This document shows, in pieces, positions 1 through 64,000 of a DNA stretch of 64,000 nucleotides. The position numbers were made by a program, and so were the translations under genes. Origin of the DNA: Cryomorphaceae bacterium (GTDB lineage Bacteria; Bacteroidota; Bacteroidia; Flavobacteriales_D; Crocinitomicaceae). The DNA is taken from positions 1 through 64,000 of the forward strand of contig JAIXUE010000026.1 in NCBI GenBank assembly GCA_027483605.1, read 5' to 3'. Each line of letters opens with the position of its first letter. Position 1 is the first letter of the stretch. The notes beneath the pieces are model-generated. The model was not told the origin of the DNA and searched no databases. It saw only the letters and a program-made list of their open reading frames with translations.

Positions 1-2214
1 ACTGTTGTTTTGTAAGTACGCTTGGTTGTTCATCGAGACGTTGATGTTCTGTGCGCCACGAACACCAATTTCTGCATCGGCTCCGTAGTCCCAAGCTGTA
101 GGGTTGCCCATAATGACGTCGTCGTAGACGTAATAGATTTCTTGAGTTGCTTCGTCGATGATGAGCTCAAAAGTGGCGCCGTTCGGGAAAATTGGTGAGT
201 TCCAACGCGGTAGGTCTTTCCATTGGATCACAAACTTACTGTTCGGTGAAGTGCCTATTTGCTCATAGTAAATTCCCCCTCCAACTGCAAAAGATTGCGC
301 TAGCTGTTGGATATAAGGATAGAGGCCATTTCCTGGCTCCATTACATAATTCAAAGCCGCAGTTGTGGTGCCTAATTTCACACCACCCGTAGCGCCAACT
401 GTTGCCGTGGTAAATAAGTTGCCTTGGAACAACAATGGAAAAGGAAGCGTAATACCTATTTCGCCAAGGTATGCAATGTTGTTGTAGGTTGCTGTTGTAC
501 CAGCGCTTAGGTCAATAAATCCGGTTGTAGGGCATTCGCTGTTCCACTCCATGTACTGCCCTTGGTTATAGGTATTCCATGAAATCATTGGTGACCAAAA
601 CGAGGAGTCTCCGGGAGTACATACCGCACGAACACGTGCTTGGTAAAAACTATATGGCGTTAAAGAACCAATGGTGAAAGGATGGGCTGTCGTGTAAACT
701 AAAGTGCCTGTTCCAGGTGTAAATCCTTGAGGGCCCCACTCTATTTGCCATTGGGTTTCTGAACCACCCGGCGTCCAGTCAATGACTGCTTGATTCAAGG
801 TAGCACTCACCACATTGATCAAAATGGGTTGCGGACATGTTGGTGGTGCAGAGATATTGATCATGTAATCTTCTGTCTCGCCCCAACTATAGGTTCCACA
901 AGGTGGTGGTGTGAGATTGTTTTCGATAATCACTACGCGCATTCTTGTAAGACCAGAAAGTGCAGTGGAAGGAACCGTTATATTAAATGGAACATTCACC
1001 GAAACTAGAGATGGCAGTGAATTTGTCGCATCATAAAGCATCTCATAGGTATCAAACTGCCCGTTATGATCGGTGTCTATCCAGACACGCGTGCCGTAAT
1101 TATAAGTTGAGCTATTACAATTCATCAAGTCCAACTCCATTGGGTAAGTAACACCCGGTGAAAGCAAGGTGGAAATGTTCGTGTAATCGGAATAAGTACC
1201 ATTACACGACGTTGAAGAATTATCAATTGTATTCAATTCAACACGTTGAATATCTCCGAATGTACTTGAAGTAGCTACACTCGTACAATAACAATTGAAA
1301 AAACTATTCGTGCTTACCGCTACAACGGTAGAGGTGTCTATTGAACCCGACGCAGTGCATGTTACAATACACTGATACCAAGTATCCACCGTTTGGGTAG
1401 CTTGGTAGCTGCTGTTTATTGCGCCAGTTATATTCGCAAATGGGCCAGTTGCAGCAGTAGCCGACTGCCATTGGTATGTAATTCCGGAGGCCAAGGTACT
1501 TCCAGAAAGAAAAAGGGAATATGGTACTGCCGGACATACTGCAGGAACGGAAGAAACAGCCGTTCCTGCAGTAACCACGCCTGTACAAGCCGTACCGGGC
1601 ACATAATGAATTTTGATATTCGGTCGGTTGTTACCATATGTTGTGGTAAGTGATGTTGCAGCAGAACCAGCCGCGCCAGCAGCCCAGCCTATGGCCATGC
1701 CAGTTGCAGCCGTCCTAAAATAATTTACAGCACCACTAGCCGTCCCAAACTTGACGTGGTCTGTCATGACCTGTAGCGTTCCGCCAGTATAGATAAATGG
1801 AGTTGTGAGTATATATGATTCCCAACCTGGTGCGGTACCCATAAATCCTTGATTTGTGTTATTATACACAGAGGTAGCTCCTGCTGTTAAGACCCCCCAA
1901 GTTGTAGCTGAAGTGAGAACAGTTGCTGAATTGTTTGCCAATAATATTTCAAAATTATTAGGCGCCGTGATGGTGCCTGTTGCCTTTTCCCATTCTATTT
2001 GAGTGATCATTGAACCCGCCGGAATTGCAGCTAACTCGGTGGCAGTATATATGTAGGCGTATTTAGAAAAGTTGAAGGTAGAAGCGGCAGAGCTTCTATA
2101 GATAGGCCCACTCATAAAACTTGAGGCAGTACCTGTCCCTATTTGTACAAACTGTGACCAAGCTAGTTGGCTACAAAAAAGATAAAGCAAACCTATTAAG
2201 TATAGTTTTCTCAT
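1..2214 (-). CDS. Secreted GEVED/fibronectin-III surface protein, C-terminus beyond window
   Basis: This frame stays open from an ATG at 2214 to the left window edge (738 codons), so the C-terminus is missing. Residues 1-21 form a signal peptide (MRKLYLIGLLYLF start, ending near AWSQ). Residues about 25-195 form a beta-rich module that ends in NRPNIKIHY and resembles a module in the neighbouring 2771-residue protein. An Ig-like segment follows (about 200-310), then a GEVED domain (about 330-455, with WGETEDYMINI near its end), then a fibronectin type III-like domain (about 460-550). GEVED and Fn3 modules are typical of Bacteroidota surface proteins exported by Sec and then T9SS; a C-terminal sorting domain is expected outside the window. 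No enzymatic motif is seen. Function beyond surface display is not known. Confidence 0.8.
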   Translation of the reverse strand, partial: MRKLYLIGLLYLFCSQLAWSQFVQIGTGTASSFMSGPIYRSSAASTFNFSKYAYIYTATELAAIPAGSMITQIEWEKATGTITAPNNFEILLANNSATVLTSATTWGVLTAGATSVYNNTNQGFMGTAPGWESYILTTPFIYTGGTLQVMTDHVKFGTASGAVNYFRTAATGMAIGWAAGAAGSAATSLTTTYGNNRPNIKIHYVPGTACTGVVTAGTAVSSVPAVCPAVPYSLFLSGSTLASGITYQWQSATAATGPFANITGAINSSYQATQTVDTWYQCIVTCTASGSIDTSTVVAVSTNSFFNCYCTSVATSSTFGDIQRVELNTIDNSSTSCNGTYSDYTNISTLLSPGVTYPMELDLMNCNSSTYNYGTRVWIDTDHNGQFDTYEMLYDATNSLPSLVSVNVPFNITVPSTALSGLTRMRVVIIENNLTPPPCGTYSWGETEDYMINISAPPTCPQPILINVVSATLNQAVIDWTPGGSETQWQIEWGPQGFTPGTGTLVYTTAHPFTIGSLTPYSFYQARVRAVCTPGDSSFWSPMISWNTYNQGQYMEWNSECPTTGFIDLSAGTTATYNNIAYLGEIGITLPFPLLFQGNLFTTATVGATGGVKLGTTTAALNYVMEPGNGLYPYIQQLAQSFAVGGGIYYEQIGTSPNSKFVIQWKDLPRWNSPIFPNGATFELIIDEATQEIYYVYDDVIMGNPTAWDYGADAEIGVRGAQNINVSMNNQAYLQNNS

Positions 2215-2253
2215 GTTAGTATTTTAAGATGCTAAAGATAAGGATAAGCAAAC

Positions 2254-2281
2254 AAAAAAGCCACCCCTTGGGGTGGCTTTC
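2254..2281 (-). terminator. Intrinsic terminator of the giant surface protein gene
   Basis: An inverted repeat AAAGCCACCCC / GGGGTGGCTTT (2257-2267 and 2270-2280) is followed on the minus strand by a T-run (complement of the A-run at 2254-2259). It lies 21 bases after the stop codon of the 2771-residue protein and upstream of the next minus-strand start at 2214, so it separates the two transcripts. Confidence 0.85.
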
Positions 2282-2301
2282 GAATATTAAGGGTAGTTTA
2301 C

Positions 2302-5300
2302 TTATTGTTTCACTACTCTGAACGTTTGAACAGAATTGGCGGCTGTAATGCGTACCATGTAAACACCTGTTGTCATGTTCATAAGGTTCAAAACAGAACC
2401 ATTAGATACATTTGAGGCATCTAGTACCAACTTACCTTGAGCGTCAAATACTTGCGCTTGAGCAGTCAATTCTGTAGGCATGTTGATGGTCAATTCACCA
2501 GCTGTTGGGTTAGGATTCACAGACATCTCGATAGCTGCAATTTGATCTAAGCCAACTGATGAGATGATTTCACAATCAGACTGATCAGAACATCCTTCCG
2601 CTGAAGTAACAATTACTGCGTAAGAACCGTTTGCGATAGCAGTGAAGTTTGCTGTTGAGCCATTAGGTGCATCTGTACCAGAAGCACAGTTGATCCATTG
2701 GTAGTTCATGCCTGCAGGTGAAGCAGCTAGCGTAACGTCATTCACTACAGAGATGGTAGCTACAGGCGTTGCGTTCACAACAACTGTTACTTGGTCAGTG
2801 TTTTCACAACCATTCACTCCTGTACCTGTTACAGTATAAGTTGCTGTTGTGGATGGAGCAAAAGCTACACCATTTGCAGCACCGCCAGTCCATTGGTATG
2901 ATACCGCACCCTCACCATTCAATGTTACTGATTCACCAGCACAAATAGTTTGGTTAGCACCAGCATTCACATCCGGTAAAGCAAGAACTGTAACCGTTAC
3001 TTGATCTGAATTTGTACAGTTATTGAAACCTGTAGCCACTACATTGTAGGTAGCCGTGGTAGCTGGTACAAAAGCCACACCATTGGTCACGTTTGGAGTT
3101 GTCCAAGTTAAGAAACCATTACCTGTTGCAGTAAGAGTTGCTGCTGTTCCTTGACAAACTGAGAAGTCAGGACCAGCGTTTACTACTGGAATTGGCAATA
3201 CAGTAACAGATGTTGTCTGTGATGCAGAACCACATGCGTTGGTTGCTACATAAGTTAAGTTGACAACAACTGGGTCGTTTGTGTTTGGTGTGTAAGTCAC
3301 CGTACCATTGGTAACGTTTGGTGAAATGATACCCGTTCCGTTTGTGGTCGTCCAGAAACCACCGAGGCTGTTTTGAACAGCTGCACTTAATGTTGCAGGT
3401 GTGTTCGCACAAACTGTTTGTGGCGTAGACAAGTTCACTGTTGGGCCAGTAGAAACCGAAACTACTACTTGGTCGTTGTTCGTACAACCATTTGCACCTG
3501 TACCCACGACTGTGTAAGTCTGAGTAGCGTTCGGATAGAATGGGATACCTTGGGTAACACCATTGTTCCAAGCATAAGAAGCTGCACCAGTTGCAGTAAG
3601 CGTAGCGCTCAAGCCTGCACAAACCGTGATGTCCTGACCGGCGTTAACTGTTGGCAATGCCAATACCGTAACCAAGATTTGGTCTTGGTTGGTACAACCG
3701 TTAGCACCAGTTGCCGTAACAGTGAGTACGCCTGTGTTGGTAGGAACGTACTGCGTGTTGTTAGGCACGTTGTTGCTCCATTGGAAACCAGTTACTGCCG
3801 TTGGCGTAGCTGAAGTGGTAGTTGCATTCAAGATAACTGGTGTGCCAGCACAGATAGTTTGGTCTAAACCGCCTTGTACAATTGGTTGCGGCAATACGTT
3901 CACAACCACTTGATCTTGATTTTGACAACCATTGATATCCGTACCCACAACCGTATAAGTTGCAGTAGAAGATGGGAAGAATGGCGTTGCGTTTGTTACG
4001 CTGTTATTCCATACATAAGAAAGTGCACCAGAACCAGCGAGGATTACTGGAGAAGCGTTACAAATGGTTTGATCAACACCAGCATTGACGTTAGGCAATG
4101 CCCAAACTGTAAGTGTAGCTATATCATTGTTTGTACATCCTACACCGTTAGAGACATTGACCTGATAGTTATATGTTCCTGGTTGTGTTGGAGTCACGAC
4201 AATAACTGGGCTGTTGTTAACGGCGCCTGTTAAGCCACTATTCGAATAGTTGTTCATCGTCCAGTTGTAAGGAGCCAAACCTGTTGCGTTGAAGGTAGCC
4301 GTCTGACCAAAACAAATCGCTTGATCCAAACCAGCGTTTGCAGGAGGCACAGTTGAGTAAGTCAGTAGCAAAGTATCATAATTGACACAACCGTTGGCGT
4401 CAGTACCGATTACACTGAAGGTACCTGTTGCAGATGCAGTAAATGGCACGCCATTTTGTACACCAGCCACTGGTGCTGTCCAAGCATAAGAACCTGTTGG
4501 TCCGGCACCTGTAGCTGTAACAGTAGCTTGCTGCGTAGCGTTGTTTGTACAGATCAAGATGTCGTTACCTGCGTTAATGGTAGGCAAAGCCCAGATGGTA
4601 ACAGGAGCAGTTGTGTTGGTAACAGAACAACCAGTAATTGGGTTGGTAGCTTGTACCGTATAACTTGCAGTAGTGTTGGTTGTACCTGGGTTAGAAACTA
4701 CAGTAGACGCAGTTGTACCGTTTTGGTTCAACGCTGGCCATGTCCAAGCTAAAGTTGGTGTGAAGTTCGTACCTGATGTACCAGTAAACTGAATCATTGG
4801 GCGGTTGTTGGTAACCGTACCAATGGTTGTAGAGGCACAAACACCTGATGCATCAGCGTTATAGAAGTGCGCAGCACCAGTAAAGGCGGTTGTCCAGGTC
4901 GCTACTGCGTTGGTAGTAAAGGCCTGATTGTTGAAACAGATGTCAATTACGATATTTGATGTACCATCCCAGTTGAATGGAGTCAAGTTAATTGTGTTGT
5001 TGGCAAAACCTGTCAATGCAGATGGCGTGTAAGCCGCATTGAAATAAACTTGGGTTAAGCCTGTTTCAAATGTAGTCGTAAGTGCTGTTACCGTTGTGTT
5101 CTTCATTGAGATGGTATAGTCGGTAAGCGTTGCTGTAGCCGGTGTAGTTACATTAAAAGCAAGTGAATTGATTGTACCTGCAGAGAAACCTGCAGCTATA
5201 AGCTCAGCAGCAGTATACAAGAACTGTTGTTTAGCTCCCCACCAGTAATTACCGAATGGCGTTGGATAAGTAAATGCTGTATTTGCTCCTGTACTAGCAG

Positions 5301-8300
5301 GGCCAGGTACACCACTAAAGGATGCTAAGGTGGAGCTTGCTGCTGTAAGGTTTACAGTACCACCAGAACAAATTGCAGTTGGGTTAGCCACAGTAGAAGT
5401 AATCAAAGGCAATGAGTTTGTTGTCACAACAACAGTTGCTTGGTTCTGACACAACTGACCTGTGGTTTGGTTGGCAGTTAGCACATAAGTTGTGGTTGTT
5501 GCTGGTGCATTTGGTGTTGCATTGGCAGGGTTGAAAGTATAACCTGCTGCTGCTGTACCTGCAACAGTTGCTGCGTTTGTCCAAGTGAAGCTGTCGTAAG
5601 AAGTAAGGCCAGCTGTCAATGAAACCAATCCGGAAGGAGAAGTAGAACAGTTGGTAGCTGTAGCTGAAGATAATGTTAATGCTGGAGCCGGAGCTACTGT
5701 AATAACTACTGGTATTGGGCCACTTTGGCAACCTGTTGAAGGGTTAGTAGTAGTAACATAAAGTGTTGTGGTTGTTCCAACCATTGCTGCATAGGTGTTA
5801 GCGGTTGTCGCTTGCAATGCAGTCGTAGAAGTTGGTGTTGCATACCAATTAAAGGTAGGCGACGTAAAGTTGTTAGGGTCAGCAACTGATGCCGTAGCAA
5901 CCTGAAGACCACAATGAGCACTGTTGGTAGCAACTGGAGCTAAGAACGCTGGTTGAATAGTCACAGGAGCGGTTGTCATTGTATTTACACATCCTGTAGC
6001 TGCCTCAACTGCTGTAACTGTCCAAGTTTGGGTTGTTGGTGCAGATGTAGTGTTGGTTACAACTGTAGTACCAACCATTGTATTGACAACTGGTGTTGAA
6101 TTCCAAGTGTAGCTGTAAGGAACCGCTGGCTGGCTTTGGATGTTGATGAGGTAGTCTTCTGTTTCACCAGAACCCATAGACGTACATGCATCTCCAGAAC
6201 CATTTGCGTTACCAGACAAACGGCTACGGATTCTCATTTTAGTTAGACCCATTTGAGCAGTTGTTGGAATGGTTACGTTGATTGTAACTGTTGCATTTGC
6301 AGCAGCAACCAACGCTACTTGTTGCCATTCTGTTGCTGCCAACACACCATCGCGGTTGTAGTCAATCCAAACAGAGATAATAGAAGAACTCGCGCCGTTA
6401 ACAACTGTTAGCGGATAGGTAAGACCTGGCTGAACATTTGTCGTAAGGCTGTAGTTTGTGTAGTAAGGCGCTGCAGTAGGGTTGCTTGTTGTGGAGTTGT
6501 TATTGATTGTTCCAAAAGTAACCTGATTGAACAATGCTGTACCCGTATTATTGGTGGCACAGTAACCTGCAGGCAAGGTTTGCGGACCTGAAACAATGCT
6601 AGATGCAGCTAAGTCAACCACTGCATTATGACATGCAGTTGTTGGTGTAGCAGTAGCGCTAGTAATAACTGGCAAAGCATTTACGGTAAGTGTCATGGTA
6701 GATACGTTTGTACAAATACCATCTGTTGCAGTTACTGTAAATGGATAGACACCTGCTGTTGTTGGCGTAGTAGCAATTGTGGTGCCTGCAACACTTGCAG
6801 TAAGACCCGAACCAGCATAGTTAGCTAAAGTAGAAGTATACACATAAGCTGTGTTTACTGAAGAAGCTGTAGTTGTAAATGACTGACCAATACAAATACC
6901 TGGGTTGTTACCTGCAGTAAACGTGACAGGGTCAGGGTTAGATACAGTAACCAAAACTGGAGCTGGTGTGCTCAAACATCCATTTGTTCCCATTTCAGAA
7001 ACAAAGAAAGTTGTTGTTGCAGCAATTGGCGCAAGGTAAGTAGAAGTACCCGCTGCATAACCTGCGGTTTGGATTACTAAGTTATCAATTGTTTGCTCCA
7101 TAGAGATTCCACCCGTACGACCCGCGATTGCGTGTCTCCATGTGGCTTTGTTAGCTGCCAAGTAAGCGGCAGGCAATTGAACATTATTAAAGATCACCGT
7201 ACCATTTACCGTAACAGTAACTTGACCAAGTGCGTTAGTTTCAATTGTAGCATGGTTGTTTGCAGCACCTACCCATGAGGTATTGCCAACATAACCAAGT
7301 ACACCAGCAGCTGTTGCATTATAAGTTGCAGCAGTGTTGTTGTATACCAAGTAAATACCTGCTTGGTTTGGCATTACGTTATCGTAAGCATCAAAGCTGA
7401 TTTTTAATTTAGAACCAGAACCCTTTTCTGCTGTAGGGGTAGTTGAAGATGCATTGACGTCATCGCCAAAGCTGTAGCTGAAACCATCTGCACCACCAGC
7501 TGGTGTTGTAGAGAAGTCGAAGTCTACTTTGTAGGCTACAGCATTCACACCCGCGTTTACTGTGATGCCACCCAATTGGTTCAAGGCATTTGGCGTCAGT
7601 TGTAACTGACCAGCTACGTTTGTTAATGAAGCTACACCTGACAAGATTGCTCCTGCACCAATGGTGGTGTTGGTAAAGTCATTAGAGTAGAAAGTTGTGT
7701 AGGCGCCAGTTGGTGGCGTTTGAAGTGTGTTGGCTGCAGTTGCTGCGTTGTACCAAAAGAACTGACCCGCGCCTGATGCACCGGCTCCTGAAGCGACTGA
7801 TGCTGTTGGCACAGCCGTACCACATTGCGTACTATTGGTAGCGATAATTGCTGCTGGAAGCGCAAGAACAGTTACTGTAGATGGAGAAGATACAACAGTA
7901 CATGCAGATGCAGTAACTGTAGCAGTATAGGTAGCTGTTGCAGTTGGGCTAATTGCGTAAGGATTTCCTGTTCCTAAAGTAGCAGATCCGTCAGACCATA
8001 CTGCACTTGTAATGGTTGGTACAATACCACCACCATTATTGGTAGAAACGACGTTGATCATGTAATCTTCGTATTCACCCCAAGTGATGGCATTTTGGTA
8101 GATTGGTCCAGGAAGCACTCCTGTCTCGATACAATAAACGCGCATACGAGTTAAACCATTTAAAGCAGTTGCAGGAATAGTAAAAGTACCCGTAACCGTA
8201 TGTGATCCTAATGTATTTGCAGGAGGGAAGAACATACACTCACCTGCATCTGTAAACACACCATTGCGGTTGAGATCAAGGTAGATACGCATGTGGTTGT

Positions 8301-10617
8301 TAAAGTTAGTGGTGGTGTTTGCCGTAATACTTGAAAGACTAAGGTTATAAGTCTGACCAGCATTGAGTGTGTAAGGACCAAAAGCAGTAAAGTCGCTGTG
8401 AGCACCAACCGTACCGGTAGCAGTACCGATTGATCCTGTCAAGCTATTTACTGTTGTTGTATTGTTGATAATTACTGTAGCTCCTTGAGAAATTGTTACG
8501 TTACCAAGGTCCTCGTTGAGAAGCGCGTTGGTAACGGTTGGAGTTGTGTAGTTCGGAGCGTTCACATTGCTTAATACAACATTTAAACTAGAAGAAGTAC
8601 CCGCACAAATTGGTGAAGCAGTGTTCGTTGCAAATGCACTGATACCTAACAAACTTTGATCTTGGTAGTTGGCGCCAATTAATGGCGTTACCAATGCAAA
8701 GCTGTTTGTTGCAGCAACTGACCATGATACCACAGCATTAACTGGTGTTGCAACTGGGATCGTTCCTTCATAGGTTGTGCCACTTGTGTTGGTCATGGTG
8801 ATTGGCGTTTGCGCCACACCATTAAATGCATAATTAAGCACAACGCTTGTGATTGTTCCGGATCCAGGTGTTACCGTAACTGAAACAGGGTGCGACGTAG
8901 CAGTAGCACAATTGAGTGGAGCTACACTCACTAGCGTAACCACAGGTGCAAAAATCGGTGTTGCGTCGAATTCATCGGCACCCATGTCTGGGTTGGTAGC
9001 ACCACCGTTCACAGAACCTACTGGGCCCGGACGCAATTGGTTGTCAAAATCGTTTGTCACGTTAGTAACTGCAACAGCAGCACCAGAAGACTCTAAAGGA
9101 GTTGGTGCTGTAGTTATGTGGAGGTCGTTGGCACTCACAAAGTTTGGCGCAACGTTAAATGAGTTAGCATCTTGACCTGTTGCAATTTGCCAGTTTGCAA
9201 GTGTTGGTTGGTTCACCCCATTAAAGAATCCGACTAGACCGCCATTTGGAGCTAAATAGTCATTTCTATTTAGGGTAGCAGCAGCCCAAGGTAGATTAGA
9301 TTGTGAGTACATTGCGTAAGTTCCTGTTCCTGTATTGTTGTTGACAACAATATTGTTCAAAAACTGACTTACCGTAGGTGTAGTAACTGTGAATGCTACG
9401 CCATAGCTCGTGTAGTTGGCAACAGTTCCTGTAACCGAAGGAGCAATAACAATCGTATTGTTGATGATGCGCATGAGCGTAGCGCCAGCAACAACACGAA
9501 TACCATAAGAAGTCCAGGTGTTTGGATTACTGTTAGAATAACGCGATGCAATGATATTATTGATAAAGTTGTTGGCGATTAAAAAGTTGTCGCAGTTTGC
9601 AGCGCCAGTAACATGGATACCGTAAGCACCCCAACCACCTAAAGACGGCTGCAAGATGTCGTGGATGTTGTTGCGCAATACGCGAATGTTTGAATTCGCT
9701 GTGTTTATTTCAATACCAGTAATGTTGGTAGGTAAGAAGCCAGTTGTAGCGGTGGCAACAACATCACCTGCACGAAGGTCATTTCCTTCAATGAGTGCTG
9801 CTCCAGCGGAACCACTTAAATTAGAACCTTGAATAAAAATACAGATTTGACCAATGTTATCTGCAAGGTTCGCAGAACCTAAAATGTTGTTGCGGATGAT
9901 TGTTCCGGTAATTGGGAAAGCACTACTACCAAGCGCATAGATACCACGAAGACATCTTCTGATTTCGTTGTTTTCAATAACGGTGTTGACGCTTGAAGCT
10001 GCTGCGGTTAACAAGGATCCTGTACTGTAATCACAGAGGCTGACACCATAGTTAATGTTACTTGAAATGCCTGTTGGTCTAGATCCAATCAAAACACAGT
10101 TCTTTACTGTATTGTTATTTGCACCGTTGGTTCCTGCAGTTGAAGCTGAAGAAAAACGTATTACAGCTGTAACAGCTGTTGTGCTTGTGGCTACTTGAAA
10201 AGTAAGGTTGCGTACGCCTGGGGTAGCAGGGTCATCACCATCGATATTTACGTTGTCGGCACCATTTAATTCGATCAAGCCACGGTTGGTGGTTGGAGCC
10301 GTAGCCGAGTTAACGGTTACGTTTCCAGAAGGCCTGATGTTTACTGCAGTGTAATTGGATGTGCCCCCGCTTCCGAGCAATGCAACAACCGCTGCTGGCT
10401 CTGTGGTGTTAGCGGAAATCGTGATGTTGATCACGCCTTGGTGCGTTCCGGCATTGATTGCAGCAAACGCAGCACTGACAGTTGTGTAAGTTCCTGTGGC
10501 GGTTCCGGCAGTTGCAGTCACAGCAACCTGTGCTTGCAAATTGGAAACCATCAGAGCGAGAACAGCAACGACTGCAGCGATAAATCGAAATGGTTTTAGT
10601 GTAGTAATTTTACCCAT
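2302..10617 (-). CDS. Giant T9SS-secreted multidomain adhesin-like protein (2771 aa)
   Basis: A surface protein with a signal peptide (hydrophobic residues about 12-29) and a C-terminal T9SS type A sorting domain (about 2695-2771: NPNPTAGELTI, later GVYMVRI, ending RVVKQ). In order: N-terminal parallel beta-helix-like asparagine-rich repeats (about 110-470), Ig-like strands, GEVED domain 1 (ending near residue 847, WGEYEDYMINV), an L-type lectin-like/ConA-like domain (about 980-1180), GEVED domain 2 (near 1487, GETEDYLINI), a beta module (about 1770-1945) resembling the N-terminus of the neighbour at 1-2214, and eight repeats of about 78 residues near 2014, 2090, 2180, 2250, 2330, 2400, 2480 and 2555 with the signature VNAGxDxxIC. 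Thr, Asn and Ala are very abundant and there is almost no Lys. The family is known for adhesion or gliding-type surface roles; the ligand here is unknown. It has its own promoter and terminator. Confidence 0.9.
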   Translation of the reverse strand: MGKITTLKPFRFIAAVVAVLALMVSNLQAQVAVTATAGTATGTYTTVSAAFAAINAGTHQGVINITISANTTEPAAVVALLGSGGTSNYTAVNIRPSGNVTVNSATAPTTNRGLIELNGADNVNIDGDDPATPGVRNLTFQVATSTTAVTAVIRFSSASTAGTNGANNNTVKNCVLIGSRPTGISSNINYGVSLCDYSTGSLLTAAASSVNTVIENNEIRRCLRGIYALGSSAFPITGTIIRNNILGSANLADNIGQICIFIQGSNLSGSAGAALIEGNDLRAGDVVATATTGFLPTNITGIEINTANSNIRVLRNNIHDILQPSLGGWGAYGIHVTGAANCDNFLIANNFINNIIASRYSNSNPNTWTSYGIRVVAGATLMRIINNTIVIAPSVTGTVANYTSYGVAFTVTTPTVSQFLNNIVVNNNTGTGTYAMYSQSNLPWAAATLNRNDYLAPNGGLVGFFNGVNQPTLANWQIATGQDANSFNVAPNFVSANDLHITTAPTPLESSGAAVAVTNVTNDFDNQLRPGPVGSVNGGATNPDMGADEFDATPIFAPVVTLVSVAPLNCATATSHPVSVTVTPGSGTITSVVLNYAFNGVAQTPITMTNTSGTTYEGTIPVATPVNAVVSWSVAATNSFALVTPLIGANYQDQSLLGISAFATNTASPICAGTSSSLNVVLSNVNAPNYTTPTVTNALLNEDLGNVTISQGATVIINNTTTVNSLTGSIGTATGTVGAHSDFTAFGPYTLNAGQTYNLSLSSITANTTTNFNNHMRIYLDLNRNGVFTDAGECMFFPPANTLGSHTVTGTFTIPATALNGLTRMRVYCIETGVLPGPIYQNAITWGEYEDYMINVVSTNNGGGIVPTITSAVWSDGSATLGTGNPYAISPTATATYTATVTASACTVVSSPSTVTVLALPAAIIATNSTQCGTAVPTASVASGAGASGAGQFFWYNAATAANTLQTPPTGAYTTFYSNDFTNTTIGAGAILSGVASLTNVAGQLQLTPNALNQLGGITVNAGVNAVAYKVDFDFSTTPAGGADGFSYSFGDDVNASSTTPTAEKGSGSKLKISFDAYDNVMPNQAGIYLVYNNTAATYNATAAGVLGYVGNTSWVGAANNHATIETNALGQVTVTVNGTVIFNNVQLPAAYLAANKATWRHAIAGRTGGISMEQTIDNLVIQTAGYAAGTSTYLAPIAATTTFFVSEMGTNGCLSTPAPVLVTVSNPDPVTFTAGNNPGICIGQSFTTTASSVNTAYVYTSTLANYAGSGLTASVAGTTIATTPTTAGVYPFTVTATDGICTNVSTMTLTVNALPVITSATATPTTACHNAVVDLAASSIVSGPQTLPAGYCATNNTGTALFNQVTFGTINNNSTTSNPTAAPYYTNYSLTTNVQPGLTYPLTVVNGASSSIISVWIDYNRDGVLAATEWQQVALVAAANATVTINVTIPTTAQMGLTKMRIRSRLSGNANGSGDACTSMGSGETEDYLINIQSQPAVPYSYTWNSTPVVNTMVGTTVVTNTTSAPTTQTWTVTAVEAATGCVNTMTTAPVTIQPAFLAPVATNSAHCGLQVATASVADPNNFTSPTFNWYATPTSTTALQATTANTYAAMVGTTTTLYVTTTNPSTGCQSGPIPVVITVAPAPALTLSSATATNCSTSPSGLVSLTAGLTSYDSFTWTNAATVAGTAAAGYTFNPANATPNAPATTTTYVLTANQTTGQLCQNQATVVVTTNSLPLITSTVANPTAICSGGTVNLTAASSTLASFSGVPGPASTGANTAFTYPTPFGNYWWGAKQQFLYTAAELIAAGFSAGTINSLAFNVTTPATATLTDYTISMKNTTVTALTTTFETGLTQVYFNAAYTPSALTGFANNTINLTPFNWDGTSNIVIDICFNNQAFTTNAVATWTTAFTGAAHFYNADASGVCASTTIGTVTNNRPMIQFTGTSGTNFTPTLAWTWPALNQNGTTASTVVSNPGTTNTTASYTVQATNPITGCSVTNTTAPVTIWALPTINAGNDILICTNNATQQATVTATGAGPTGSYAWTAPVAGVQNGVPFTASATGTFSVIGTDANGCVNYDTLLLTYSTVPPANAGLDQAICFGQTATFNATGLAPYNWTMNNYSNSGLTGAVNNSPVIVVTPTQPGTYNYQVNVSNGVGCTNNDIATLTVWALPNVNAGVDQTICNASPVILAGSGALSYVWNNSVTNATPFFPSSTATYTVVGTDINGCQNQDQVVVNVLPQPIVQGGLDQTICAGTPVILNATTTSATPTAVTGFQWSNNVPNNTQYVPTNTGVLTVTATGANGCTNQDQILVTVLALPTVNAGQDITVCAGLSATLTATGAASYAWNNGVTQGIPFYPNATQTYTVVGTGANGCTNNDQVVVSVSTGPTVNLSTPQTVCANTPATLSAAVQNSLGGFWTTTNGTGIISPNVTNGTVTYTPNTNDPVVVNLTYVATNACGSASQTTSVTVLPIPVVNAGPDFSVCQGTAATLTATGNGFLTWTTPNVTNGVAFVPATTATYNVVATGFNNCTNSDQVTVTVLALPDVNAGANQTICAGESVTLNGEGAVSYQWTGGAANGVAFAPSTTATYTVTGTGVNGCENTDQVTVVVNATPVATISVVNDVTLAASPAGMNYQWINCASGTDAPNGSTANFTAIANGSYAVIVTSAEGCSDQSDCEIISSVGLDQIAAIEMSVNPNPTAGELTINMPTELTAQAQVFDAQGKLVLDASNVSNGSVLNLMNMTTGVYMVRITAANSVQTFRVVKQ

Positions 10618-10637
10618 GATAATGATTTTTAGACTCG

Positions 10638-10667
10638 CAAATATATTGTTAAAATTTTAAAAAACAA
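10638..10667 (-). promoter_or_regulatory. Promoter of the giant surface protein gene
   Basis: On the minus strand TTG (10667-10665) and TATATTTG (10645-10638) are separated by 19 bases, matching the Bacteroidota -33/-7 consensus. The predicted start of transcription leaves a leader of about 16 bases before the ATG at 10617. It stands back to back with the promoter of the SDR gene. Confidence 0.75.
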
Positions 10668-10684
10668 AAAAGCCTCATTATCAA

Positions 10685-10716
10685 TTGAAATTGTCTGTCA
10701 GCAATTATTAATTTTA
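10685..10716 (+). promoter_or_regulatory. Promoter of the SDR gene, abutting its start codon
   Basis: TTG (10685-10687), a 21-base spacer and TAATTTTA (10709-10716, one mismatch to TAnnTTTG). Six bases separate the element from the ATG at 10723, so the transcript should be leaderless or nearly so. Confidence 0.6.
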
Positions 10717-10722
10717 CCCCCG

Positions 10723-11511
10723 ATGAAAACACCCAACTTTCCACTCCGCGCACTCGTTTGCGGCTCTACCCAAGGCATTGGTTTGGCCATTGCTCAGCAA
10801 CTCGCCAAAGATGGTTACTCAATAGTGCTTACTTCCAGAAGTGAAGACAAGCTTCAAAACGCTTTAACTACTTTAAAAACCGATCCCGGACAAACTCACC
10901 ACTATTTTGTTTCTGATTTTACAGACCCAGCCGGATTAAAAATTGCAATCGACAACTTTATAAAATTAAATGGCCCTGTCCATGTACTGATCAATAATAC
11001 TGGAGGGCCAAAGAGTGGTCCTATAGTAGACGCCGAAATAAGTGAGTTTCTTGCAGCTTTCAATCAGCATCTTATTTGCAATCATATTTTAATGCAGGCT
11101 GTTGTTCCCGGCATGAAAACTGCTGGTTACGGCCGCATCATTAATATCATCTCAACTTCGGTCAAACAACCACTTCCCAATTTAGGGGTTTCGAATACGA
11201 TTCGCGGCGCAGTTGCCAATTGGTCCAAAACTTTGGCCAATGAGCTCGGTGGTTTTGGCATCACGGTCAATAACGTTTTGCCCGGCGCCACCAACACCCA
11301 ACGCCTGACCGAAATTGCGAAAGTCAAAGCCGATAAAACCGGAGAAAGCATTGCTGAAATTTTAGCAGAAATGGGTCAGGAAAGCCCCATGAAGCGCATT
11401 GCCGAGCCAGAAGAAGTAGCGGCAGCAGTTGCATTTTTAGCTTCGCCTGCAGCATCTTATATCAATGGCATTAATGTGCCGGTAGATGGCGGGCGCACCA
11501 AAAGCTTGTAA
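10723..11511 (+). CDS. Atypical short-chain dehydrogenase/reductase
   Basis: A 262-residue single-domain Rossmann protein of the SDR superfamily, annotated in many genomes as 3-oxoacyl-ACP reductase-like. The N-terminal nucleotide-binding glycine motif reads CGSTQGIG (about residues 13-20), and NNTGG replaces the usual NNAG. The expected catalytic Ser is at 144-146, but the Tyr and Lys of the YxxxK dyad are replaced by Ser157 and Arg161 (GVSNTIRGAV). A C-terminal PVDGG motif is present. A branch of SDR-like proteins with a degenerate catalytic tetrad is known, so substrate and even catalysis are uncertain. The gene is monocistronic; its stop codon directly abuts that of the convergent gene at 11512. 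Confidence 0.85.
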   Translation: MKTPNFPLRALVCGSTQGIGLAIAQQLAKDGYSIVLTSRSEDKLQNALTTLKTDPGQTHHYFVSDFTDPAGLKIAIDNFIKLNGPVHVLINNTGGPKSGPIVDAEISEFLAAFNQHLICNHILMQAVVPGMKTAGYGRIINIISTSVKQPLPNLGVSNTIRGAVANWSKTLANELGGFGITVNNVLPGATNTQRLTEIAKVKADKTGESIAEILAEMGQESPMKRIAEPEEVAAAVAFLASPAASYINGINVPVDGGRTKSL

Positions 11512-11832
11512 TTATTTGTTTTTCTTGGCCAAAAAAGATCGGTAAGCCAATAAGATCGGAAATCCCAAGACCAAGCTACAAGCCAGCATATAGCCGCGCT
11601 TGGTCAAATAAAAATCTACAACACCTTCCATTTCTGATTCTTGGTAGCCTAAACCGACAAAATAAGCCAGGCTTAAAGGTGCTTCGAGGATGTATTTTTT
11701 TCCGTTGTGCGCATAGACAATCTCTCCTTCGAATAAATTAGGGCTGAGCAAGATGAGCGTGCCGCCAATCAGTATAAAACTGAAAGCAAAAACAAACCAA
11801 GGTTTGCGCAATAATGATTTGAAGGTATCCAT
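11512..11832 (-). CDS. Small membrane protein with two transmembrane segments
   Basis: A 106-residue protein that I do not recognise. It has one hydrophobic segment near residues 13-30, a middle loop of about 50 residues with a short beta-like stretch (YAHNGKKYILEAP), and a second segment near 82-98, ending in a Lys-rich tail (AKKNK). This suggests both ends face the cytoplasm with the loop outside. It is tail to tail with the SDR gene with zero bases between the stops. A perfect -7 element (TAACTTTG) ends five bases before the ATG, which supports this start and the reality of the gene. Confidence 0.7.
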   Translation of the reverse strand: MDTFKSLLRKPWFVFAFSFILIGGTLILLSPNLFEGEIVYAHNGKKYILEAPLSLAYFVGLGYQESEMEGVVDFYLTKRGYMLACSLVLGFPILLAYRSFLAKKNK

Positions 11833-11837
11833 GGCCC

Positions 11838-11845
11838 CAAAGTTA
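11838..11845 (-). promoter_or_regulatory. -7 element TAACTTTG, leaderless type
   Basis: A perfect TAnnTTTG match on the minus strand, five bases upstream of the ATG at 11832. No clear TTG is found at the -33 distance. Confidence 0.6.
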
Positions 11846-11876
11846 GGCCAAATCTGTCTAATTTCGTAGCGCTCTT

Positions 11877-12983
11877 ATGAAACGCATTGCCTATTTATGT
11901 TTATCTGACGGCTGGGGAGGTTTGGAAATGAACCAACTTCGCAATGCCCAACAAATGCAACATCGCGGACACTCCATACTGCTCATTGCGAATAAAGAGA
12001 GTCCGATCGCTACAGCAGCTGCACAAGCCAACTTACCTTTATATATAGTAGCACAAAAACCCAAATACTACCAATGGCGCTTTGCAATGAAATTGGCAAG
12101 ACACCTCATAAAGAATGGCTTTGAACACCTATTCTTCAGAAACAACCGAGAATTGAGCATTGCCGCGTCGGTGCGTTTTTTTTCTTTTGGAAAAGTGCGC
12201 GTACATTACTTTATGGAAATGGCGCTCGGCGGAAAGAAAACCCAGTTTTTTAGAACGCTGCGCTACCGCTTGATCGACTCTTGGATTTGCCCGCTACCCT
12301 ATCTTCAATTGCAAGTTTGGAAGCAAACCAAAGTTTCCAAAAGAAAGGTGAAAGAAATTCCATCAGGACTTATATTCCAGTCAGCTTACCCTTTGCCCAA
12401 AGAAGCCGCCCGGATCAAACTCGATTGGCCTGTTGAAATGAAACTCATTCTTGTAGTGGGAAGAATTGACCCAAAAAAACAACAAGCGTTTGTATGGGAA
12501 AGCTTCAGTCAACGGACTTCTCCTAACGAAATGTTGATTTTTGTAGGCGCCCCTACACCCGATCAAGACAACAGCTATCACCTTAACCTACTACAAAGCA
12601 TCAAAGGTCATCCAAAACACAACCAAGTCCTGTGGGCTGGATTTCAAAATGATATCGCACTCATTTATAGTGCTGCCGACGCCGTGATCATGGCTGCTGA
12701 TCAGGAGACCGTCGGAATGGTCACCATTGAGGCACTAAAGTTTGCTTGCCCGGTGGTTGGTGCCAACAATGGCGGAACAAAGGAACTCATCGAAACCTAC
12801 GGTGGCGGTCTTTGCTTTCGGTCCTTGGATCAAAATGACCTGAATTTGAAACTCGATAAGGTACTCAGCGGGCAAACCCCTCCAATATTTCAAGCAGCAT
12901 TTGAACAACATTTTGACTTCGGGCGCGTTTGTGCGCAAGTAGAAACCGAAGTCTTGGGCTTAAAAGCACCAATTTTTCAGTAA
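11877..12983 (+). CDS. Family 4 glycosyltransferase (GT-B fold)
   Basis: A 368-residue cytoplasmic or membrane-peripheral glycosyltransferase likely transferring a sugar from a nucleotide donor to a surface glycan precursor. It has the N-terminal GT4 loop (GWGGLEMNQLRNA, residues 12-24), the start of the C-terminal Rossmann domain (VVGRIDPKKQ, near 200) and the E-x7-E donor-binding motif with Glu277 and Glu285 (ETVGMVTIEAL), followed by the G-rich GANNGGTKELI stretch. Acceptor and donor cannot be read from the sequence. It lies nine bases before a histidine kinase gene. A near-consensus -7 element (TAATTTCG, 11859-11866) precedes the ATG by ten bases. Confidence 0.85.
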   Translation: MKRIAYLCLSDGWGGLEMNQLRNAQQMQHRGHSILLIANKESPIATAAAQANLPLYIVAQKPKYYQWRFAMKLARHLIKNGFEHLFFRNNRELSIAASVRFFSFGKVRVHYFMEMALGGKKTQFFRTLRYRLIDSWICPLPYLQLQVWKQTKVSKRKVKEIPSGLIFQSAYPLPKEAARIKLDWPVEMKLILVVGRIDPKKQQAFVWESFSQRTSPNEMLIFVGAPTPDQDNSYHLNLLQSIKGHPKHNQVLWAGFQNDIALIYSAADAVIMAADQETVGMVTIEALKFACPVVGANNGGTKELIETYGGGLCFRSLDQNDLNLKLDKVLSGQTPPIFQAAFEQHFDFGRVCAQVETEVLGLKAPIFQ

Positions 12984-12992
12984 ATTCGTTCA

Positions 12993-14522
12993 ATGGATTT
13001 GTACGCCTCCAAACAACGCTGGAAACTTTTGTTGGTCATTTTGGCTTTGGCCATTGTGGGTGGCTCGTTGTTTTATTCTAATCAAAGCATCCGCAAAATA
13101 GGCAAGCGCGAACGCAGCAAAGCCCAACAATGGGCGCTGGCCCTGCGCAAAAAAGCAGAGCTCGTGGAGCTGAGCAGCCAGATATTTGCCGCACTACAAG
13201 AAAAGGAAAGAGAAAAAATTGAACTCGTGGTGCGCGCCAACCGCACACTCCTCGATGCATCAGACCTCAGTATGAGCCAAGATGTCGACTTTGCACTCGA
13301 CATTATTGAGGCCAACAAAGACATCCCTTTTATCTTGTTGAATGACGACGGTAGTATTTCACAATCCAGGAATTTAGGCCCAGCAGGAGCCGCTTCGTTG
13401 ATGGATCATCAATTCTATGCTGATTCCATAAAACAACTAGCAAAATCTTGGATTGCAGCCAAGCGCTTTTATCAAATCCAAGTATTTGAAGACATGTACA
13501 TGACACTTTGCCATGGTTATTCAAAAGAATTAGAACGCTTACAAGCGCACTCAGACTCCCTGATTCGCTCTTTTAACGCAGACCTCACCGATCAAAAAAG
13601 CTTGGTGCCGGTGTTGTTATACGACCCTGCAACGAAAGTGGTTGTGGCGAGCAATTTCTCCAAAAAAGAACTCGCTCCATCAAAAATCAAGTCTACCATA
13701 CATGAGTTGTCTAAAAAATATCAACCAATCGAACTGAGTATCAATGGCGGAACCAAATTGCTGTATTTAAAAGATAGTGACGAGGTCCAGCAATTATTTT
13801 GGCTTCCGTATCTGCAATTCGGTATTTTAGGCCTCATTGTACTGATTGGCTATTTATTGTTTTCGATGTACCGTAAGGCGGAACAAAACCAAGTTTGGGC
13901 CGGAATGGCCAAAGAAACAGCTCATCAGCTCGGCACGCCACTTTCTTCGATGATGGCTTGGGTAGCTTATCTGGAACAGCAAGACATCGACCCGATGATT
14001 GCCCAAGAAATGCACAAAGACCTCGAGCGCCTTGAAAAAATTACTGACCGTTTTTCCAAAATTGGTTCAGGTGCCAAATTAGTAGAAGGCGACTTAGCCG
14101 AAACCATTGAAAACAACCTCAACTACCTCAAGGCGCGTTTGTCTCAAAAAGTAGTGATGCAGTTTGAACTAGATGGCGAAAGACCACTAATTGTGCTGCA
14201 CAACGCCTCACTAATTGAATGGGTCGTTGAAAACATTTGCAAAAACGCCGTAGACGCTATGGAAGGCATCGGCACCTTGCACATCCATATTCAAGAAGTT
14301 GCCGAATGGGTACATATCGACATCTCCGACACGGGTAAAGGCCTGAACCCAAAGCAATTCAAAACCATTTTTGAACCTGGTTATTCTACCAAAAAACGCG
14401 GGTGGGGCTTAGGGCTCACGCTGGTCAAGCGCATTGTTGAAGAATACCACAAGGGCAAAGTTTTTGTCTTGCAGTCTGAGCCTGAAAAAGGCACCACTTT
14501 TCGGATCAGCATCCCGCACTAA
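12993..14522 (+). CDS. Membrane sensor histidine kinase (orphan)
   Basis: A 509-residue kinase: a transmembrane segment near residues 13-30, an extracytoplasmic sensor region of about 240 residues that is helical and Lys/Glu-rich, a second membrane segment near 272-293, then a phosphoacceptor helix and an ATPase domain. The phosphoacceptor is His311 in the unusual H-box AHQLGTPLSS. The ATPase domain shows the N-box (ENICKNAVDAME), G1 (DISDTGKGL) and G2 (GWGLGLTLVKRI). No response regulator is adjacent, so the partner must be encoded elsewhere. TAAATTCG (12981-12988, one mismatch) ends four bases before the ATG, which fits the leaderless pattern of this window. Confidence 0.9.
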   Translation: MDLYASKQRWKLLLVILALAIVGGSLFYSNQSIRKIGKRERSKAQQWALALRKKAELVELSSQIFAALQEKEREKIELVVRANRTLLDASDLSMSQDVDFALDIIEANKDIPFILLNDDGSISQSRNLGPAGAASLMDHQFYADSIKQLAKSWIAAKRFYQIQVFEDMYMTLCHGYSKELERLQAHSDSLIRSFNADLTDQKSLVPVLLYDPATKVVVASNFSKKELAPSKIKSTIHELSKKYQPIELSINGGTKLLYLKDSDEVQQLFWLPYLQFGILGLIVLIGYLLFSMYRKAEQNQVWAGMAKETAHQLGTPLSSMMAWVAYLEQQDIDPMIAQEMHKDLERLEKITDRFSKIGSGAKLVEGDLAETIENNLNYLKARLSQKVVMQFELDGERPLIVLHNASLIEWVVENICKNAVDAMEGIGTLHIHIQEVAEWVHIDISDTGKGLNPKQFKTIFEPGYSTKKRGWGLGLTLVKRIVEEYHKGKVFVLQSEPEKGTTFRISIPH

Positions 14523-14572
14523 ACCTGCTCACTACATTATTCTGACTATCTTTAACGCATTAAATTCATTTT

Positions 14573-15349
14573 ATGGACGCGCTCATTCTTACTGAAATCC
14601 GCAATCAAATTGCATTTTTAACCATCAACCGGCCCCAACAACTCAATGCTCTTAATAAAGATACCATTGAGGCCCTCCACAACGCACTTGCTGCTGCCGA
14701 TACAGACCCAGCAGTTGGAGTCATCGTCTTGACGGGTAGTGGCGAAAAAGCATTTGTTGCCGGTGCCGACATCAAAGAATTTGCTGATTTTAATATTGCA
14801 CAAGGCGGAGAACTTGCATTGCGAGGCCAACAAACACTATTTGATTTCATCGAAAACCTCAGCACGCCAGTGATTGCAGCAGTGAACGGTTTTGCGCTTG
14901 GCGGAGGCTTAGAACTCGCCATGGCCGCTCATATACGCATTGCCTCTAGCAACGCCAGAATGGGCTTGCCCGAAACCTCACTTGGCGTGATCCCCGGTTA
15001 TGGTGGCACACAGCGCTTGGCGCAGCTCATCGGACGAGGAAAAGCCAACGAAATCATCTTTACTGCTGGTATGCTCAAGGCAGATGAAGCGCTGCAATGG
15101 GGCTTGGTCAATGCGGTAGTAGAGCAAGCAGAATTACTCGCTACGTGCGAAGCCATGGCCCAAAAAATGTTGGCCAACTCTCCAATGGCGATTGCCGCGG
15201 CTATTCGTTGCGTCAATGCAGGTTTTGCCGAGGGCGTAAATGGTTTTGAAGTCGAAATTGAAGAATTTGGCAAATGTTTTGGAACTGCTGACTTTAAAGA
15301 AGGTACGAGCGCATTTTTAGAAAAACGCAAGCCGAACTTCAGAGCTTAA
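14573..15349 (+). CDS. Enoyl-CoA hydratase/isomerase family protein
   Basis: A 258-residue crotonase, the usual length for a monofunctional enoyl-CoA hydratase of fatty acid beta-oxidation (hydration of trans-2-enoyl-CoA). The oxyanion-hole region AFVAGADIKEF and the GFALGGGLELA motif are present. The two catalytic glutamates are at Glu114 (GGGLELA) and Glu134 (GLPETSLGVIPG), 20 residues apart as in well-studied hydratases. This argues for a real hydratase and against a catalytically different crotonase. The next gene starts three bases after the stop, so the two are probably cotranscribed. Confidence 0.9.
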   Translation: MDALILTEIRNQIAFLTINRPQQLNALNKDTIEALHNALAAADTDPAVGVIVLTGSGEKAFVAGADIKEFADFNIAQGGELALRGQQTLFDFIENLSTPVIAAVNGFALGGGLELAMAAHIRIASSNARMGLPETSLGVIPGYGGTQRLAQLIGRGKANEIIFTAGMLKADEALQWGLVNAVVEQAELLATCEAMAQKMLANSPMAIAAAIRCVNAGFAEGVNGFEVEIEEFGKCFGTADFKEGTSAFLEKRKPNFRA

Positions 15350-15352
15350 ATA

Positions 15353-16807
15353 ATGAGCAACCCCATTCGCAAATTAGTTGGCCAAACAGCCATTTACGGC
15401 TTGCCCTCTATTTTAGGGCGCTTGCTCAACTATTTGCTAGTGCCGCTCCACACCTACTACTTTGCTCAAACTTCAGATTACGGCGTTATTTCAGAACTCT
15501 ATGCATGGGTTGCCTTTCTGATTGTTTTGCTCACCTTTGGCATGGAAACCGCTTTCTTTCGCTTTTTGCAAAATGAAGCCGACAAAGACAAGGCCTACGG
15601 GGCCGCTTTTTGGTCAGTAGTGAGCATCAACGCCCTTTTTTACTTAGTACTGCTGTACTTCAACAATGATATCGCCAACGCTTTGCTTTTTGAAGGACAC
15701 AACGAATACGTTGTACTGCTCGGAACTATAGTGATGATCGACGCCATTACCGCCTTGCCCCTTGCGCGCCTGCGGGCAGAAGAAAAGGCACTGCGTTTTG
15801 CCACTATCCAAATGACGAGCATTGCGCTCAACATTGCGCTCAACGTCATTGCAATGGTCTTCTTTTTCAGTGCTGAACGTCCTGAAGAAGGCGTGCTGTT
15901 TATCTTATTAGCCAACCTGATCTCTTCTTTAGCCAAGCCGCTTTTGCTCTACGACAGCATTTTCAAAGTCCTATTCATAAAAGACTGGAGCCTTTACAAG
16001 CGCATGTGGCGCTACGCAATCCCGCTTGTTATTGCTGGTTTTGCTGGTATCATCAACGAAACTTTTGACCGTATTTTACTCAAGCATTTGCTCTATGATC
16101 CTGCTGTGCCTGGCTCTTTGAGCTATGCCGAATCACAAGTCGGTATTTACAGCGCTTGTTACAAACTTGCCATGCTCGTCACCATCATTTTACAGGCCTA
16201 CAGATATGCTGCAGAGCCCTTCTTTTTCAAGCAAATGCAAAACCAAGACCGCAACACCGTTTATGTGCGGATCATGAGTGTATTTGTGGCGCTGGTTTGT
16301 GCTGTTTTTTTATTGGTGAGCCTCAATTTGGATATTTTCAAGCATTTCATTCAAAAAGAAGCCTATTGGGAGGGCCTGAAAGTTGTACCGATCTTACTGA
16401 TGGCCAATGTGTTCTTAGGGATTTATTACAACCAAAGTATTTGGTATAAGCTCAGCGGCAAGACCCAATACGGTGCGTACATCACCATTGTTGGGGCACT
16501 ACTTACCATTGCTATCAACGTGTATTACATCCCACAATATCAATACATGGCCAGTGCTTGGGCCACACTCATCGTCTACGCGACCCAAATGCTGCTTTCC
16601 TATTGGCTCGGACAGCGCCATTTTCCAATTCCTTACAACCTCAAGAAATTCTTTTTGTATTTAGGCCTGAGCTTGGCCCTGTTTTGGATCGGACAACAAA
16701 TTAATTTCTCCAAAGCCATCATTAACCATTTCTTGCACAACCTCTTGGTACTTTCTTTTGTGGGCTTTGCTTTCGTCTTAGAAAAATCCAACCTCAAAAG
16801 GCAGTAA
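15353..16807 (+). CDS. Polysaccharide/lipid-linked oligosaccharide flippase (MATE/PST type)
   Basis: A 484-residue integral membrane protein with about 12 to 14 hydrophobic segments and the N-terminal signature of the polysaccharide transporter family (GQTAIYGLPSILGRLLNYLL, residues 9-28). Such proteins move lipid-linked glycans across the inner membrane for O-antigen, capsule or related polymers. It is encoded three bases after the enoyl-CoA hydratase gene; a glycosyltransferase lies three genes upstream, but there is no full glycan cluster, so the substrate is not known. Confidence 0.85.
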   Translation: MSNPIRKLVGQTAIYGLPSILGRLLNYLLVPLHTYYFAQTSDYGVISELYAWVAFLIVLLTFGMETAFFRFLQNEADKDKAYGAAFWSVVSINALFYLVLLYFNNDIANALLFEGHNEYVVLLGTIVMIDAITALPLARLRAEEKALRFATIQMTSIALNIALNVIAMVFFFSAERPEEGVLFILLANLISSLAKPLLLYDSIFKVLFIKDWSLYKRMWRYAIPLVIAGFAGIINETFDRILLKHLLYDPAVPGSLSYAESQVGIYSACYKLAMLVTIILQAYRYAAEPFFFKQMQNQDRNTVYVRIMSVFVALVCAVFLLVSLNLDIFKHFIQKEAYWEGLKVVPILLMANVFLGIYYNQSIWYKLSGKTQYGAYITIVGALLTIAINVYYIPQYQYMASAWATLIVYATQMLLSYWLGQRHFPIPYNLKKFFLYLGLSLALFWIGQQINFSKAIINHFLHNLLVLSFVGFAFVLEKSNLKRQ

Positions 16808-16863
16808 CCGATACTAATTGAACATTTTCTGCGTTAGGGTGTTTATTTAGCTACCGAAACGCT

Positions 16864-16871
16864 TAACTTTG
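16864..16871 (+). promoter_or_regulatory. -7 element TAACTTTG of dxs, leaderless type
   Basis: A perfect TAnnTTTG match five bases before the ATG at 16877. The spacing predicts transcription starting at or within about two bases of the start codon. Confidence 0.65.
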
Positions 16872-16876
16872 TTCAT

Positions 16877-18835
16877 ATGTCAAATCACCCGTACAAGCCC
16901 GGCCCTTTCCTTTCCCAAATTACTGTTCCGAGCGACCTACGCACGAATTTTACAGAAGAACAACTCCCACAAGTTGCCCAAGAACTCCGTCAATACATCG
17001 TCGATGTCATTTCAGAAATCGGCAACTCACACTTTGGCGCATCGCTAGGTGTAGTGGAGCTTACGGTTGCTTTACACTACGCATTCAATACGCCTGAAGA
17101 CCAGCTCGTGTGGGACGTCGGACACCAAGCATATGGTCACAAAATTTTGACCGGCCGCCGCGAAAAATTCCACACCAATCGCCTCAAAGGTGGTATTTCT
17201 GGCTTCCCCAAACGCTCAGAAAGCGAATACGACACTTTCGGAGTTGGACACTCCTCTACTTCTATTTCAGCCGCTCTAGGAATGGCCGTTGCCAACCAAT
17301 ACAAAGGTGAAACCCAGCGCCAACACATTGCTGTTATTGGCGATGGCGCCATGACCGCAGGTTTGGCTTTTGAAGGGCTCAACCACGCTGGCTTTGAAAA
17401 AGATGCCAATCTTTTGGTGATCCTCAACGACAACTGTATGTCTATTGACCCTAACGTTGGCGCGCTTAAAGAATACCTCACCGACATCACCACTTCGCAT
17501 ACCTACAACAAGGTCAAAGACGAAGTCTGGAAACTCCTCGGAAAAGTCTCCAAATTTGGTCCTGATGCCCAAACCATCGCCTCCAAAGTTTCACATGCCC
17601 TAAAGGGTACGCTTTTGAAGCAATCCAACCTATTTGAAGCCTTTAACTTCCGCTATTTTGGCCCTGTAGACGGCCACGACGTCATTGGGCTCGCCAAAGT
17701 AATGGCCGACCTCAAAGACATCCCAGGTCCGAAAATTTTACATTGTATCACACGCAAAGGCGCTGGTTACAAATTCTCTGAAGAGGGCAACCCAACTAAA
17801 TGGCATGCGCCAGGGGTGTTCAACAAAGAAACTGGCGAAATCGTCAAGATTGTTCCTAAATCTCCAGAACCGCCTAAATACCAAGACGTATTTGGCCACA
17901 GCATTGTAGAGCTCGCAGAAAAGAACGATAAAATCATGGGTGTAACACCCGCGATGCCTTCTGGCTGCTCGCTCAATATCATGATGCAAGCCATGCCCAA
18001 GCGCGCTTTCGATGTCGGCATCGCCGAACAACATGCCGTTACATTCAGCGCTGGCCTTGCCACACAAGGAATGGTGCCGTTTTGCAACATCTATTCTTCC
18101 TTCATGCAACGTGCTTTTGACCAAGTCTTGCACGATGTCGCGATCCAAAACCTCAATGTCGTTTTCTGCCTAGACCGCGGTGGTTTGGTAGGTGCCGACG
18201 GCGCAACCCATCACGGCGCTTATGACCTCGCTTACATGCGCATGATCCCGAACATGGTGGTGGCCGCGCCAATGAACGAAGAAGAACTGCGCAACCTCAT
18301 GTACACCGCTCAGTTACCCAATCAAGGCCCCTTCTCCATACGCTACCCCCGCGGAAACGGCGTCATGACCGAATGGAAAACTCCATTTAAAGAAATCAAG
18401 ATTGGCGAAGGCCGCAAAGTAACCGCTGGCGAAGACATCGCAATTTTATCCATCGGCCATCCTGGTAATTTTGCCCAAAAAGCCATCGAGACACTCAAGG
18501 GTGCTGGTGTATCCATTGCCCACTACGACATGCGTTTCGTCAAGCCACTTGACACCCTCCTCTTGCACGAGATATTCAGCAAGTTCAAGAAAGTCATTAC
18601 CGTAGAAGATGGCTGCCTCATGGGTGGTTTTGGCTCTGCAGTACTCGAATTCATGGTCGATCAAAAATACCAAGCAGAGGTTGTTCGCCTCGGTATTCCA
18701 GACGAATACATTCACCACGGAACCCAAGAAGAACTCTGGGCCGACTGCGGTTTTGATGCAGCCTCAATTATCCGAACCATTTCCAGCATTTTCAAACTCG
18801 ACCAAGAAAAAATTACGCAGCAACACGTCGGTTAA
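16877..18835 (+). CDS. dxs: 1-deoxy-D-xylulose-5-phosphate synthase
   Basis: This enzyme joins pyruvate and glyceraldehyde 3-phosphate with thiamine diphosphate to give DXP, the first step of the MEP isoprenoid pathway. The 652 residues are close to the family length. Visible motifs: DVGHQAYGHKILTGR near residue 78, the thiamine diphosphate motif GDGAMTAG near 155 with LNDN about 30 residues later, FRYFGPVDGHD near 258, the transketolase central motif with AEQHAVTFSAGLA near 382, and DRGGLVGADGATHHGAYD near 435. It follows a 69-base gap with its own promoter. The uppS gene, which uses the product pathway, lies elsewhere in the window at 52.4-53.2 kb. Confidence 0.97.
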   Translation: MSNHPYKPGPFLSQITVPSDLRTNFTEEQLPQVAQELRQYIVDVISEIGNSHFGASLGVVELTVALHYAFNTPEDQLVWDVGHQAYGHKILTGRREKFHTNRLKGGISGFPKRSESEYDTFGVGHSSTSISAALGMAVANQYKGETQRQHIAVIGDGAMTAGLAFEGLNHAGFEKDANLLVILNDNCMSIDPNVGALKEYLTDITTSHTYNKVKDEVWKLLGKVSKFGPDAQTIASKVSHALKGTLLKQSNLFEAFNFRYFGPVDGHDVIGLAKVMADLKDIPGPKILHCITRKGAGYKFSEEGNPTKWHAPGVFNKETGEIVKIVPKSPEPPKYQDVFGHSIVELAEKNDKIMGVTPAMPSGCSLNIMMQAMPKRAFDVGIAEQHAVTFSAGLATQGMVPFCNIYSSFMQRAFDQVLHDVAIQNLNVVFCLDRGGLVGADGATHHGAYDLAYMRMIPNMVVAAPMNEEELRNLMYTAQLPNQGPFSIRYPRGNGVMTEWKTPFKEIKIGEGRKVTAGEDIAILSIGHPGNFAQKAIETLKGAGVSIAHYDMRFVKPLDTLLLHEIFSKFKKVITVEDGCLMGGFGSAVLEFMVDQKYQAEVVRLGIPDEYIHHGTQEELWADCGFDAASIIRTISSIFKLDQEKITQQHVG

Positions 18836-18842
18836 AACCAAA

Positions 18843-18863
18843 TTATTGTAATTTGGACCAAAA
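18843..18863 (+). promoter_or_regulatory. Half-site of the glucan-locus palindrome upstream of the MFS gene
   Basis: TTATTGTA (18843-18850) is identical to the left half of the palindrome at 21015, and its spacer ATTTG equals that of the site at 21165, but the right half (GACCAAAA) does not match. It lies 14 bases before the transporter start. I infer a weak or half operator for the Nudix regulator. Confidence 0.4.
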
Positions 18864-18877
18864 CTTTATCGACTACC

Positions 18878-20302
18878 ATGCAAAAAACAAACTACAGCGC
18901 CTTCGGTACGCTGATTGTCATCTTTTTCTTTTGGGGCTTTGTAGCCGCGAGTAACGACATCCTCATTCCTGTATTCAAAAAAGCACTTGACCTCAAGCAA
19001 AGCGAGGTACTTTGGATCCAAAATACCTTTTATGTGGCCTACACAGTGGGTTCACTAATTTACTTTGCCACTTCATCTCTGCTCAAAAGAGACTTATTCA
19101 ATAAAATTGGCTACCGCAACGGCCTGGCCCTAGGCCTTTTGGTGTCTGCACTCGGTACTTTATTGTTTATCCCGGCCTCTACAAATGGCGGGTCTTTTGC
19201 GATGCTGTTGGGCGGCTTGTTTATCGTTGGCTTGGGTTTCTCATTCCAACAAATGGCTGCAAACCCACTCGCTATTCAAATGGGTGACCCCGCCAAGGGC
19301 AATGTACGCTTGAGTATGGCAGGAGGAATCAACAACCTCGGCACCACTATTGGGCCGGTCATTGTATCTTATGCCATTTTCGGAAACGCTTCTAGTGGAA
19401 ATACAACCCTTGATCTCTCTTCTGTACAAACACCATATTTGGTATTGGGAATCGTTTTTGTCTTGGCAGCACTATTTTTCAAATTTTCTAATCTGCCAGA
19501 TCACATCGGTGAAGACAACCAAAATGAGCCGGGCTTAGTACTTAGTACACTGCGCGAACCACAAGTGCTTTTGGCCATGATCGCCATCTTTGTATATGTA
19601 GGTGTTGAAGTCGCAACCGCAAGTAACTTGCCCGAATTCATGAAACAAAACCTAGGTAAAGAAGAAAGTGAAGTAGCTCCTTTTGTGTCTTTGTTTTGGG
19701 CCAGCATGATGATCGGCCGTTGGGCCTCAGCCGCAGGTGTCTTCGAAAAATCCAAATTATTCAACCGCTTGATGGGTATTTTCTTGCCTGTAGTAGCTTT
19801 TGGCATTTTTGCACTTGCCAACACAATTGGTGGGTCTGACGTCTCTTCCTACTGGCGTTATATAGGATTGGTTTTTGTGCTGATTGCTGCTGACTTTATT
19901 TCGAACGGCAACCCTGTTCGTCAAATTATTCTCTATTCGTCGCTTGGCTCTTTGGCCCTCATCATCGGAATTTTCAGTTCGGGATACATCAGTGTATTTG
20001 CCTTTATTTCTGTGGGCTTGTTCTGCAGTACACTTTGGCCTTGTATTTTTACCTTGGGTATTGCCGGTATGGGCAAGCGCACCAATACGGCTTCTAGCTT
20101 ACTGATCTTAATGATCATGGGGGGTGGCTTTATCACTTTGGCTCAAGGAACCTTAGCTGCTGACCACCTATTGGGCATACAACAATCCTATTGGGTTGGG
20201 GTTGTGTGCTTTGCATACCTGATTTATTTTGCAATTCGCAGCTCAAGTATCCTCAAAAGCAAAGGAATTGATACCTTTGAGACCGCAAAAAGCGGACACT
20301 AA
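18878..20302 (+). CDS. Sugar MFS transporter (FHS family, glucose/galactose or fucose permease-like)
   Basis: A 474-residue inner-membrane carrier with about 12 hydrophobic segments. The N-terminal signature FFFWGFVAASNDILIPVFK (residues 16-34) is characteristic of the fucose/galactose/glucose:H+ symporter family, and GLGFSFQQMAANP and GGINNLGTTIGP appear in the following segments. In the locus it would carry the monosaccharide freed by the GH3 enzyme into the cytoplasm; glucose is the expected substrate. Its stop shares one base with the start of the regulator gene (TAATG at 20300-20304), so the two genes are translationally coupled. Confidence 0.9.
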   Translation: MQKTNYSAFGTLIVIFFFWGFVAASNDILIPVFKKALDLKQSEVLWIQNTFYVAYTVGSLIYFATSSLLKRDLFNKIGYRNGLALGLLVSALGTLLFIPASTNGGSFAMLLGGLFIVGLGFSFQQMAANPLAIQMGDPAKGNVRLSMAGGINNLGTTIGPVIVSYAIFGNASSGNTTLDLSSVQTPYLVLGIVFVLAALFFKFSNLPDHIGEDNQNEPGLVLSTLREPQVLLAMIAIFVYVGVEVATASNLPEFMKQNLGKEESEVAPFVSLFWASMMIGRWASAAGVFEKSKLFNRLMGIFLPVVAFGIFALANTIGGSDVSSYWRYIGLVFVLIAADFISNGNPVRQIILYSSLGSLALIIGIFSSGYISVFAFISVGLFCSTLWPCIFTLGIAGMGKRTNTASSLLILMIMGGGFITLAQGTLAADHLLGIQQSYWVGVVCFAYLIYFAIRSSSILKSKGIDTFETAKSGH

Positions 20303-21003
20303 TGGGAATGTACAAAATAGAATTTCACGACTTCTTTACTGCTGCCTTTTCGGTAGACTGCATTATTTTTGGCTATGAAGCAGGGCAAATCAAGGCGCTA
20401 TTGATCAAGCGTGCGATGGAACCCTACGAAAACTTTTGGGCTATTCCGGGTGATTTAGTTTACCCCGATGAAGACCTGCCAGTAGCTGCAGAACGCATTC
20501 TGAAAGAATTAACCGGACTCGATCATATCCAAATGCACCAATCTCAGTCATTTGGACATCCAAAAAGGCACCCACAAGGGCGCGTCATTACCATTGCCCA
20601 TTTTGCACTGGTGCGCATTGAAGATTTTCAGGTAAAAGCCTCTTCTTGGGCCGATGACATCAGTTGGGTGCCACTCAATGAAGTGCCAACTTTAGCATTT
20701 GACCACAACCATATCCTAGAAAGCACCTACGAAATGCTCAAACAAAAACTACAAACCGAGCCCGTTTGCTTCGACTTATTACCTGAACGTTTCACCCTCA
20801 ATGAGTTTCAACAGCTCTATGAATTTGCTTTTGAGCAAGAAATGGACAAAGCAAACTTCAGGAAGAAAATCAAATACATCCCCCTCATTGCGCTCAACGA
20901 AAAACAAAAAAACGTCAAACACCGACCAGCCAAACTTTTCACCTTTGACCGCGATACTTACCAACAACGTTTGCTAGCGAACGAGTATAGCTTCAAAATG
21001 TAA
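20302..21003 (+). CDS. Nudix-domain transcriptional regulator (NrtR/AraR-like)
   Basis: A 233-residue regulator with an N-terminal Nudix fold (about 10-150) and a C-terminal winged helix-turn-helix (about 155-233; RFTLNEFQQLYEFAFEQ, then KANFRKKIKYI and HRPAKLFTF). The Nudix box is degenerate: from GDLVYPDE to ERILKELTGL the catalytic REUxEE core is replaced by RI and EL, so hydrolysis is unlikely and the fold probably senses a ligand. Related Nudix regulators control sugar use in Bacteroidota (the arabinose regulator of Bacteroides) and NAD metabolism (NrtR). Overlap with the sugar transporter and position just before susC make it the likely local regulator of this glucan locus. An alternative start is the ATG at 20308. 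Confidence 0.88.
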   Translation: MGMYKIEFHDFFTAAFSVDCIIFGYEAGQIKALLIKRAMEPYENFWAIPGDLVYPDEDLPVAAERILKELTGLDHIQMHQSQSFGHPKRHPQGRVITIAHFALVRIEDFQVKASSWADDISWVPLNEVPTLAFDHNHILESTYEMLKQKLQTEPVCFDLLPERFTLNEFQQLYEFAFEQEMDKANFRKKIKYIPLIALNEKQKNVKHRPAKLFTFDRDTYQQRLLANEYSFKM

Positions 21004-21014
21004 AATTATTTCAC

Positions 21015-21035
21015 TTATTGTATTTTTTACAATAA
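21015..21035 (+). promoter_or_regulatory. Perfect palindromic operator, site 1
   Basis: TTATTGTA-TTTTT-TACAATAA: 8-base arms with perfect inverted symmetry and a 5-base spacer. It overlaps the -33 TTG (21018-21020) of a promoter whose -7 element is TATCTTCG (21042-21049), spacer 21 bases. Binding there would block that promoter. It begins 12 bases after the stop of the Nudix regulator gene. The regulator assignment is inferred from proximity and recurrence at three promoters. Confidence 0.7.
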
Positions 21036-21052
21036 TGTTTGTATCTTCGGGT

Positions 21053-21132
21053 ATCGCTTTCACTCATAGTCGGGGCGTTAAACAGGTTAATAATCAAGGA
21101 AACGGAGAGGAGTGTCTCCGTTTCTCTTTTTA
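21053..21132 (+). ncRNA. Candidate short transcript between regulator and susC
   Basis: A promoter (-33 TTG at 21018, -7 TATCTTCG at 21042-21049) is followed about 50 bases later by an intrinsic terminator (21100-21132), bounding an RNA of about 80 nt with no convincing reading frame. It would be controlled by operator site 1. It may be a small RNA, or a leader that attenuates transcription into susC; the sequence alone does not decide. Confidence 0.35.
21100..21132 (+). terminator. Intrinsic terminator before susC
   Basis: A 9-bp stem AAACGGAGA (21100-21108) / TCTCCGTTT (21115-21123), a 6-base loop, then CTCTTTTTATAT. It ends transcription coming from the MFS-regulator pair or from the promoter at 21018-21049, before the susC promoter. 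Confidence 0.75.
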
Positions 21133-21164
21133 TATAACACTGGTTTTCTGTGGGTTAACAAAAC

Positions 21165-21185
21165 TTATTGTTATTTGTACAATAA
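21165..21185 (+). promoter_or_regulatory. Palindromic operator, site 2, over the susC promoter
   Basis: TTATTGTT-ATTTG-TACAATAA, one mismatch from the perfect arms of site 1 and the same 21-bp length. The putative susC -33 TTG (21175-21177) lies inside it, with a 21-base spacer to TATATTTA (21199-21206, one mismatch to the -7 consensus). The susC ATG is at 21230. Confidence 0.65.
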
Positions 21186-21229
21186 TTTAATTTTTGCTTA
21201 TATTTAACCACTCTAAAACTAAATAAATC

Positions 21230-24200
21230 ATGATCAGAAAACTCGTCATGGCATTGCTATGTAGCATAGGTGTCTTACAAGTCTATGGACAAAACCTCAG
21301 TGGAACTGTTTTAAATGAACGCTCTGAGGCTATTCCGTACGTCAAAATCACCGTTAAAAGCAACAACAAACCATTTTTGGCCGATGGAAAAGGGTTTTTT
21401 CAGGTAAGCGTCACCGACCTCACCAATGAAGTACTCATTTTTAGCGCAATGGGATACCAAAAACAAGAGGTGCCTGTCGCGGGTAAAACCAACTTAACTG
21501 TGGTGCTACAAGAGCTCTCCCAAGACACCAAAGACGTCGTGGTGGTGGGTTACGGTACCTCCAAAACCAAAGAACTCACAGGAGCCACCTCAAAAGTAAA
21601 GGGTGAAGACATCGAAAAAATGAACATGACCCGCATGGACCAAGCCCTTCAAGGCCAGGTTTCTGGGGTTACGGTATCGAGCAATTCTGGTTCTCCGGGT
21701 GGTTCTTCTAATATTCGTATCCGTGGTTTATCTACATTTGGAGACAACGATCCACTCATTTTGGTCGATGGTGTAGTTTATGACTCCGAAGGCCTCAATG
21801 CACTTAACCCTTCTGATATCAAGTCAATTAACGTGCTCAAAGACGCCACAGCAGGTATTTACGGGGTACGCGCTGCCAATGGTGTAATCATCGTTGAAAC
21901 CAAAAATGGAGCAATCAATCGCAAGCCTAGTATTGAATACAACGGTTACTACGGCATCCAGCAAACAGCACGCAAGCTGGATTTGCTCACTGCAGAAGAA
22001 TACGCAGTCATCAAAAACGAAGCTTTTGCCTTCGGCGGACAAGCGATGCCATTTGCCAATACCAATTTAGGTACCGGAACCAACTGGCAAGACTCCGTAT
22101 TCAGCTCTGCACCTGTACAAAGCCACAATCTATCGCTCAGCGGCGGTACGCTCAACACCCGTTACTCTATTGGCCTTGGCTACTTCAATCAGGAAGGAAT
22201 TGTTGGCGCCGACAAAGCTAATTTTGGTCGCTACAATGCTCGCCTCAATTTCAGCACCGATATGTCAGAAAAACTCAAGCTCAATTCGGTGTTGCTTTTC
22301 TCTTCTGACATGCGCAGCACACTTCCAGAAAACGGTATTGGTTCTGTCTTGTACAACACAATCAACGCCTTCCCGAATGACCCCGTTTACACCAGCCCAG
22401 GTACCTTTTCTTACATGGAAGAAGTGAGTGACATCATCAATCCGATTGCACAAATGATGAACCAATACAACTGGAGCACAGCCAATAAATTCGTGGGTAA
22501 AGAAGAATTCATCTACGAATTCAATGAGAACCTGTCCTTTACTAATCGCTTCAATTACAACTACGCCAACGTAGACAGCAAGGTTTTCTCACCGCTTGTA
22601 TGGTATGGTGAAGGCAAATACGCCAACACAGCCATCAATGCCGATCTAGAATCACCTGAAGTAGAGATCGCAGACAGCGTATTTATCGAAAGAGGGGCCG
22701 CTGTTTATGAAGAGCGCTCTACTTTCCTCGATCTGACCTACGAAAGCTTCTTGAACTACGATAAAACATGGAACGACATACACAAAGTCAAAGGAACTCT
22801 TGGTGTTTCTGTCTTTGAACGCAAAGGGCAGTCTTTGAACGGCATTGCCTTTGGTATTCCCAACAACTCTCTAGACTACGCCGATATCTCTGCCAATACC
22901 GCACAAGGCGGCTTTTTGAATAATGTCAACTCTTGGGAATTCAAAGAGCGCTTGTTGTCTGCTTTTATGCGCGCAGAATACGCTTACAAAGAAAAGTACC
23001 TCGTTTCGGGTATTTTGCGCCGAGATGGTTCAAGTAAATTCGGACCAAACAGCCGTTGGGGTCTTTTCCCAACTATTTCTGGCGGTTGGTTGCTTTCAGA
23101 AGAAGACTTCTTCAAAAGCAAAAGCATTGACTACCTAAAGCTGCGCATGAGCTACGGTGTATCGGGGAACGACCAAATCCCGAACTTTGCCTACCGCGCT
23201 TTGCTCAACGGAGAGGGTGTTTATGTCTTTGACGACCTGATTACACAAGGAGTAGCAATTGGCCGACCTGCCAACCCAGACCTCAAATGGGAAACCACCC
23301 GTCAATTCAACGTTGGTATAGACCTCACTTGGTTAAAAGTACTCAACTTCACGACCAACTACTTCATCAAAAACACCAACGACTTATTGTTCCAACCAGA
23401 CGTATCTGCACTCTTAGGTTCTTACGGACCAGGCGGTTACCCGCCAATCATCAATGCAGGTGATGTGTCCAACAAAGGCTGGGAATTTGAAGTCGCTTAT
23501 CAGTCTGATCGCAAGAACTTGCTCCAAACCAACCTCAACTTCAACTTCACCACCATCAACAACAAAGTGGTGAGTGTACCAGCAGGCGTACAGTATATTC
23601 CTGGCGCTGCATTTAGTGTAGGTGGCGACGTCGCAACACGCTTCCAAGAAGGCTACGAAATAGGTTATTTCTTTGGTTACCAAACGGCTGGTGTTTTTCA
23701 AACACAAGAAGAAATCGATAATGCAGCTGTGGTTCAGGAGGGTGCTCAACCGGGCGACCTCATTTTTGTTGATCAGAACGGCGACGGCAAAATCAACTTC
23801 TCAGATGACTCCGACAAAACTAATTTAGGGTCTGCTATCCCAGACTTTACCATGGGCTTTGCCTTCAATTTCAAGCTACACGGCTTTGATTTATCAGGAA
23901 ATGTCTATGCAGCACTCGGTCAGGAAATCATACGCAACTACGAGCGCCAGCAACCTTATGCCAACCAATTGGCATATGTTATTGACCGCTGGACCGGCCC
24001 AGGATCTACAAACGAACACCCGCGCCTCACCACAGGCCCAACCAACAACAATTTGTTCTCTGACTACTTCGTAGAAGACGGTTCGTTTGTTCGCTTGCGT
24101 AATTTACAGTTTGGCTATACAGTACCAAGCACTGTATTACGTAAAATTCACGTCGAGTCTTTGCGTATCTATGTAGCTGCCAACAACCTCATCACCCTCA

Positions 24201-24319
24201 CTCGCTACATGGGCTTTGATCCAGATTTAAGCTCGTCTAACGCACTATCTGCCGGTGTTGACTACGGAATGTATCCGCAAGCACGTTCTTTAATGAGCGG
24301 TCTTCAAATCAAATTTTAA
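21230..24319 (+). CDS. SusC-family TonB-dependent outer membrane receptor
   Basis: A 1029-residue outer membrane importer of oligosaccharides, powered by TonB-ExbBD. It has a signal peptide (residues 1-20, cleaved after VYG or QVYGQ), an N-terminal carboxypeptidase-regulatory-like domain (about 22-105), a TonB-box-like stretch (DVVVVGYGTSKT), a plug (about 110-230: IRIRGLSTFGDNDPLILVDG) and a barrel ending in GLQIKF. It is paired with susD 10 bases downstream, the standard SusCD arrangement in which SusD caps the SusC barrel. The neighbouring GH16 and GH3 point to beta-glucan oligomers as cargo. Confidence 0.95.
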   Translation: MIRKLVMALLCSIGVLQVYGQNLSGTVLNERSEAIPYVKITVKSNNKPFLADGKGFFQVSVTDLTNEVLIFSAMGYQKQEVPVAGKTNLTVVLQELSQDTKDVVVVGYGTSKTKELTGATSKVKGEDIEKMNMTRMDQALQGQVSGVTVSSNSGSPGGSSNIRIRGLSTFGDNDPLILVDGVVYDSEGLNALNPSDIKSINVLKDATAGIYGVRAANGVIIVETKNGAINRKPSIEYNGYYGIQQTARKLDLLTAEEYAVIKNEAFAFGGQAMPFANTNLGTGTNWQDSVFSSAPVQSHNLSLSGGTLNTRYSIGLGYFNQEGIVGADKANFGRYNARLNFSTDMSEKLKLNSVLLFSSDMRSTLPENGIGSVLYNTINAFPNDPVYTSPGTFSYMEEVSDIINPIAQMMNQYNWSTANKFVGKEEFIYEFNENLSFTNRFNYNYANVDSKVFSPLVWYGEGKYANTAINADLESPEVEIADSVFIERGAAVYEERSTFLDLTYESFLNYDKTWNDIHKVKGTLGVSVFERKGQSLNGIAFGIPNNSLDYADISANTAQGGFLNNVNSWEFKERLLSAFMRAEYAYKEKYLVSGILRRDGSSKFGPNSRWGLFPTISGGWLLSEEDFFKSKSIDYLKLRMSYGVSGNDQIPNFAYRALLNGEGVYVFDDLITQGVAIGRPANPDLKWETTRQFNVGIDLTWLKVLNFTTNYFIKNTNDLLFQPDVSALLGSYGPGGYPPIINAGDVSNKGWEFEVAYQSDRKNLLQTNLNFNFTTINNKVVSVPAGVQYIPGAAFSVGGDVATRFQEGYEIGYFFGYQTAGVFQTQEEIDNAAVVQEGAQPGDLIFVDQNGDGKINFSDDSDKTNLGSAIPDFTMGFAFNFKLHGFDLSGNVYAALGQEIIRNYERQQPYANQLAYVIDRWTGPGSTNEHPRLTTGPTNNNLFSDYFVEDGSFVRLRNLQFGYTVPSTVLRKIHVESLRIYVAANNLITLTRYMGFDPDLSSSNALSAGVDYGMYPQARSLMSGLQIKF

Positions 24320-24329
24320 GTATAAAGTC

Positions 24330-25790
24330 ATGAAAAAACTCATCTACGTACTTTTGGCCCTCGTAACCATCGTTACTTTGCCTTCTTGTGAAAAATTCTT
24401 GAGTGTCGATCCGCCCTATGCGCAAGATGCCGAGAACTTCTTTCAAACTCCCGAAGATTTTGACCGTGCGCTCACTGGCGCCTACGACCTTCTTCAAAGT
24501 TCATTTATTTCTCTATGGATTGGCGAAATTGCCTCTGACAACGCCATTGCAGGCGGAGAAAGCGTCAATGACAGCAAGGGCCTCCACGACATCGACAACA
24601 TGACACACGGCGGGGTCAATGTAGAGTTGCGCAATGTTTTCCGTTGGAACTACACAGGGATCACCCGCGCCAACTACATTTTAGAGAACCAAGACAACAT
24701 TGACTTTGCTGGAAAAGCCCATATTTTAGCTGAAGCTAAATTTTTACGTGCTTACTATTACTTTGAGCTTGTTAAGTTTTTTGGCGACGTACCATTGATC
24801 ATCGACAAAAGAATTGGTATTGAAGAAGCGCGCAATATTGCACGCTCACCAAAAGCTGAAGTGTATGCACAAATTGAAGCTGACCTCATCGCCGCAGCAG
24901 CAGTTCTCAATCCAGTTGCAGCGCAAAAAGGACGTGCTACCCGCGGTGCAGCTAAATCGCTTCTTGGCAAAGTATATTTGTACCAAAATAAATTTACCGA
25001 GGCAGCGGCCATCTTAGAAGAAGTGATTGCGTCCGGACAATACAGCCTTTACCAAGACTACAGCACGCTTTTCAGTGTAGCAGCAGAAGGAAATCCAGAA
25101 ACCATTTTCGATATTGAATATACAGGACTAGAGGGCGGAAGCTATGGCTGCTTGATTTGTCTGGAGGGTAATGCTGCTGTCGGGTTCCAAGGCATTCGTC
25201 AATACACAGGCCCGGTTTACGGAGATGGAAACTCCTATAATTTGCCAACAGCTGAGCTTTACGCTGCTTTCTCTCCTATTGACCCACGCCGTGCAGCTAC
25301 AGTTCTGGACATCGAAGCCTTTATTGCTGCACAACCAAACCCTGCGTCTATTACGTATGCAATTGGTGCAGGTGGCCACACAGGTTACTACAACAACAAA
25401 TACATCAAGCGCCAAGGCGAAATTGGCTTGCCAGATAACGACCTCACGAGCCCCGTAAACTACCGCGTGCTTCGCTATGCCGATGTGCTTTTAATGGCAG
25501 CTGAAGCCAACTACCAAATTGGAAATGCCTCACGCGCTACTCAATTAGTGAATCAAATTCGCCAGCGTGCGGGCATACCGGGTGCTTCTGTCAATAACAT
25601 TGAAAAGGTGTATTTAGAGCGCCGTTTAGAGCTTTCAGGCGAAGGCCTTCGCTTTTTTGACCTCGTTCGCACGGGGCAAGCCGCACAATATATCCCTGGA
25701 TTTGTTACAGGAAAACACGAGTTGTTTCCGATTCCGCAAGTAGAGATTGACCTCGCCGGCGGAAATTGGACCCAAAACCCTGGTTATTAA
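24330..25790 (+). CDS. SusD-family glycan-binding outer membrane lipoprotein
   Basis: A 486-residue surface lipoprotein that binds glycan and closes over the SusC channel. The lipobox is LPSC with Cys20 (following a hydrophobic stretch from residue 4); then KFLSVDPPYAQDAENFF, typical of the RagB/SusD N-terminus. TPR-like helices follow (KFLRAYYYFELVKFFGDVPL; KSLLGKVYLYQNKFTEAA). The C-terminal SusD domain has RYADVLLMAAEA and RRLELSGEGLRFFDL. The Pro-rich end and the length are usual for the family. It is the second gene of the operon running to the GH3 gene. Confidence 0.95.
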   Translation: MKKLIYVLLALVTIVTLPSCEKFLSVDPPYAQDAENFFQTPEDFDRALTGAYDLLQSSFISLWIGEIASDNAIAGGESVNDSKGLHDIDNMTHGGVNVELRNVFRWNYTGITRANYILENQDNIDFAGKAHILAEAKFLRAYYYFELVKFFGDVPLIIDKRIGIEEARNIARSPKAEVYAQIEADLIAAAAVLNPVAAQKGRATRGAAKSLLGKVYLYQNKFTEAAAILEEVIASGQYSLYQDYSTLFSVAAEGNPETIFDIEYTGLEGGSYGCLICLEGNAAVGFQGIRQYTGPVYGDGNSYNLPTAELYAAFSPIDPRRAATVLDIEAFIAAQPNPASITYAIGAGGHTGYYNNKYIKRQGEIGLPDNDLTSPVNYRVLRYADVLLMAAEANYQIGNASRATQLVNQIRQRAGIPGASVNNIEKVYLERRLELSGEGLRFFDLVRTGQAAQYIPGFVTGKHELFPIPQVEIDLAGGNWTQNPGY

Positions 25791-25810
25791 TTTTTTTAGA
25801 TCTAAAAACC

Positions 25811-26662
25811 ATGAAGACACTAATCCTTAGTATTTTAAGCATCAGCTTGGCTTTAATAGCCTGCCAAAAATACGAACCAACTTTAGGACCAGCTCCTTCT
25901 ATTGCAGATGCACAATTTACCATGGCGCCGTCTGCTGCGAACGCAAACGTCATTGAATTAAGTGCAAGCAATCCTTCCTTGCAATGTGTTTGGGACTTCG
26001 GAAATGGCACCAAAGCACAAGGAGCCAATGTAACTGCAACTTATCCGTATGCTGGAACATATACCATCAAATTAACAGTATTTGCAAAAGGTGGAAGCCG
26101 CAGTTCAAGTCAAGAAGTAACCATTGCAAACGATGACTTTACATTACTTAACAACCCTTACTACACGCTCCTAACTGGTGGTGTCAACGGACCAGGTTAC
26201 AAAGTTTGGGTGGTAGATTCTGCCGCATCTGGCCACATGGGTGTTGGCCCCGATCCAGAAAGCGCACTTGGTGCAACCCCAGAATGGTGGGCTGCCGGCG
26301 CGAATGAAAAACCAGGTTGTGGGCTCTACGATGACCAATACATTTTTCACCTGAATGGCTTCAAATTTGATATGATCACCAATGGTGATGTCTATGTACA
26401 CAATACCATCGCCGCCTCTTTTCCTGGCTCTTTTCAAAACTTAGCGGACTTTACAGCCCCATTTGACAACCAAATGAATGAAAGCTGGTTACTCACAGAA
26501 GGTGCAGAAACCACCATTACTATTTCTGGGAACGCCTTTCTTGGTTTCTTTACCGGACCACGTGTTTACAGAATTGTATCTGCAACAGATTCGACACTGA
26601 ATTTGCAATATGGTCACCACGCAGGGGGCTTAAAATGGTATCTCAAACTCAAAACGCTCTAA
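25811..26662 (+). CDS. PKD-domain lipoprotein, probable surface glycan-binding protein
   Basis: A 283-residue lipoprotein with lipobox LIAC (Cys17), a PKD domain (about 25-105: CVWDFGNGTKAQGAN, TYPYAGTYTIKLTV) and a C-terminal beta-rich domain (about 115-283). The start at 25811 gives a proper lipoprotein signal; a longer reading to 25766 would bury it and overlap susD. The C-terminal domain shares a pattern (GVGP, WW, a Cys, then LYDD and a Phe-rich strand) with the N-terminal domain of the T9SS protein at 30178, which suggests a common glycan-binding fold. PKD lipoproteins directly after susD are a regular part of laminarin loci. No catalytic motif is visible. Confidence 0.8.
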   Translation: MKTLILSILSISLALIACQKYEPTLGPAPSIADAQFTMAPSAANANVIELSASNPSLQCVWDFGNGTKAQGANVTATYPYAGTYTIKLTVFAKGGSRSSSQEVTIANDDFTLLNNPYYTLLTGGVNGPGYKVWVVDSAASGHMGVGPDPESALGATPEWWAAGANEKPGCGLYDDQYIFHLNGFKFDMITNGDVYVHNTIAASFPGSFQNLADFTAPFDNQMNESWLLTEGAETTITISGNAFLGFFTGPRVYRIVSATDSTLNLQYGHHAGGLKWYLKLKTL

Positions 26663-26671
26663 GCATTTCAT

Positions 26672-27757
26672 ATGAAACTCATGTCTTTTCTTCTTATCTG
26701 TCTGTCGCTTCTCGCTTGCGAGCCAGATGCACCTAAGCCACCCGGTTTACCCAGTAATTTAAACACGCAGCTCACCATCAACAATGGTGAAGTAACAGTG
26801 TTGGCTACAGCTGACAGCGCAAATTTTTACACTGTCACCTTTTACGACTCGAATGACACCATTACTGTAGAAACTCAAGATGGAGAAGCCACGCACACTT
26901 TCAACGCCTCTGGAACCTACAAAATTCGCACCCGTGCACACTCCATTCAGACTGCCTACATCGAAAAAACCGAAGATGTAGTCATCAGCATCAGTACTGG
27001 AAATACCGGCGCACCAACTACTGGCTATATCAGTCCGCTCACTTATCCAAATTACACGTTGGTCTGGAATGACGAATTCGATGGAACAAGTCTTTCTTCT
27101 GACTGGACTTACGATATTGGAACAGGAAGCTGGGGTTGGGGCAATAACGAGTTGCAATTCTACAGACAACAAAATGCTGTAGTTTCAGATGGCCTGCTTA
27201 CGATTACTGCCAAAAATGAAACCTTCAATACGTCAAACTACACCTCGAGCCGCATCAAAACACAAGGCCTAAAATCTTGGAAATATGGGCGTGTCGATGT
27301 GCGGGCTGCGCTTCCCTATGGGCAAGGTATTTGGCCAGCAATCTGGATGCTCGGAGACAACATCACTAGCGTTGGATGGCCAGCTTGTGGAGAAATCGAT
27401 ATCATGGAACTCATAGGCGGCGCAGGTGCCAATGACCGCACGGTTCATGGAACTGTACACTGGAGTAATGCAGGCGCTCACGCACAATTTGGCGGCAGCA
27501 AAACGCTCACTTCAGGTAAATTTGCAGATAACTTTCATGTGTTCTCTATCGTCTGGGATGCTAATTCCATTCATTGGTTGCTTGATAACGTAGAATACCA
27601 TTCCATCAATACAAGCCCTGCTGAAATGGACGAATTCCGCGAGAAATTCTTCATCATTATGAATATAGCAGTCGGAGGAAACTGGCCTGGATCTCCAAAC
27701 GCCAGCACCATTTTCCCACAAAAAATGTACGTAGATTACGTTCGCGTCTTCCAATAA
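26672..27757 (+). CDS. GH16 endo-beta-1,3-glucanase (laminarinase-type) lipoprotein
   Basis: A 361-residue secreted glycoside hydrolase with lipobox LLAC near residue 15, an Ig/PKD-like N-terminal domain (about 28-110) and a GH16 catalytic domain (about 125-361). The GH16 signature E-x-D-x-x-E reads GEIDIMELIG, with nucleophile Glu241, Asp243 and acid/base Glu246; HGTVHW follows, as in GH16 laminarinases. WPACGEIDIME and the FHVFSIVWD and NIAVGGNWPG strands are typical. The expected reaction is internal hydrolysis of beta-1,3-glucan chains at the outer membrane surface, making oligomers for SusCD. It sits 13 bases before the GH3 gene. Confidence 0.93.
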   Translation: MKLMSFLLICLSLLACEPDAPKPPGLPSNLNTQLTINNGEVTVLATADSANFYTVTFYDSNDTITVETQDGEATHTFNASGTYKIRTRAHSIQTAYIEKTEDVVISISTGNTGAPTTGYISPLTYPNYTLVWNDEFDGTSLSSDWTYDIGTGSWGWGNNELQFYRQQNAVVSDGLLTITAKNETFNTSNYTSSRIKTQGLKSWKYGRVDVRAALPYGQGIWPAIWMLGDNITSVGWPACGEIDIMELIGGAGANDRTVHGTVHWSNAGAHAQFGGSKTLTSGKFADNFHVFSIVWDANSIHWLLDNVEYHSINTSPAEMDEFREKFFIIMNIAVGGNWPGSPNASTIFPQKMYVDYVRVFQ

Positions 27758-27770
27758 ACCATATCCTCTC

Positions 27771-30071
27771 ATGAAATTATTGTCTTCATTATTGATGTTG
27801 GCGGTGCTTTTAGGCTTTAAACAATCCGAAGAGCCTTTCTTCACCAAACCAACTACAGCCGATATCGAAACGCTTATTGCACAAATGAGCATCGAAGAAA
27901 AAGTCGGGCAAACTTGTCAGATTACACTAGATGCCATTCACCGCACCGATGAAAAAGGGCAAGCGCTCGTTCCCGCACAAATTGATCAAGCCAAACTCAA
28001 GGAAGCACTTGAAACTTATCATGTTGGATCTATTTTAAACGTAGGCGCACATACGCTTACTCGCGAGGAATGGAAGTCCATCATGACAGACGTCCATGCG
28101 CCTTACCTCAAAAAAGAACAAAACATCCCAATTCTTTATGGGATTGATGCCATTCACGGTGTCAATTACACAGTAGGTGGCACGCTTTTCCCTCAGGAAA
28201 TTGGCTTGGCCGCCACATGGAACACCGAACTCGCTCGTCAGATGGGAGAGGTAACTGCCTATGAGTGCCGTGCATCTGGTATTCCATGGAACTTCTCACC
28301 GGTTCTTGACTTAGGCCGCCAACCGCTTTGGTCGCGTCATTTTGAAACACTCGGCGAAGACCCCGTTTTGGGCACGCAAATGGGCGTAGCACTCGTGGAA
28401 GGCTATCAAGGAAAAGGAGAAAGCGTTGATCAGTTTCATGCCGCAGCTTGCCTCAAGCATTTTGTTGGTTATAGCGCAAGCTTCTCAGGTCGCGACCGCA
28501 CGCCGGCATTTATTCCAGAAAAATACATGCAAGAATTGTATTTGCCTGCATTCAAAGCAGCCGTGGAAAAAGGTGCGCTTACGCTCATGATCAATTCTGG
28601 GGTCGTGAATGGTATTCCTGGTCATGCCAATTATCAACTCCTCACCCAAACCCTCAAAAAAAATTGGGGTTTCAAGGGTTTTGTGGTTTCAGATTGGGAA
28701 GACTTCATCATGTTACACTCCGTTCACCGCACTGCGCCTTCTATAGCCGAAGCGGCAATTCAAGCCTTCAATGCAGGTGTAGACATGAGCATGGTTCCTT
28801 CTAACCCACAATACAAAACTTACTGTCAAGACATGGTCAAAGCGGTCAAGGAGGGTAAAATTTCAATGGACAGATTAAACGATGCCGTCAGAAGAATTCT
28901 TTATGTCAAAAACCAACTCGGACTTTTCGATAATCCGCTTCCAGATCTAAGCAAATACCCTCTATTTGGCAGCCAAACTTTCAAAAATATCGCGAAACAA
29001 GCCGCTTTAGAATCGATTACTTTGCTCAAAAACAAAGAAAGCTTGCTTCCACTAAATGGAAAACAACGCATTCTTGTAGCGGGGCCCGGGGCTGCAAGCA
29101 TCAATATGCTCAATGGTGCCTGGACACACACTTGGCAAGGAATGGACACCAGTTACAACACAACAGGTGTTTTAAATATCTTTCAAGCGCTGCAAAGCCA
29201 ATTGCCCACTGCAAGTATTTCATACCAAAAAGGGGTTGAACTTTACTTAGAAAAGGATTTTGAAGCCTCCAGATTTGTTGAACTTGATAACTACAAAAAA
29301 GCACTCAAGAAAAACGACATCATTGTCATTTGTGTTGGTGAGCTACCCTCTACCGAAAAACCAGGCGATATCAGAAGTTTACAGCTCGACGATAAACAAA
29401 AAGAATTGGTGCGCTTGGCCAAAGCAGCCAAGAAAAAGGTCGTGTTGGTACTGTTAGAGGCGCGTCCGCGCATCATCAATGACATTGAGCCACTCTGCGA
29501 CGCCATCATCCAAGCTTACTTACCAGGTGATCAAGGAGGGCTTGCACTTGCAGAACTCGTTACAGGAAAAGCCGATTTCACTGGTCGCTTGCCTTATACC
29601 TACCCGCGCTACGACGGCGTCATCGAATTCTATGACCACCCGCGCAGCGTCGCCCGCTCCAAATCTGGCGATTTCTCTGCTTACAACCCGCAATGGGACT
29701 TCGGTTTTGGTTTATCTTATAGGGCCGCAACGATCAATGGCATGCGTTTCGATGCGAAAGACGAGCAAAAAGGTACGTTTAGTATTCAAGTCAATGTGAG
29801 CAATCCACACAACCAAGAAATAACCACAATTGTTCCTATTTACCTCAGCGACTTATACGCTTCAACCACACCTGAAAATAAAAGATTGATTGACTTTTAT
29901 AAAGTGAAGCTACGACCAGGTGAAAACAAAACACTTGAGTTTAGTTTTGACGCAACAACGCTCAAACGCGTCAGTGCAGACGGAAAATGGCGTGCCGAAA
30001 AAGGGACTTTTGAAATTTTCTGTGGTCAAGAAAAACTTACTTTTGAACTTTTTGACGACTTATTGTTTTAA
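27771..30071 (+). CDS. GH3 beta-glucosidase
   Basis: A 766-residue glycoside hydrolase family 3 enzyme, expected to remove glucose from the ends of beta-glucan oligomers in the periplasm. It has an N-terminal hydrophobic signal (residues 1-17), an N-terminal TIM-barrel-like domain (about 30-365: YGIDAIHGVNY, KHFVGYS near 230, nucleophile Asp308 in VVSDWEDF), an alpha/beta sandwich domain (about 400-620: ESITLLKNKESLLPLN) and a fibronectin-III-like C-terminal domain (about 655-760). Length and domain order match the BglX-like group. It is the last gene of the susC-led operon, followed by a 106-base gap with another operator site. Confidence 0.94.
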   Translation: MKLLSSLLMLAVLLGFKQSEEPFFTKPTTADIETLIAQMSIEEKVGQTCQITLDAIHRTDEKGQALVPAQIDQAKLKEALETYHVGSILNVGAHTLTREEWKSIMTDVHAPYLKKEQNIPILYGIDAIHGVNYTVGGTLFPQEIGLAATWNTELARQMGEVTAYECRASGIPWNFSPVLDLGRQPLWSRHFETLGEDPVLGTQMGVALVEGYQGKGESVDQFHAAACLKHFVGYSASFSGRDRTPAFIPEKYMQELYLPAFKAAVEKGALTLMINSGVVNGIPGHANYQLLTQTLKKNWGFKGFVVSDWEDFIMLHSVHRTAPSIAEAAIQAFNAGVDMSMVPSNPQYKTYCQDMVKAVKEGKISMDRLNDAVRRILYVKNQLGLFDNPLPDLSKYPLFGSQTFKNIAKQAALESITLLKNKESLLPLNGKQRILVAGPGAASINMLNGAWTHTWQGMDTSYNTTGVLNIFQALQSQLPTASISYQKGVELYLEKDFEASRFVELDNYKKALKKNDIIVICVGELPSTEKPGDIRSLQLDDKQKELVRLAKAAKKKVVLVLLEARPRIINDIEPLCDAIIQAYLPGDQGGLALAELVTGKADFTGRLPYTYPRYDGVIEFYDHPRSVARSKSGDFSAYNPQWDFGFGLSYRAATINGMRFDAKDEQKGTFSIQVNVSNPHNQEITTIVPIYLSDLYASTTPENKRLIDFYKVKLRPGENKTLEFSFDATTLKRVSADGKWRAEKGTFEIFCGQEKLTFELFDDLLF

Positions 30072-30106
30072 CTGATAACGAGTACATTAAGCCTTGCATT
30101 TTTTGC

Positions 30107-30127
30107 TTATTGTATTTTTTACTATAT
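30107..30127 (+). promoter_or_regulatory. Palindromic operator, site 3
   Basis: TTATTGTA-TTTTT-TACTATAT: left arm and spacer identical to site 1, right arm with two mismatches. It covers the region where the -33 element for the promoter at 30142-30149 would lie, so it could control the T9SS glycan-binding gene together with susC. Confidence 0.6.
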
Positions 30128-30141
30128 TTATCCCGTTCTTT

Positions 30142-30149
30142 TAATTTTG
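30142..30149 (+). promoter_or_regulatory. -7 element TAATTTTG of the T9SS glycan-binding gene
   Basis: A perfect TAnnTTTG match 28 bases before the ATG at 30178, giving a leader of roughly 25 bases. No TTG is present at the -33 distance; the operator arm occupies that place. Confidence 0.6.
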
Positions 30150-30177
30150 AACTTTAAAACCCCTAAAAATTAACAAC

Positions 30178-31635
30178 ATGAAAAAACTGTACTTTTTACT
30201 TTTTGCTCCAATCTTGAGTTTTTCTGCTCAGATTGAGGGTACTTGGAAATTAGCACCTCAAGCAGCAGCGCTTGGCGTGGGTCCTTCTGGTCCTGGCGAC
30301 ATGAGCTGGTGGGCGAACGGTGCTGGTGATGTAACTACGCGCGCTTGTTTGTTTGACGACTCCATTAAATTTGAAGCCAACGGCACCATGACCCATTACA
30401 TGGATGGTTCAACTTGGTTAGAAGCATGGCAAGGTGCGCCAGAAGGTTGTGGTGCGCCAATTGCTCCGCACGTTGGTGGTGCTGCTACGTATGCATACAA
30501 TGCTGCAGCAGGAACCCTTACTGTAAATGGTTTAGGTGCTCATATTGGTTTGGCTAAAGTAATCAACGGTGCCGAAATCAGTAACCCTAGCTTAGCTGCT
30601 AGTTCTATTACTTACAACGTAGCGCTTTCTAACGGTGGCAACACCATGACGGCTGACATCAACTTCGGTCCAGGATGGTGGCGTTTTGTGTACCAACGTA
30701 CAGTTCCACTTCCAGTTCAAGACTACAACGTTAAATTCCGCGTAGATATGTCACAATACACAGGTTCTTTAACTGGTGGTGTGTTCGTAAACGGTTCTTT
30801 CAACGGTTGGTGTGGTACTTGTAACCCAATGACAGACATGGGTAACGGCATGTGGGAAGTAACTCTTCCACTTGCTCCTGGTGCTATTGAATACAAATTC
30901 ACTATCGACGGCTGGAGCGCTCAAGAAGAGTTCACAGGTTCTGAAACTTGTATCGACCCAATTAACGATGGTTTCAACAACCGTTACCACGTAGTTGCTG
31001 GCGACGTTACTTTGCCAAATGTATGTTTTGCAAGCTGTAACATTTGCACCAATGACGTTGCTTTTACTGTTGACATGGAGGATTATATCAACGCTGGTGG
31101 TTCTACTGCAGCTGGTGTATTCTTGAATGGTACTTTTAACGGCTGGTGTGGTACTTGTACGCCAATGACAGACGCTAACGGCGACAACGTTTGGGAAGTA
31201 ACTGTTCCACTTGGTTTAGGTGCGATCGAATACAAATTTACAATCGACGGATGGGCAGTATCTGAGCAATTCGCTGGAGGCGAGTCTTGTACGGTAACAA
31301 ACGGCGGTTTCACCAACCGTGCTTATACTGTAACTGGTCCTGGCGCTACAGATTTCGTATGTTGGGAAAGCTGTGGAGCTTGTATCGGTGGTATCGATGA
31401 AGCGACCTCTTCTGTATCTATCTACCCTAACCCCGTGAACAGCATCATGACTGTTCAAGCTACTGAAGTGATGCAGCAAATCCGTATCGTTGACCTTACA
31501 GGTAAAGTAGTTGCAGCATTTGTGGGCAATGGTCTTACTCAAGAAATCAGCGTAGACGACCTCAAAGCAGGTATCTACACAATCCAAGTTGCAACAGCTA
31601 CTGGTAACAGCAGCAAGCAATTTGTGAAGAAATAA
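30178..31635 (+). CDS. T9SS-secreted glycan-binding protein with two tandem beta-sandwich repeats
   Basis: A 485-residue extracellular protein: signal peptide (1-18), an N-terminal beta domain (about 19-180) that shares GVGP, WW, Cys and LFDD positions with the PKD lipoprotein at 25811, two tandem repeats (about 185-285 and 288-400) and a C-terminal T9SS type A sorting domain (about 410-485: SIYPNPVNS, GKVVAAF, AGIYTIQV, QFVKK). Each repeat has FNGWCGTC, then MTD, WEV and IEYKFTIDGW, the pattern of E-set/starch-binding-like modules (CBM48/CBM20-type fold), with paired cysteines. No catalytic motif is seen. The operator upstream and the locus context suggest it captures glucan at the cell surface. 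Confidence 0.85.
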   Translation: MKKLYFLLFAPILSFSAQIEGTWKLAPQAAALGVGPSGPGDMSWWANGAGDVTTRACLFDDSIKFEANGTMTHYMDGSTWLEAWQGAPEGCGAPIAPHVGGAATYAYNAAAGTLTVNGLGAHIGLAKVINGAEISNPSLAASSITYNVALSNGGNTMTADINFGPGWWRFVYQRTVPLPVQDYNVKFRVDMSQYTGSLTGGVFVNGSFNGWCGTCNPMTDMGNGMWEVTLPLAPGAIEYKFTIDGWSAQEEFTGSETCIDPINDGFNNRYHVVAGDVTLPNVCFASCNICTNDVAFTVDMEDYINAGGSTAAGVFLNGTFNGWCGTCTPMTDANGDNVWEVTVPLGLGAIEYKFTIDGWAVSEQFAGGESCTVTNGGFTNRAYTVTGPGATDFVCWESCGACIGGIDEATSSVSIYPNPVNSIMTVQATEVMQQIRIVDLTGKVVAAFVGNGLTQEISVDDLKAGIYTIQVATATGNSSKQFVKK

Positions 31636-31652
31636 GAAGTTGATTGATGAAA

Positions 31653-31685
31653 AGGAGGGGCTTTCGAAAGAGGCCCCTTTTTTTG
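31653..31685 (+). terminator. Intrinsic terminator closing the glucan locus
   Basis: A GC-rich hairpin (AGGGGC ... GCCCCT, 31656-31661 and 31673-31678, with the inner CTTTCGAAAG) followed by seven or more T. It separates the glucan locus from the cytochrome oxidase cluster. Confidence 0.85.
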
Positions 31686-31709
31686 TGTGCTAAATCGGCG
31701 TGCTATGCG

Positions 31710-31717
31710 TATTTTTG
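31710..31717 (+). promoter_or_regulatory. -7 element TATTTTTG, leaderless type
   Basis: A perfect TAnnTTTG match four bases before the ATG at 31722. It fixes that ATG as the start, since the upstream in-frame ATGs lie before the expected start of transcription and inside the terminator region. Confidence 0.65.
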
Positions 31718-31721
31718 CACC

Positions 31722-32084
31722 ATGGATCACGACATCGAACTCCGCTTTCAAAAACTTCAAAAACACCTCGAAAAAGACTTCGGCCCCAGAATGGACATGT
31801 CTACTTTCTTGTTTTTGGTGGGTGTCAATGAATTGGGTATGGGGCACCAAACGTTTTCCAAACAACAAAAAATGGAGCTTATGCATATCGCCATCTGCAC
31901 CTTGCTTGAACCTTATGGCTATTACACCTTTGATGGCCGCGATGGCGACCTCTGGCCTCACTACACTCTCAACCAACAGCTTCCAGCACTCAACCATCAA
32001 CAACAACAACATTTACTCAAAGAAGCACTCCTAGATTATTTCATCAAAAACGACTACTACCATGAGCTTTCCGAGAGTATTTGA
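31722..32084 (+). CDS. Conserved-looking hypothetical protein upstream of ctaB (120 aa)
   Basis: A soluble, mostly helical 120-residue protein that I do not recognise. It is acidic and rich in His and Gln (MDHDIELRFQKLQ; GPRMDMSTFLFLVGVNELG; NHQQQQHLLKEALLDYF). There is no signal peptide or membrane segment. The start at MDHD is chosen from the -7 element four bases upstream; an in-frame extension to 31644 would read through the terminator hairpin and is unlikely. The gene lies 15 bases before ctaB, but ctaB has its own -7 element. Confidence 0.75.
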   Translation: MDHDIELRFQKLQKHLEKDFGPRMDMSTFLFLVGVNELGMGHQTFSKQQKMELMHIAICTLLEPYGYYTFDGRDGDLWPHYTLNQQLPALNHQQQQHLLKEALLDYFIKNDYYHELSESI

Positions 32085-32086
32085 TG

Positions 32087-32094
32087 TAATTTTG
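32087..32094 (+). promoter_or_regulatory. -7 element TAATTTTG of ctaB, leaderless type
   Basis: A perfect TAnnTTTG match five bases before the ATG at 32100, starting just after the stop of the preceding gene (32082-32084). Confidence 0.6.
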
Positions 32095-32099
32095 TAACA

Positions 32100-33002
32100 A
32101 TGTCCGACGCTACTTTAAAACCGCCATCAAAATTCAAAACCTACTTGGTTTTTACCAAGTTCAGACTTTCGTTTTTAGTCATTATTTCGGCACTGAGTGG
32201 TTATCTTTTTGCGGGCGGGAAAGATTGGCTTGAAATCACCTATCTGATGTTAGGCGGCACACTCGTCACAGGTGCTTCTAACGGCGCCAATCAAATTTGG
32301 GAACGAGACCTCGACCAAATCATGAACCGCACCAACAACAGGCCGCTGCCTACCGGGCAAATGCAGCTCAAAGAGGCGTATCTGACCGTTATCTTATTTC
32401 TTTTAGTTGGTACTTCTTTGCTTTATCTTATCAATCTCAAAAGCGCCCTGCTTGGCCTTCTTGCCTTTGTTAGTTACGTCTTCATCTACACACCACTCAA
32501 GCAAGTTACACCATGGGCAGTTTTTGTTGGGGCTTTTCCAGGTGCCATTCCGCCATTTTTAGGGGCGATTGCCGCCACCAACTCTTTTGGTTTTATTCCT
32601 GGCATTCTCTTCTTTGTACAGTTCACTTGGCAATTCCCACACTTTTGGGCAATTGCATGGGTGCTCTACGACGACTACAAAAAAGCGGGGTTTTCTTTGC
32701 TTCCTTCCAAAAACGGCAAAGGCAAGGCTTCTGCCTTTCAAATCATGGCCTATTCACTGGCGCTCATTCCATTTAGCCTCATGCCCTGGATCCTCGGCTG
32801 GACAGGCTACATCACCCTCATTATTGCGAGCCTAATGGGTATTTGGTTCTTTTATTTGTCTTATAAACTATATCATAGCTGTGAAACTTCCGATGCGCGT
32901 AAACTCATGTTCGCTTCGTTTGTTTATTTACCGATCATCCAATTCGTTTATGTATTTGATCGCTCAGATCGTTTTATTGAATTATTAAAATCATTAGCAT
33001 GA
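32100..33002 (+). CDS. ctaB: Protoheme IX farnesyltransferase (heme O synthase)
   Basis: A 300-residue inner-membrane prenyltransferase of the UbiA superfamily that attaches a farnesyl group to heme b, giving heme O for the cytochrome oxidase. The allylic diphosphate-binding motif is ANQIWERDLDQIMNRTNNRP (near residues 62-81), with the expected N, D and R residues. Several hydrophobic segments follow, with a second polar loop YDDYKKAGFSLLP. Its stop overlaps the start of the next gene by four bases (ATGA), consistent with one oxidase biogenesis operon. Also called cyoE. Confidence 0.95.
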   Translation: MSDATLKPPSKFKTYLVFTKFRLSFLVIISALSGYLFAGGKDWLEITYLMLGGTLVTGASNGANQIWERDLDQIMNRTNNRPLPTGQMQLKEAYLTVILFLLVGTSLLYLINLKSALLGLLAFVSYVFIYTPLKQVTPWAVFVGAFPGAIPPFLGAIAATNSFGFIPGILFFVQFTWQFPHFWAIAWVLYDDYKKAGFSLLPSKNGKGKASAFQIMAYSLALIPFSLMPWILGWTGYITLIIASLMGIWFFYLSYKLYHSCETSDARKLMFASFVYLPIIQFVYVFDRSDRFIELLKSLA

Positions 33003-34048
33003 ATTACGAAAATGAAATGAACCCTGAAGTCAGGGAAAAGATGAAGAAAAACCTCGTTTATGTCGGTATTTTCAGCATCGTTATGCTCTTTGCAGGTCTA
33101 ACCTCGGGCTATTATGTTTCTATGGGTAAATCTTTTTGGCTCAAATATCCAATGCCTACAGGATTTTACCTCAGCACTCTTTTTATTGCGCTCAGTTCAT
33201 TGAGTTTTTGGTGGGCAATTCAAGGCGCCAAAAAAGACAAACAAGGCCAATTGAAAGGTGCAATGGCCGCCACACTTCTTTTTGGTGCCGCCTTTTTGTA
33301 TTACCAATTCCAAGGATATGGCCAGCTCATTGAAAAAGGTGTCAATCCTGTCAACGACATGCTCGTGACCAACGGCCGCTACGGCGACTACTACGAATTC
33401 AAATACAAAGGCAACTTAGTAGCCGTAGATGGCAACGAATACCTCATCGCCGGAAAGCCTATTCCAGACCAAGACTTTCAAACCATCCAAACATTCTTTA
33501 AGCAGTTTGAAAAAATCAAGCACAACCAAGCGCTACGTGTCAAAAAGCCTAACGCACAAATTGAATTATTCTACAGCGGTAATCCTGTGCTCATCAAAGA
33601 CGGTCGCCTCTTTGCCAATGACAGCACTCAACTCACCTATTCCGACGAGGTTCGCCTCAGTGAGCTCGCCCTTAACATCAGAGACAAACGCGGCGATTTC
33701 TTTGCGCAAGGCACCTATGGCAAAGATTTCACCATTTATTACTCAGGCAAAGCACTCGAATACACAGACCGTAAACTCAAATACAATGGCACCGAACTCA
33801 AACCACACTTACAATTGAGCGCCATGCAAGCTGCTGATTCTGCATCTGCCTACCTGTACCTAATAACTTTTGTACATCTCCTCCATGTGCTAATTGCACT
33901 GCTTTACCTTACGAAAGTTGCAATTGCTTCATTTACAGGCAAGTTCTCATCTCAAAACCATTTGTCACTCAGACTGAGCAGCATTTTCTGGCACTTTTTA
34001 GGGCTTTTATGGCTGTATTTACTCGTCTTTTTGATTTTTATTCACTAA
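32999..34048 (+). CDS. Cytochrome c oxidase subunit III-like protein with large loop insertion
   Basis: A 349-residue membrane protein of the heme-copper oxidase subunit III group as found in Bacteroidota. Three hydrophobic segments occupy about residues 17-112, and two more lie near 280-305 and 325-348. Between them is a charged, soluble stretch of about 165 residues (around 113-275: NPVNDMLVTNGRYGDYYEF, KPIPDQDFQTIQTFFKQFE) that ordinary subunit III lacks. The gene overlaps ctaB by four bases. A second subunit III gene follows with an insertion at the same kind of position. Confidence 0.8.
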   Translation: MNYENEMNPEVREKMKKNLVYVGIFSIVMLFAGLTSGYYVSMGKSFWLKYPMPTGFYLSTLFIALSSLSFWWAIQGAKKDKQGQLKGAMAATLLFGAAFLYYQFQGYGQLIEKGVNPVNDMLVTNGRYGDYYEFKYKGNLVAVDGNEYLIAGKPIPDQDFQTIQTFFKQFEKIKHNQALRVKKPNAQIELFYSGNPVLIKDGRLFANDSTQLTYSDEVRLSELALNIRDKRGDFFAQGTYGKDFTIYYSGKALEYTDRKLKYNGTELKPHLQLSAMQAADSASAYLYLITFVHLLHVLIALLYLTKVAIASFTGKFSSQNHLSLRLSSIFWHFLGLLWLYLLVFLIFIH

Positions 34049-34072
34049 ACTTGCACAAAAATTTCTCTTAAA

Positions 34073-35098
34073 ATGGCCGGACATTCTGCACAACTAGACG
34101 CCAAAACACTATGGGGTGGAAAAGAATCCCCTTTCCAAACAAGTTATGGCAAACTAATGATGTGGTTCTTCCTCGTTTCGGATGCACTCACATTCAGCGG
34201 TTTATTAATTGCTTATGGCTTTACCCGCCACGGGGCGCAAGACGCTTGGCCAATTGGTGAAGAAACCTTCAACTCGATGCCTTTTTTAGGTCACGGTTAC
34301 CCACTACTCTATGTGGCACTCATGACCTTCATTCTCATCGTTTCCTCTGTGACCATGGTACTTGCCGTTGAGGCAGGTCACCGCATGGACCGCAAAGGTG
34401 TTACCAAATGGATGATCGCTACTGTAATTGGCGGCTTCTTTTTCTTGGGCTCACAAGCTTGGGAGTGGTCTCACTTTATCCACGGATCTGAATTCGGTAA
34501 AATTGAACTCAACGACGGTTCAGTAGCTATTGTCAAAGGTCATTTTGGTGAAATCAAGAATTTCACTGTCATCGAAAGCGGTAAAAAGCACAAAGCTGGC
34601 GCTGTGATCAAAGAAGACCTCATGCACCAATTCCAGCACGCTGCTGAGTTGGGTCATTTAGAGGATGGAAAAATCCATTTAGCCGATGGCGCTGTTGCCA
34701 AAATCAACAAAGCTCCAGACCACGACATGAAGCTCATCATCAAAAAAGATGGTAAAATAAACAAAGTAGACGGAAAAGAAATCACAGGCAAACAAGCTGA
34801 GAAACTTTACTACGAAGCGCTTTATTCCGGTGACAAACACCGCGTTGTATACGGTGCCAACATGAAGCAAAACGAATACGGTCCGCAACAATACGCCCAA
34901 TTCTTCTTCTTCATCACTGGTTTCCACGGTTTCCACGTATTTTCGGGCGTGATCATCAACATCCTCATCTTATTGGGTGTTTTGGCTGGTACTTACCACA
35001 AACGCGGTCACTATGAAATGGTAGAAAAAACTGGTCTTTACTGGCACTTTGTAGACCTCGTTTGGGTCTTTGTATTTACCTTCTTTTATTTATTATAA
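34073..35098 (+). CDS. Cytochrome c oxidase subunit III with large loop insertion
   Basis: A 341-residue oxidase subunit III. Canonical features are seen before and after an insert: SYGKLMMWFFLVSDALTFSG near residue 23, the EW pair in QAWEWSHFIHG near 135, and TGFHGFHVFSGVIIN near 283, ending YWHFVDLVWVFVFTFFYLL. The stretch between about 145 and 272 is an extra Lys- and Asp-rich soluble region (IELNDGSVAIVKG, LEDGKIHLADGAVAKI, KKDGKINKVDGKEI). Subunits I and II are not in this window. The next gene is subunit IV, 21 bases downstream. Confidence 0.88.
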   Translation: MAGHSAQLDAKTLWGGKESPFQTSYGKLMMWFFLVSDALTFSGLLIAYGFTRHGAQDAWPIGEETFNSMPFLGHGYPLLYVALMTFILIVSSVTMVLAVEAGHRMDRKGVTKWMIATVIGGFFFLGSQAWEWSHFIHGSEFGKIELNDGSVAIVKGHFGEIKNFTVIESGKKHKAGAVIKEDLMHQFQHAAELGHLEDGKIHLADGAVAKINKAPDHDMKLIIKKDGKINKVDGKEITGKQAEKLYYEALYSGDKHRVVYGANMKQNEYGPQQYAQFFFFITGFHGFHVFSGVIINILILLGVLAGTYHKRGHYEMVEKTGLYWHFVDLVWVFVFTFFYLL

Positions 35099-35119
35099 TA
35101 CGCTCAATTACTTCACAAC

Positions 35120-35488
35120 ATGGAAAGAGACGACCTTATAGAATACTCCTTACACGCGCATCACAACGAAGAAAAAGGCAAGGAAATTCGTTCAAAAATT
35201 TATAAAGTCACATTACTCCTGACTTTAGTTACAGTCATTGAAGTATTCATTGGCGCCAGCATTAAGCAGTCTTCAGACTGGTGGACAACCGTTAAAATCA
35301 CCTTTATCTTGCTTACTTTATTGAAAGCTGGCTATATCGTGATGGTCTTTATGCACCTCGGTGACGAACGCCCTTACTTGCGCAATGTCATTTTGATTCC
35401 TTACTTTATTTTTGTTGCCTACCTCATTTTTATCGCACTTTGGGAAGGCGCTGCCGTAGGTAGCGTTTGGGAAACTATGTGGCAATAA
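35120..35488 (+). CDS. Cytochrome c oxidase subunit IV (prokaryotic type)
   Basis: A 122-residue membrane protein with three hydrophobic segments (about 28-47, 57-78 and 90-112), matching the small prokaryotic COX4-like subunit. The segment TLLKAGYIVMVFMHLGDERPY is typical (polar residues plus FMHL). It lies 21 bases after subunit III and three bases before the first SCO gene, so it belongs to the oxidase operon. Confidence 0.88.
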   Translation: MERDDLIEYSLHAHHNEEKGKEIRSKIYKVTLLLTLVTVIEVFIGASIKQSSDWWTTVKITFILLTLLKAGYIVMVFMHLGDERPYLRNVILIPYFIFVAYLIFIALWEGAAVGSVWETMWQ

Positions 35489-35491
35489 ACC

Positions 35492-36190
35492 ATGGAAGAG
35501 CAAGCTGCCACCCGAAGTAAAAAGAGATCTGTTTTAGCCCTCTCACTGGTTTTTGGTCCAGCGCTCATCTTGATTTTCATGGCAACACGTGGTTGCGACC
35601 ACCGTTTTAAAAAATTAGCAGATTATGGGTTGGTGAAGACACCAACCTTTTCTGTTTACAACCACAAAGGCAAACAACAGCTTTCTCTTCGAGACTACGA
35701 AGATCAGATTGTTCTGATTACTACGCTTCAAACCACTTGTCCGCATCAATGCGGCTTGGCGTTCTTTCCGCTTACCCAAAACCTCTACAAAGACCTTCGT
35801 ACCAATAAACGCAAAAAGCTCAAGCAGGTGAGGTTGCTTTCCATCATTGTCGATTCATTGGGAAATCCAGTATCTGAGGCCGAACTACGCGACGTACAAG
35901 ATATGCTCAAAAGCAGTGTTGAAGGTTTTGACCCCGAACTCTGGCAATTGATCAACGCAGACCCCAAAATTTTTTACAACCTCAGCAATAACGGGCAAAA
36001 ATTAATACACAAAGACCCTAAATACTTCGGAGGCGTTTCTTACAACGAACTGATCCTCCTACTCGACAAAAAAAACCATTTGCGTATGGTGCTCAACGGC
36101 CACACAGAAGGCATGATCCGCAAAATGAAAGAACACCTTGCGCTTTTGATCAAACAATACGATAAGGAACGTGCTCAAAAACAAGACTAA
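35492..36190 (+). CDS. SCO1/SenC-like copper chaperone, first copy
   Basis: A 232-residue thioredoxin-fold protein anchored by an N-terminal transmembrane segment (about 13-30). The copper-binding CxxxC motif is C83-PHQ-C87 in TTCPHQCGLAFFP, and a His (NGHTEG) lies near the C-terminus. SCO proteins deliver copper to the CuA site of oxidase subunit II. This copy is more divergent than its neighbour. Its end overlaps the next gene by 20 bases, which indicates translational coupling. Confidence 0.83.
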   Translation: MEEQAATRSKKRSVLALSLVFGPALILIFMATRGCDHRFKKLADYGLVKTPTFSVYNHKGKQQLSLRDYEDQIVLITTLQTTCPHQCGLAFFPLTQNLYKDLRTNKRKKLKQVRLLSIIVDSLGNPVSEAELRDVQDMLKSSVEGFDPELWQLINADPKIFYNLSNNGQKLIHKDPKYFGGVSYNELILLLDKKNHLRMVLNGHTEGMIRKMKEHLALLIKQYDKERAQKQD

Positions 36191-36851
36191 CTGGATACTC
36201 TTCAGCTTATTGTTTGCTTTGTCATGCACAGAGCAAGCTCCTGATCGCTTGCCTTTTTTGGGAAACTACGATCTATCTTATAGACAGCACAACGGCAAAA
36301 CCATAACAGACACCATCTATCAGCGCATTCCTGACTTTTCCTTTTTTAACGAAGACTCCATATTAGTGACCAAGCAAACCTTTGCAGGAAAAGTTTGGAT
36401 CAGTGAGTTCTTTTTTGCCAGCTGTCCGAGCATTTGCCCCATCATGAATACACAGCTCAAAAACGTTGAAAAAGCACTAAAGGCTTATCAGAAAGAGATA
36501 CAATACCTATCTTTTACCATTGACCCCGCCAACGACAAACCGAGCGTTCTCAAGGAACACAAACGCAAATTAGGCATCCGCAATGCAAATTGGAGTTTTC
36601 TGAGCGGCAACGAAGCCTTCACGCACCAACTTGGTATTGAGCACTTTCTTGTTTTTGCTGGCCGTGAAGAAGAAGCTTTGGGCGGTTATGCACACTCCGG
36701 AGCTTTTACGCTCGTTGATAAAAAAGGATATGTGCGCGGCGTGTATGAAGTCGTGCAGCCCGATCTCAGCGTCAACAAAAAAGAATTTGAACGCTTATTA
36801 AATGATGTCAAAACACTCTTTACTTATGAATACAAGCACCAACCCAAATAA
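36171..36851 (+). CDS. SCO1/SenC copper chaperone lipoprotein, second copy
   Basis: A 226-residue SCO protein starting with GTG at 36171; this start is needed to keep the lipoprotein signal (lipobox ALSC, Cys19). The thioredoxin-like domain carries C85-PSI-C89 (FFASCPSICPIM) and His175 in YAHSGAF, the three classical copper ligands. It overlaps the previous gene by 20 bases and the next reading frame by 26 bases. Role: copper insertion into cytochrome c oxidase at the periplasmic face of the membrane. Confidence 0.9.
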   Translation: MLKNKTNWILFSLLFALSCTEQAPDRLPFLGNYDLSYRQHNGKTITDTIYQRIPDFSFFNEDSILVTKQTFAGKVWISEFFFASCPSICPIMNTQLKNVEKALKAYQKEIQYLSFTIDPANDKPSVLKEHKRKLGIRNANWSFLSGNEAFTHQLGIEHFLVFAGREEEALGGYAHSGAFTLVDKKGYVRGVYEVVQPDLSVNKKEFERLLNDVKTLFTYEYKHQPK

Positions 36852-37401
36852 ACAAGGCCTGCGCAAATGGATCATCGCCATTTCAGTAGTAATACCTATC
36901 GCTGTTGCAGCTTTATTTGCAATTAAAATTGAAGGGGTCGATTTTTCTTTTTTACCCCCGATTTATGCCTCCATCAACGGGATAACTGCAGTGTTGTTAT
37001 TGTTGGCGCTCTATTTTATCAAAAATGGAAAGGTACAACAGCACCAAAAAACGATTCAAGTTGCATTAGGACTCAGTGTCTTATTCTTACTGTGTTACGT
37101 TGCCTATCACATGACTTCTGACTCTACGCTTTACGGTGATTTAGATGCCAATGGGAAACTTGATGAAATAGAACGCAGCGCCGTGAAATCGTCCAGATTG
37201 GCCTATATTATCTTATTGCTTTCTCACATTACATTGAGCGTAGCCGTTATTCCTGTTGTTTTGTTCACGTACCTTCACGCATGGGAAGGGAATTATCAAA
37301 AACACAAAAAATGGGCAAAATTTGCCTTTCCTATTTGGCTATATGTGGCTGTTACGGGTGTCATTGTATATTTAATGATCTCTCCGTACTATCCGCATTA
37401 A
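36826..37401 (+). CDS. DUF420 membrane protein with an EF-hand-like loop
   Basis: A 191-residue membrane protein of the DUF420 family, found beside cytochrome oxidase genes and thought to help oxidase assembly. Signature stretches: FLPPIYASINGITAVLLLLA, CYVAYHMTSDST and FPIWLYVAVTGVIVYLMISP. About five hydrophobic segments are present. The loop after YHMTSDSTLYG contains DLDANGKLDEIE, a full match to the EF-hand calcium loop (positions 1, 3, 5, 6, 9, 12). The ATG at 36826 (MNTSTN) is preferred; one at 36802 would add eight residues. It overlaps the SCO gene by 26 bases. Confidence 0.85.
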   Translation: MNTSTNPNKQGLRKWIIAISVVIPIAVAALFAIKIEGVDFSFLPPIYASINGITAVLLLLALYFIKNGKVQQHQKTIQVALGLSVLFLLCYVAYHMTSDSTLYGDLDANGKLDEIERSAVKSSRLAYIILLLSHITLSVAVIPVVLFTYLHAWEGNYQKHKKWAKFAFPIWLYVAVTGVIVYLMISPYYPH

Positions 37402-37438
37402 ATTTTGTGTAACTTTCAACTAACTAATTCGAAAGATC

Positions 37439-37864
37439 ATGGCCTATCTCCACTTACTCAGTAACCACGTACCTATTCTCGGCTCAATGTTTGGCGTATT
37501 GCTTTTAGTTATTGCACTGATCAAGCCTAATCTCCATACAACCCTTAGCGGCTACCTCATCTTATTGGTGAGTGGTATTGGTGGCTTGGTGGCTTATTTT
37601 ACCGGAGAACCAGCAGAGGAGAGTGTAGAACACATACGTGGCATTTCACATAAACTGATTCACGTCCACGAAGAAATGGCCGAAAACGCACTCATTTTTG
37701 TATTTCTATTGACCGCGGCAGCCATCATCGGCCTTTGGGCCGAACGCGCAGCATGGAAAAGCGCCAAAAAAATCGAGCTTTTTACCCTTGTCGTGGGCAT
37801 CATTGCTTTTATCTTATTTGCTTTTACCGGTTACCTTGGAGGTCATATCAGACATGGCGCATAA
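37439..37864 (+). CDS. Small four-helix membrane protein of the oxidase cluster
   Basis: A 141-residue protein with four hydrophobic segments (about 10-28, 37-57, 83-100 and 115-136). Conserved-looking histidines sit at membrane edges: HLLSNHVPILG at the start, HKLIHVHEEMAE in the middle and GGHIRHGA at the end. It also carries YFTGEPAEESVEH, a pattern I associate with uncharacterised DUF2231-like membrane proteins. The histidines could bind heme or metal, but this is inference. It lies 37 bases after DUF420 and overlaps the dCMP deaminase gene by 11 bases. Confidence 0.75.
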   Translation: MAYLHLLSNHVPILGSMFGVLLLVIALIKPNLHTTLSGYLILLVSGIGGLVAYFTGEPAEESVEHIRGISHKLIHVHEEMAENALIFVFLLTAAAIIGLWAERAAWKSAKKIELFTLVVGIIAFILFAFTGYLGGHIRHGA

Positions 37865-38300
37865 GCAAATAGATCTCAAACAAAATCGCTATGATAAAGC
37901 CTATTTGCGCTTAGCTGCAAGTTGGGCTCTGCTGTCTCATTGCAAAAGAAAGCAAGTAGGTGCCATCATCGTCAAAGACGCCATCATCATTTCCGATGGC
38001 TATAATGGAACCCCTGCTGGCTTTGACAACTGCTGCGAAGACGAAAACAACCAAACACATTGGTACGTCCTACACGCCGAAGCCAACGCCATTCTAAAAG
38101 TAGCGCGCTCCACCAACAACTGCAAAGACGCTACACTCTATCTCACGCATTCACCATGTAAAGACTGTAGCAAGCTGGTGTTGCAATCTGGCATCAAAAG
38201 ACTTGTCTACCAAGAAGCTTACAAAGACCTATCTGGTGTCGAATTTCTCAAATCTGCTGGCTTAGAAGTCTCACAAATAGAAAATATTGACGATGTCTGA
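37854..38300 (+). CDS. dCMP/cytidine deaminase family protein
   Basis: A 148-residue zinc deaminase that likely converts dCMP to dUMP for thymidylate synthesis. Zinc ligands are His74 in HAE (catalytic Glu76), and Cys102 and Cys105 in PCKDC. DGYNGTPAGFDNCCED matches the substrate-binding loop of deoxycytidylate deaminases. The start at MAHKQ (37854) is chosen because the longer frame back to 37788 would overlap the membrane protein gene by 77 bases. Its stop overlaps the protease start by eight bases. Confidence 0.9.
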   Translation: MAHKQIDLKQNRYDKAYLRLAASWALLSHCKRKQVGAIIVKDAIIISDGYNGTPAGFDNCCEDENNQTHWYVLHAEANAILKVARSTNNCKDATLYLTHSPCKDCSKLVLQSGIKRLVYQEAYKDLSGVEFLKSAGLEVSQIENIDDV

Positions 38301-39861
38301 AGAAGGCCCTAAACCCCTATATTGGTTACCCATTCTACTGACCACCATTGCTGCACTCGGCATTTGGATTGGCAGTGCGCTTTTTGGAACCAGAAACAAC
38401 GACAGCAAAGAACTACAAAAGCTGCAGCAAATTTTTCAAGTCCTGAACCAACAATACGTCGACAAAATCAATACAGAAGAAATCTTTGAACAAACGATTT
38501 CAGAAATGCTGCACAAACTCGACCCGCACAGCAATTACATTTCTGCTAAAAACCTCAAGCTCCTAGACGAACAAACCAATGCTGCTTTTGGGGGCATTGG
38601 CGTGCGCTTCTTGCTCTTTCGCGACACAATCTGTGTCACGCACGTCAATGCGCTCTCTCCTGCCTTCTTAGGGGGCTTAAAACGCGGTGATCGCATTATC
38701 GCTATTAATGGCAAATCTGCAACAGGCAAATCCATCACCAACGAGCAAGTCATGTCTAGGCTAAAAGGAGCACCCAACACCGAAGTGAAGGTCACTATAT
38801 ACCGCAAAGGCAAAAAACTTCAAAAAACGCTGGTGCGCAATACCATCCCCATCGCGACAGTCACAAGTTACTACATGATTGACAAGCAGACAGGATACAT
38901 CCAAATCAGTCAGTTTTCTCTACCAACAGCCGAAGAATTCCATGCCGCTGCGCTGCAACTCAAAGCCAAAGGCATGAAAAAACTACTTCTAGATCTACGC
39001 GGTAACGGTGGCGGCACCATGGATGCCGCTATTCAAATTGCCGATGAATTTTTACCTAATGGACAACTCATTCTGAGCTCTAAAGGATTCCATAGCAAAG
39101 AACAAAAATTCCGAGCTACAGCAGCAGGGATTCTAGAAAAAACCAAAACCGTTGTGCTCATCGATGCCCAATCTGCATCAGCAAGTGAAATCTTAGCAGG
39201 TGCCTTACAAGACAACGATCGGGCAAAAGTTTTGGGTCGCCGCTCTTACGGAAAAGGGCTTATCCAACAAGACAAGCGCTTAAAAGACGGCAGCAATATA
39301 CGCATTACAGTAGCGCGTTATTATACGCCCTCTGGACGCTCCATTCAAAGGCCTTACCAAAAGGGTTACGACGCCTACAAAGAAGACGAGCAAAAAGCGC
39401 TTACCGAAGAATACTTCAGGCCTGACTCCAGCATTTTTGTAGATTCACTCAAATACAAAACCCGCAAAGGACGAACTGTCTACGGCGGTGGAGGCATCAT
39501 GCCCGATGTATTTATCGCGGGTGATACCTCCGGGACTTCACTTTACTTATCTGAATTACAATGGAATGGTGTGTTCAATGCTTTTGCTTTTGACTACCTC
39601 AATCAAAACAATATGGAGCTAAAACTGCAAGACTTTTTGAAGAACTTTGAGGTCAATGAGCAACTCCTCAACAATTTCACAAGATTTGCAGCCAAAGAAT
39701 TCAAAGTGCGCCTTCAACAAAACGAGTACTTGCACAGTAAAGAAAATATAAAGCGTTTGCTCAAGGCAGAAATTGCCCGGCACCTGTATTTGGAAAATGG
39801 CTACTATCAGGTCATGAATGCTCAAGACACCGACATTCAGCGCGCAATCAAAAGCTTCTAG
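38293..39861 (+). CDS. S41 family C-terminal processing peptidase
   Basis: A 522-residue periplasmic serine protease anchored by a hydrophobic N-terminal segment (about 13-31). A PDZ domain (about 85-175; GIGVRFLLF, GGLKRGDRIIAINGKS) precedes the S41 domain (about 195-390). The Ser-Lys dyad is Ser296 (in SASASEI) and Lys321 (SYGKGL), with Asp307 at the third position, judged by alignment with the Tsp/CtpA motif. A helical C-terminal extension of about 130 residues follows. Such proteases trim or degrade envelope proteins. The ATG at 38293 is preferred over a TTG six bases earlier. Confidence 0.92.
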   Translation: MSEEGPKPLYWLPILLTTIAALGIWIGSALFGTRNNDSKELQKLQQIFQVLNQQYVDKINTEEIFEQTISEMLHKLDPHSNYISAKNLKLLDEQTNAAFGGIGVRFLLFRDTICVTHVNALSPAFLGGLKRGDRIIAINGKSATGKSITNEQVMSRLKGAPNTEVKVTIYRKGKKLQKTLVRNTIPIATVTSYYMIDKQTGYIQISQFSLPTAEEFHAAALQLKAKGMKKLLLDLRGNGGGTMDAAIQIADEFLPNGQLILSSKGFHSKEQKFRATAAGILEKTKTVVLIDAQSASASEILAGALQDNDRAKVLGRRSYGKGLIQQDKRLKDGSNIRITVARYYTPSGRSIQRPYQKGYDAYKEDEQKALTEEYFRPDSSIFVDSLKYKTRKGRTVYGGGGIMPDVFIAGDTSGTSLYLSELQWNGVFNAFAFDYLNQNNMELKLQDFLKNFEVNEQLLNNFTRFAAKEFKVRLQQNEYLHSKENIKRLLKAEIARHLYLENGYYQVMNAQDTDIQRAIKSF

Positions 39862-39968
39862 TTTTTACGGTCTGTCAAAAAGACGGCAAAAATGATGCTT
39901 AAAATGGCTAGTACCGCTGCTCCTGCCCACCAAAAATTATTGTCAAATTGAGGCATAAGTGGAATCAT
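39858..39968 (-). CDS. 36-residue single-span membrane protein
   Basis: A minus-strand frame of 36 codons plus stop: MIPLMPQFDNNFWW, then one hydrophobic segment (about residues 15-30, AGAAVLAILSIIFAVF) and a basic tail (LTDRKN), which predicts the N-terminus outside and the C-terminus in the cytoplasm. TAAACTTG (39973-39980, one mismatch to the -7 consensus) ends four bases before the ATG, the same arrangement as other genes here. Its stop overlaps the convergent protease gene by four bases. I do not recognise a family. Without homologs it could be a chance frame, but composition and promoter support it. Confidence 0.5.
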   Translation of the reverse strand: MIPLMPQFDNNFWWAGAAVLAILSIIFAVFLTDRKN

Positions 39969-40082
39969 ACTACAAGTTTAGTTCTATGAATGTAATCGAT
40001 TTGTTCATTCGATTTTGCACAAATGAACAAACACCATCAATGGCTGAACATGGAAGCGCTCGCAAAGAATATGTCCGCTATT

Positions 40083-41201
40083 TCAATTAGATTTTACCCA
40101 AGTTCGGCGATAATTTGGACCGATCAGTAAATAAGTGCCTGGTTTCAAATTTGTTAAGTCCTGATGGTTCTTACCAGTTTGCCATTCGAGAGCCAATCTT
40201 CCGCTCAAATCAAGCAATTTATAATCTGGCAATAAAGCCGAAGGGATATATAAAAAATTTGCTTGAAAATAAATGTTTGGTTTTTCCAAATTAGGCGACA
40301 ATCCGACAGTATTCAAATCAAAAGAATGCAGTTTTGAGGCAATCGTTATGACCGACACAATTTGTTCTCCAGTGATAAATCCTTGTTGCTGTGCACTCAT
40401 GCACAGCCCTTCTGTTTGGGCCAAGCTGAGGGTTGATCCGAGTTCTATTCTTTGGTAATCTGAGTCAAAAAAGTCATTATTGGCATTCATAAACCTAAAC
40501 AAAAACGAACTGTAAAGACCACTCTGCTCCTTTTTATAACCCAATAAGTAAATTTGATTCGACAACTCTTCTATGGCTGCATCCGTTACCAAACCATTGA
40601 TATAAAAAGAATCTCGTGGGCTCACTACTAATGTATCCTGCCAATTAGCAGGCAATACATAGTGTCGTGTCCAAAGATTTTGCCAGTTTTTTGACAAAAG
40701 ATGCAAGGAGTCTTGCCAATAAAACATGGCTTCGCAGTCGTAGTTGTGTGCATTTGGCGGCAAAGCTGTGACAGGTTGGTCGGCGTACTTGAAAGTGAGT
40801 TTTTGTGCAGCAATAGTTGTTGTGGAAAGCAAATCAGTTCTATTGAATCGATAGATGTCAAGTGCCGAGCGATTGCCCATGTTATTACCAATGTCACCAA
40901 CAAATACGCTTGTTGGGCTCAGTGCAAGCGCTTCCCAATCTAAATTAAGCGCGTTGGCAATAGGCCAACTCTGTAAATGTTGCCCATTAATGCTACTTAG
41001 CGCATGCAAAACCGGCTCATTTCCGCTGTCATTGACAGACAAAATTGTGTCATGATAAAATGCCAAACCGGAAGTTTCATTGTATAGCTGACTTAGGTTA
41101 GCCACCAACGTTGGGGAATACGAAATAGTACCTAAATCAAGGCCTTGGCCATGAGCCAACCTTAAAAGCAAGACAAAGCAAAAGACAGCGCTTCTTTTCA
41201 T
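40083..41201 (-). CDS. Secreted beta-propeller-like protein with degenerate T9SS tail
   Basis: A 372-residue exported protein with a signal peptide (about 1-19, ending AHGQ). The body has propeller-like repeats (ETSGLAFYHDTILSVNDSGN, NLDWEALALSPTSVFVGDIG, AEGLCMS-like TEGLCMSAQQ) resembling SdiA-regulated or esterase-like propellers. The last 75 residues look like a T9SS type A domain (YKLLDLSGRLALEWQ, LKPGTYLLIG, WVKSN), but the usual NP motif at its beginning is not clear. Its start overlaps the stop of the binding-protein gene by four bases (ATGA), so it is the third gene of a minus-strand operon. Confidence 0.72.
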   Translation of the reverse strand: MKRSAVFCFVLLLRLAHGQGLDLGTISYSPTLVANLSQLYNETSGLAFYHDTILSVNDSGNEPVLHALSSINGQHLQSWPIANALNLDWEALALSPTSVFVGDIGNNMGNRSALDIYRFNRTDLLSTTTIAAQKLTFKYADQPVTALPPNAHNYDCEAMFYWQDSLHLLSKNWQNLWTRHYVLPANWQDTLVVSPRDSFYINGLVTDAAIEELSNQIYLLGYKKEQSGLYSSFLFRFMNANNDFFDSDYQRIELGSTLSLAQTEGLCMSAQQQGFITGEQIVSVITIASKLHSFDLNTVGLSPNLEKPNIYFQANFLYIPSALLPDYKLLDLSGRLALEWQTGKNHQDLTNLKPGTYLLIGPNYRRTWVKSN

Positions 41202-42055
41202 TTAAACAACTTAGTAGGCCAGCCTTCAGCTTCTTCTGCCGTGAGCAAATTTAGCTCAAGCAAAGAGGCCACTGTATTTTGGATCTCAGATGGATTCATT
41301 TGTGCTGTACTTGACCACTCCGTTTGTTTTAACCAGTTACTTGCTTCTCCTTGTTTGAGCGCATAGCGCCACGCGAGCACCTCCGCAGTATCAGGCGCAG
41401 CTTTCAATTGATTTGCCCGTGCTTGGATGATCTGAATAATGGCATTCAATAAAACTTCTTCACGTGCCAACACCTCATTTCTGACTGCAATAACAAAACA
41501 GGGCCACGGCGTATAAACCTCGCCAATTCGCTTGCATTTTGCTTGATCTACAAAGGGTTGTGTGGTATATTTTTCCCAGAGAAAACCTTGTGCTTCACCA
41601 TGGTTAAGAGCCCAAAGTCCGCCATAAACATCACCGACAACATTAAATGAAAGCGCATCGGGCTCCCAACCTTCGCGCTGAGCAAGCACATAACTCATTA
41701 AATGAGACCCCGAACCCTCGCGAGAAATAGCAAAAGTGGCGCCATCTAGGTCTGCTAAAGCATGCAGGGATTGGTTGGTTGGCGCATGAATACCCCAACA
41801 CAACGGACTCTGTACATAGACCGCTATAATTTTAGCTTCCAATCCTTTTAAAATCGCTCGGGTAATGCCCTCTGTAAGCAATACGGCAATATCTAATGTG
41901 CCGGCTTGCAAACCCTTGATCATTTGGCCAGTGCCACCGGTCATGTCAGACCAATGCAGTTCTACACCCGCCTCTCTAAACTTTCCTTCTTCAATGGCTA
42001 AGCGCCAAGGTAAATTAAAATGTTCCGGGACACCGCCTATTTTGAAACGTTTCAT
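41198..42055 (-). CDS. Cytoplasmic periplasmic-binding-protein-like (SsuA/THI5-type) protein
   Basis: A 285-residue type 2 periplasmic-binding fold resembling the NMT1/THI5/SsuA group (GGVPEHFNLPWRLAIEEGKF, GTGQMIKGLQAGTLDIAVLL, ISREGSGSHLMSYVLAQ). There is no signal peptide or lipobox, so it should stay in the cytoplasm, unlike transport binding proteins. Cytoplasmic members of this fold include enzymes such as MqnA/MqnD of menaquinone synthesis, but I cannot assign that role here. It overlaps the exporter gene before it and the propeller gene after it by four bases each (ATGA). Confidence 0.75.
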   Translation of the reverse strand: MKRFKIGGVPEHFNLPWRLAIEEGKFREAGVELHWSDMTGGTGQMIKGLQAGTLDIAVLLTEGITRAILKGLEAKIIAVYVQSPLCWGIHAPTNQSLHALADLDGATFAISREGSGSHLMSYVLAQREGWEPDALSFNVVGDVYGGLWALNHGEAQGFLWEKYTTQPFVDQAKCKRIGEVYTPWPCFVIAVRNEVLAREEVLLNAIIQIIQARANQLKAAPDTAEVLAWRYALKQGEASNWLKQTEWSSTAQMNPSEIQNTVASLLELNLLTAEEAEGWPTKLFK

Positions 42056-43815
42056 GCTTCTTGGTTGAAATACTGCCGATCAGACAAATTCTTATAATGA
42101 CCACCGAGTTCGAGTAGTTCTTCATGTGTGCCCTGTTCTATAATGCGGCCTTTTTCCATGACGATTATGCGGTCGGCCTTTCTGATTGTGGATAAACGGT
42201 GGGCAATTACAATGGACGTTCTGCCAGCTGTTAATTTATCGGTGGCGCGCTGAATCATCAGTTCGCTCTCGCTATCCACACTAGAAGTGGCTTCGTCTAG
42301 AATAAGCAAAGAGGGCTGATACACGTAGGCGCGAATAAAAGCCAACAACTGTCTTTGCCCGGTAGAGAGGGTGCCTCCTCTTTCGCCAATTTTATGCGCA
42401 TATTGATCAGGAAGCACGCTAATGAAGTCGTGCGCACCAACCTCTTTAGCTGCGTCTATCACTTGCGCGAGGGTAATTGAGGGGTCTCCAAGGGTAATAT
42501 TATTAAAAACAGTATCGGAAAACAAGAATACATCTTGAAGTACAATAGCAATATTCTTGCGCAAAGTTGGTAGCTCAATAGCCTCTATGGGTACCTTCCC
42601 GATTAAAATTTGACCCGATTGATGCTCGTAAAATCGACCAAGTAGATTGACGAGAGTTGTTTTTCCAGAACCCGTGGCACCAACAATTGCTACAGTTTGA
42701 CCATAGTCGATGTCTAGATTGAGGTCGCTAATGACAGGCTGTCCTTCTACATAAGCAAAATTGACGCCCTGAAAACGCAAATGTTGATTGAAATCAACAT
42801 CCGTTAAGTGCCCTTTGTCTTGAACATCTGTTTGTTCGTCCAGAACGGCAAAAATGCGCTCCGCTCTGACAGTTCCGCGTTGTAAAACATTGAATTTATC
42901 GGCCAACATGCGTATTGGGCGATACAGCTGACTGATCCAAAAAACAAATGCAAACAATTCGCCAAACATATTACCTACTTCTTGTTCAGACTTACCTGCA
43001 GCCTGCAGCGCTCCCCACACCAATAAGGAAGCAATAGACAAGGAACTCAATAATTCAACAAACGGAAAGAAAATCGAGTTAGCCCAAACGGCCTTGATAT
43101 GTGCTGCTCTGTGCTCGGCGTTAATTTGCTCAAAATGCTGAGCCTCTTGCTGTTGGCGGTTAAAGAGCTGCACCAAACTCATACCAGTGAGTCTTTCCTG
43201 AACAAAAGTATTGAGCTTGGTTACGGCTTGCCGCTCTTGCTGAAAAGAGGATTTCATGGCGCGGGCAAAAATGCGCGTTGCCCAAATGAGTAAGGGAACT
43301 GGAATTAAGGTCATGAGTGCCAACTGCCAATCGGTCATGAACATGAACAAGACAATGAGTATCAAGGACAACAAATCTGCGGCGATGTCCATTACGCCCG
43401 AAGAAAAAACTTCTGTAATGGCTTCCATGTCTGAAACTACTCTAGTCACCATTGCGCCTACGGGGTTTTTATCGAAATATGATACCCTAAGCTTCATGAA
43501 GTGACGGATCACTTTTTGACGCAAATCACGAATGACAGACTGAGCAAGTAAATTAGAAAAATAAGTCCCTACAACTTGTAATACCGCCTCTAGCAAAAGC
43601 ATAATCAGCACCAATAAAGAGCCCAACAACAACATGTTTGGGTCTTTGTCCTTGAGTAAATAACGGTCAATTATTTGACCGATTACATAGGGCCTCGAAG
43701 GAGAAAGGGCGGCAAGTAAAATCGTGGCGCTAATGGCTACAACTAAGTATTTTTTATAAGGCTTGGCAAAGCTGAAAAGGCGTTTGAACAAGGAATATTG
43801 TAGCTTTTGACTCAT
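42052..43815 (-). CDS. ABC exporter, fused permease-ATPase (MsbA/MdlB-like)
   Basis: A 587-residue half-transporter: six hydrophobic segments within residues 20-320 and an ATPase domain from about 345. Walker A GATGSGKTTL, signature LSTGQRQLLAF (Thr in place of the usual second Gly region), Walker B LLILDEATSS and the switch IAHRLS are visible. It likely works as a dimer exporting a lipid, peptide or drug; the substrate is unknown. First gene of a three-gene operon; a perfect -7 element ends seven bases before the ATG. Confidence 0.9.
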   Translation of the reverse strand: MSQKLQYSLFKRLFSFAKPYKKYLVVAISATILLAALSPSRPYVIGQIIDRYLLKDKDPNMLLLGSLLVLIMLLLEAVLQVVGTYFSNLLAQSVIRDLRQKVIRHFMKLRVSYFDKNPVGAMVTRVVSDMEAITEVFSSGVMDIAADLLSLILIVLFMFMTDWQLALMTLIPVPLLIWATRIFARAMKSSFQQERQAVTKLNTFVQERLTGMSLVQLFNRQQQEAQHFEQINAEHRAAHIKAVWANSIFFPFVELLSSLSIASLLVWGALQAAGKSEQEVGNMFGELFAFVFWISQLYRPIRMLADKFNVLQRGTVRAERIFAVLDEQTDVQDKGHLTDVDFNQHLRFQGVNFAYVEGQPVISDLNLDIDYGQTVAIVGATGSGKTTLVNLLGRFYEHQSGQILIGKVPIEAIELPTLRKNIAIVLQDVFLFSDTVFNNITLGDPSITLAQVIDAAKEVGAHDFISVLPDQYAHKIGERGGTLSTGQRQLLAFIRAYVYQPSLLILDEATSSVDSESELMIQRATDKLTAGRTSIVIAHRLSTIRKADRIIVMEKGRIIEQGTHEELLELGGHYKNLSDRQYFNQEA

Positions 43816-43822
43816 TGTATTA

Positions 43823-43830
43823 CAAAATTA
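43823..43830 (-). promoter_or_regulatory. -7 element TAATTTTG of the ABC exporter operon
   Basis: A perfect TAnnTTTG match on the minus strand, seven bases upstream of the ATG at 43815, so a leader of only about three bases. It is divergent from the prs promoter 13 bases away. Confidence 0.6.
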
Positions 43831-43843
43831 GTTCTTAATTCCT

Positions 43844-43851
43844 TACCTTTG
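43844..43851 (+). promoter_or_regulatory. -7 element TACCTTTG of prs-rplY
   Basis: A perfect TAnnTTTG match 18 bases upstream of the GTG at 43870. Upstream in-frame ATGs lie before the expected transcript start, which is why the GTG is preferred as the prs start. Confidence 0.6.
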
Positions 43852-43869
43852 CATCCAATTTTAAGTATC

Positions 43870-44799
43870 GTGGGCGTAAAAATCTTTGCAGGCAGGGCTT
43901 CCGAACAACTCGCAGCCAACATCGCTAAATCATTTGGCGCAACTCTTGGCGACGTCAAAGTAAATGTTTTTTCCGACGGTGAATTCCAACCCTCTTTTGA
44001 AGAAACAGTTAGAGGTCAAGATGTGTTCATTGTGCAATCCACTATGCCTCCTACCGAAAACTTATTCGAACTCTTATTGCTCATAGATGCCGCACGCCGG
44101 GCTTCTGCACGCAAAATCATCGCCGTCATTCCTTACTTTGGCTTTGCTCGTCAAGACCGCAAAGACAAACCTAGAGTAGCTATTGGCGCCAAGCTGGTTG
44201 CAAACATGCTCATGGCTGCGGGTGTAGACCGCATCATGACCATGGACCTCCACGCCGACCAAATCCAAGGCTTTTTCGAAGTACCCGTAGACCACCTGTT
44301 TGCGTCTACGCTCTTCTTCAACGAAATAGACAATCTCAACCGCGACAACCTCGTCGTTGCGGCACCAGATGCCGGTGGTGCTAAACGCGCCAACTCTTAC
44401 GCCAAAAACCTCAATTGTGGTTTGGTGCTTTGTCACAAAAACCGCAAAAAAGCGAACGAAATTGCCGAAATGACTGTCATTGGCGATGTTGCAGGTAAAG
44501 ACGTCGTGATCATCGACGACATGTGTGACACCGCAGGCACACTCACCACTGCAGCAGACCTACTTATCGAAAAAGGCGCAAAAAGCGTTCGTGCCTACAC
44601 GACCCATGCTGTATTGAGTGGGCCTGCATTTGAACGCATCGCCGCGTCTAAACTCACCGAACTCATCGTTACCGACACCATTCCGCTTCAAAAGCACAGT
44701 GACAAAATCCGCGTGGTTAGCGTAGCCGACCTCTTTGCAGATGTCATCAAGCGCTTGGTCAACAACGAATCGATCAGTTCACATTTTGTAATCTCTTAA
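43870..44799 (+). CDS. prs: Ribose-phosphate pyrophosphokinase
   Basis: This enzyme makes PRPP from ribose 5-phosphate and ATP for nucleotide, His and Trp synthesis. From the GTG at 43870 it has 309 residues, the usual length, beginning VGVKIFAGRASEQLA. Signatures: FSDGEFQPSFEETVRG, FARQDRKDKPRVAIGAKL, the metal-binding MDLHADQIQGFF, and the PRPP loop VVIIDDMCDTAGTLT. The GTG start is chosen because the promoter -7 element (43844-43851) lies downstream of the ATG at 43807. rplY follows after 13 bases, a common pairing. Confidence 0.95.
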   Translation: MGVKIFAGRASEQLAANIAKSFGATLGDVKVNVFSDGEFQPSFEETVRGQDVFIVQSTMPPTENLFELLLLIDAARRASARKIIAVIPYFGFARQDRKDKPRVAIGAKLVANMLMAAGVDRIMTMDLHADQIQGFFEVPVDHLFASTLFFNEIDNLNRDNLVVAAPDAGGAKRANSYAKNLNCGLVLCHKNRKKANEIAEMTVIGDVAGKDVVIIDDMCDTAGTLTTAADLLIEKGAKSVRAYTTHAVLSGPAFERIAASKLTELIVTDTIPLQKHSDKIRVVSVADLFADVIKRLVNNESISSHFVIS

Positions 44800-44812
44800 A
44801 TTAATATATAAC

Positions 44813-45409
44813 ATGAAAACAGCACATTTGAGCGGTTCGCTCCGAGCGAACGTAGGGAAGAAGGATGCTGCGGCTTTGCGCAATGCAGGCCTGGTTCCTT
44901 GTGTGCTTTACGGTCAAGGTGAGCAAACTCACTTCGCAGTAAAGCGAACAGCAATTGACAAAATCGTTTTTTCTCCTGATGTATTTCAGGTTGCCCTCGA
45001 CATCGAAGGTAAAAAAGCGGTAGGTATCATCCGTGAGTTGCAACAACACCCAACCAAAGACACCATTCAACACGTCGACTTCTACGAACTCGATCAAAAT
45101 AAAGAAGTTCGTGTCAAGTTACCAGTTCGCATCACCGGTTCTTCTCGTGGTGTAATGGCCGGAGGTAAACTCATGACCGTTTTCCGTCAGTTGCAGTGTG
45201 TTGGTTTACCAAGCGCATTGCCTGATGCCATCACTTTAGACATCACCAAACTTCGCATTGGGCAGTCTATCCGCGTGAGCAGCATCCAAATCCCTGGCGT
45301 ACAGTTCCTAGATCCTGCAAACGCAGTCGTTGTTTCTGTCAAAATGGCTCGTGGCGCTGTCAAAGGTGCTGATGCCGGAGACGACGAAGACGAGGACGAA
45401 GAAGCATAG
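44813..45409 (+). CDS. rplY: 50S ribosomal protein L25/general stress protein Ctc
   Basis: A 198-residue long-form L25 (TL5/Ctc type) that binds 5S rRNA. The N-terminal domain (about 1-90) has SLRANVGKKDAAALRNAG, VPCVLYG and LQQHPTKDTIQHVDFYEL; a C-terminal beta domain (about 95-185) has KLPVRITGSSRGVMAGGKL. The end is an acidic tail (GDDEDEDEEA). It is cotranscribed with prs and followed by a strong terminator. Confidence 0.95.
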   Translation: MKTAHLSGSLRANVGKKDAAALRNAGLVPCVLYGQGEQTHFAVKRTAIDKIVFSPDVFQVALDIEGKKAVGIIRELQQHPTKDTIQHVDFYELDQNKEVRVKLPVRITGSSRGVMAGGKLMTVFRQLQCVGLPSALPDAITLDITKLRIGQSIRVSSIQIPGVQFLDPANAVVVSVKMARGAVKGADAGDDEDEDEEA

Positions 45410-45431
45410 TCTTTATTTGTATCAAATTAAG

Positions 45432-45458
45432 AACCGCCCAAGTGGCGGTTTTTTTTTG
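45432..45458 (+). terminator. Intrinsic terminator of prs-rplY
   Basis: A 7-bp stem AACCGCC (45432-45438) / GGCGGTT (45444-45450), a 5-base loop, then a run of eight further T. It starts 23 bases after the rplY stop. Confidence 0.9.
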
Positions 45459-45492
45459 TCACTTTTCTTCGTTAATTTCGTTCTCATTAGAT

Positions 45493-46209
45493 ATGGCCAG
45501 CCCAAGAACCCTTATTATTATCCCCACTTATAACGAACGAGAGAACATTTCAAAGATGGTTTCGGCTGTAATGGAGTTGCAACAGGGTTACCACATCCTC
45601 TTTATCGACGACAACTCTCCCGATGGTACGGCCTCACAAATCGAAGCCCTGATGGAAAAATTCCCTACGGTTTTCTTAGAGAAAAGACCCGGAAAGTTAG
45701 GTCTTGGTACCGCTTACATTCACGGTTTCAAATGGGCCTTAGACCGCGACTACACTTATATCATCGAGATGGACTGCGATTTCTCGCACAACCCCAATGA
45801 CTTGCCGCGCTTGATCAAAGCCTGTGAAGATGGTGCCGATTGTGCCATTGGCTCTCGTTACGTACGGGGTGGTAAAGTCAGAAATTGGCCGCTCAAACGT
45901 ATTCTAATGAGTTATTTTGCTAGTGTTTATGTTCGGCTCATTCTCCTGATCAACATTAAAGACACCACCGCAGGCTTTAAGTGCTATCACCACAAAGTAC
46001 TCGAACAAATTCCCCTAGACCAAATTCCTTTCAAAGGCTATGCCTTTCAAATTTGCATGAAATACGCTGCAGTTCGTTTAGGTTTTAGGGTCAAAGAAAT
46101 TCCGATCACGTTCGTTGATCGTGTGGTGGGCGAATCTAAAATGAGCAAAGGCATTTTCAAAGAAGCGTTTTTTGGTGTTTGGCAAATGCGAAAAATGAAA
46201 TGGAAATAA
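45493..46209 (+). CDS. Polyprenol monophosphomannose synthase-like GT2 glycosyltransferase
   Basis: A 238-residue GT-A fold enzyme close to dolichol/polyprenol phosphate mannose synthases: IIPTYNERENIS at the start, IDDNSPDGT, GLGTAYIHGFKWAL, the metal-binding EMDCDFSHNP (DxD-like), IGSRYVRGGKVRNWPLKR, and the C-terminal FKGYAFQICMKY and EIPITFVDRVVGESKM. It likely moves a sugar from a nucleotide donor onto polyprenyl phosphate at the cytoplasmic face of the membrane. No membrane-anchor domain is fused. The start at 45493 is chosen because a longer frame to 45442 would run into the terminator. TAATTTCG (45473-45480) is a near-consensus -7 element. Confidence 0.9.
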   Translation: MASPRTLIIIPTYNERENISKMVSAVMELQQGYHILFIDDNSPDGTASQIEALMEKFPTVFLEKRPGKLGLGTAYIHGFKWALDRDYTYIIEMDCDFSHNPNDLPRLIKACEDGADCAIGSRYVRGGKVRNWPLKRILMSYFASVYVRLILLINIKDTTAGFKCYHHKVLEQIPLDQIPFKGYAFQICMKYAAVRLGFRVKEIPITFVDRVVGESKMSKGIFKEAFFGVWQMRKMKWK

Positions 46210-46216
46210 AACAGAC

Positions 46217-47554
46217 ATGAAAACGATCATCAAGAACGGAACGATCATCAATGAAGGCAAAAGACATACAGCCGACATCCTCATCTCTAACGGCAGAATT
46301 GAAAAAATAGCAGCCCAAATCTCTGTCACGGAACAAGTAAAAGAAATAGATGCAAGCGGACTCCTCATTTTACCTGGTTGCATAGACGACCAAGTTCACT
46401 TTCGCGAGCCTGGGCTCACCCACAAAGGCAATATTTTTACAGAGTCTCGGGCGGCAGTAGCCGGCGGCATTACCAGCTTCATGGAAATGCCCAATACCGT
46501 ACCCAACGCACTCACCCAAGAATTACTAGAAGACAAATACCAAATTGCCGCCCAAAATGCGCTTGCCAACTACTCCTTTTTCATGGGTGCCTCCAATGAT
46601 AACCTAGAGGAAGTGCTCAAAACCGACACCTCTAAAATTTGCGGCGTGAAGGTTTTTATGGGTTCGTCTACAGGAAATATGCTGGTCGATAAAGAAAGTG
46701 TCTTAGAGGGCTTGTTTTCACGCGTAGGGACCCTCATTGCCACGCATTGCGAAGATGAAACTACTGTTAGAGCTAATTTAGCTGCGTTTCAAGAAAAATA
46801 CGGCGACCAAATTCCGATTGGTGCGCACCCCCTTATTCGAAATGAAGAAGCCTGTTATTTATCTTCCTCCAAAGCAGTTGCGCTCGCCAAAAAACACGGC
46901 GCTCGTCTGCATATCCTGCACATCTCTACCGCTAAAGAAACCGCACTCTTTGAAAACACGTTGCCTCTCGAGCAAAAGAAAGTTACCTCAGAAGCTTGTA
47001 TCCACCATCTATGGTTCAGCGATGCTGACTACGCCTCAAAAGGCAACCTCATCAAATGGAACCCCGCTGTAAAAACTGCTTTTGACCGCGAAGGCATTTG
47101 GGAGGCGCTTTTAGATGACCGCATCGATGTCATAGCAACTGACCACGCCCCACATACCATTGAAGAAAAAGCACAGGGCTATAATTCGGCACCTTCAGGT
47201 GGCCCACTTGTTCAGCACGCGCTTTTGGCTATGTTAGATAAAGTAGAAGAGGGTCGAATTACATTGGAGCGCGTTGTCGAAAAAATGGCGCACGCACCCG
47301 CAACACTTTTTAGAATCAAAGAACGAGGTTATATCCGCGAGGGTTATGCTGCCGATTTAGTGCTTGTTGCACCAACACCAGCAGAACCGGTCAGTAAAGC
47401 GAATGTGCTTTACAAATGTGGTTGGTCTCCGTTTGAAGGACACCAGTTTTCTAATCATATCCACAGTACATACGTCAATGGCAATTGTGTATATGCCGAT
47501 GCACAAATCATCGAACAAGGACCTGGCCAACGCTTATTATTTATCCCAAGATGA
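46217..47554 (+). CDS. pyrC: Dihydroorotase (pyrimidine synthesis)
   Basis: A 445-residue amidohydrolase expected to close carbamoyl aspartate to dihydroorotate. Motifs: DDQVHFREPGLTHKGN near residue 57, GGITSFMEMPNT, HCEDE for a metal ligand, HILHIST and the final catalytic Asp in IATDHAPHT. In the first metal motif the usual HxH reads Gln59-Val60-His61, so one zinc ligand is replaced; this may be a clade trait. Allantoinase is a less likely alternative. It starts seven bases after the GT2 gene and overlaps the DUF4296 gene by four bases (ATGA). Confidence 0.88.
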   Translation: MKTIIKNGTIINEGKRHTADILISNGRIEKIAAQISVTEQVKEIDASGLLILPGCIDDQVHFREPGLTHKGNIFTESRAAVAGGITSFMEMPNTVPNALTQELLEDKYQIAAQNALANYSFFMGASNDNLEEVLKTDTSKICGVKVFMGSSTGNMLVDKESVLEGLFSRVGTLIATHCEDETTVRANLAAFQEKYGDQIPIGAHPLIRNEEACYLSSSKAVALAKKHGARLHILHISTAKETALFENTLPLEQKKVTSEACIHHLWFSDADYASKGNLIKWNPAVKTAFDREGIWEALLDDRIDVIATDHAPHTIEEKAQGYNSAPSGGPLVQHALLAMLDKVEEGRITLERVVEKMAHAPATLFRIKERGYIREGYAADLVLVAPTPAEPVSKANVLYKCGWSPFEGHQFSNHIHSTYVNGNCVYADAQIIEQGPGQRLLFIPR

Positions 47555-47874
47555 TGTTCCTGCGCTTCATATGCTGCGTTATCTTACTAAGCGCTTGCCA
47601 ACAAAATAATGTTCCAGCAGACGTTTTGCCGCTTGCGCAGATGGTGCCATTAGTTGAAGAAATCACGTTATTAGAAACCCATTATCAAAGTAAATATGGT
47701 GTGCCGAGTCAATACAAAAGCGCCCTTGACCAATCTGTACAAGACATTTTGAAAAAAGCAGGCTGTAGCAAAGCTAAATTCGAAAAAAGCTTGAAATACT
47801 ATGCTGAGCATTCAGATTTACAAAAAACGCTCAATGAACAGCTACTTACCAAGTTAAGTAGAAAGCTGCATTAA
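47551..47874 (+). CDS. DUF4296-like lipoprotein
   Basis: A 107-residue lipoprotein: MMFLRFICCVILLSACQQ gives a clear lipobox with Cys16. The mature part is helical, with a Pro-led first helix (VLPLAQMVPLVEEITLLE) and a later SLKYYAEHSDLQKTLNEQ, the YY plus short helix pattern of DUF4296 proteins of Bacteroidota. Function is unknown. Its ATG overlaps the dihydroorotase TGA, so it is translated with it. A longer frame to 47485 would hide the signal and is rejected. Confidence 0.78.
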   Translation: MMFLRFICCVILLSACQQNNVPADVLPLAQMVPLVEEITLLETHYQSKYGVPSQYKSALDQSVQDILKKAGCSKAKFEKSLKYYAEHSDLQKTLNEQLLTKLSRKLH

Positions 47875-47878
47875 GAAC

Positions 47879-48703
47879 CTAAAAGCTGTGGTGCTTAGAG
47901 GTTACCTCTTGTTTTAAAAAATAACTCGCTTTCTGATCAAACACGTGTGGTGCCTCTGAAGTATAGTAGCTCGTTTTTGCTGTTTTGGTGAGGCGCTGCT
48001 CGATTTCCGGATGCGCAACTAAATAATCTTTTAGTTTTTCAGCAACTATTGCGCCCTGCGCCACTACCTGTACTTTTGGACCAACAAGTGCTTCAATTTG
48101 CTGCTTTAACACTGGATAATGCGTGCAGGCCAATAAAATGGTGTCAATAGCGGCATGCCGCCCCATGATGGCATGTATATCCTCTTCTATGAACAAACGA
48201 CCTGCTTGGTGCTCATATTGTTGGTTTTCTATAAGCGGCACCCACATTGGGCAGGCGTGCTGATGTACTTCCACCGTTGGAGCAAACTTTGCCAACTCAA
48301 TAGGGTAAGACCCAGAATTGATGGTGCCCACGGTTCCTAAAATGCCCACGTGCCCGCTTTTGGTGCGTTCTCCAAGCACTTCAGTGCTTGGCCTGATCAC
48401 GCCAAGTACGCGGTTGTTTGGCGCAATCTGAGGAAGGTCTTTTTGTTGGATGGTGCGCAGGGCCTTTGCAGATGCTGTATTGCAAGCCAAAATCACCAAC
48501 GGACAGCCCTGATCAAATAAAAACTTAACTGCTTCTAGCGTAAATTCATAAACGACATCAAATGAGCGATTGCCATAAGGTGCGCGTGCGTTGTCGCCAA
48601 AATATAAGAAATCGTGTTGAGGAAGCTTCGCGCGCAACTCAGCCAAAACGGTGAGACCGCCGTAGCCAGAATCAAAAACACCTATAGGGCCATGTAATTC
48701 CAC
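47879..48703 (-). CDS. murI: Glutamate racemase
   Basis: A 274-residue enzyme making D-glutamate for peptidoglycan. It shows the two catalytic cysteines in ACNTASAKAL (near residue 75) and LACTHYPVLK (near 190), plus the N-terminal GVFDSGYGGLTVLAEL and YFGDNARAPYG. The start is GTG at 48703; the nearby ATG at 48693 is out of frame. A perfect -7 element ends four bases before this GTG, which supports it. Convergent with the DUF4296 gene, four bases apart. Confidence 0.95.
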   Translation of the reverse strand: MELHGPIGVFDSGYGGLTVLAELRAKLPQHDFLYFGDNARAPYGNRSFDVVYEFTLEAVKFLFDQGCPLVILACNTASAKALRTIQQKDLPQIAPNNRVLGVIRPSTEVLGERTKSGHVGILGTVGTINSGSYPIELAKFAPTVEVHQHACPMWVPLIENQQYEHQAGRLFIEEDIHAIMGRHAAIDTILLACTHYPVLKQQIEALVGPKVQVVAQGAIVAEKLKDYLVAHPEIEQRLTKTAKTSYYTSEAPHVFDQKASYFLKQEVTSKHHSF

Positions 48704-48707
48704 AAAC

Positions 48708-48715
48708 CAAAGCTA
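48708..48715 (-). promoter_or_regulatory. -7 element TAGCTTTG of murI, leaderless type
   Basis: A perfect TAnnTTTG match on the minus strand four bases upstream of the GTG at 48703. It begins right after the T-run of the terminator of the OmpH genes. Confidence 0.6.
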
Positions 48716-48718
48716 ACG

Positions 48719-48748
48719 AAAAAAGGGCAACCAATGGTTGCCCTTTTC
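48719..48748 (-). terminator. Intrinsic terminator of the bamA-ompH operon
   Basis: AAAAGGGCAACC (48721-48732) and GGTTGCCCTTTT (48736-48747) form a 12-bp stem with a 3-base loop; on the minus strand it is followed by six T. It lies 18 bases after the stop of the second OmpH gene. Confidence 0.88.
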
Positions 48749-48765
48749 TAATGTTTGATTGGATC

Positions 48766-49278
48766 TTATTTCTTGGTTGCAGCTGCGTCTAGCAACAAAA
48801 GCTCAACGATCACCTCGCTGGTAATGTCAATGCCTCCTTTTGAATACATAGTTGCTGAAACGTCTAGTACGTAGTTCAGTTTCTTGCGTTCGGCAACAAT
48901 ATCAATTGATTTTTGGACACGGTCAAGGATTGGTTTGTTCAATTCTTCACTCATGATTTGCAAGCCTTCTTCCAAAGAAGCCTGTGTAGCTTCAAGCATT
49001 TGTTGTTTTTGCATCAAGCGCCCTTCGATGATTTGGCGTTCTGCCGGAGATTTGCTTGCTTGATTGACTGTATAATCTTGATAAGCTTTTTGAAAATCGG
49101 CATCCATTAACTGCAATTCTTGCATACCTGAAGTTTTCATGGAGTCTAGCTTTTTAATCGCGTCTTTGCGCGATGGCAGGGTATCGAGTAATTTTTGAGA
49201 GTCTACGTGTCCGATTTTGGTCTGAGCAAAAGTGCTGAATCCGATAACAACAAAAAGCCCGAGTATTACATTTTTCAT
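48766..49278 (-). CDS. OmpH/Skp-family periplasmic chaperone, second copy
   Basis: A 170-residue periplasmic protein with a signal peptide (about 1-18, ending TFAQ), a short beta start (KIGHVDSQKLLDTLPSRKDA), a long charged coiled-coil middle (about 40-120) and a C-terminal return to the beta core (KKLNYVLDVSATMYS). Skp holds unfolded outer membrane proteins on their way to BamA. It follows the first OmpH copy by eight bases in the bamA operon. Confidence 0.9.
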   Translation of the reverse strand: MKNVILGLFVVIGFSTFAQTKIGHVDSQKLLDTLPSRKDAIKKLDSMKTSGMQELQLMDADFQKAYQDYTVNQASKSPAERQIIEGRLMQKQQMLEATQASLEEGLQIMSEELNKPILDRVQKSIDIVAERKKLNYVLDVSATMYSKGGIDITSEVIVELLLLDAAATKK

Positions 49279-49286
49279 TTTTATAT

Positions 49287-49805
49287 TTATTTAGTTATTC
49301 CCATTTCTTCGAGTACCTCATCTGAGATGTCGAATTCTTTTTCTGCATAAAGCAAGTTACTTTGGTTGGCTTTGTCAAAGACAAAAGCATATCCTTCTCT
49401 TTTGGCCACTTTTTTCATTGCGGTGAAAACGCGGTCTTGTATTGGCTTGATCAACTCTTGACGCTTTTGGAAGTAATCTCCGTTTGATCCAAAATGTTGG
49501 GTCTGGAGGTCAATAGCTTCTTGTTCGAGTTTTGCAATTTCTGTTTTTCTTTTTTCTCTTTCCTCTTTTGGAAGGAGCACTTCTTCGCGATCATAATTGC
49601 TTTTCAGGCTTTTAATTGTCGCATAGCGGTCTTCGATTTCTTTGGTCCAGCGCTCGGCCATTTTATCGAGTCGTTCTTTGGCTTCTGCATACTCCGGTAC
49701 ATTTTCTAGAATGTAGTCGGAGTCGATGAAAGCGTAAGTTTGCGCACTGACAAATTGCATGCCAAAAACCAATAAAAGAAGTGCAAGGTATTTCATGTGT
49801 TTCAT
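49287..49805 (-). CDS. OmpH/Skp-family periplasmic chaperone, first copy
   Basis: A 172-residue Skp homolog with a signal peptide (MKYLALLLLVFGMQFVSAQ region), YAFIDSDYILENVPEY at the start of the mature chain, a long coiled coil (about 40-125, rich in Glu, Lys and Arg) and a C-terminal REGYAFVFDKANQSNLLY. The start may be Met1 at 49805 or the second Met at 49796, which gives a more typical signal. It lies 42 bases after bamA, as in many bacteria. Confidence 0.9.
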   Translation of the reverse strand: MKHMKYLALLLLVFGMQFVSAQTYAFIDSDYILENVPEYAEAKERLDKMAERWTKEIEDRYATIKSLKSNYDREEVLLPKEEREKRKTEIAKLEQEAIDLQTQHFGSNGDYFQKRQELIKPIQDRVFTAMKKVAKREGYAFVFDKANQSNLLYAEKEFDISDEVLEEMGITK

Positions 49806-49847
49806 TTGCGTGCTTAGAACGACGAAGTTACCAATTTATTGTCAATG

Positions 49848-52406
49848 CTACAATTCTCCGAGGTTCATCCCGATTGTAAACGTGAGTTTAGGATAATACC
49901 CTTTGGCATTGATGTCTAAGTCCGAGCCCTTTCCATAACCAGTTGCCCACTCATCCATTTGGTCAAAACCTAAACCGTAGTCAAGGCCCAACATACCAAA
50001 CATCGGTAAAAACACGCGAATACCAACACCTGCCGCACGTTTGACATTGAACGGGTTAAATTTATCAAAGCTTGGATAAGTATTGCCCGCTTCTAAGAAG
50101 GTGAGTGCATAAAAGGTAGCTTGAGGGTTGAGTGAAATTGGATAACGCAACTCTAAAGTATATTTTGCAACAATTGGATCACCACCCGCCGAGGAAATGG
50201 TTTGGTCTTCATAACCGCGCAAAGCAATGATCTCACGACCGCCAATTTGATTGGCACCCATTCCGGTGAGGCCGCTGCCACCCATAATGAAGCGATCAAA
50301 AGGAGAAATGCCTTTCGCCTTGTTGTATGCGCCCATATAACCAAATCCAAAGCGCGACATCAAAACGAGTTTTTTGTCTGCGCTCAATGGTGTATACCAC
50401 TCTCCTGTAAACTTCAGCTTGAAATATTCTAAGTATTTGTAGCGGTCTTGCTGCGTCATGCTTGCATAATCCTTTTCTGGACCAAACATGCTGTAAGGCG
50501 CCGTCGCTTTGGCAGAAAAAGTAAAATTCGAGCCATTTTGTGGATAAATTGGTGCGCTTACTGAACTGCGTTGCAAGGTGTATTTCAAAGAAATATCGTT
50601 GGCATAGCCATTTTGGAAGAGCGGGAAAAATGAATAATTCTGAACATCGTAATACTGATAAGAAAGCTCATAATTGGCTACAAAATAATCATCAGGCCAT
50701 TTCTTGCGGCGTCCCATGGCCACACCAGCTCCCGATATAGAAATCCCGTTGTAGTCAGGATTAGTGCGCAACAATCCATTTGTAGAGATTGAAGAGTTGG
50801 TTACATAGAAAGTGAGTGAGTTTGGTTTTTTGCCACCTAACCATGGCTCAGTAAAGGAGAAATTATAACCCTGATAGAATCGCCCAGTAGACTGCGCGCG
50901 AATAGTCAGTCGCTGGCCATCGCCCCCAGGAAGTGGGCTCCAAGCGTCTTTCTTGAAAAAGTTTTTGGTGGAGAAATTATTGAATGACAAACCGAGGGTA
51001 CCAATAATTCGGCCTGAGGTGTTGGGCCCCGCGCCGCCGTATCCTCCGGAAAGTTCGATTTGATCGCTGGACTTCTCTGCAACAACGTATTCGATATCTA
51101 CGGTACCGTTTGCTGGGTTAGGTTTGGGATTCACTTGAAAACCTTGCTCATCAAAAAAGCCCAGTTGTGCCAACTCGCGCTGCGTGCGCATGATGTCCGC
51201 TTTGTTAAAGAGATCACCTGGTTTGGTGCGGATTTCGCGCAATATGACGTGATCGTTTGTTTTGGTGTTTCCGCGGATGGTGACTGTACCGATGTGGGCT
51301 TCTTTGCCTTCTATCAAACGAACTTGGTGGTTAATTTTATTGTCTTTGACCCCTGTTTCAACAGGAGAAATTTGGAAAAACAAGTAGCCGCGGTCCATGT
51401 AGAGCGAAGAGATGTCGCGGCCATCGCCGTTGCCATACAAGCGCTGGTTAAACAAGTCTTTGTTATAGAGGTCGCCGGGTTTGATTCCTAAAACAGTGTC
51501 GAGAAAGCTAGATCTATATTTTGAATTACCAATCCATTCGATGTCACCAAAGTAATATTTCTCTCCCTCATTGATTTCTATGCGGATTTTCATGTTCTTT
51601 TCATCGAGCATGAAAACAGAATCTTTGATAATTGCAGCGTCACGAAGGCCTTCTGCATTGAACTTAGCCATTAAAGCAGCTTTGTCGGTGGCATAGCTGC
51701 TTTCGGTGTATTTAGAGCGCTTGAATAAGCGTTGCGGGCCTTTTTGTTTGGTGTCTTTCATGGCCATTTTGAGCTTCCAAATCGGAACCGACGTGACCCC
51801 CACAAATTCAATTTCTTTGATGCCAACTTTAGTGCCCTTTTCAACATTGATTACAAAAATCTCGGAATTGTTGATCAGGGTATCTAGTTGTCGATTGATT
51901 TGCACTTTGGCGTGATAAAATCCTTTGTCTCGGTAATAACTTCGGATCTTGCTGTTGGTTTCAAACACCAAATTTTCAGTTATCGTTTTGCCTGCATAAA
52001 GCGTGATTTCTTCTCTAAGTTTATCGGCCTCGCGTTTATTGACGCCAACAAATCGAAACTTAGAAAGCTTCGGGCGCGGACTCAATTCTATGACCAAATA
52101 GACAATGCCGCCCACTTCTTTCTCTGCATAAATGGCGACATCAGAAAACAAGCCTTCTGCCCAGAGGTTTTGAATGGCTTTATTAATTTGCTGACTTGGT
52201 AAAGTAATTTTTTGACCCGTGCGCAAACCTGCAATAAGCTTAATGGCTTGGTGGTCGTAGTTGTCAGCGCCCACAACGCGTACAGGGCCAATTTCATAGG
52301 TTTGAGGATTAGCGTAATCAAAGTCAAACCCTCCCAATGTATTTGGTTTTTGGGCCAGCACTAGACCAGCACTAAAAAGCATTAGAAAAAAGAGTATTTT
52401 ATTCAT
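49848..52406 (-). CDS. bamA: Outer membrane protein assembly factor BamA
   Basis: An 852-residue Omp85 protein that inserts beta-barrel proteins into the outer membrane. Signal peptide 1-18 (ends VLAQ). Repeated POTRA domains fill about residues 35-445 (SKFRFVGVNKREADKLREEI, KEIEFVGVTSVPIWKLKMAM, GTVTIRGNTKTNDHVILREI), followed by a 16-stranded surface-antigen barrel from about 450. The conserved barrel loop motif VRGF/IRGY class appears as ALRGYED. It is preceded by uppS with a four-base overlap (ATGA) and followed by the two Skp homologs. Confidence 0.96.
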   Translation of the reverse strand: MNKILFFLMLFSAGLVLAQKPNTLGGFDFDYANPQTYEIGPVRVVGADNYDHQAIKLIAGLRTGQKITLPSQQINKAIQNLWAEGLFSDVAIYAEKEVGGIVYLVIELSPRPKLSKFRFVGVNKREADKLREEITLYAGKTITENLVFETNSKIRSYYRDKGFYHAKVQINRQLDTLINNSEIFVINVEKGTKVGIKEIEFVGVTSVPIWKLKMAMKDTKQKGPQRLFKRSKYTESSYATDKAALMAKFNAEGLRDAAIIKDSVFMLDEKNMKIRIEINEGEKYYFGDIEWIGNSKYRSSFLDTVLGIKPGDLYNKDLFNQRLYGNGDGRDISSLYMDRGYLFFQISPVETGVKDNKINHQVRLIEGKEAHIGTVTIRGNTKTNDHVILREIRTKPGDLFNKADIMRTQRELAQLGFFDEQGFQVNPKPNPANGTVDIEYVVAEKSSDQIELSGGYGGAGPNTSGRIIGTLGLSFNNFSTKNFFKKDAWSPLPGGDGQRLTIRAQSTGRFYQGYNFSFTEPWLGGKKPNSLTFYVTNSSISTNGLLRTNPDYNGISISGAGVAMGRRKKWPDDYFVANYELSYQYYDVQNYSFFPLFQNGYANDISLKYTLQRSSVSAPIYPQNGSNFTFSAKATAPYSMFGPEKDYASMTQQDRYKYLEYFKLKFTGEWYTPLSADKKLVLMSRFGFGYMGAYNKAKGISPFDRFIMGGSGLTGMGANQIGGREIIALRGYEDQTISSAGGDPIVAKYTLELRYPISLNPQATFYALTFLEAGNTYPSFDKFNPFNVKRAAGVGIRVFLPMFGMLGLDYGLGFDQMDEWATGYGKGSDLDINAKGYYPKLTFTIGMNLGEL

Positions 52407-53152
52407 TTGTTGGTTTGAATTTGTTCAGATACCATCCCAAAACGCCGCTCCCTCTTCTGATAAGCAGCAATAGCATCTATAAATGCATCGCGACGGAAGT
52501 CAGGCCAATGGGTGTCTGTAAAAAGCAACTCTGTATAAGACAATTGCCAAAGCAAAAAGTTACTGATGCGGCATTCTCCGCTGGTACGAACGAGTAATTC
52601 TGGGTCGGGAATATCCTTGGTGTCTAGCAATTTCGAGAATTCCGTTTCATTGGTATCTTCTAGTGAAAGTTCGCCAGACTGGAGTTTTTGGTGAGTTGCG
52701 ATGGCTGCATTTAATATTTCCTTGCGCGCAGAATAGTTTAAAGCCAATACGAGCGTTAACGCGGTATTGTCTTTGGTGCGCTCCATTGCATCTAGCAAAG
52801 ACTGATAACAATTGCCAGGCAATCCTTGGATATCGCCGATGGTACGTAAACGCACGCCGTTCGCATGCATTTCGTCCACTTCATTAGCAATTGCATCTAC
52901 CAGTAAGTTCATCAGGCCTTCAACTTCTTCACTTGGACGCGCCCAATTTTCAGTAGAAAATGCGTACATCGTTAAATACGCTACACCAAGTTCGCGTGCA
53001 GTTTTGATCACTTCCTTCACAGATTCTACTCCGGCGGCATGCCCAAATAGGCGATGCTGCCCTTTGTTTTTAGCCCAACGGCCATTGCCGTCCATGATGA
53101 AAGCAACGTGGCGTGGAATTTTCTGAAGGTCAAGGTTTTCTAAAGTACTCAT
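52403..53152 (-). CDS. uppS: Isoprenyl (undecaprenyl diphosphate) synthase
   Basis: A 249-residue cis-prenyltransferase making the C55 carrier lipid for peptidoglycan and surface glycans from FPP and IPP. Signatures: HVAFIMDGNGRWAKNKG with the catalytic Asp near residue 20, GHAAGVESVKEV, AFSTENWARP, and the C-terminal LLVRTSGECRISNFLLWQLSY. It heads the uppS-bamA-ompH-ompH operon. TATTTTCG (53162-53169, one mismatch to the -7 consensus) ends nine bases before the ATG. Confidence 0.96.
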   Translation of the reverse strand: MSTLENLDLQKIPRHVAFIMDGNGRWAKNKGQHRLFGHAAGVESVKEVIKTARELGVAYLTMYAFSTENWARPSEEVEGLMNLLVDAIANEVDEMHANGVRLRTIGDIQGLPGNCYQSLLDAMERTKDNTALTLVLALNYSARKEILNAAIATHQKLQSGELSLEDTNETEFSKLLDTKDIPDPELLVRTSGECRISNFLLWQLSYTELLFTDTHWPDFRRDAFIDAIAAYQKRERRFGMVSEQIQTNK

Positions 53153-53196
53153 TTAGTCAAACGAAAATACACAATCTTTTGCTGAAAAGCTCATAA

Positions 53197-53227
53197 AAAA
53201 AGGGAGTGGTCAGACCATTCCCTTTTT
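53197..53227 (-). terminator. Intrinsic terminator of atpD-atpC
   Basis: AAAAGGGAGTGGT and ACCATTCCCTTTT (arms about 53197-53210 and 53214-53227) form a long stem with a 3-base loop and one mismatch, with an A-run on the left that becomes the T-run of the minus-strand transcript. It lies about 20 bases after the atpC stop. Confidence 0.88.
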
Positions 53228-53245
53228 GTTCGAGGTTTTACAATG

Positions 53246-53515
53246 TTATTCTGCTAAAATGATTAGCTTTTGGTTGTTGAGTTCGGCCACACCACCTTTG
53301 ATTTGAACGCGCACTGAGTTGCCAGAAACAACAAGGTGCTCATTCGCTTCTACGGGCTGGTTGGTTTCGAAACACAACTCCCCTTTTTTCAATGAAGAAA
53401 TAATTGGGGCGTGGTTGTTAAGGACTTGAAAAACACCATCTAAGCCAGGTAAACTAACGCTGTTCACCTCTCCTTTGTAAAGGCTTGCTTCTGGTGTGAT
53501 GATTTCTAGTATCAT
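53246..53515 (-). CDS. atpC: ATP synthase F1 epsilon subunit (short form)
   Basis: An 89-residue protein that is only the N-terminal beta-sandwich of the epsilon subunit (LEIITPEASLYKGEVNSVSLPG, then HAPIISSLKKGEL). The usual C-terminal two-helix domain that inhibits ATP hydrolysis is absent, as is normal for many Bacteroidota. It starts two bases after the atpD stop. The rest of the F1Fo genes are not in this window. Confidence 0.93.
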   Translation of the reverse strand: MILEIITPEASLYKGEVNSVSLPGLDGVFQVLNNHAPIISSLKKGELCFETNQPVEANEHLVVSGNSVRVQIKGGVAELNNQKLIILAE

Positions 53516-53517
53516 GA

Positions 53518-55104
<1,587 letters not shown>

Positions 55105-56304
55105 TTACGAAGTCCTGCGCAATAAAAATCTGACAGGGAAATAGGTAAACAAAAAAGCTAATGCGCTGGAAGCGAAGAGTATGCTCGTGAAGTCTTTTAC
55201 TTTGAAAACGATCGGAAACGGCACGTTAGCTCCTGGCACAATCAACCAACCAAAATATTGCTGACACCAACAGATGAGCAGGCCAAAAAGCAAGCCAAAT
55301 GATATGCCAAGGAAGGAAAGCAACAAGCCTTCGAAAAAGAATATTTGAAAACGATTTTGTGAAGTCATTCCAAGCGCTTTTAAAATTTGCAAATTGGCTT
55401 GTTTCTCGTGGATCAGCATGGTCAGTGTGGCAATCAAATTAAAGGACGCCAGAACAAAAACAAATAACAAGATCACAAACACCACTAGGCGTTCAGAACG
55501 ACTCGTTTTGTAAATCAATTCGTTCTTTTCCAATTGGGTCTTCACTAAAAAGTCCGGACCAACTAATTGCTTGATGCGCTTTTGAATCTCCAGTAAATCC
55601 ATCTTCGGATCAGTGTAAATATGGATTCTAGTTACCGCACCTTCTTGATCAAAAAGCTGACTAGCTGCCGTATAATCCCAGAGCAACGCAGTGCTGTTGA
55701 GTTCTTGGTTGTAATTGAGTGCGCCCGCAACTTCGATAGTTTGGATATGAAATGGCGTTTTACCCAACTTCATTTTCATGTTGCGTTTGGGCGCATACAA
55801 CTGAATATTGTTTTGCTCAGAGCCTAGGCCTAATTTGAGTTTTGAAAAAACATCGGCACCCAAAAATACAAATCCTGGATTGTTCAAGTAAGCCACACCT
55901 ACCTGATTGATCAGGTGTTTTTTGACCTGTGCTTGCTCTACAAATTCGGCGTCAACGGCGTGCATGTTGGCGTTGATCCACCTTTGATTTTTACGCAGCA
56001 CCACCAATTCTTCTAGCTCTTTACTGAACGCCTGAACGCCATTTATTGCTTTTAACTCTTGAAGGTCTATTTGACGTAAAAAAAAGGTTTTTCTACTTTG
56101 GTGCTGAATGGTGATTGGTGCATCAAATGAAGTGTAGAGCTTCGCAATCATTTGTTCGATGCCATTAAAAGCCGACAATAAAATGACCATGGCCGCTGTA
56201 CAAACAGCAATACCAACAACAGAAATTCTAGAAATAATGCTGACTATCGATCGTTTCGAACGACTAAATAGGTAACGTTTTGCTATGTAAAGCGCGGTTT
56301 TAAT
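55105..56304 (-). CDS. LolC/LolE-like ABC transporter permease with probable ATT start
   Basis: An inner-membrane permease of the LolC/E-FtsX/MacB class, which extracts lipoproteins for outer membrane transport. The only ATG (56190) would cut off the conserved N-terminus. Reading upstream in frame gives KTALYIAKRYLFS and then ISRISVVGIAVCTAAMVILL, the family start, back to the rbfA stop codon. The only candidates in this stretch are ATT at 56304 (399 residues, normal length) and ATA at 56289. Four membrane segments are seen: one near 20-42 and three near 270-300, 315-345 and 365-390. The frame is the same as rbfA, so low-level readthrough of its TAA is another possibility. Confidence 0.82.
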   Translation of the reverse strand: MKTALYIAKRYLFSRSKRSIVSIISRISVVGIAVCTAAMVILLSAFNGIEQMIAKLYTSFDAPITIQHQSRKTFFLRQIDLQELKAINGVQAFSKELEELVVLRKNQRWINANMHAVDAEFVEQAQVKKHLINQVGVAYLNNPGFVFLGADVFSKLKLGLGSEQNNIQLYAPKRNMKMKLGKTPFHIQTIEVAGALNYNQELNSTALLWDYTAASQLFDQEGAVTRIHIYTDPKMDLLEIQKRIKQLVGPDFLVKTQLEKNELIYKTSRSERLVVFVILLFVFVLASFNLIATLTMLIHEKQANLQILKALGMTSQNRFQIFFFEGLLLSFLGISFGLLFGLLICWCQQYFGWLIVPGANVPFPIVFKVKDFTSILFASSALAFLFTYFPVRFLLRRTS

Positions 56305-56307
56305 CGC

Positions 56308-56643
56308 TTAGTTCTTGAGAAGTGCGTCGATCTTGAGAGCGTAATCAAGGGAGTCGTCTATGTGGAAAACCAAATCTGGGATTTTACGGAGGTTTTTGAG
56401 TCGTTTGCCTACCTCTAAGCGAATTTTACCTCGGTTGGCTTGAATGTTTTCCAAAACGACTTCTTTTTCAGGGCCCGCAAAAATACTGAGGTAAATTCTT
56501 GCCAAACTTAAATCTGAAGTAATGCGCACAACTGTAACCGAAACCATTGCTCCCAAACAAATTTCTGCAGCTTGTTTTCGAAAAAATGCGGCTAGCTCAG
56601 CCTGAATAACGGCTTCTATTTTTTGCTGACGGATAGAACTCAT
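56308..56643 (-). CDS. rbfA: 30S ribosome-binding factor A
   Basis: A 111-residue KH-like protein needed for 16S rRNA 5' end maturation. MSSIRQQKIEAVIQAELAAF and the middle VVRITSDLSLARIYLSIF match the family, as does PDLVFHIDDSLDYALKIDALL at the end. The start at 56643 is preferred over a start 30 bases upstream because a perfect -7 element (56648-56655) ends four bases before it. The permease gene follows three bases after the stop, in the same frame. Confidence 0.95.
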   Translation of the reverse strand: MSSIRQQKIEAVIQAELAAFFRKQAAEICLGAMVSVTVVRITSDLSLARIYLSIFAGPEKEVVLENIQANRGKIRLEVGKRLKNLRKIPDLVFHIDDSLDYALKIDALLKN

Positions 56644-56647
56644 ATTG

Positions 56648-56655
56648 CAAAGATA
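56648..56655 (-). promoter_or_regulatory. -7 element TATCTTTG of rbfA, leaderless type
   Basis: A perfect TAnnTTTG match on the minus strand four bases upstream of the ATG at 56643. Confidence 0.65.
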
Positions 56656-56694
56656 AGAATACTTGCAGCGCAAGCCCCCATCTAAACAAAAATG

Positions 56695-56702
56695 TATCTT
56701 TG
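56695..56702 (+). promoter_or_regulatory. -7 element TATCTTTG of the ABC transporter gene, leaderless type
   Basis: A perfect TAnnTTTG match five bases before the ATG at 56708. It is divergent from the identical element of rbfA 39 bases away. Confidence 0.65.
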
Positions 56703-56707
56703 TGTCA

Positions 56708-58546
56708 ATGTCTTACTATAAAGAAATATATAACTATACCTTTAAATACAAAGGGCTGGCTTGGGCTACCATTCTATTCAATTTGCTCTTTGTTGTATTC
56801 AATTTACTCTCGTTGGTGTTGTTTGTGCCGGTTTTGCAATTGATTTTTAAAAGCGGCGAAGAACTTACAGTAGTGCCTGCTCCAACGTTTCAGGGTGGTA
56901 TTTCCGGAATCATAGATTATGTCCGTGATGCCTATAATTTCGAAATGTATTCTTTGGTCAAAGCCGATCCCAAAGGCGCGCTACTCTTTGTTTGTGTAAG
57001 TGTCTTTTTGGCTTTTTTACTGAAAAATATTTTTAGGTACGGTGCGGTTTGGACACAATCAAAACTGAGAATGTGTGTGGTGCGCGATGTGCGCGGAGCG
57101 CTTTTTGAAAAATCACTGCGGCTACCACTTGCCTATCACAGCAATGAGAAAAAGGGCGACTTAATGGCGCGCATGAATAGCGATGTCAACGAAATTGAAG
57201 TGGCAGTTGTGAGTTTGCTTGAATTGATTTTTCGAGAACCATTGGCAATCATCATCAATTTACTGACGCTCATTTACATGAGTCCGCAGCTCACCCTTAT
57301 TTCTTTACTATTGCTGCCGGTTTCTGCTTTTGTGATTTCAAGAATTGGAAAAAGCCTGAAGCGCACCGCACAAAAAACACAAGAGCAACTGGGTTTTCTA
57401 TATGCCTCCATGGATGAAAACCTCGGCGGTGTTCGGGTCATTAAAGCATTCAATGCCATTCGCTTTGTTGCCGACTCATTTGCACAAAAAAACAACCAGC
57501 ATCAAAAACTTGCTACACGCGTTTTTAGAAAACGAGACCTCTCGCCTTTAGTCAATGAAACACTTGGTGCAACGGTGCTTTTAGCGCTGGTCTACTTCGG
57601 TGGCAGACTCATTTTAAACGGCGAGCAAATCGGCTTAACAGGAGAAGTCTTTTTGACCTACATTATTGTTTTTTCACAGTTTCTTCGACCTATCCAGAGC
57701 GTGTCAAACAATATGGCCAACATGACCAAAGCTCAGGCGTCTCAGGATCGCATAAACAATTTGTTAAATGCAAGTGAAGTCGTTACTGACACCACCAACT
57801 CTCTGGATATCAAAAAATTCGATAATGAAATCAGCTTTCAACAAGTTGCTTTTTCTTACCAAGAACAAGCAGTGCTACAGCAGATTGATTGGACTGTCAA
57901 AAAAGGCAGTTTGGTTGCCATTGTTGGTGAATCTGGGAGCGGGAAATCTACGCTCATGGATTTACTACAGCGTTTTTATGATGTCACAAATGGCGCCATC
58001 TATATTGATGGCATCGACATACGAGACCTCCGTTTGGCGTCATTGCGCAACTTAATTGGTGTGGTGAGTCAAGAATCAATTTTGTTCAACCTGAGTGCGG
58101 CCCAAAACATCGCTTTTGGCGATGACAACCCAGACATGGAGAAAATCATTTCTGCGGCCCAAATCGCTAACGCGCATGAGTTTATCACAGCACTAGATAA
58201 CGGTTACGACACCATTTTAGGCGAGCGCGGCAACAAACTTTCCGGCGGACAAAAACAACGAATTGCTATAGCCCGTGCCGTTTACAAAGATCCAGCTATT
58301 CTCATTCTTGATGAAGCCACTTCTGCGCTAGACACCGCCTCAGAAACACTAGTGCAGCAAGCACTAGAAAAACTAATGGAAAACAGAACTTCTTTTGTGA
58401 TCGCTCACCGACTTTCTACCGTTCGCAATGCCGATGAAATTATTGTGCTCTCCAAAGGCAAAATTGTCGAGCGCGGACAACACGAAGAATTACTCACTAA
58501 ACCTAGCATTTACAAGGATCTTTGCTCCCTCCAAGGGTTGTCATAA
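56708..58546 (+). CDS. ABC exporter, fused permease-ATPase (MsbA-like)
   Basis: A 612-residue half-transporter with six hydrophobic segments (within about 15-345) and a C-terminal ATPase: Walker A GESGSGKSTL, Q-loop VVSQESILFN, signature LSGGQKQRIAIARA, Walker B ILILDEATSALD and IAHRLSTV. It is of the lipid/LPS exporter type, and MsbA-like lipid A flipping is plausible but not proven. The start at MSYYKEIYN (56708) follows the -7 element; a frame beginning at 56663 would start upstream of the transcript. Confidence 0.92.
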   Translation: MSYYKEIYNYTFKYKGLAWATILFNLLFVVFNLLSLVLFVPVLQLIFKSGEELTVVPAPTFQGGISGIIDYVRDAYNFEMYSLVKADPKGALLFVCVSVFLAFLLKNIFRYGAVWTQSKLRMCVVRDVRGALFEKSLRLPLAYHSNEKKGDLMARMNSDVNEIEVAVVSLLELIFREPLAIIINLLTLIYMSPQLTLISLLLLPVSAFVISRIGKSLKRTAQKTQEQLGFLYASMDENLGGVRVIKAFNAIRFVADSFAQKNNQHQKLATRVFRKRDLSPLVNETLGATVLLALVYFGGRLILNGEQIGLTGEVFLTYIIVFSQFLRPIQSVSNNMANMTKAQASQDRINNLLNASEVVTDTTNSLDIKKFDNEISFQQVAFSYQEQAVLQQIDWTVKKGSLVAIVGESGSGKSTLMDLLQRFYDVTNGAIYIDGIDIRDLRLASLRNLIGVVSQESILFNLSAAQNIAFGDDNPDMEKIISAAQIANAHEFITALDNGYDTILGERGNKLSGGQKQRIAIARAVYKDPAILILDEATSALDTASETLVQQALEKLMENRTSFVIAHRLSTVRNADEIIVLSKGKIVERGQHEELLTKPSIYKDLCSLQGLS

Positions 58547-58589
58547 ATGAAATCTATTTATCGAATACGATTGCATCTTTTTATTTGCT

Positions 58590-58597
58590 TAACTTTG
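58590..58597 (+). promoter_or_regulatory. -7 element TAACTTTG of the desaturase gene
   Basis: A perfect TAnnTTTG match 17 bases before the ATG at 58615. A TTG (58571-58573) lies 16 bases upstream, shorter than the usual spacing. Confidence 0.5.
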
Positions 58598-58614
58598 TTC
58601 TTTAATCCTGCTAA

Positions 58615-59718
58615 ATGAGTTACGCCCCCGTACAGTTCTCAAAAGAACACAACACTGAGTTTTATAAAACACTCAGGTCTAGAGTCAATGCCTATTTTAA
58701 AGAAAACAACATTGCTAAAACAGCGAATGCTGCCATGGTTTTCAAAACATTTGCTTTGCTCGCACTATTTCTCACCCCATATGGTTTCTTGTTTTGGCAA
58801 GAATTACCAACCCTCGCATATTATGGGCTTTGGGTTGTGATGGGTTTTGGCATGGCCGGAGTCGGTTTATCTGTTATGCACGACGCCAATCACGGTGCGT
58901 ATTCACGAAAAGAATGGGTCAATACCCTCGTGAGTAACGTCATGATCATTTTGGGTGGTAGTGCTAGAAACTGGCGCATTCAACACAACGTGTTACACCA
59001 CACATACACCAATGTAACCGATCACGACGAAGACATCGACCCGCCGCTATTTGCGTTGCGCTTTTCACCACATTCTGAATACCACGCCATCCACAGATTT
59101 CAACACCTCTATGCATGGTTTTTCTATGGCATGATGACACTCTTCTGGTACCTCACCAAAGATTACCAACAAGCGTTTCGTTACAAGAAAAAAGGTCTTA
59201 TCGAGGCGCAAGGCGTGTCTTTCGGACAGCACATGTTCAGGATCATCTTCTTTAAAATAATCTACACGGGTTTACTCCTTTTCTTGCCGATTTATTTTGG
59301 TGGTGCAAGCTGGGTAACCAATGTACTTGGCTTTTTGATTATGCAGTTCCTTTGCGGTCTTATTCTTGCCATGATTTTCCAACCTGCCCACATCGTTCCT
59401 ACCTCTACATTTCCTATGCCCAACAACTCAGGTGTTGTAGAAGCAGATTGGGCGGTTAGTCAGTTATACAATACTGCTAATTTTGCGCCAAAAGCCAAAT
59501 TGTTTTCTTGGTATGTAGGGGGTTTAAATTACCAGGTAGAGCATCACTTATTCCCTTCGATTTGCCATATTCACTACAACAAGATTTCGAAAATTGTTGA
59601 GCAAACCGCCAAAGACTTCAACTTGCCTTACCATTCTTACGACACTTTCGCTGCGGCCCTATCTGAGCACACCAAAATGTTGAAAAACTTAGGCAAACCC
59701 AATCCTGTTATCGCATAA
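58615..59718 (+). CDS. Membrane fatty acid (acyl-CoA/acyl-lipid) desaturase
   Basis: A 367-residue di-iron desaturase with about four membrane segments. Three histidine boxes are visible: H89-DAN-H93, H124-NVL-H128-H129, and Q307-VE-H310-H311. A glutamine opening the third box is the mark of front-end type (delta-6-like, linoleoyl-CoA desaturase-like) enzymes; no cytochrome b5 domain is fused. It would introduce a double bond into membrane acyl chains and help adjust fluidity. The exact position of the double bond cannot be read from the sequence. Confidence 0.92.
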   Translation: MSYAPVQFSKEHNTEFYKTLRSRVNAYFKENNIAKTANAAMVFKTFALLALFLTPYGFLFWQELPTLAYYGLWVVMGFGMAGVGLSVMHDANHGAYSRKEWVNTLVSNVMIILGGSARNWRIQHNVLHHTYTNVTDHDEDIDPPLFALRFSPHSEYHAIHRFQHLYAWFFYGMMTLFWYLTKDYQQAFRYKKKGLIEAQGVSFGQHMFRIIFFKIIYTGLLLFLPIYFGGASWVTNVLGFLIMQFLCGLILAMIFQPAHIVPTSTFPMPNNSGVVEADWAVSQLYNTANFAPKAKLFSWYVGGLNYQVEHHLFPSICHIHYNKISKIVEQTAKDFNLPYHSYDTFAAALSEHTKMLKNLGKPNPVIA

Positions 59719-59724
59719 ACGCCA

Positions 59725-60078
59725 ATGAATATTGAGGAACTACACCATTATTGTTCACTCAAACAAGGCGCTACCGATTGCTTTCCTTTTGACAACCGCA
59801 CCCTTGTTTTCAAGGTTTATGGTAAAATGTTCGCTTTGGTTGATATAGACACGTGCGCTGCCATCAACCTCAAATGCGACCCCGATTACGCAATAGAACT
59901 TCGCGAGCAATACACCGCTATTCAGCCTGGTTTTCACATGAATCACAAACACTGGAATACCATACAATTCAACAACGACGTCAACGATCTGCTTTTAAAA
60001 GAATTGATAGATCACTCCTATCACCTCGTTTACAAAGGGCTTCCTAAAAAAGTGCGCGATGAAAACCCGCTTAGATAA
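59725..60078 (+). CDS. MmcQ/YjbR family protein
   Basis: A 117-residue cyaY-like alpha/beta protein of the MmcQ/YjbR (DUF419) family: YCSLKQGATDCFPFDNRTLVFKV cannot be mistaken for the family start, followed by GKMFALVDID, PGFHMNHKHWNTIQFN and the C-terminal DHSYHLVYKGLPKK. The family is described as DNA-binding-like without a firm function. It starts six bases after the desaturase gene and overlaps the S4 gene by 20 bases. Confidence 0.9.
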   Translation: MNIEELHHYCSLKQGATDCFPFDNRTLVFKVYGKMFALVDIDTCAAINLKCDPDYAIELREQYTAIQPGFHMNHKHWNTIQFNNDVNDLLLKELIDHSYHLVYKGLPKKVRDENPLR

Positions 60079-60439
60079 ATTTCTTTGGGCCGTACGGCTC
60101 TCCAAAACACGTTCACAGGCTACCGAACTCATCTCAAAAGGCAAAGTTTTGCTCAATGAAAGCGCCATTAAACCTTCTAGGGAGGTCAAAGTTGGAGAAA
60201 TCATCACGCTGCTCAAACATAGCGCCCGCTTCCAATTCAAAGTATTACAAATATTAGATCGGCGCGTAGGTGCTCCACTTGTCAAAGATTATATACTAGA
60301 TATTACCTTACCGGAAGAAATCGAAAAACTAAAAATCTACCAAGAAGCACAAAGAAATTACCGACTTACAGACGGGAAGCCAACTAAAAAGGACCGTCGC
60401 GAGCTCGACCGCTTTATGGAAGATTGGCAAGAAGATTAA
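60059..60439 (+). CDS. S4-domain RNA-binding protein (Hsp15/HslR-like)
   Basis: A 126-residue protein with an N-terminal S4 domain (MKTRLDKFLWAVRLSKTRSQ, about 1-60) and a basic C-terminal tail (PTKKDRRELDRFMEDW). This is the Hsp15 arrangement; Hsp15 rescues 50S subunits carrying stalled nascent chains. It overlaps the MmcQ gene by 20 bases and the convergent dehydrogenase gene by four bases. Confidence 0.9.
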   Translation: MKTRLDKFLWAVRLSKTRSQATELISKGKVLLNESAIKPSREVKVGEIITLLKHSARFQFKVLQILDRRVGAPLVKDYILDITLPEEIEKLKIYQEAQRNYRLTDGKPTKKDRRELDRFMEDWQED

Positions 60440-61386
60440 GTGAATTCTTCTGCGAGAATTTTGTCGGCTAAAACGCTGCTTAACTTTACATAACTCTCTG
60501 TTGTCCAGCCACCTACATGAGGAGAAAGACTCACGTTATCGGCCTGCACAAGATATAAAAAGTCTGCTGGCATGTCTTGATCGAAAAAAGCTTCAAAGCT
60601 CTTCTTTTCATATTCCAACACATCTAAACCAGCTCCTTTGATTTGTCCGGATTGAAGACCCTGCACCAATGTACTTGTCTGCACAATTTTACCCCGCGAC
60701 AAATTCAACAAGTAAAATGGCTTCTTCATTTTCTGAAGAAATGCAGCATTAAAGAATTGTTTGGTCTCGCGGTTTTGAGGAATATGAAAACTCAGGACGT
60801 CGGCTTGTTCTTGAATGGCTTCTATTGTACACTCCTGTACAAAATGATCTCCAAAACCCGATTTATATTTGTCATAAGCCATTACCTTGACGTCAAAACC
60901 CCTAAGTTTTTTTGCAAATGCCGAGCCGTTATTTCCGTAGCCAATAATTCCTATTGTTTTGCCATCGAGCTCTTCACCTCTATTCGCTTCTCTATTCCAG
61001 ATTCCGCTACGCACTTCCTTATCTGCTTTGTGGAGTTTATTGAGCAAACCCAACAACATACCCAGCGCATGTTCTGCAACTGCATTTCGGTTTCCTTCCG
61101 GAGAATTATAAAGTTTGATATTGCGTGCTTTACACAATTGCGCATCTATGTTTTCTAAACCAGAGCCAGCTCTCGCTATAAACGCCAATGATGGACAATA
61201 CGCTAAAAACTCTTCATTGATGGTAAATCGAGACCGTATGACCAATCCAAAAGCCATCGGTAAAATTTGTTTCAAATCATCAAGTGAGGTTTCAAAATGT
61301 CTTTGACAAAAAAAGCCCGCGTTGGTGAGCCGCTCTTCAAGGACTGGATGAACGCTATCGATAAAGATGACCAGACGATTTTTCAT
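60436..61386 (-). CDS. D-2-hydroxyacid dehydrogenase (phosphoglycerate dehydrogenase-like)
   Basis: A 316-residue NAD-dependent enzyme. The Rossmann motif is GIIGYGNNGSAFAKKL (near 150); catalytic Arg lies in LSRGKIVQ (near 234) and the His in LSPHVGGWT (near 292), with a Glu between them. RAGSGLENID is the substrate-binding loop. 3-phosphoglycerate dehydrogenase (serine synthesis) is one possibility, but no serine genes are nearby and C-terminal ACT domains are absent, so the substrate is open. ATG at 61386 is chosen; TAATTTTA (61392-61399) ends five bases upstream. Confidence 0.88.
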   Translation of the reverse strand: MKNRLVIFIDSVHPVLEERLTNAGFFCQRHFETSLDDLKQILPMAFGLVIRSRFTINEEFLAYCPSLAFIARAGSGLENIDAQLCKARNIKLYNSPEGNRNAVAEHALGMLLGLLNKLHKADKEVRSGIWNREANRGEELDGKTIGIIGYGNNGSAFAKKLRGFDVKVMAYDKYKSGFGDHFVQECTIEAIQEQADVLSFHIPQNRETKQFFNAAFLQKMKKPFYLLNLSRGKIVQTSTLVQGLQSGQIKGAGLDVLEYEKKSFEAFFDQDMPADFLYLVQADNVSLSPHVGGWTTESYVKLSSVLADKILAEEFT

Positions 61387-61536
61387 TGATTTAAAATTAC
61401 TCAAAAAAACAGATTGGTCGAAAAAACAGCTTAAAAACCAAGATTTTTGGTCTTTTCTAATGAAACATCTCTTTGTTTAATAGGCGTTTCCTTCCTAAGA
61501 CCGGAGAAAAGCGCTTACAACGGCTTAAAATGCAAA

Positions 61537-63408
61537 TTAACGCCCTAAATGAACCAAAAGAACAGAAATATCGCTCGGTGAAACACCAGAAACACGAGAA
61601 GCTTGTCCAATTGTCGCGGGTTGAAGTTGAGAAAGCTTCTCTTTGGCTTCAATGCTCAAACTCTTAATTTGAGTATAATCTAAAGAAACTGGTAATTGCA
61701 AATTTTCTAAACGCTGGTGTTTTTGGGCTTGTTCTTCTTCACGCTCAATATAACCCTCATACTTCAATAATATTTCTGCTTGTTCTACAGCGAGCGGATT
61801 GAGCTCAAACACTTGGTTTACCGCTTCTGCGGTTAGCTCATTTACAGCTACAATATCTGCAAGTGAAATGTGCGGCCTTGTAATCAATGAGCTTGCCTTC
61901 ACTTGCTGTACGATCAATGCAGAATCTTTCTGAGCGAGCATTGGATTTGCCTCTAATGGACTAACTCCTATTTCTCGGAGCTTCGTTTCAAGTTGCTTGG
62001 TAAGTGTTTGTTTTTGCTCCACTTTGCGCAACGACTCTTCACTTGCCAATCCAATTTGGTGCCCTAAAGGAGTAAGTCTTTCATCGGCGTTGTCTTGTCG
62101 CAACAAAATCCTGAATTCAGCACGGCTCGTAAACATTCGATACGGCTCATTGGTTCCTTTTGTAATGAGGTCATCAATCAACACACCAATATATGCCTCG
62201 CTGCGCGTTAATATAAACGGATCGATCGCTTGTGCTTTTCTGTGTGCGTTGATACCCGCCATTAAACCCTGACAAGCAGCCTCTTCGTAACCTGTGGTTC
62301 CGTTGATTTGACCAGCAAAGAAAAGGTTTTCCACCAACTTCGTTTCCAATGAGTGCTTGAGCTGGGTTGGGGGGAAATAATCATACTCTATTGCATATCC
62401 AGGTCGGAACATTTTTACATTTTCAAAACCTGGAATGGTTTTCATTGCTGCATACTGAACATCTTCCGGTAAAGACGTGCTAAAACCATTTACATATATT
62501 TCAACCGTATTCCATCCTTCTGGCTCAACAAATATTTGATGGCGATCTCTGTCGGCAAAGCGCGAAATTTTATCCTCAATACTTGGACAATACCTTGGGC
62601 CACTGCTTTTAATGGCACCATTAAACATTGGGGAGCGATCAAAGCCTGTGCGAAGCAAATCGTGTGTTTGCTCATTGGTATAAGTAATGTGACACGGGAG
62701 CTGTTTAGTTAAAGCGCTAGTGCTGGTATAACTAAATTTTGAAGGGTCTGTATCACCTTCTTGTACTTCCATTTTGGAATAATCTAAGCTTCTACCATCC
62801 ACCCTTGGCGGTGTGCCGGTTTTCATCCTGCCGGCTTCAAATCCTAAATTGACCAAGGATTCCGTTAAACCAGTAGCTGCTTTTTCTCCGGCTCTTCCGC
62901 CTCCAAATTGCTTTTCACCAAGGTGAATTAACCCATTTAAAAAAGTGCCGTTAGTAAGAACCACAGTTGTTGCATAGATGGAGGTTCCCATCGCCATTTG
63001 TACGCCAACAACTTTGTGATTTTCAACTATAATTCCGACGCACATGTCTTGCCAAAAATCGACGTTTTGATTTTGCTCCAGTAAATAACGCCATTCCAAA
63101 GAAAAGAGCATTCTGTCGTTCTGGGTTCTTGGAGACCACATTGCTGGCCCTTTAGAGCGGTTCAACATCCTAAATTGAATTGCGCTTTTATCACTCACGA
63201 TTCCGGAGCCGCCTCCAAGGGCATCAATTTCCCTAATAATCTGACCTTTCGCTACCCCACCCATTGCTGGATTGCAACTCATCTGCGCAATGGTGTTCAT
63301 ATTCATGGTGACCAACAGGACCTTGCTGCCCATTTGAGCAGCAGCATTTGCTGCCTCACAACCAGCGTGACCAGCACCCACAACAATTACATCGTATTTA
63401 CCTAACAT
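61537..63408 (-). CDS. mnmG: tRNA uridine-5-carboxymethylaminomethyl(34) synthesis enzyme MnmG (GidA)
   Basis: A 623-residue FAD protein that with MnmE modifies the wobble uridine of several tRNAs. The N-terminal FAD-binding motif is VVGAGHAGCEAANAAAQMG; further signatures are GGVAKGQIIREIDALGG, TNGTFLNGLIH, MKTGTPPRVDGRS and GQINGTTGYEEAACQGL, all at expected places. The C-terminal helical domain is intact. In many bacteria this gene lies beside the replication origin and the par genes; here two parS sites lie directly upstream. The promoter is probably the near-consensus TACCGTTG overlapping the first parS site. Confidence 0.97.
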   Translation of the reverse strand: MLGKYDVIVVGAGHAGCEAANAAAQMGSKVLLVTMNMNTIAQMSCNPAMGGVAKGQIIREIDALGGGSGIVSDKSAIQFRMLNRSKGPAMWSPRTQNDRMLFSLEWRYLLEQNQNVDFWQDMCVGIIVENHKVVGVQMAMGTSIYATTVVLTNGTFLNGLIHLGEKQFGGGRAGEKAATGLTESLVNLGFEAGRMKTGTPPRVDGRSLDYSKMEVQEGDTDPSKFSYTSTSALTKQLPCHITYTNEQTHDLLRTGFDRSPMFNGAIKSSGPRYCPSIEDKISRFADRDRHQIFVEPEGWNTVEIYVNGFSTSLPEDVQYAAMKTIPGFENVKMFRPGYAIEYDYFPPTQLKHSLETKLVENLFFAGQINGTTGYEEAACQGLMAGINAHRKAQAIDPFILTRSEAYIGVLIDDLITKGTNEPYRMFTSRAEFRILLRQDNADERLTPLGHQIGLASEESLRKVEQKQTLTKQLETKLREIGVSPLEANPMLAQKDSALIVQQVKASSLITRPHISLADIVAVNELTAEAVNQVFELNPLAVEQAEILLKYEGYIEREEEQAQKHQRLENLQLPVSLDYTQIKSLSIEAKEKLSQLQPATIGQASRVSGVSPSDISVLLVHLGR

Positions 63409-63416
63409 GTGTATTG

Positions 63417-63432
63417 TGTTTCACGTGAAACA
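63417..63432. other. parS centromere site 1
   Basis: TGTTTCACGTGAAACA, a perfect 16-bp palindrome and an exact match to the bacterial parS consensus bound by ParB. It lies nine bases upstream of the mnmG start, in the intergenic gap. Confidence 0.92.
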
Positions 63433-63439
63433 ACGGTAA

Positions 63440-63877
63440 TTAGTTTATGTTTGTTTCACGTGAAACAAACATGTTTAAATAAAAATCTTCCTTTGCTCTC
63501 ATGATGCGTGCATCTTCGTTGGTCTTATCTTTGTACCCACATAAATGAAGTAGGCCATGAAAAACCACTCGATAAAATTCAAGCTCAAAGCTTTGCTGTA
63601 AAGAGAAGGCATTATCTTTAACCCGATCAATGGAAATCATTACATCTCCAGAAACTTCTGGAAAGTTAGAATAATCAAAAGTGATCACATCAGTAAAATA
63701 GTCGTGATTTAAATATTGTTTGTTTACCTCCAACAAATACTCATCATCCGTAAAAACAAGACTCAAGTCTTTAAGCACTTTTCCTTCTTGTTGAGCTAGA
63801 TCCTTTAAGGTTTCTTTTAATGCTCTTTTCGATACAAAACTCGGTATTTTAACACCAAGATTAACTATTGTCGTCAT
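63440..63877 (-). CDS. ybeY: Endoribonuclease YbeY (rRNA maturation factor)
   Basis: A 145-residue metal-dependent RNase involved in 16S rRNA 3' end processing and ribosome quality control. The signature is HGLLHLCGYKDKT, with two of the three usual metal-binding His; the third position is replaced by Lys/Asp, as I recall for other Bacteroidota. FTDDEYLLEVNKQYLNHDYFTDVITF is typical upstream. The last codons (FVSRETNIN) contain parS site 2. The start overlaps the stop of the upstream ATP-binding protein (ATGA). Confidence 0.94.
   Translation of the reverse strand: MTTIVNLGVKIPSFVSKRALKETLKDLAQQEGKVLKDLSLVFTDDEYLLEVNKQYLNHDYFTDVITFDYSNFPEVSGDVMISIDRVKDNAFSLQQSFELEFYRVVFHGLLHLCGYKDKTNEDARIMRAKEDFYLNMFVSRETNIN
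63452..63467. other. parS centromere site 2, inside ybeY
   Basis: A second exact TGTTTCACGTGAAACA, 35 bp centre to centre from site 1. It encodes the VSRET residues near the C-terminus of YbeY, so it is read both as protein and as a ParB binding site. Confidence 0.92.
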
Positions 63878-64000
63878 TTATGAAAATACAAATTTACAAC
63901 ACTACCTGTATCAAGAAATTCAACTTCATCAGCAAGATTCTTCATTAGAAAAACACCGCGGCCACTATCCTTTAAGAGGTTTTCTGGAGCGGTTGGATCA
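63874..64000 (-). CDS. C-terminal end of an HATPase/RsbW-like ATP-binding protein
   Basis: The last 41 codons of a minus-strand gene entering from the right edge: LKDSGRGVFLMKNLAD, then EVEFLDTGSVVNLYFHK and stop. This is the G2-box region and final strand of a Bergerat-fold (anti-sigma kinase, RsbW-like HATPase_c_2) domain. The stop overlaps the ybeY start by four bases (ATGA), so both are cotranscribed. The N-terminus is outside the window. Confidence 0.8.
   Translation of the reverse strand, partial: DPTAPENLLKDSGRGVFLMKNLADEVEFLDTGSVVNLYFHK

Follow-up and report, generated by a model that had tools for sequence, protein, structure and literature searches.

An apparent AUU, AUC, or AUA start codon behind rbfA in the LolC/E/F-type permease gene of most Crocinitomicaceae

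The window, a stretch of 64,000 nt, carries on the minus strand the gene rbfA for the 30S ribosome-binding factor A (56308..56643; ATG at 56643-56641, TAA at 56310-56308), followed on the same strand by a gene for a LolC/E/F-type ABC permease (55105..56304; stop codon at 55107-55105). The rbfA product matched its profiles (Pfam RBFA, 1e-27; TIGR00082 above the cut-off), and its ATG was aligned in four relatives. On the minus strand, the junction reads AAC TAA GCG ATT AAA ACC GCG CTT TAC ATA GCA AAA CGT TAC. Both genes share one frame, with GCG as the sole codon between TAA and the ATT at 56302..56304, the putative non-canonical AUU start located 3 nt past the rbfA stop, from which the permease has 399 residues. 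Back to the rbfA TAA, ATG, GTG, and TTG were absent upstream of the conserved permease N-terminus, and the first in-frame ATG is codon 39 (56188..56190, minus strand; ATT as codon 1). The sequence-only reading of this DNA, which had described a permease gene lacking a usual start codon in frame behind the rbfA TAA, was thus borne out with exact coordinates.

The permease product contained Pfam domains FtsX and MacB_PCD above the gathering threshold, together spanning its full length. It matched TIGR02212 lolCE with E=1e-48 and 166 of 362 bits, which is below the cut-off of the model, and is therefore named LolC/E/F-type and not a confirmed orthologue. The best PDB matches were the lipoprotein-releasing permeases LolF, LolE, and LolC; the structure match covered the full length with the N-terminus in register, although the window permease stays under the TIGR02212 cut-off. 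E. coli LolC and LolE, and LolF as well, begin within about 2 residues of the ATT and align from about residue 3. A second, longer LolCE-like permease paralogue with an apparent GTG or TTG start was observed in the same genus (loci L220 and L223-L225).

Loci for comparison were drawn from the genus, the family, the other families of the order (20 loci), and other orders and classes. The family was delimited as Crocinitomicaceae by record titles, and 24 genera were searched, giving 119 distinct loci for the family. In 75 of them, the start column was AUH (AUU, AUC, or AUA), without ATG, GTG, or TTG back to the in-frame stop, comprising ATT in 44, ATC in 27, and ATA in 4. Another 14 loci had GTG one codon ahead of AUH, and in 30 a canonical start codon occupied the column or lay close to it, so AUH is not indispensable. 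The 75 loci carry ATT, ATC, or ATA at exactly the position at which the window has its ATT, and the codon persisted among them at protein identities as low as about 38%, which is beyond chance. These loci include the closed chromosome CP034120.1 (L050) and the cultured isolate NZ_VLPL01 (L053, Fluviicola chungangensis), showing that the start-codon oddity is real. The record of L050 is titled Glaciecola amylolytica; its permease groups with Fluviicola loci, and the title looks wrong.

The homologous column in the 20 loci from other families of the order held TTG (10), GTG (6), or ATG (3), and one further TTG was located one codon earlier. In these families the canonical start precedes the invariant Ile of [YF]-I-A-x-R-Y by five codons, except in the locus with the one-codon shift. 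Among the 75 AUH loci, amino-acid entropy was 3.3 bits at codon -1 and dropped to values of 0-1.75 bits from codon 1 onward while codon entropy stayed higher, and this drop with codons still varying indicates that translation begins at the AUH column. AUA occupied the start column in 4 of 75 loci, compared to 800 of 4,075 Ile codons of the gene (20%), and was therefore rarer there (binomial 4e-4, the loci not being independent), so the column does not behave as an ordinary elongated Ile codon. Comparison of the sequences thus places the permease start at the AUU at 56304. The AUU start proposed in the sequence-only reading gains support from the homologous column, from the AUU, AUC, and AUA codons across the family, and from the canonical TTG, GTG, and ATG at the same place in other families.

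A second conserved feature, the C-ATA-GCR motif (CATAGCA at 56281..56287, minus strand), covers codons 6-8 of the permease gene and is under synonymous constraint far above codon usage. Codon 7 was ATA in 105 of 115 loci with 22 expected from usage (z 19.8, the highest of 94 columns). Of 119 loci, 94 had C as the third base of codon 6 (44 expected), and 108 had A or G as the third base of codon 8 (60 expected). The constraint was confined to these three codons, and the element was held far beyond protein needs across the order (about 140 related loci). Ser268 (AGT/AGC), the site with the next strongest synonymous constraint, was explained by serine having two separate blocks of codons. Outside the order, codon-7 ATA accompanied non-AUG starts (25 of 35 loci, versus 9 of 30; Fisher 0.001, counted by eye and uncorrected for kinship). 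CATAGCR as a general motif was rejected, with 11 matches in the window versus 12.9 expected. A backup stop for rbfA, formed by the +1-frame TAG within ATA-G, was rejected too; ATA is kept in every rbfA frame, and the flanking C and R would be left unexplained. The element could be a second AUA start, reflect avoidance of internal AUU and AUC starts, or act as a binding site.

Gene specificity was assessed on 47 genes of the 64-kb window aligned with up to four relatives. The permease gene was the sole exception among them, the other 46 having a canonical start, and a genome-wide loosening of start codons was rejected on this count. GTG was used by three window genes, named by sequence only, lipoprotein-like (36150), prs-like (43804), and murI-like (47879); the GTG of the prs-like gene (43804-44799, plus strand) was kept in all four relatives compared. 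The uppS-like gene (52403-53152) has ATG at its start column, as do three relatives, and its homologue in contig 7 of G015 (L216-L219) shows ACG there; a TTG three codons downstream may serve as the start of that homologue.

Permease genes from the remaining orders of the class used TTG or GTG as the start in about 39 of 52 clear calls. ATG prevailed in other classes (about 23 of 26, with TTG or GTG in about 3 of 26); all these counts were made by eye. Because TTG and GTG permease starts extend across the class, AUH in the family appears as the extreme case of a weak start shared class-wide. The permease tree was built quickly and contains several long branches; in it, AUH covered most of the family, with canonical starts in the early branches and in all other families and a return to ATG, GTG, or TTG on some inner branches. 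Within the AUH rows, the tree required about 15 exchanges among AUU, AUC, and AUA. Selection against AUG judged by tree counts was not significant (about 2 changes to AUA versus about 1 to AUG). In the literature that was searched, no known AUH start was found for this permease gene or in this phylum.

The rbfA stop was located within -5 to +9 nt of AUH in 63 of the 69 loci with a measured gap, and 12-98 nt away in the remaining six, where re-initiation would be poorer. Upstream of AUH, a purine occupied position -3 in 80%, and G was rare from -18 to -5, which speaks against a Shine-Dalgarno site; a strong one compensating for the weak codon was looked for in this region and not found. Such sites are lacking phylum-wide in genes of Bacteroidota (PMC6847099), and the AUU is thus most likely served by ribosomes ending rbfA translation. 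Conserved RNA structure at the start was sought as well, with no Rfam match and flat predicted pairing across the start region.

The infC gene started with ATA-GCn in sister families and a few genera of Crocinitomicaceae, and with ATG-AGA in most of Crocinitomicaceae (loci L141-L170, L226, L227, and L240-L268). Among the genomes in which both genes were read, none of the 17 with infC AUA or AUC had an AUH permease, versus 18 of the 27 with infC ATG, the infC starts being read by eye and the lineages nested. This coincidence fits a lineage change in the handling of AUH codons.

An error in sequencing or assembly could be suspected given that most loci come from metagenome bins, and initiation at ATG 56190 given that a gene finder would pick that ATG first. 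Both are exceedingly improbable; an error is refuted by the 75 loci, the closed chromosome and the isolate among them, and the 38 residues that initiation at 56190 would remove are conserved, align with E. coli LolC/LolE and with LolF, and include the invariant Ile7 and Tyr11. Just as improbable is readthrough of the rbfA TAA giving an RbfA-permease fusion, suggested by the window genes being in one frame one codon apart. Of the 69 loci with a measured gap, 33 had both genes in one frame, and 20 and 16 had rbfA in each of the other two frames, so that rbfA is out of frame in 36, and the distance from its stop ranged from -5 to +98 nt with the AUH column unmoved; the spacer codon before AUH showed no conservation either. 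As a general mechanism the fusion is thereby refuted. Translation from the conserved codon-7 AUA (M-A-K-R-Y...), alone or beside the upstream codon in an infC-like manner, would account for the strongest synonymous constraint of the gene and for that on the neighboring bases, and infC itself starts with ATA GCn in other families. It nevertheless seems very unlikely, since codons 2-6 are conserved as protein, a start-like codon is fixed exactly six codons upstream, and LolC, LolE, and LolF reach the upstream start; AUA at codon 7 is unlikely as the sole start and may at most be a second one.

With initiation placed at the AUH column, AUH is probably a deliberately weak, regulated start, as suggested by its conservation. 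We consider it likely that the conserved weak codon is fed by re-initiation coupled to rbfA, is sensitive to IF3, and keeps permease output low, and that AUH arose in most of the family from a gene already using weak UUG or GUG starts. The initiator tRNA would read the AUU at 56304 as fMet, and the start would most likely be supplied with ribosomes or 30S subunits by termination at rbfA a few nucleotides upstream. IF3 would destabilize the non-canonical initiation, giving a low permease yield dependent on the IF3 level, by analogy with E. coli, where IF3 lowers both re-initiation without a Shine-Dalgarno site and initiation at non-canonical codons (PMC2268962). The expected result would be a low permease level tracking rbfA translation and IF3. 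It is also conceivable, though unlikely, that AUH is real but simply tolerated, rbfA coupling supplying enough ribosomes and the codon drifting with no regulatory role. The free exchange of the third base among T, C, and A and the ATG branches inside the AUH clade point that way, as does infC being itself AUG in this clade, so that stringency may differ. Against mere tolerance stand the 46 canonical genes of the window, TTG and GTG held in this gene across the class, and AUH kept over deep divergence with AUG one step away. Also unlikely is a translational switch spanning the class, in which the weak start (UUG or GUG, and AUH in the family) would act together with the internal C-AUA-GCR, which would serve either as a further AUA start of the infC kind or as a decoy or binding site; IF3 and ribosome assembly (rbfA) would then set lipoprotein export without a Shine-Dalgarno site.

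An AUH start shared by most members of a family, in a phylum that lacks Shine-Dalgarno sites and a few bases downstream of a ribosome-assembly gene, makes the unaided choice of a non-AUG codon by the ribosome testable, together with a possible tie between lipoprotein export and translation capacity. Gene callers restricted to ATG, GTG, and TTG would mis-start or truncate the permease in most of the family.

To our knowledge, few bacterial genes with AUU, AUC, or AUA starts have been characterized, and most of those compared here rely on a strong Shine-Dalgarno sequence; for pcnB, we know of neither rbfA coupling nor a family-wide interchange of AUU, AUC, and AUA. The AUU or AUA start of infC, which serves IF3 autoregulation in E. 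coli and S. aureus, resembles the permease start in its AUH codon and its conservation, and sensing by IF3 would be expected in both. The product in the window is, however, a membrane permease, its start lacks a Shine-Dalgarno site and lies directly behind a stop codon, and infC in this clade has AUG. The AUU start of pcnB in E. coli is similar in that it is thought to limit the yield of a housekeeping protein, as cited in PMC13009471. In S. aureus, the broadly conserved AUA of ccpN and AUU of cvfC1 reduce the yield to about 10% of that from AUG, in a context of extended Shine-Dalgarno pairing that is absent at the permease (PMC13009471). The GTC start of sigR in Streptomyces, repressed by IF3, is likewise non-canonical genus-wide with third-base exchange between GTC and GTT, but sigR has an extended Shine-Dalgarno sequence and tunes the sigma/anti-sigma ratio (PMC5472188).
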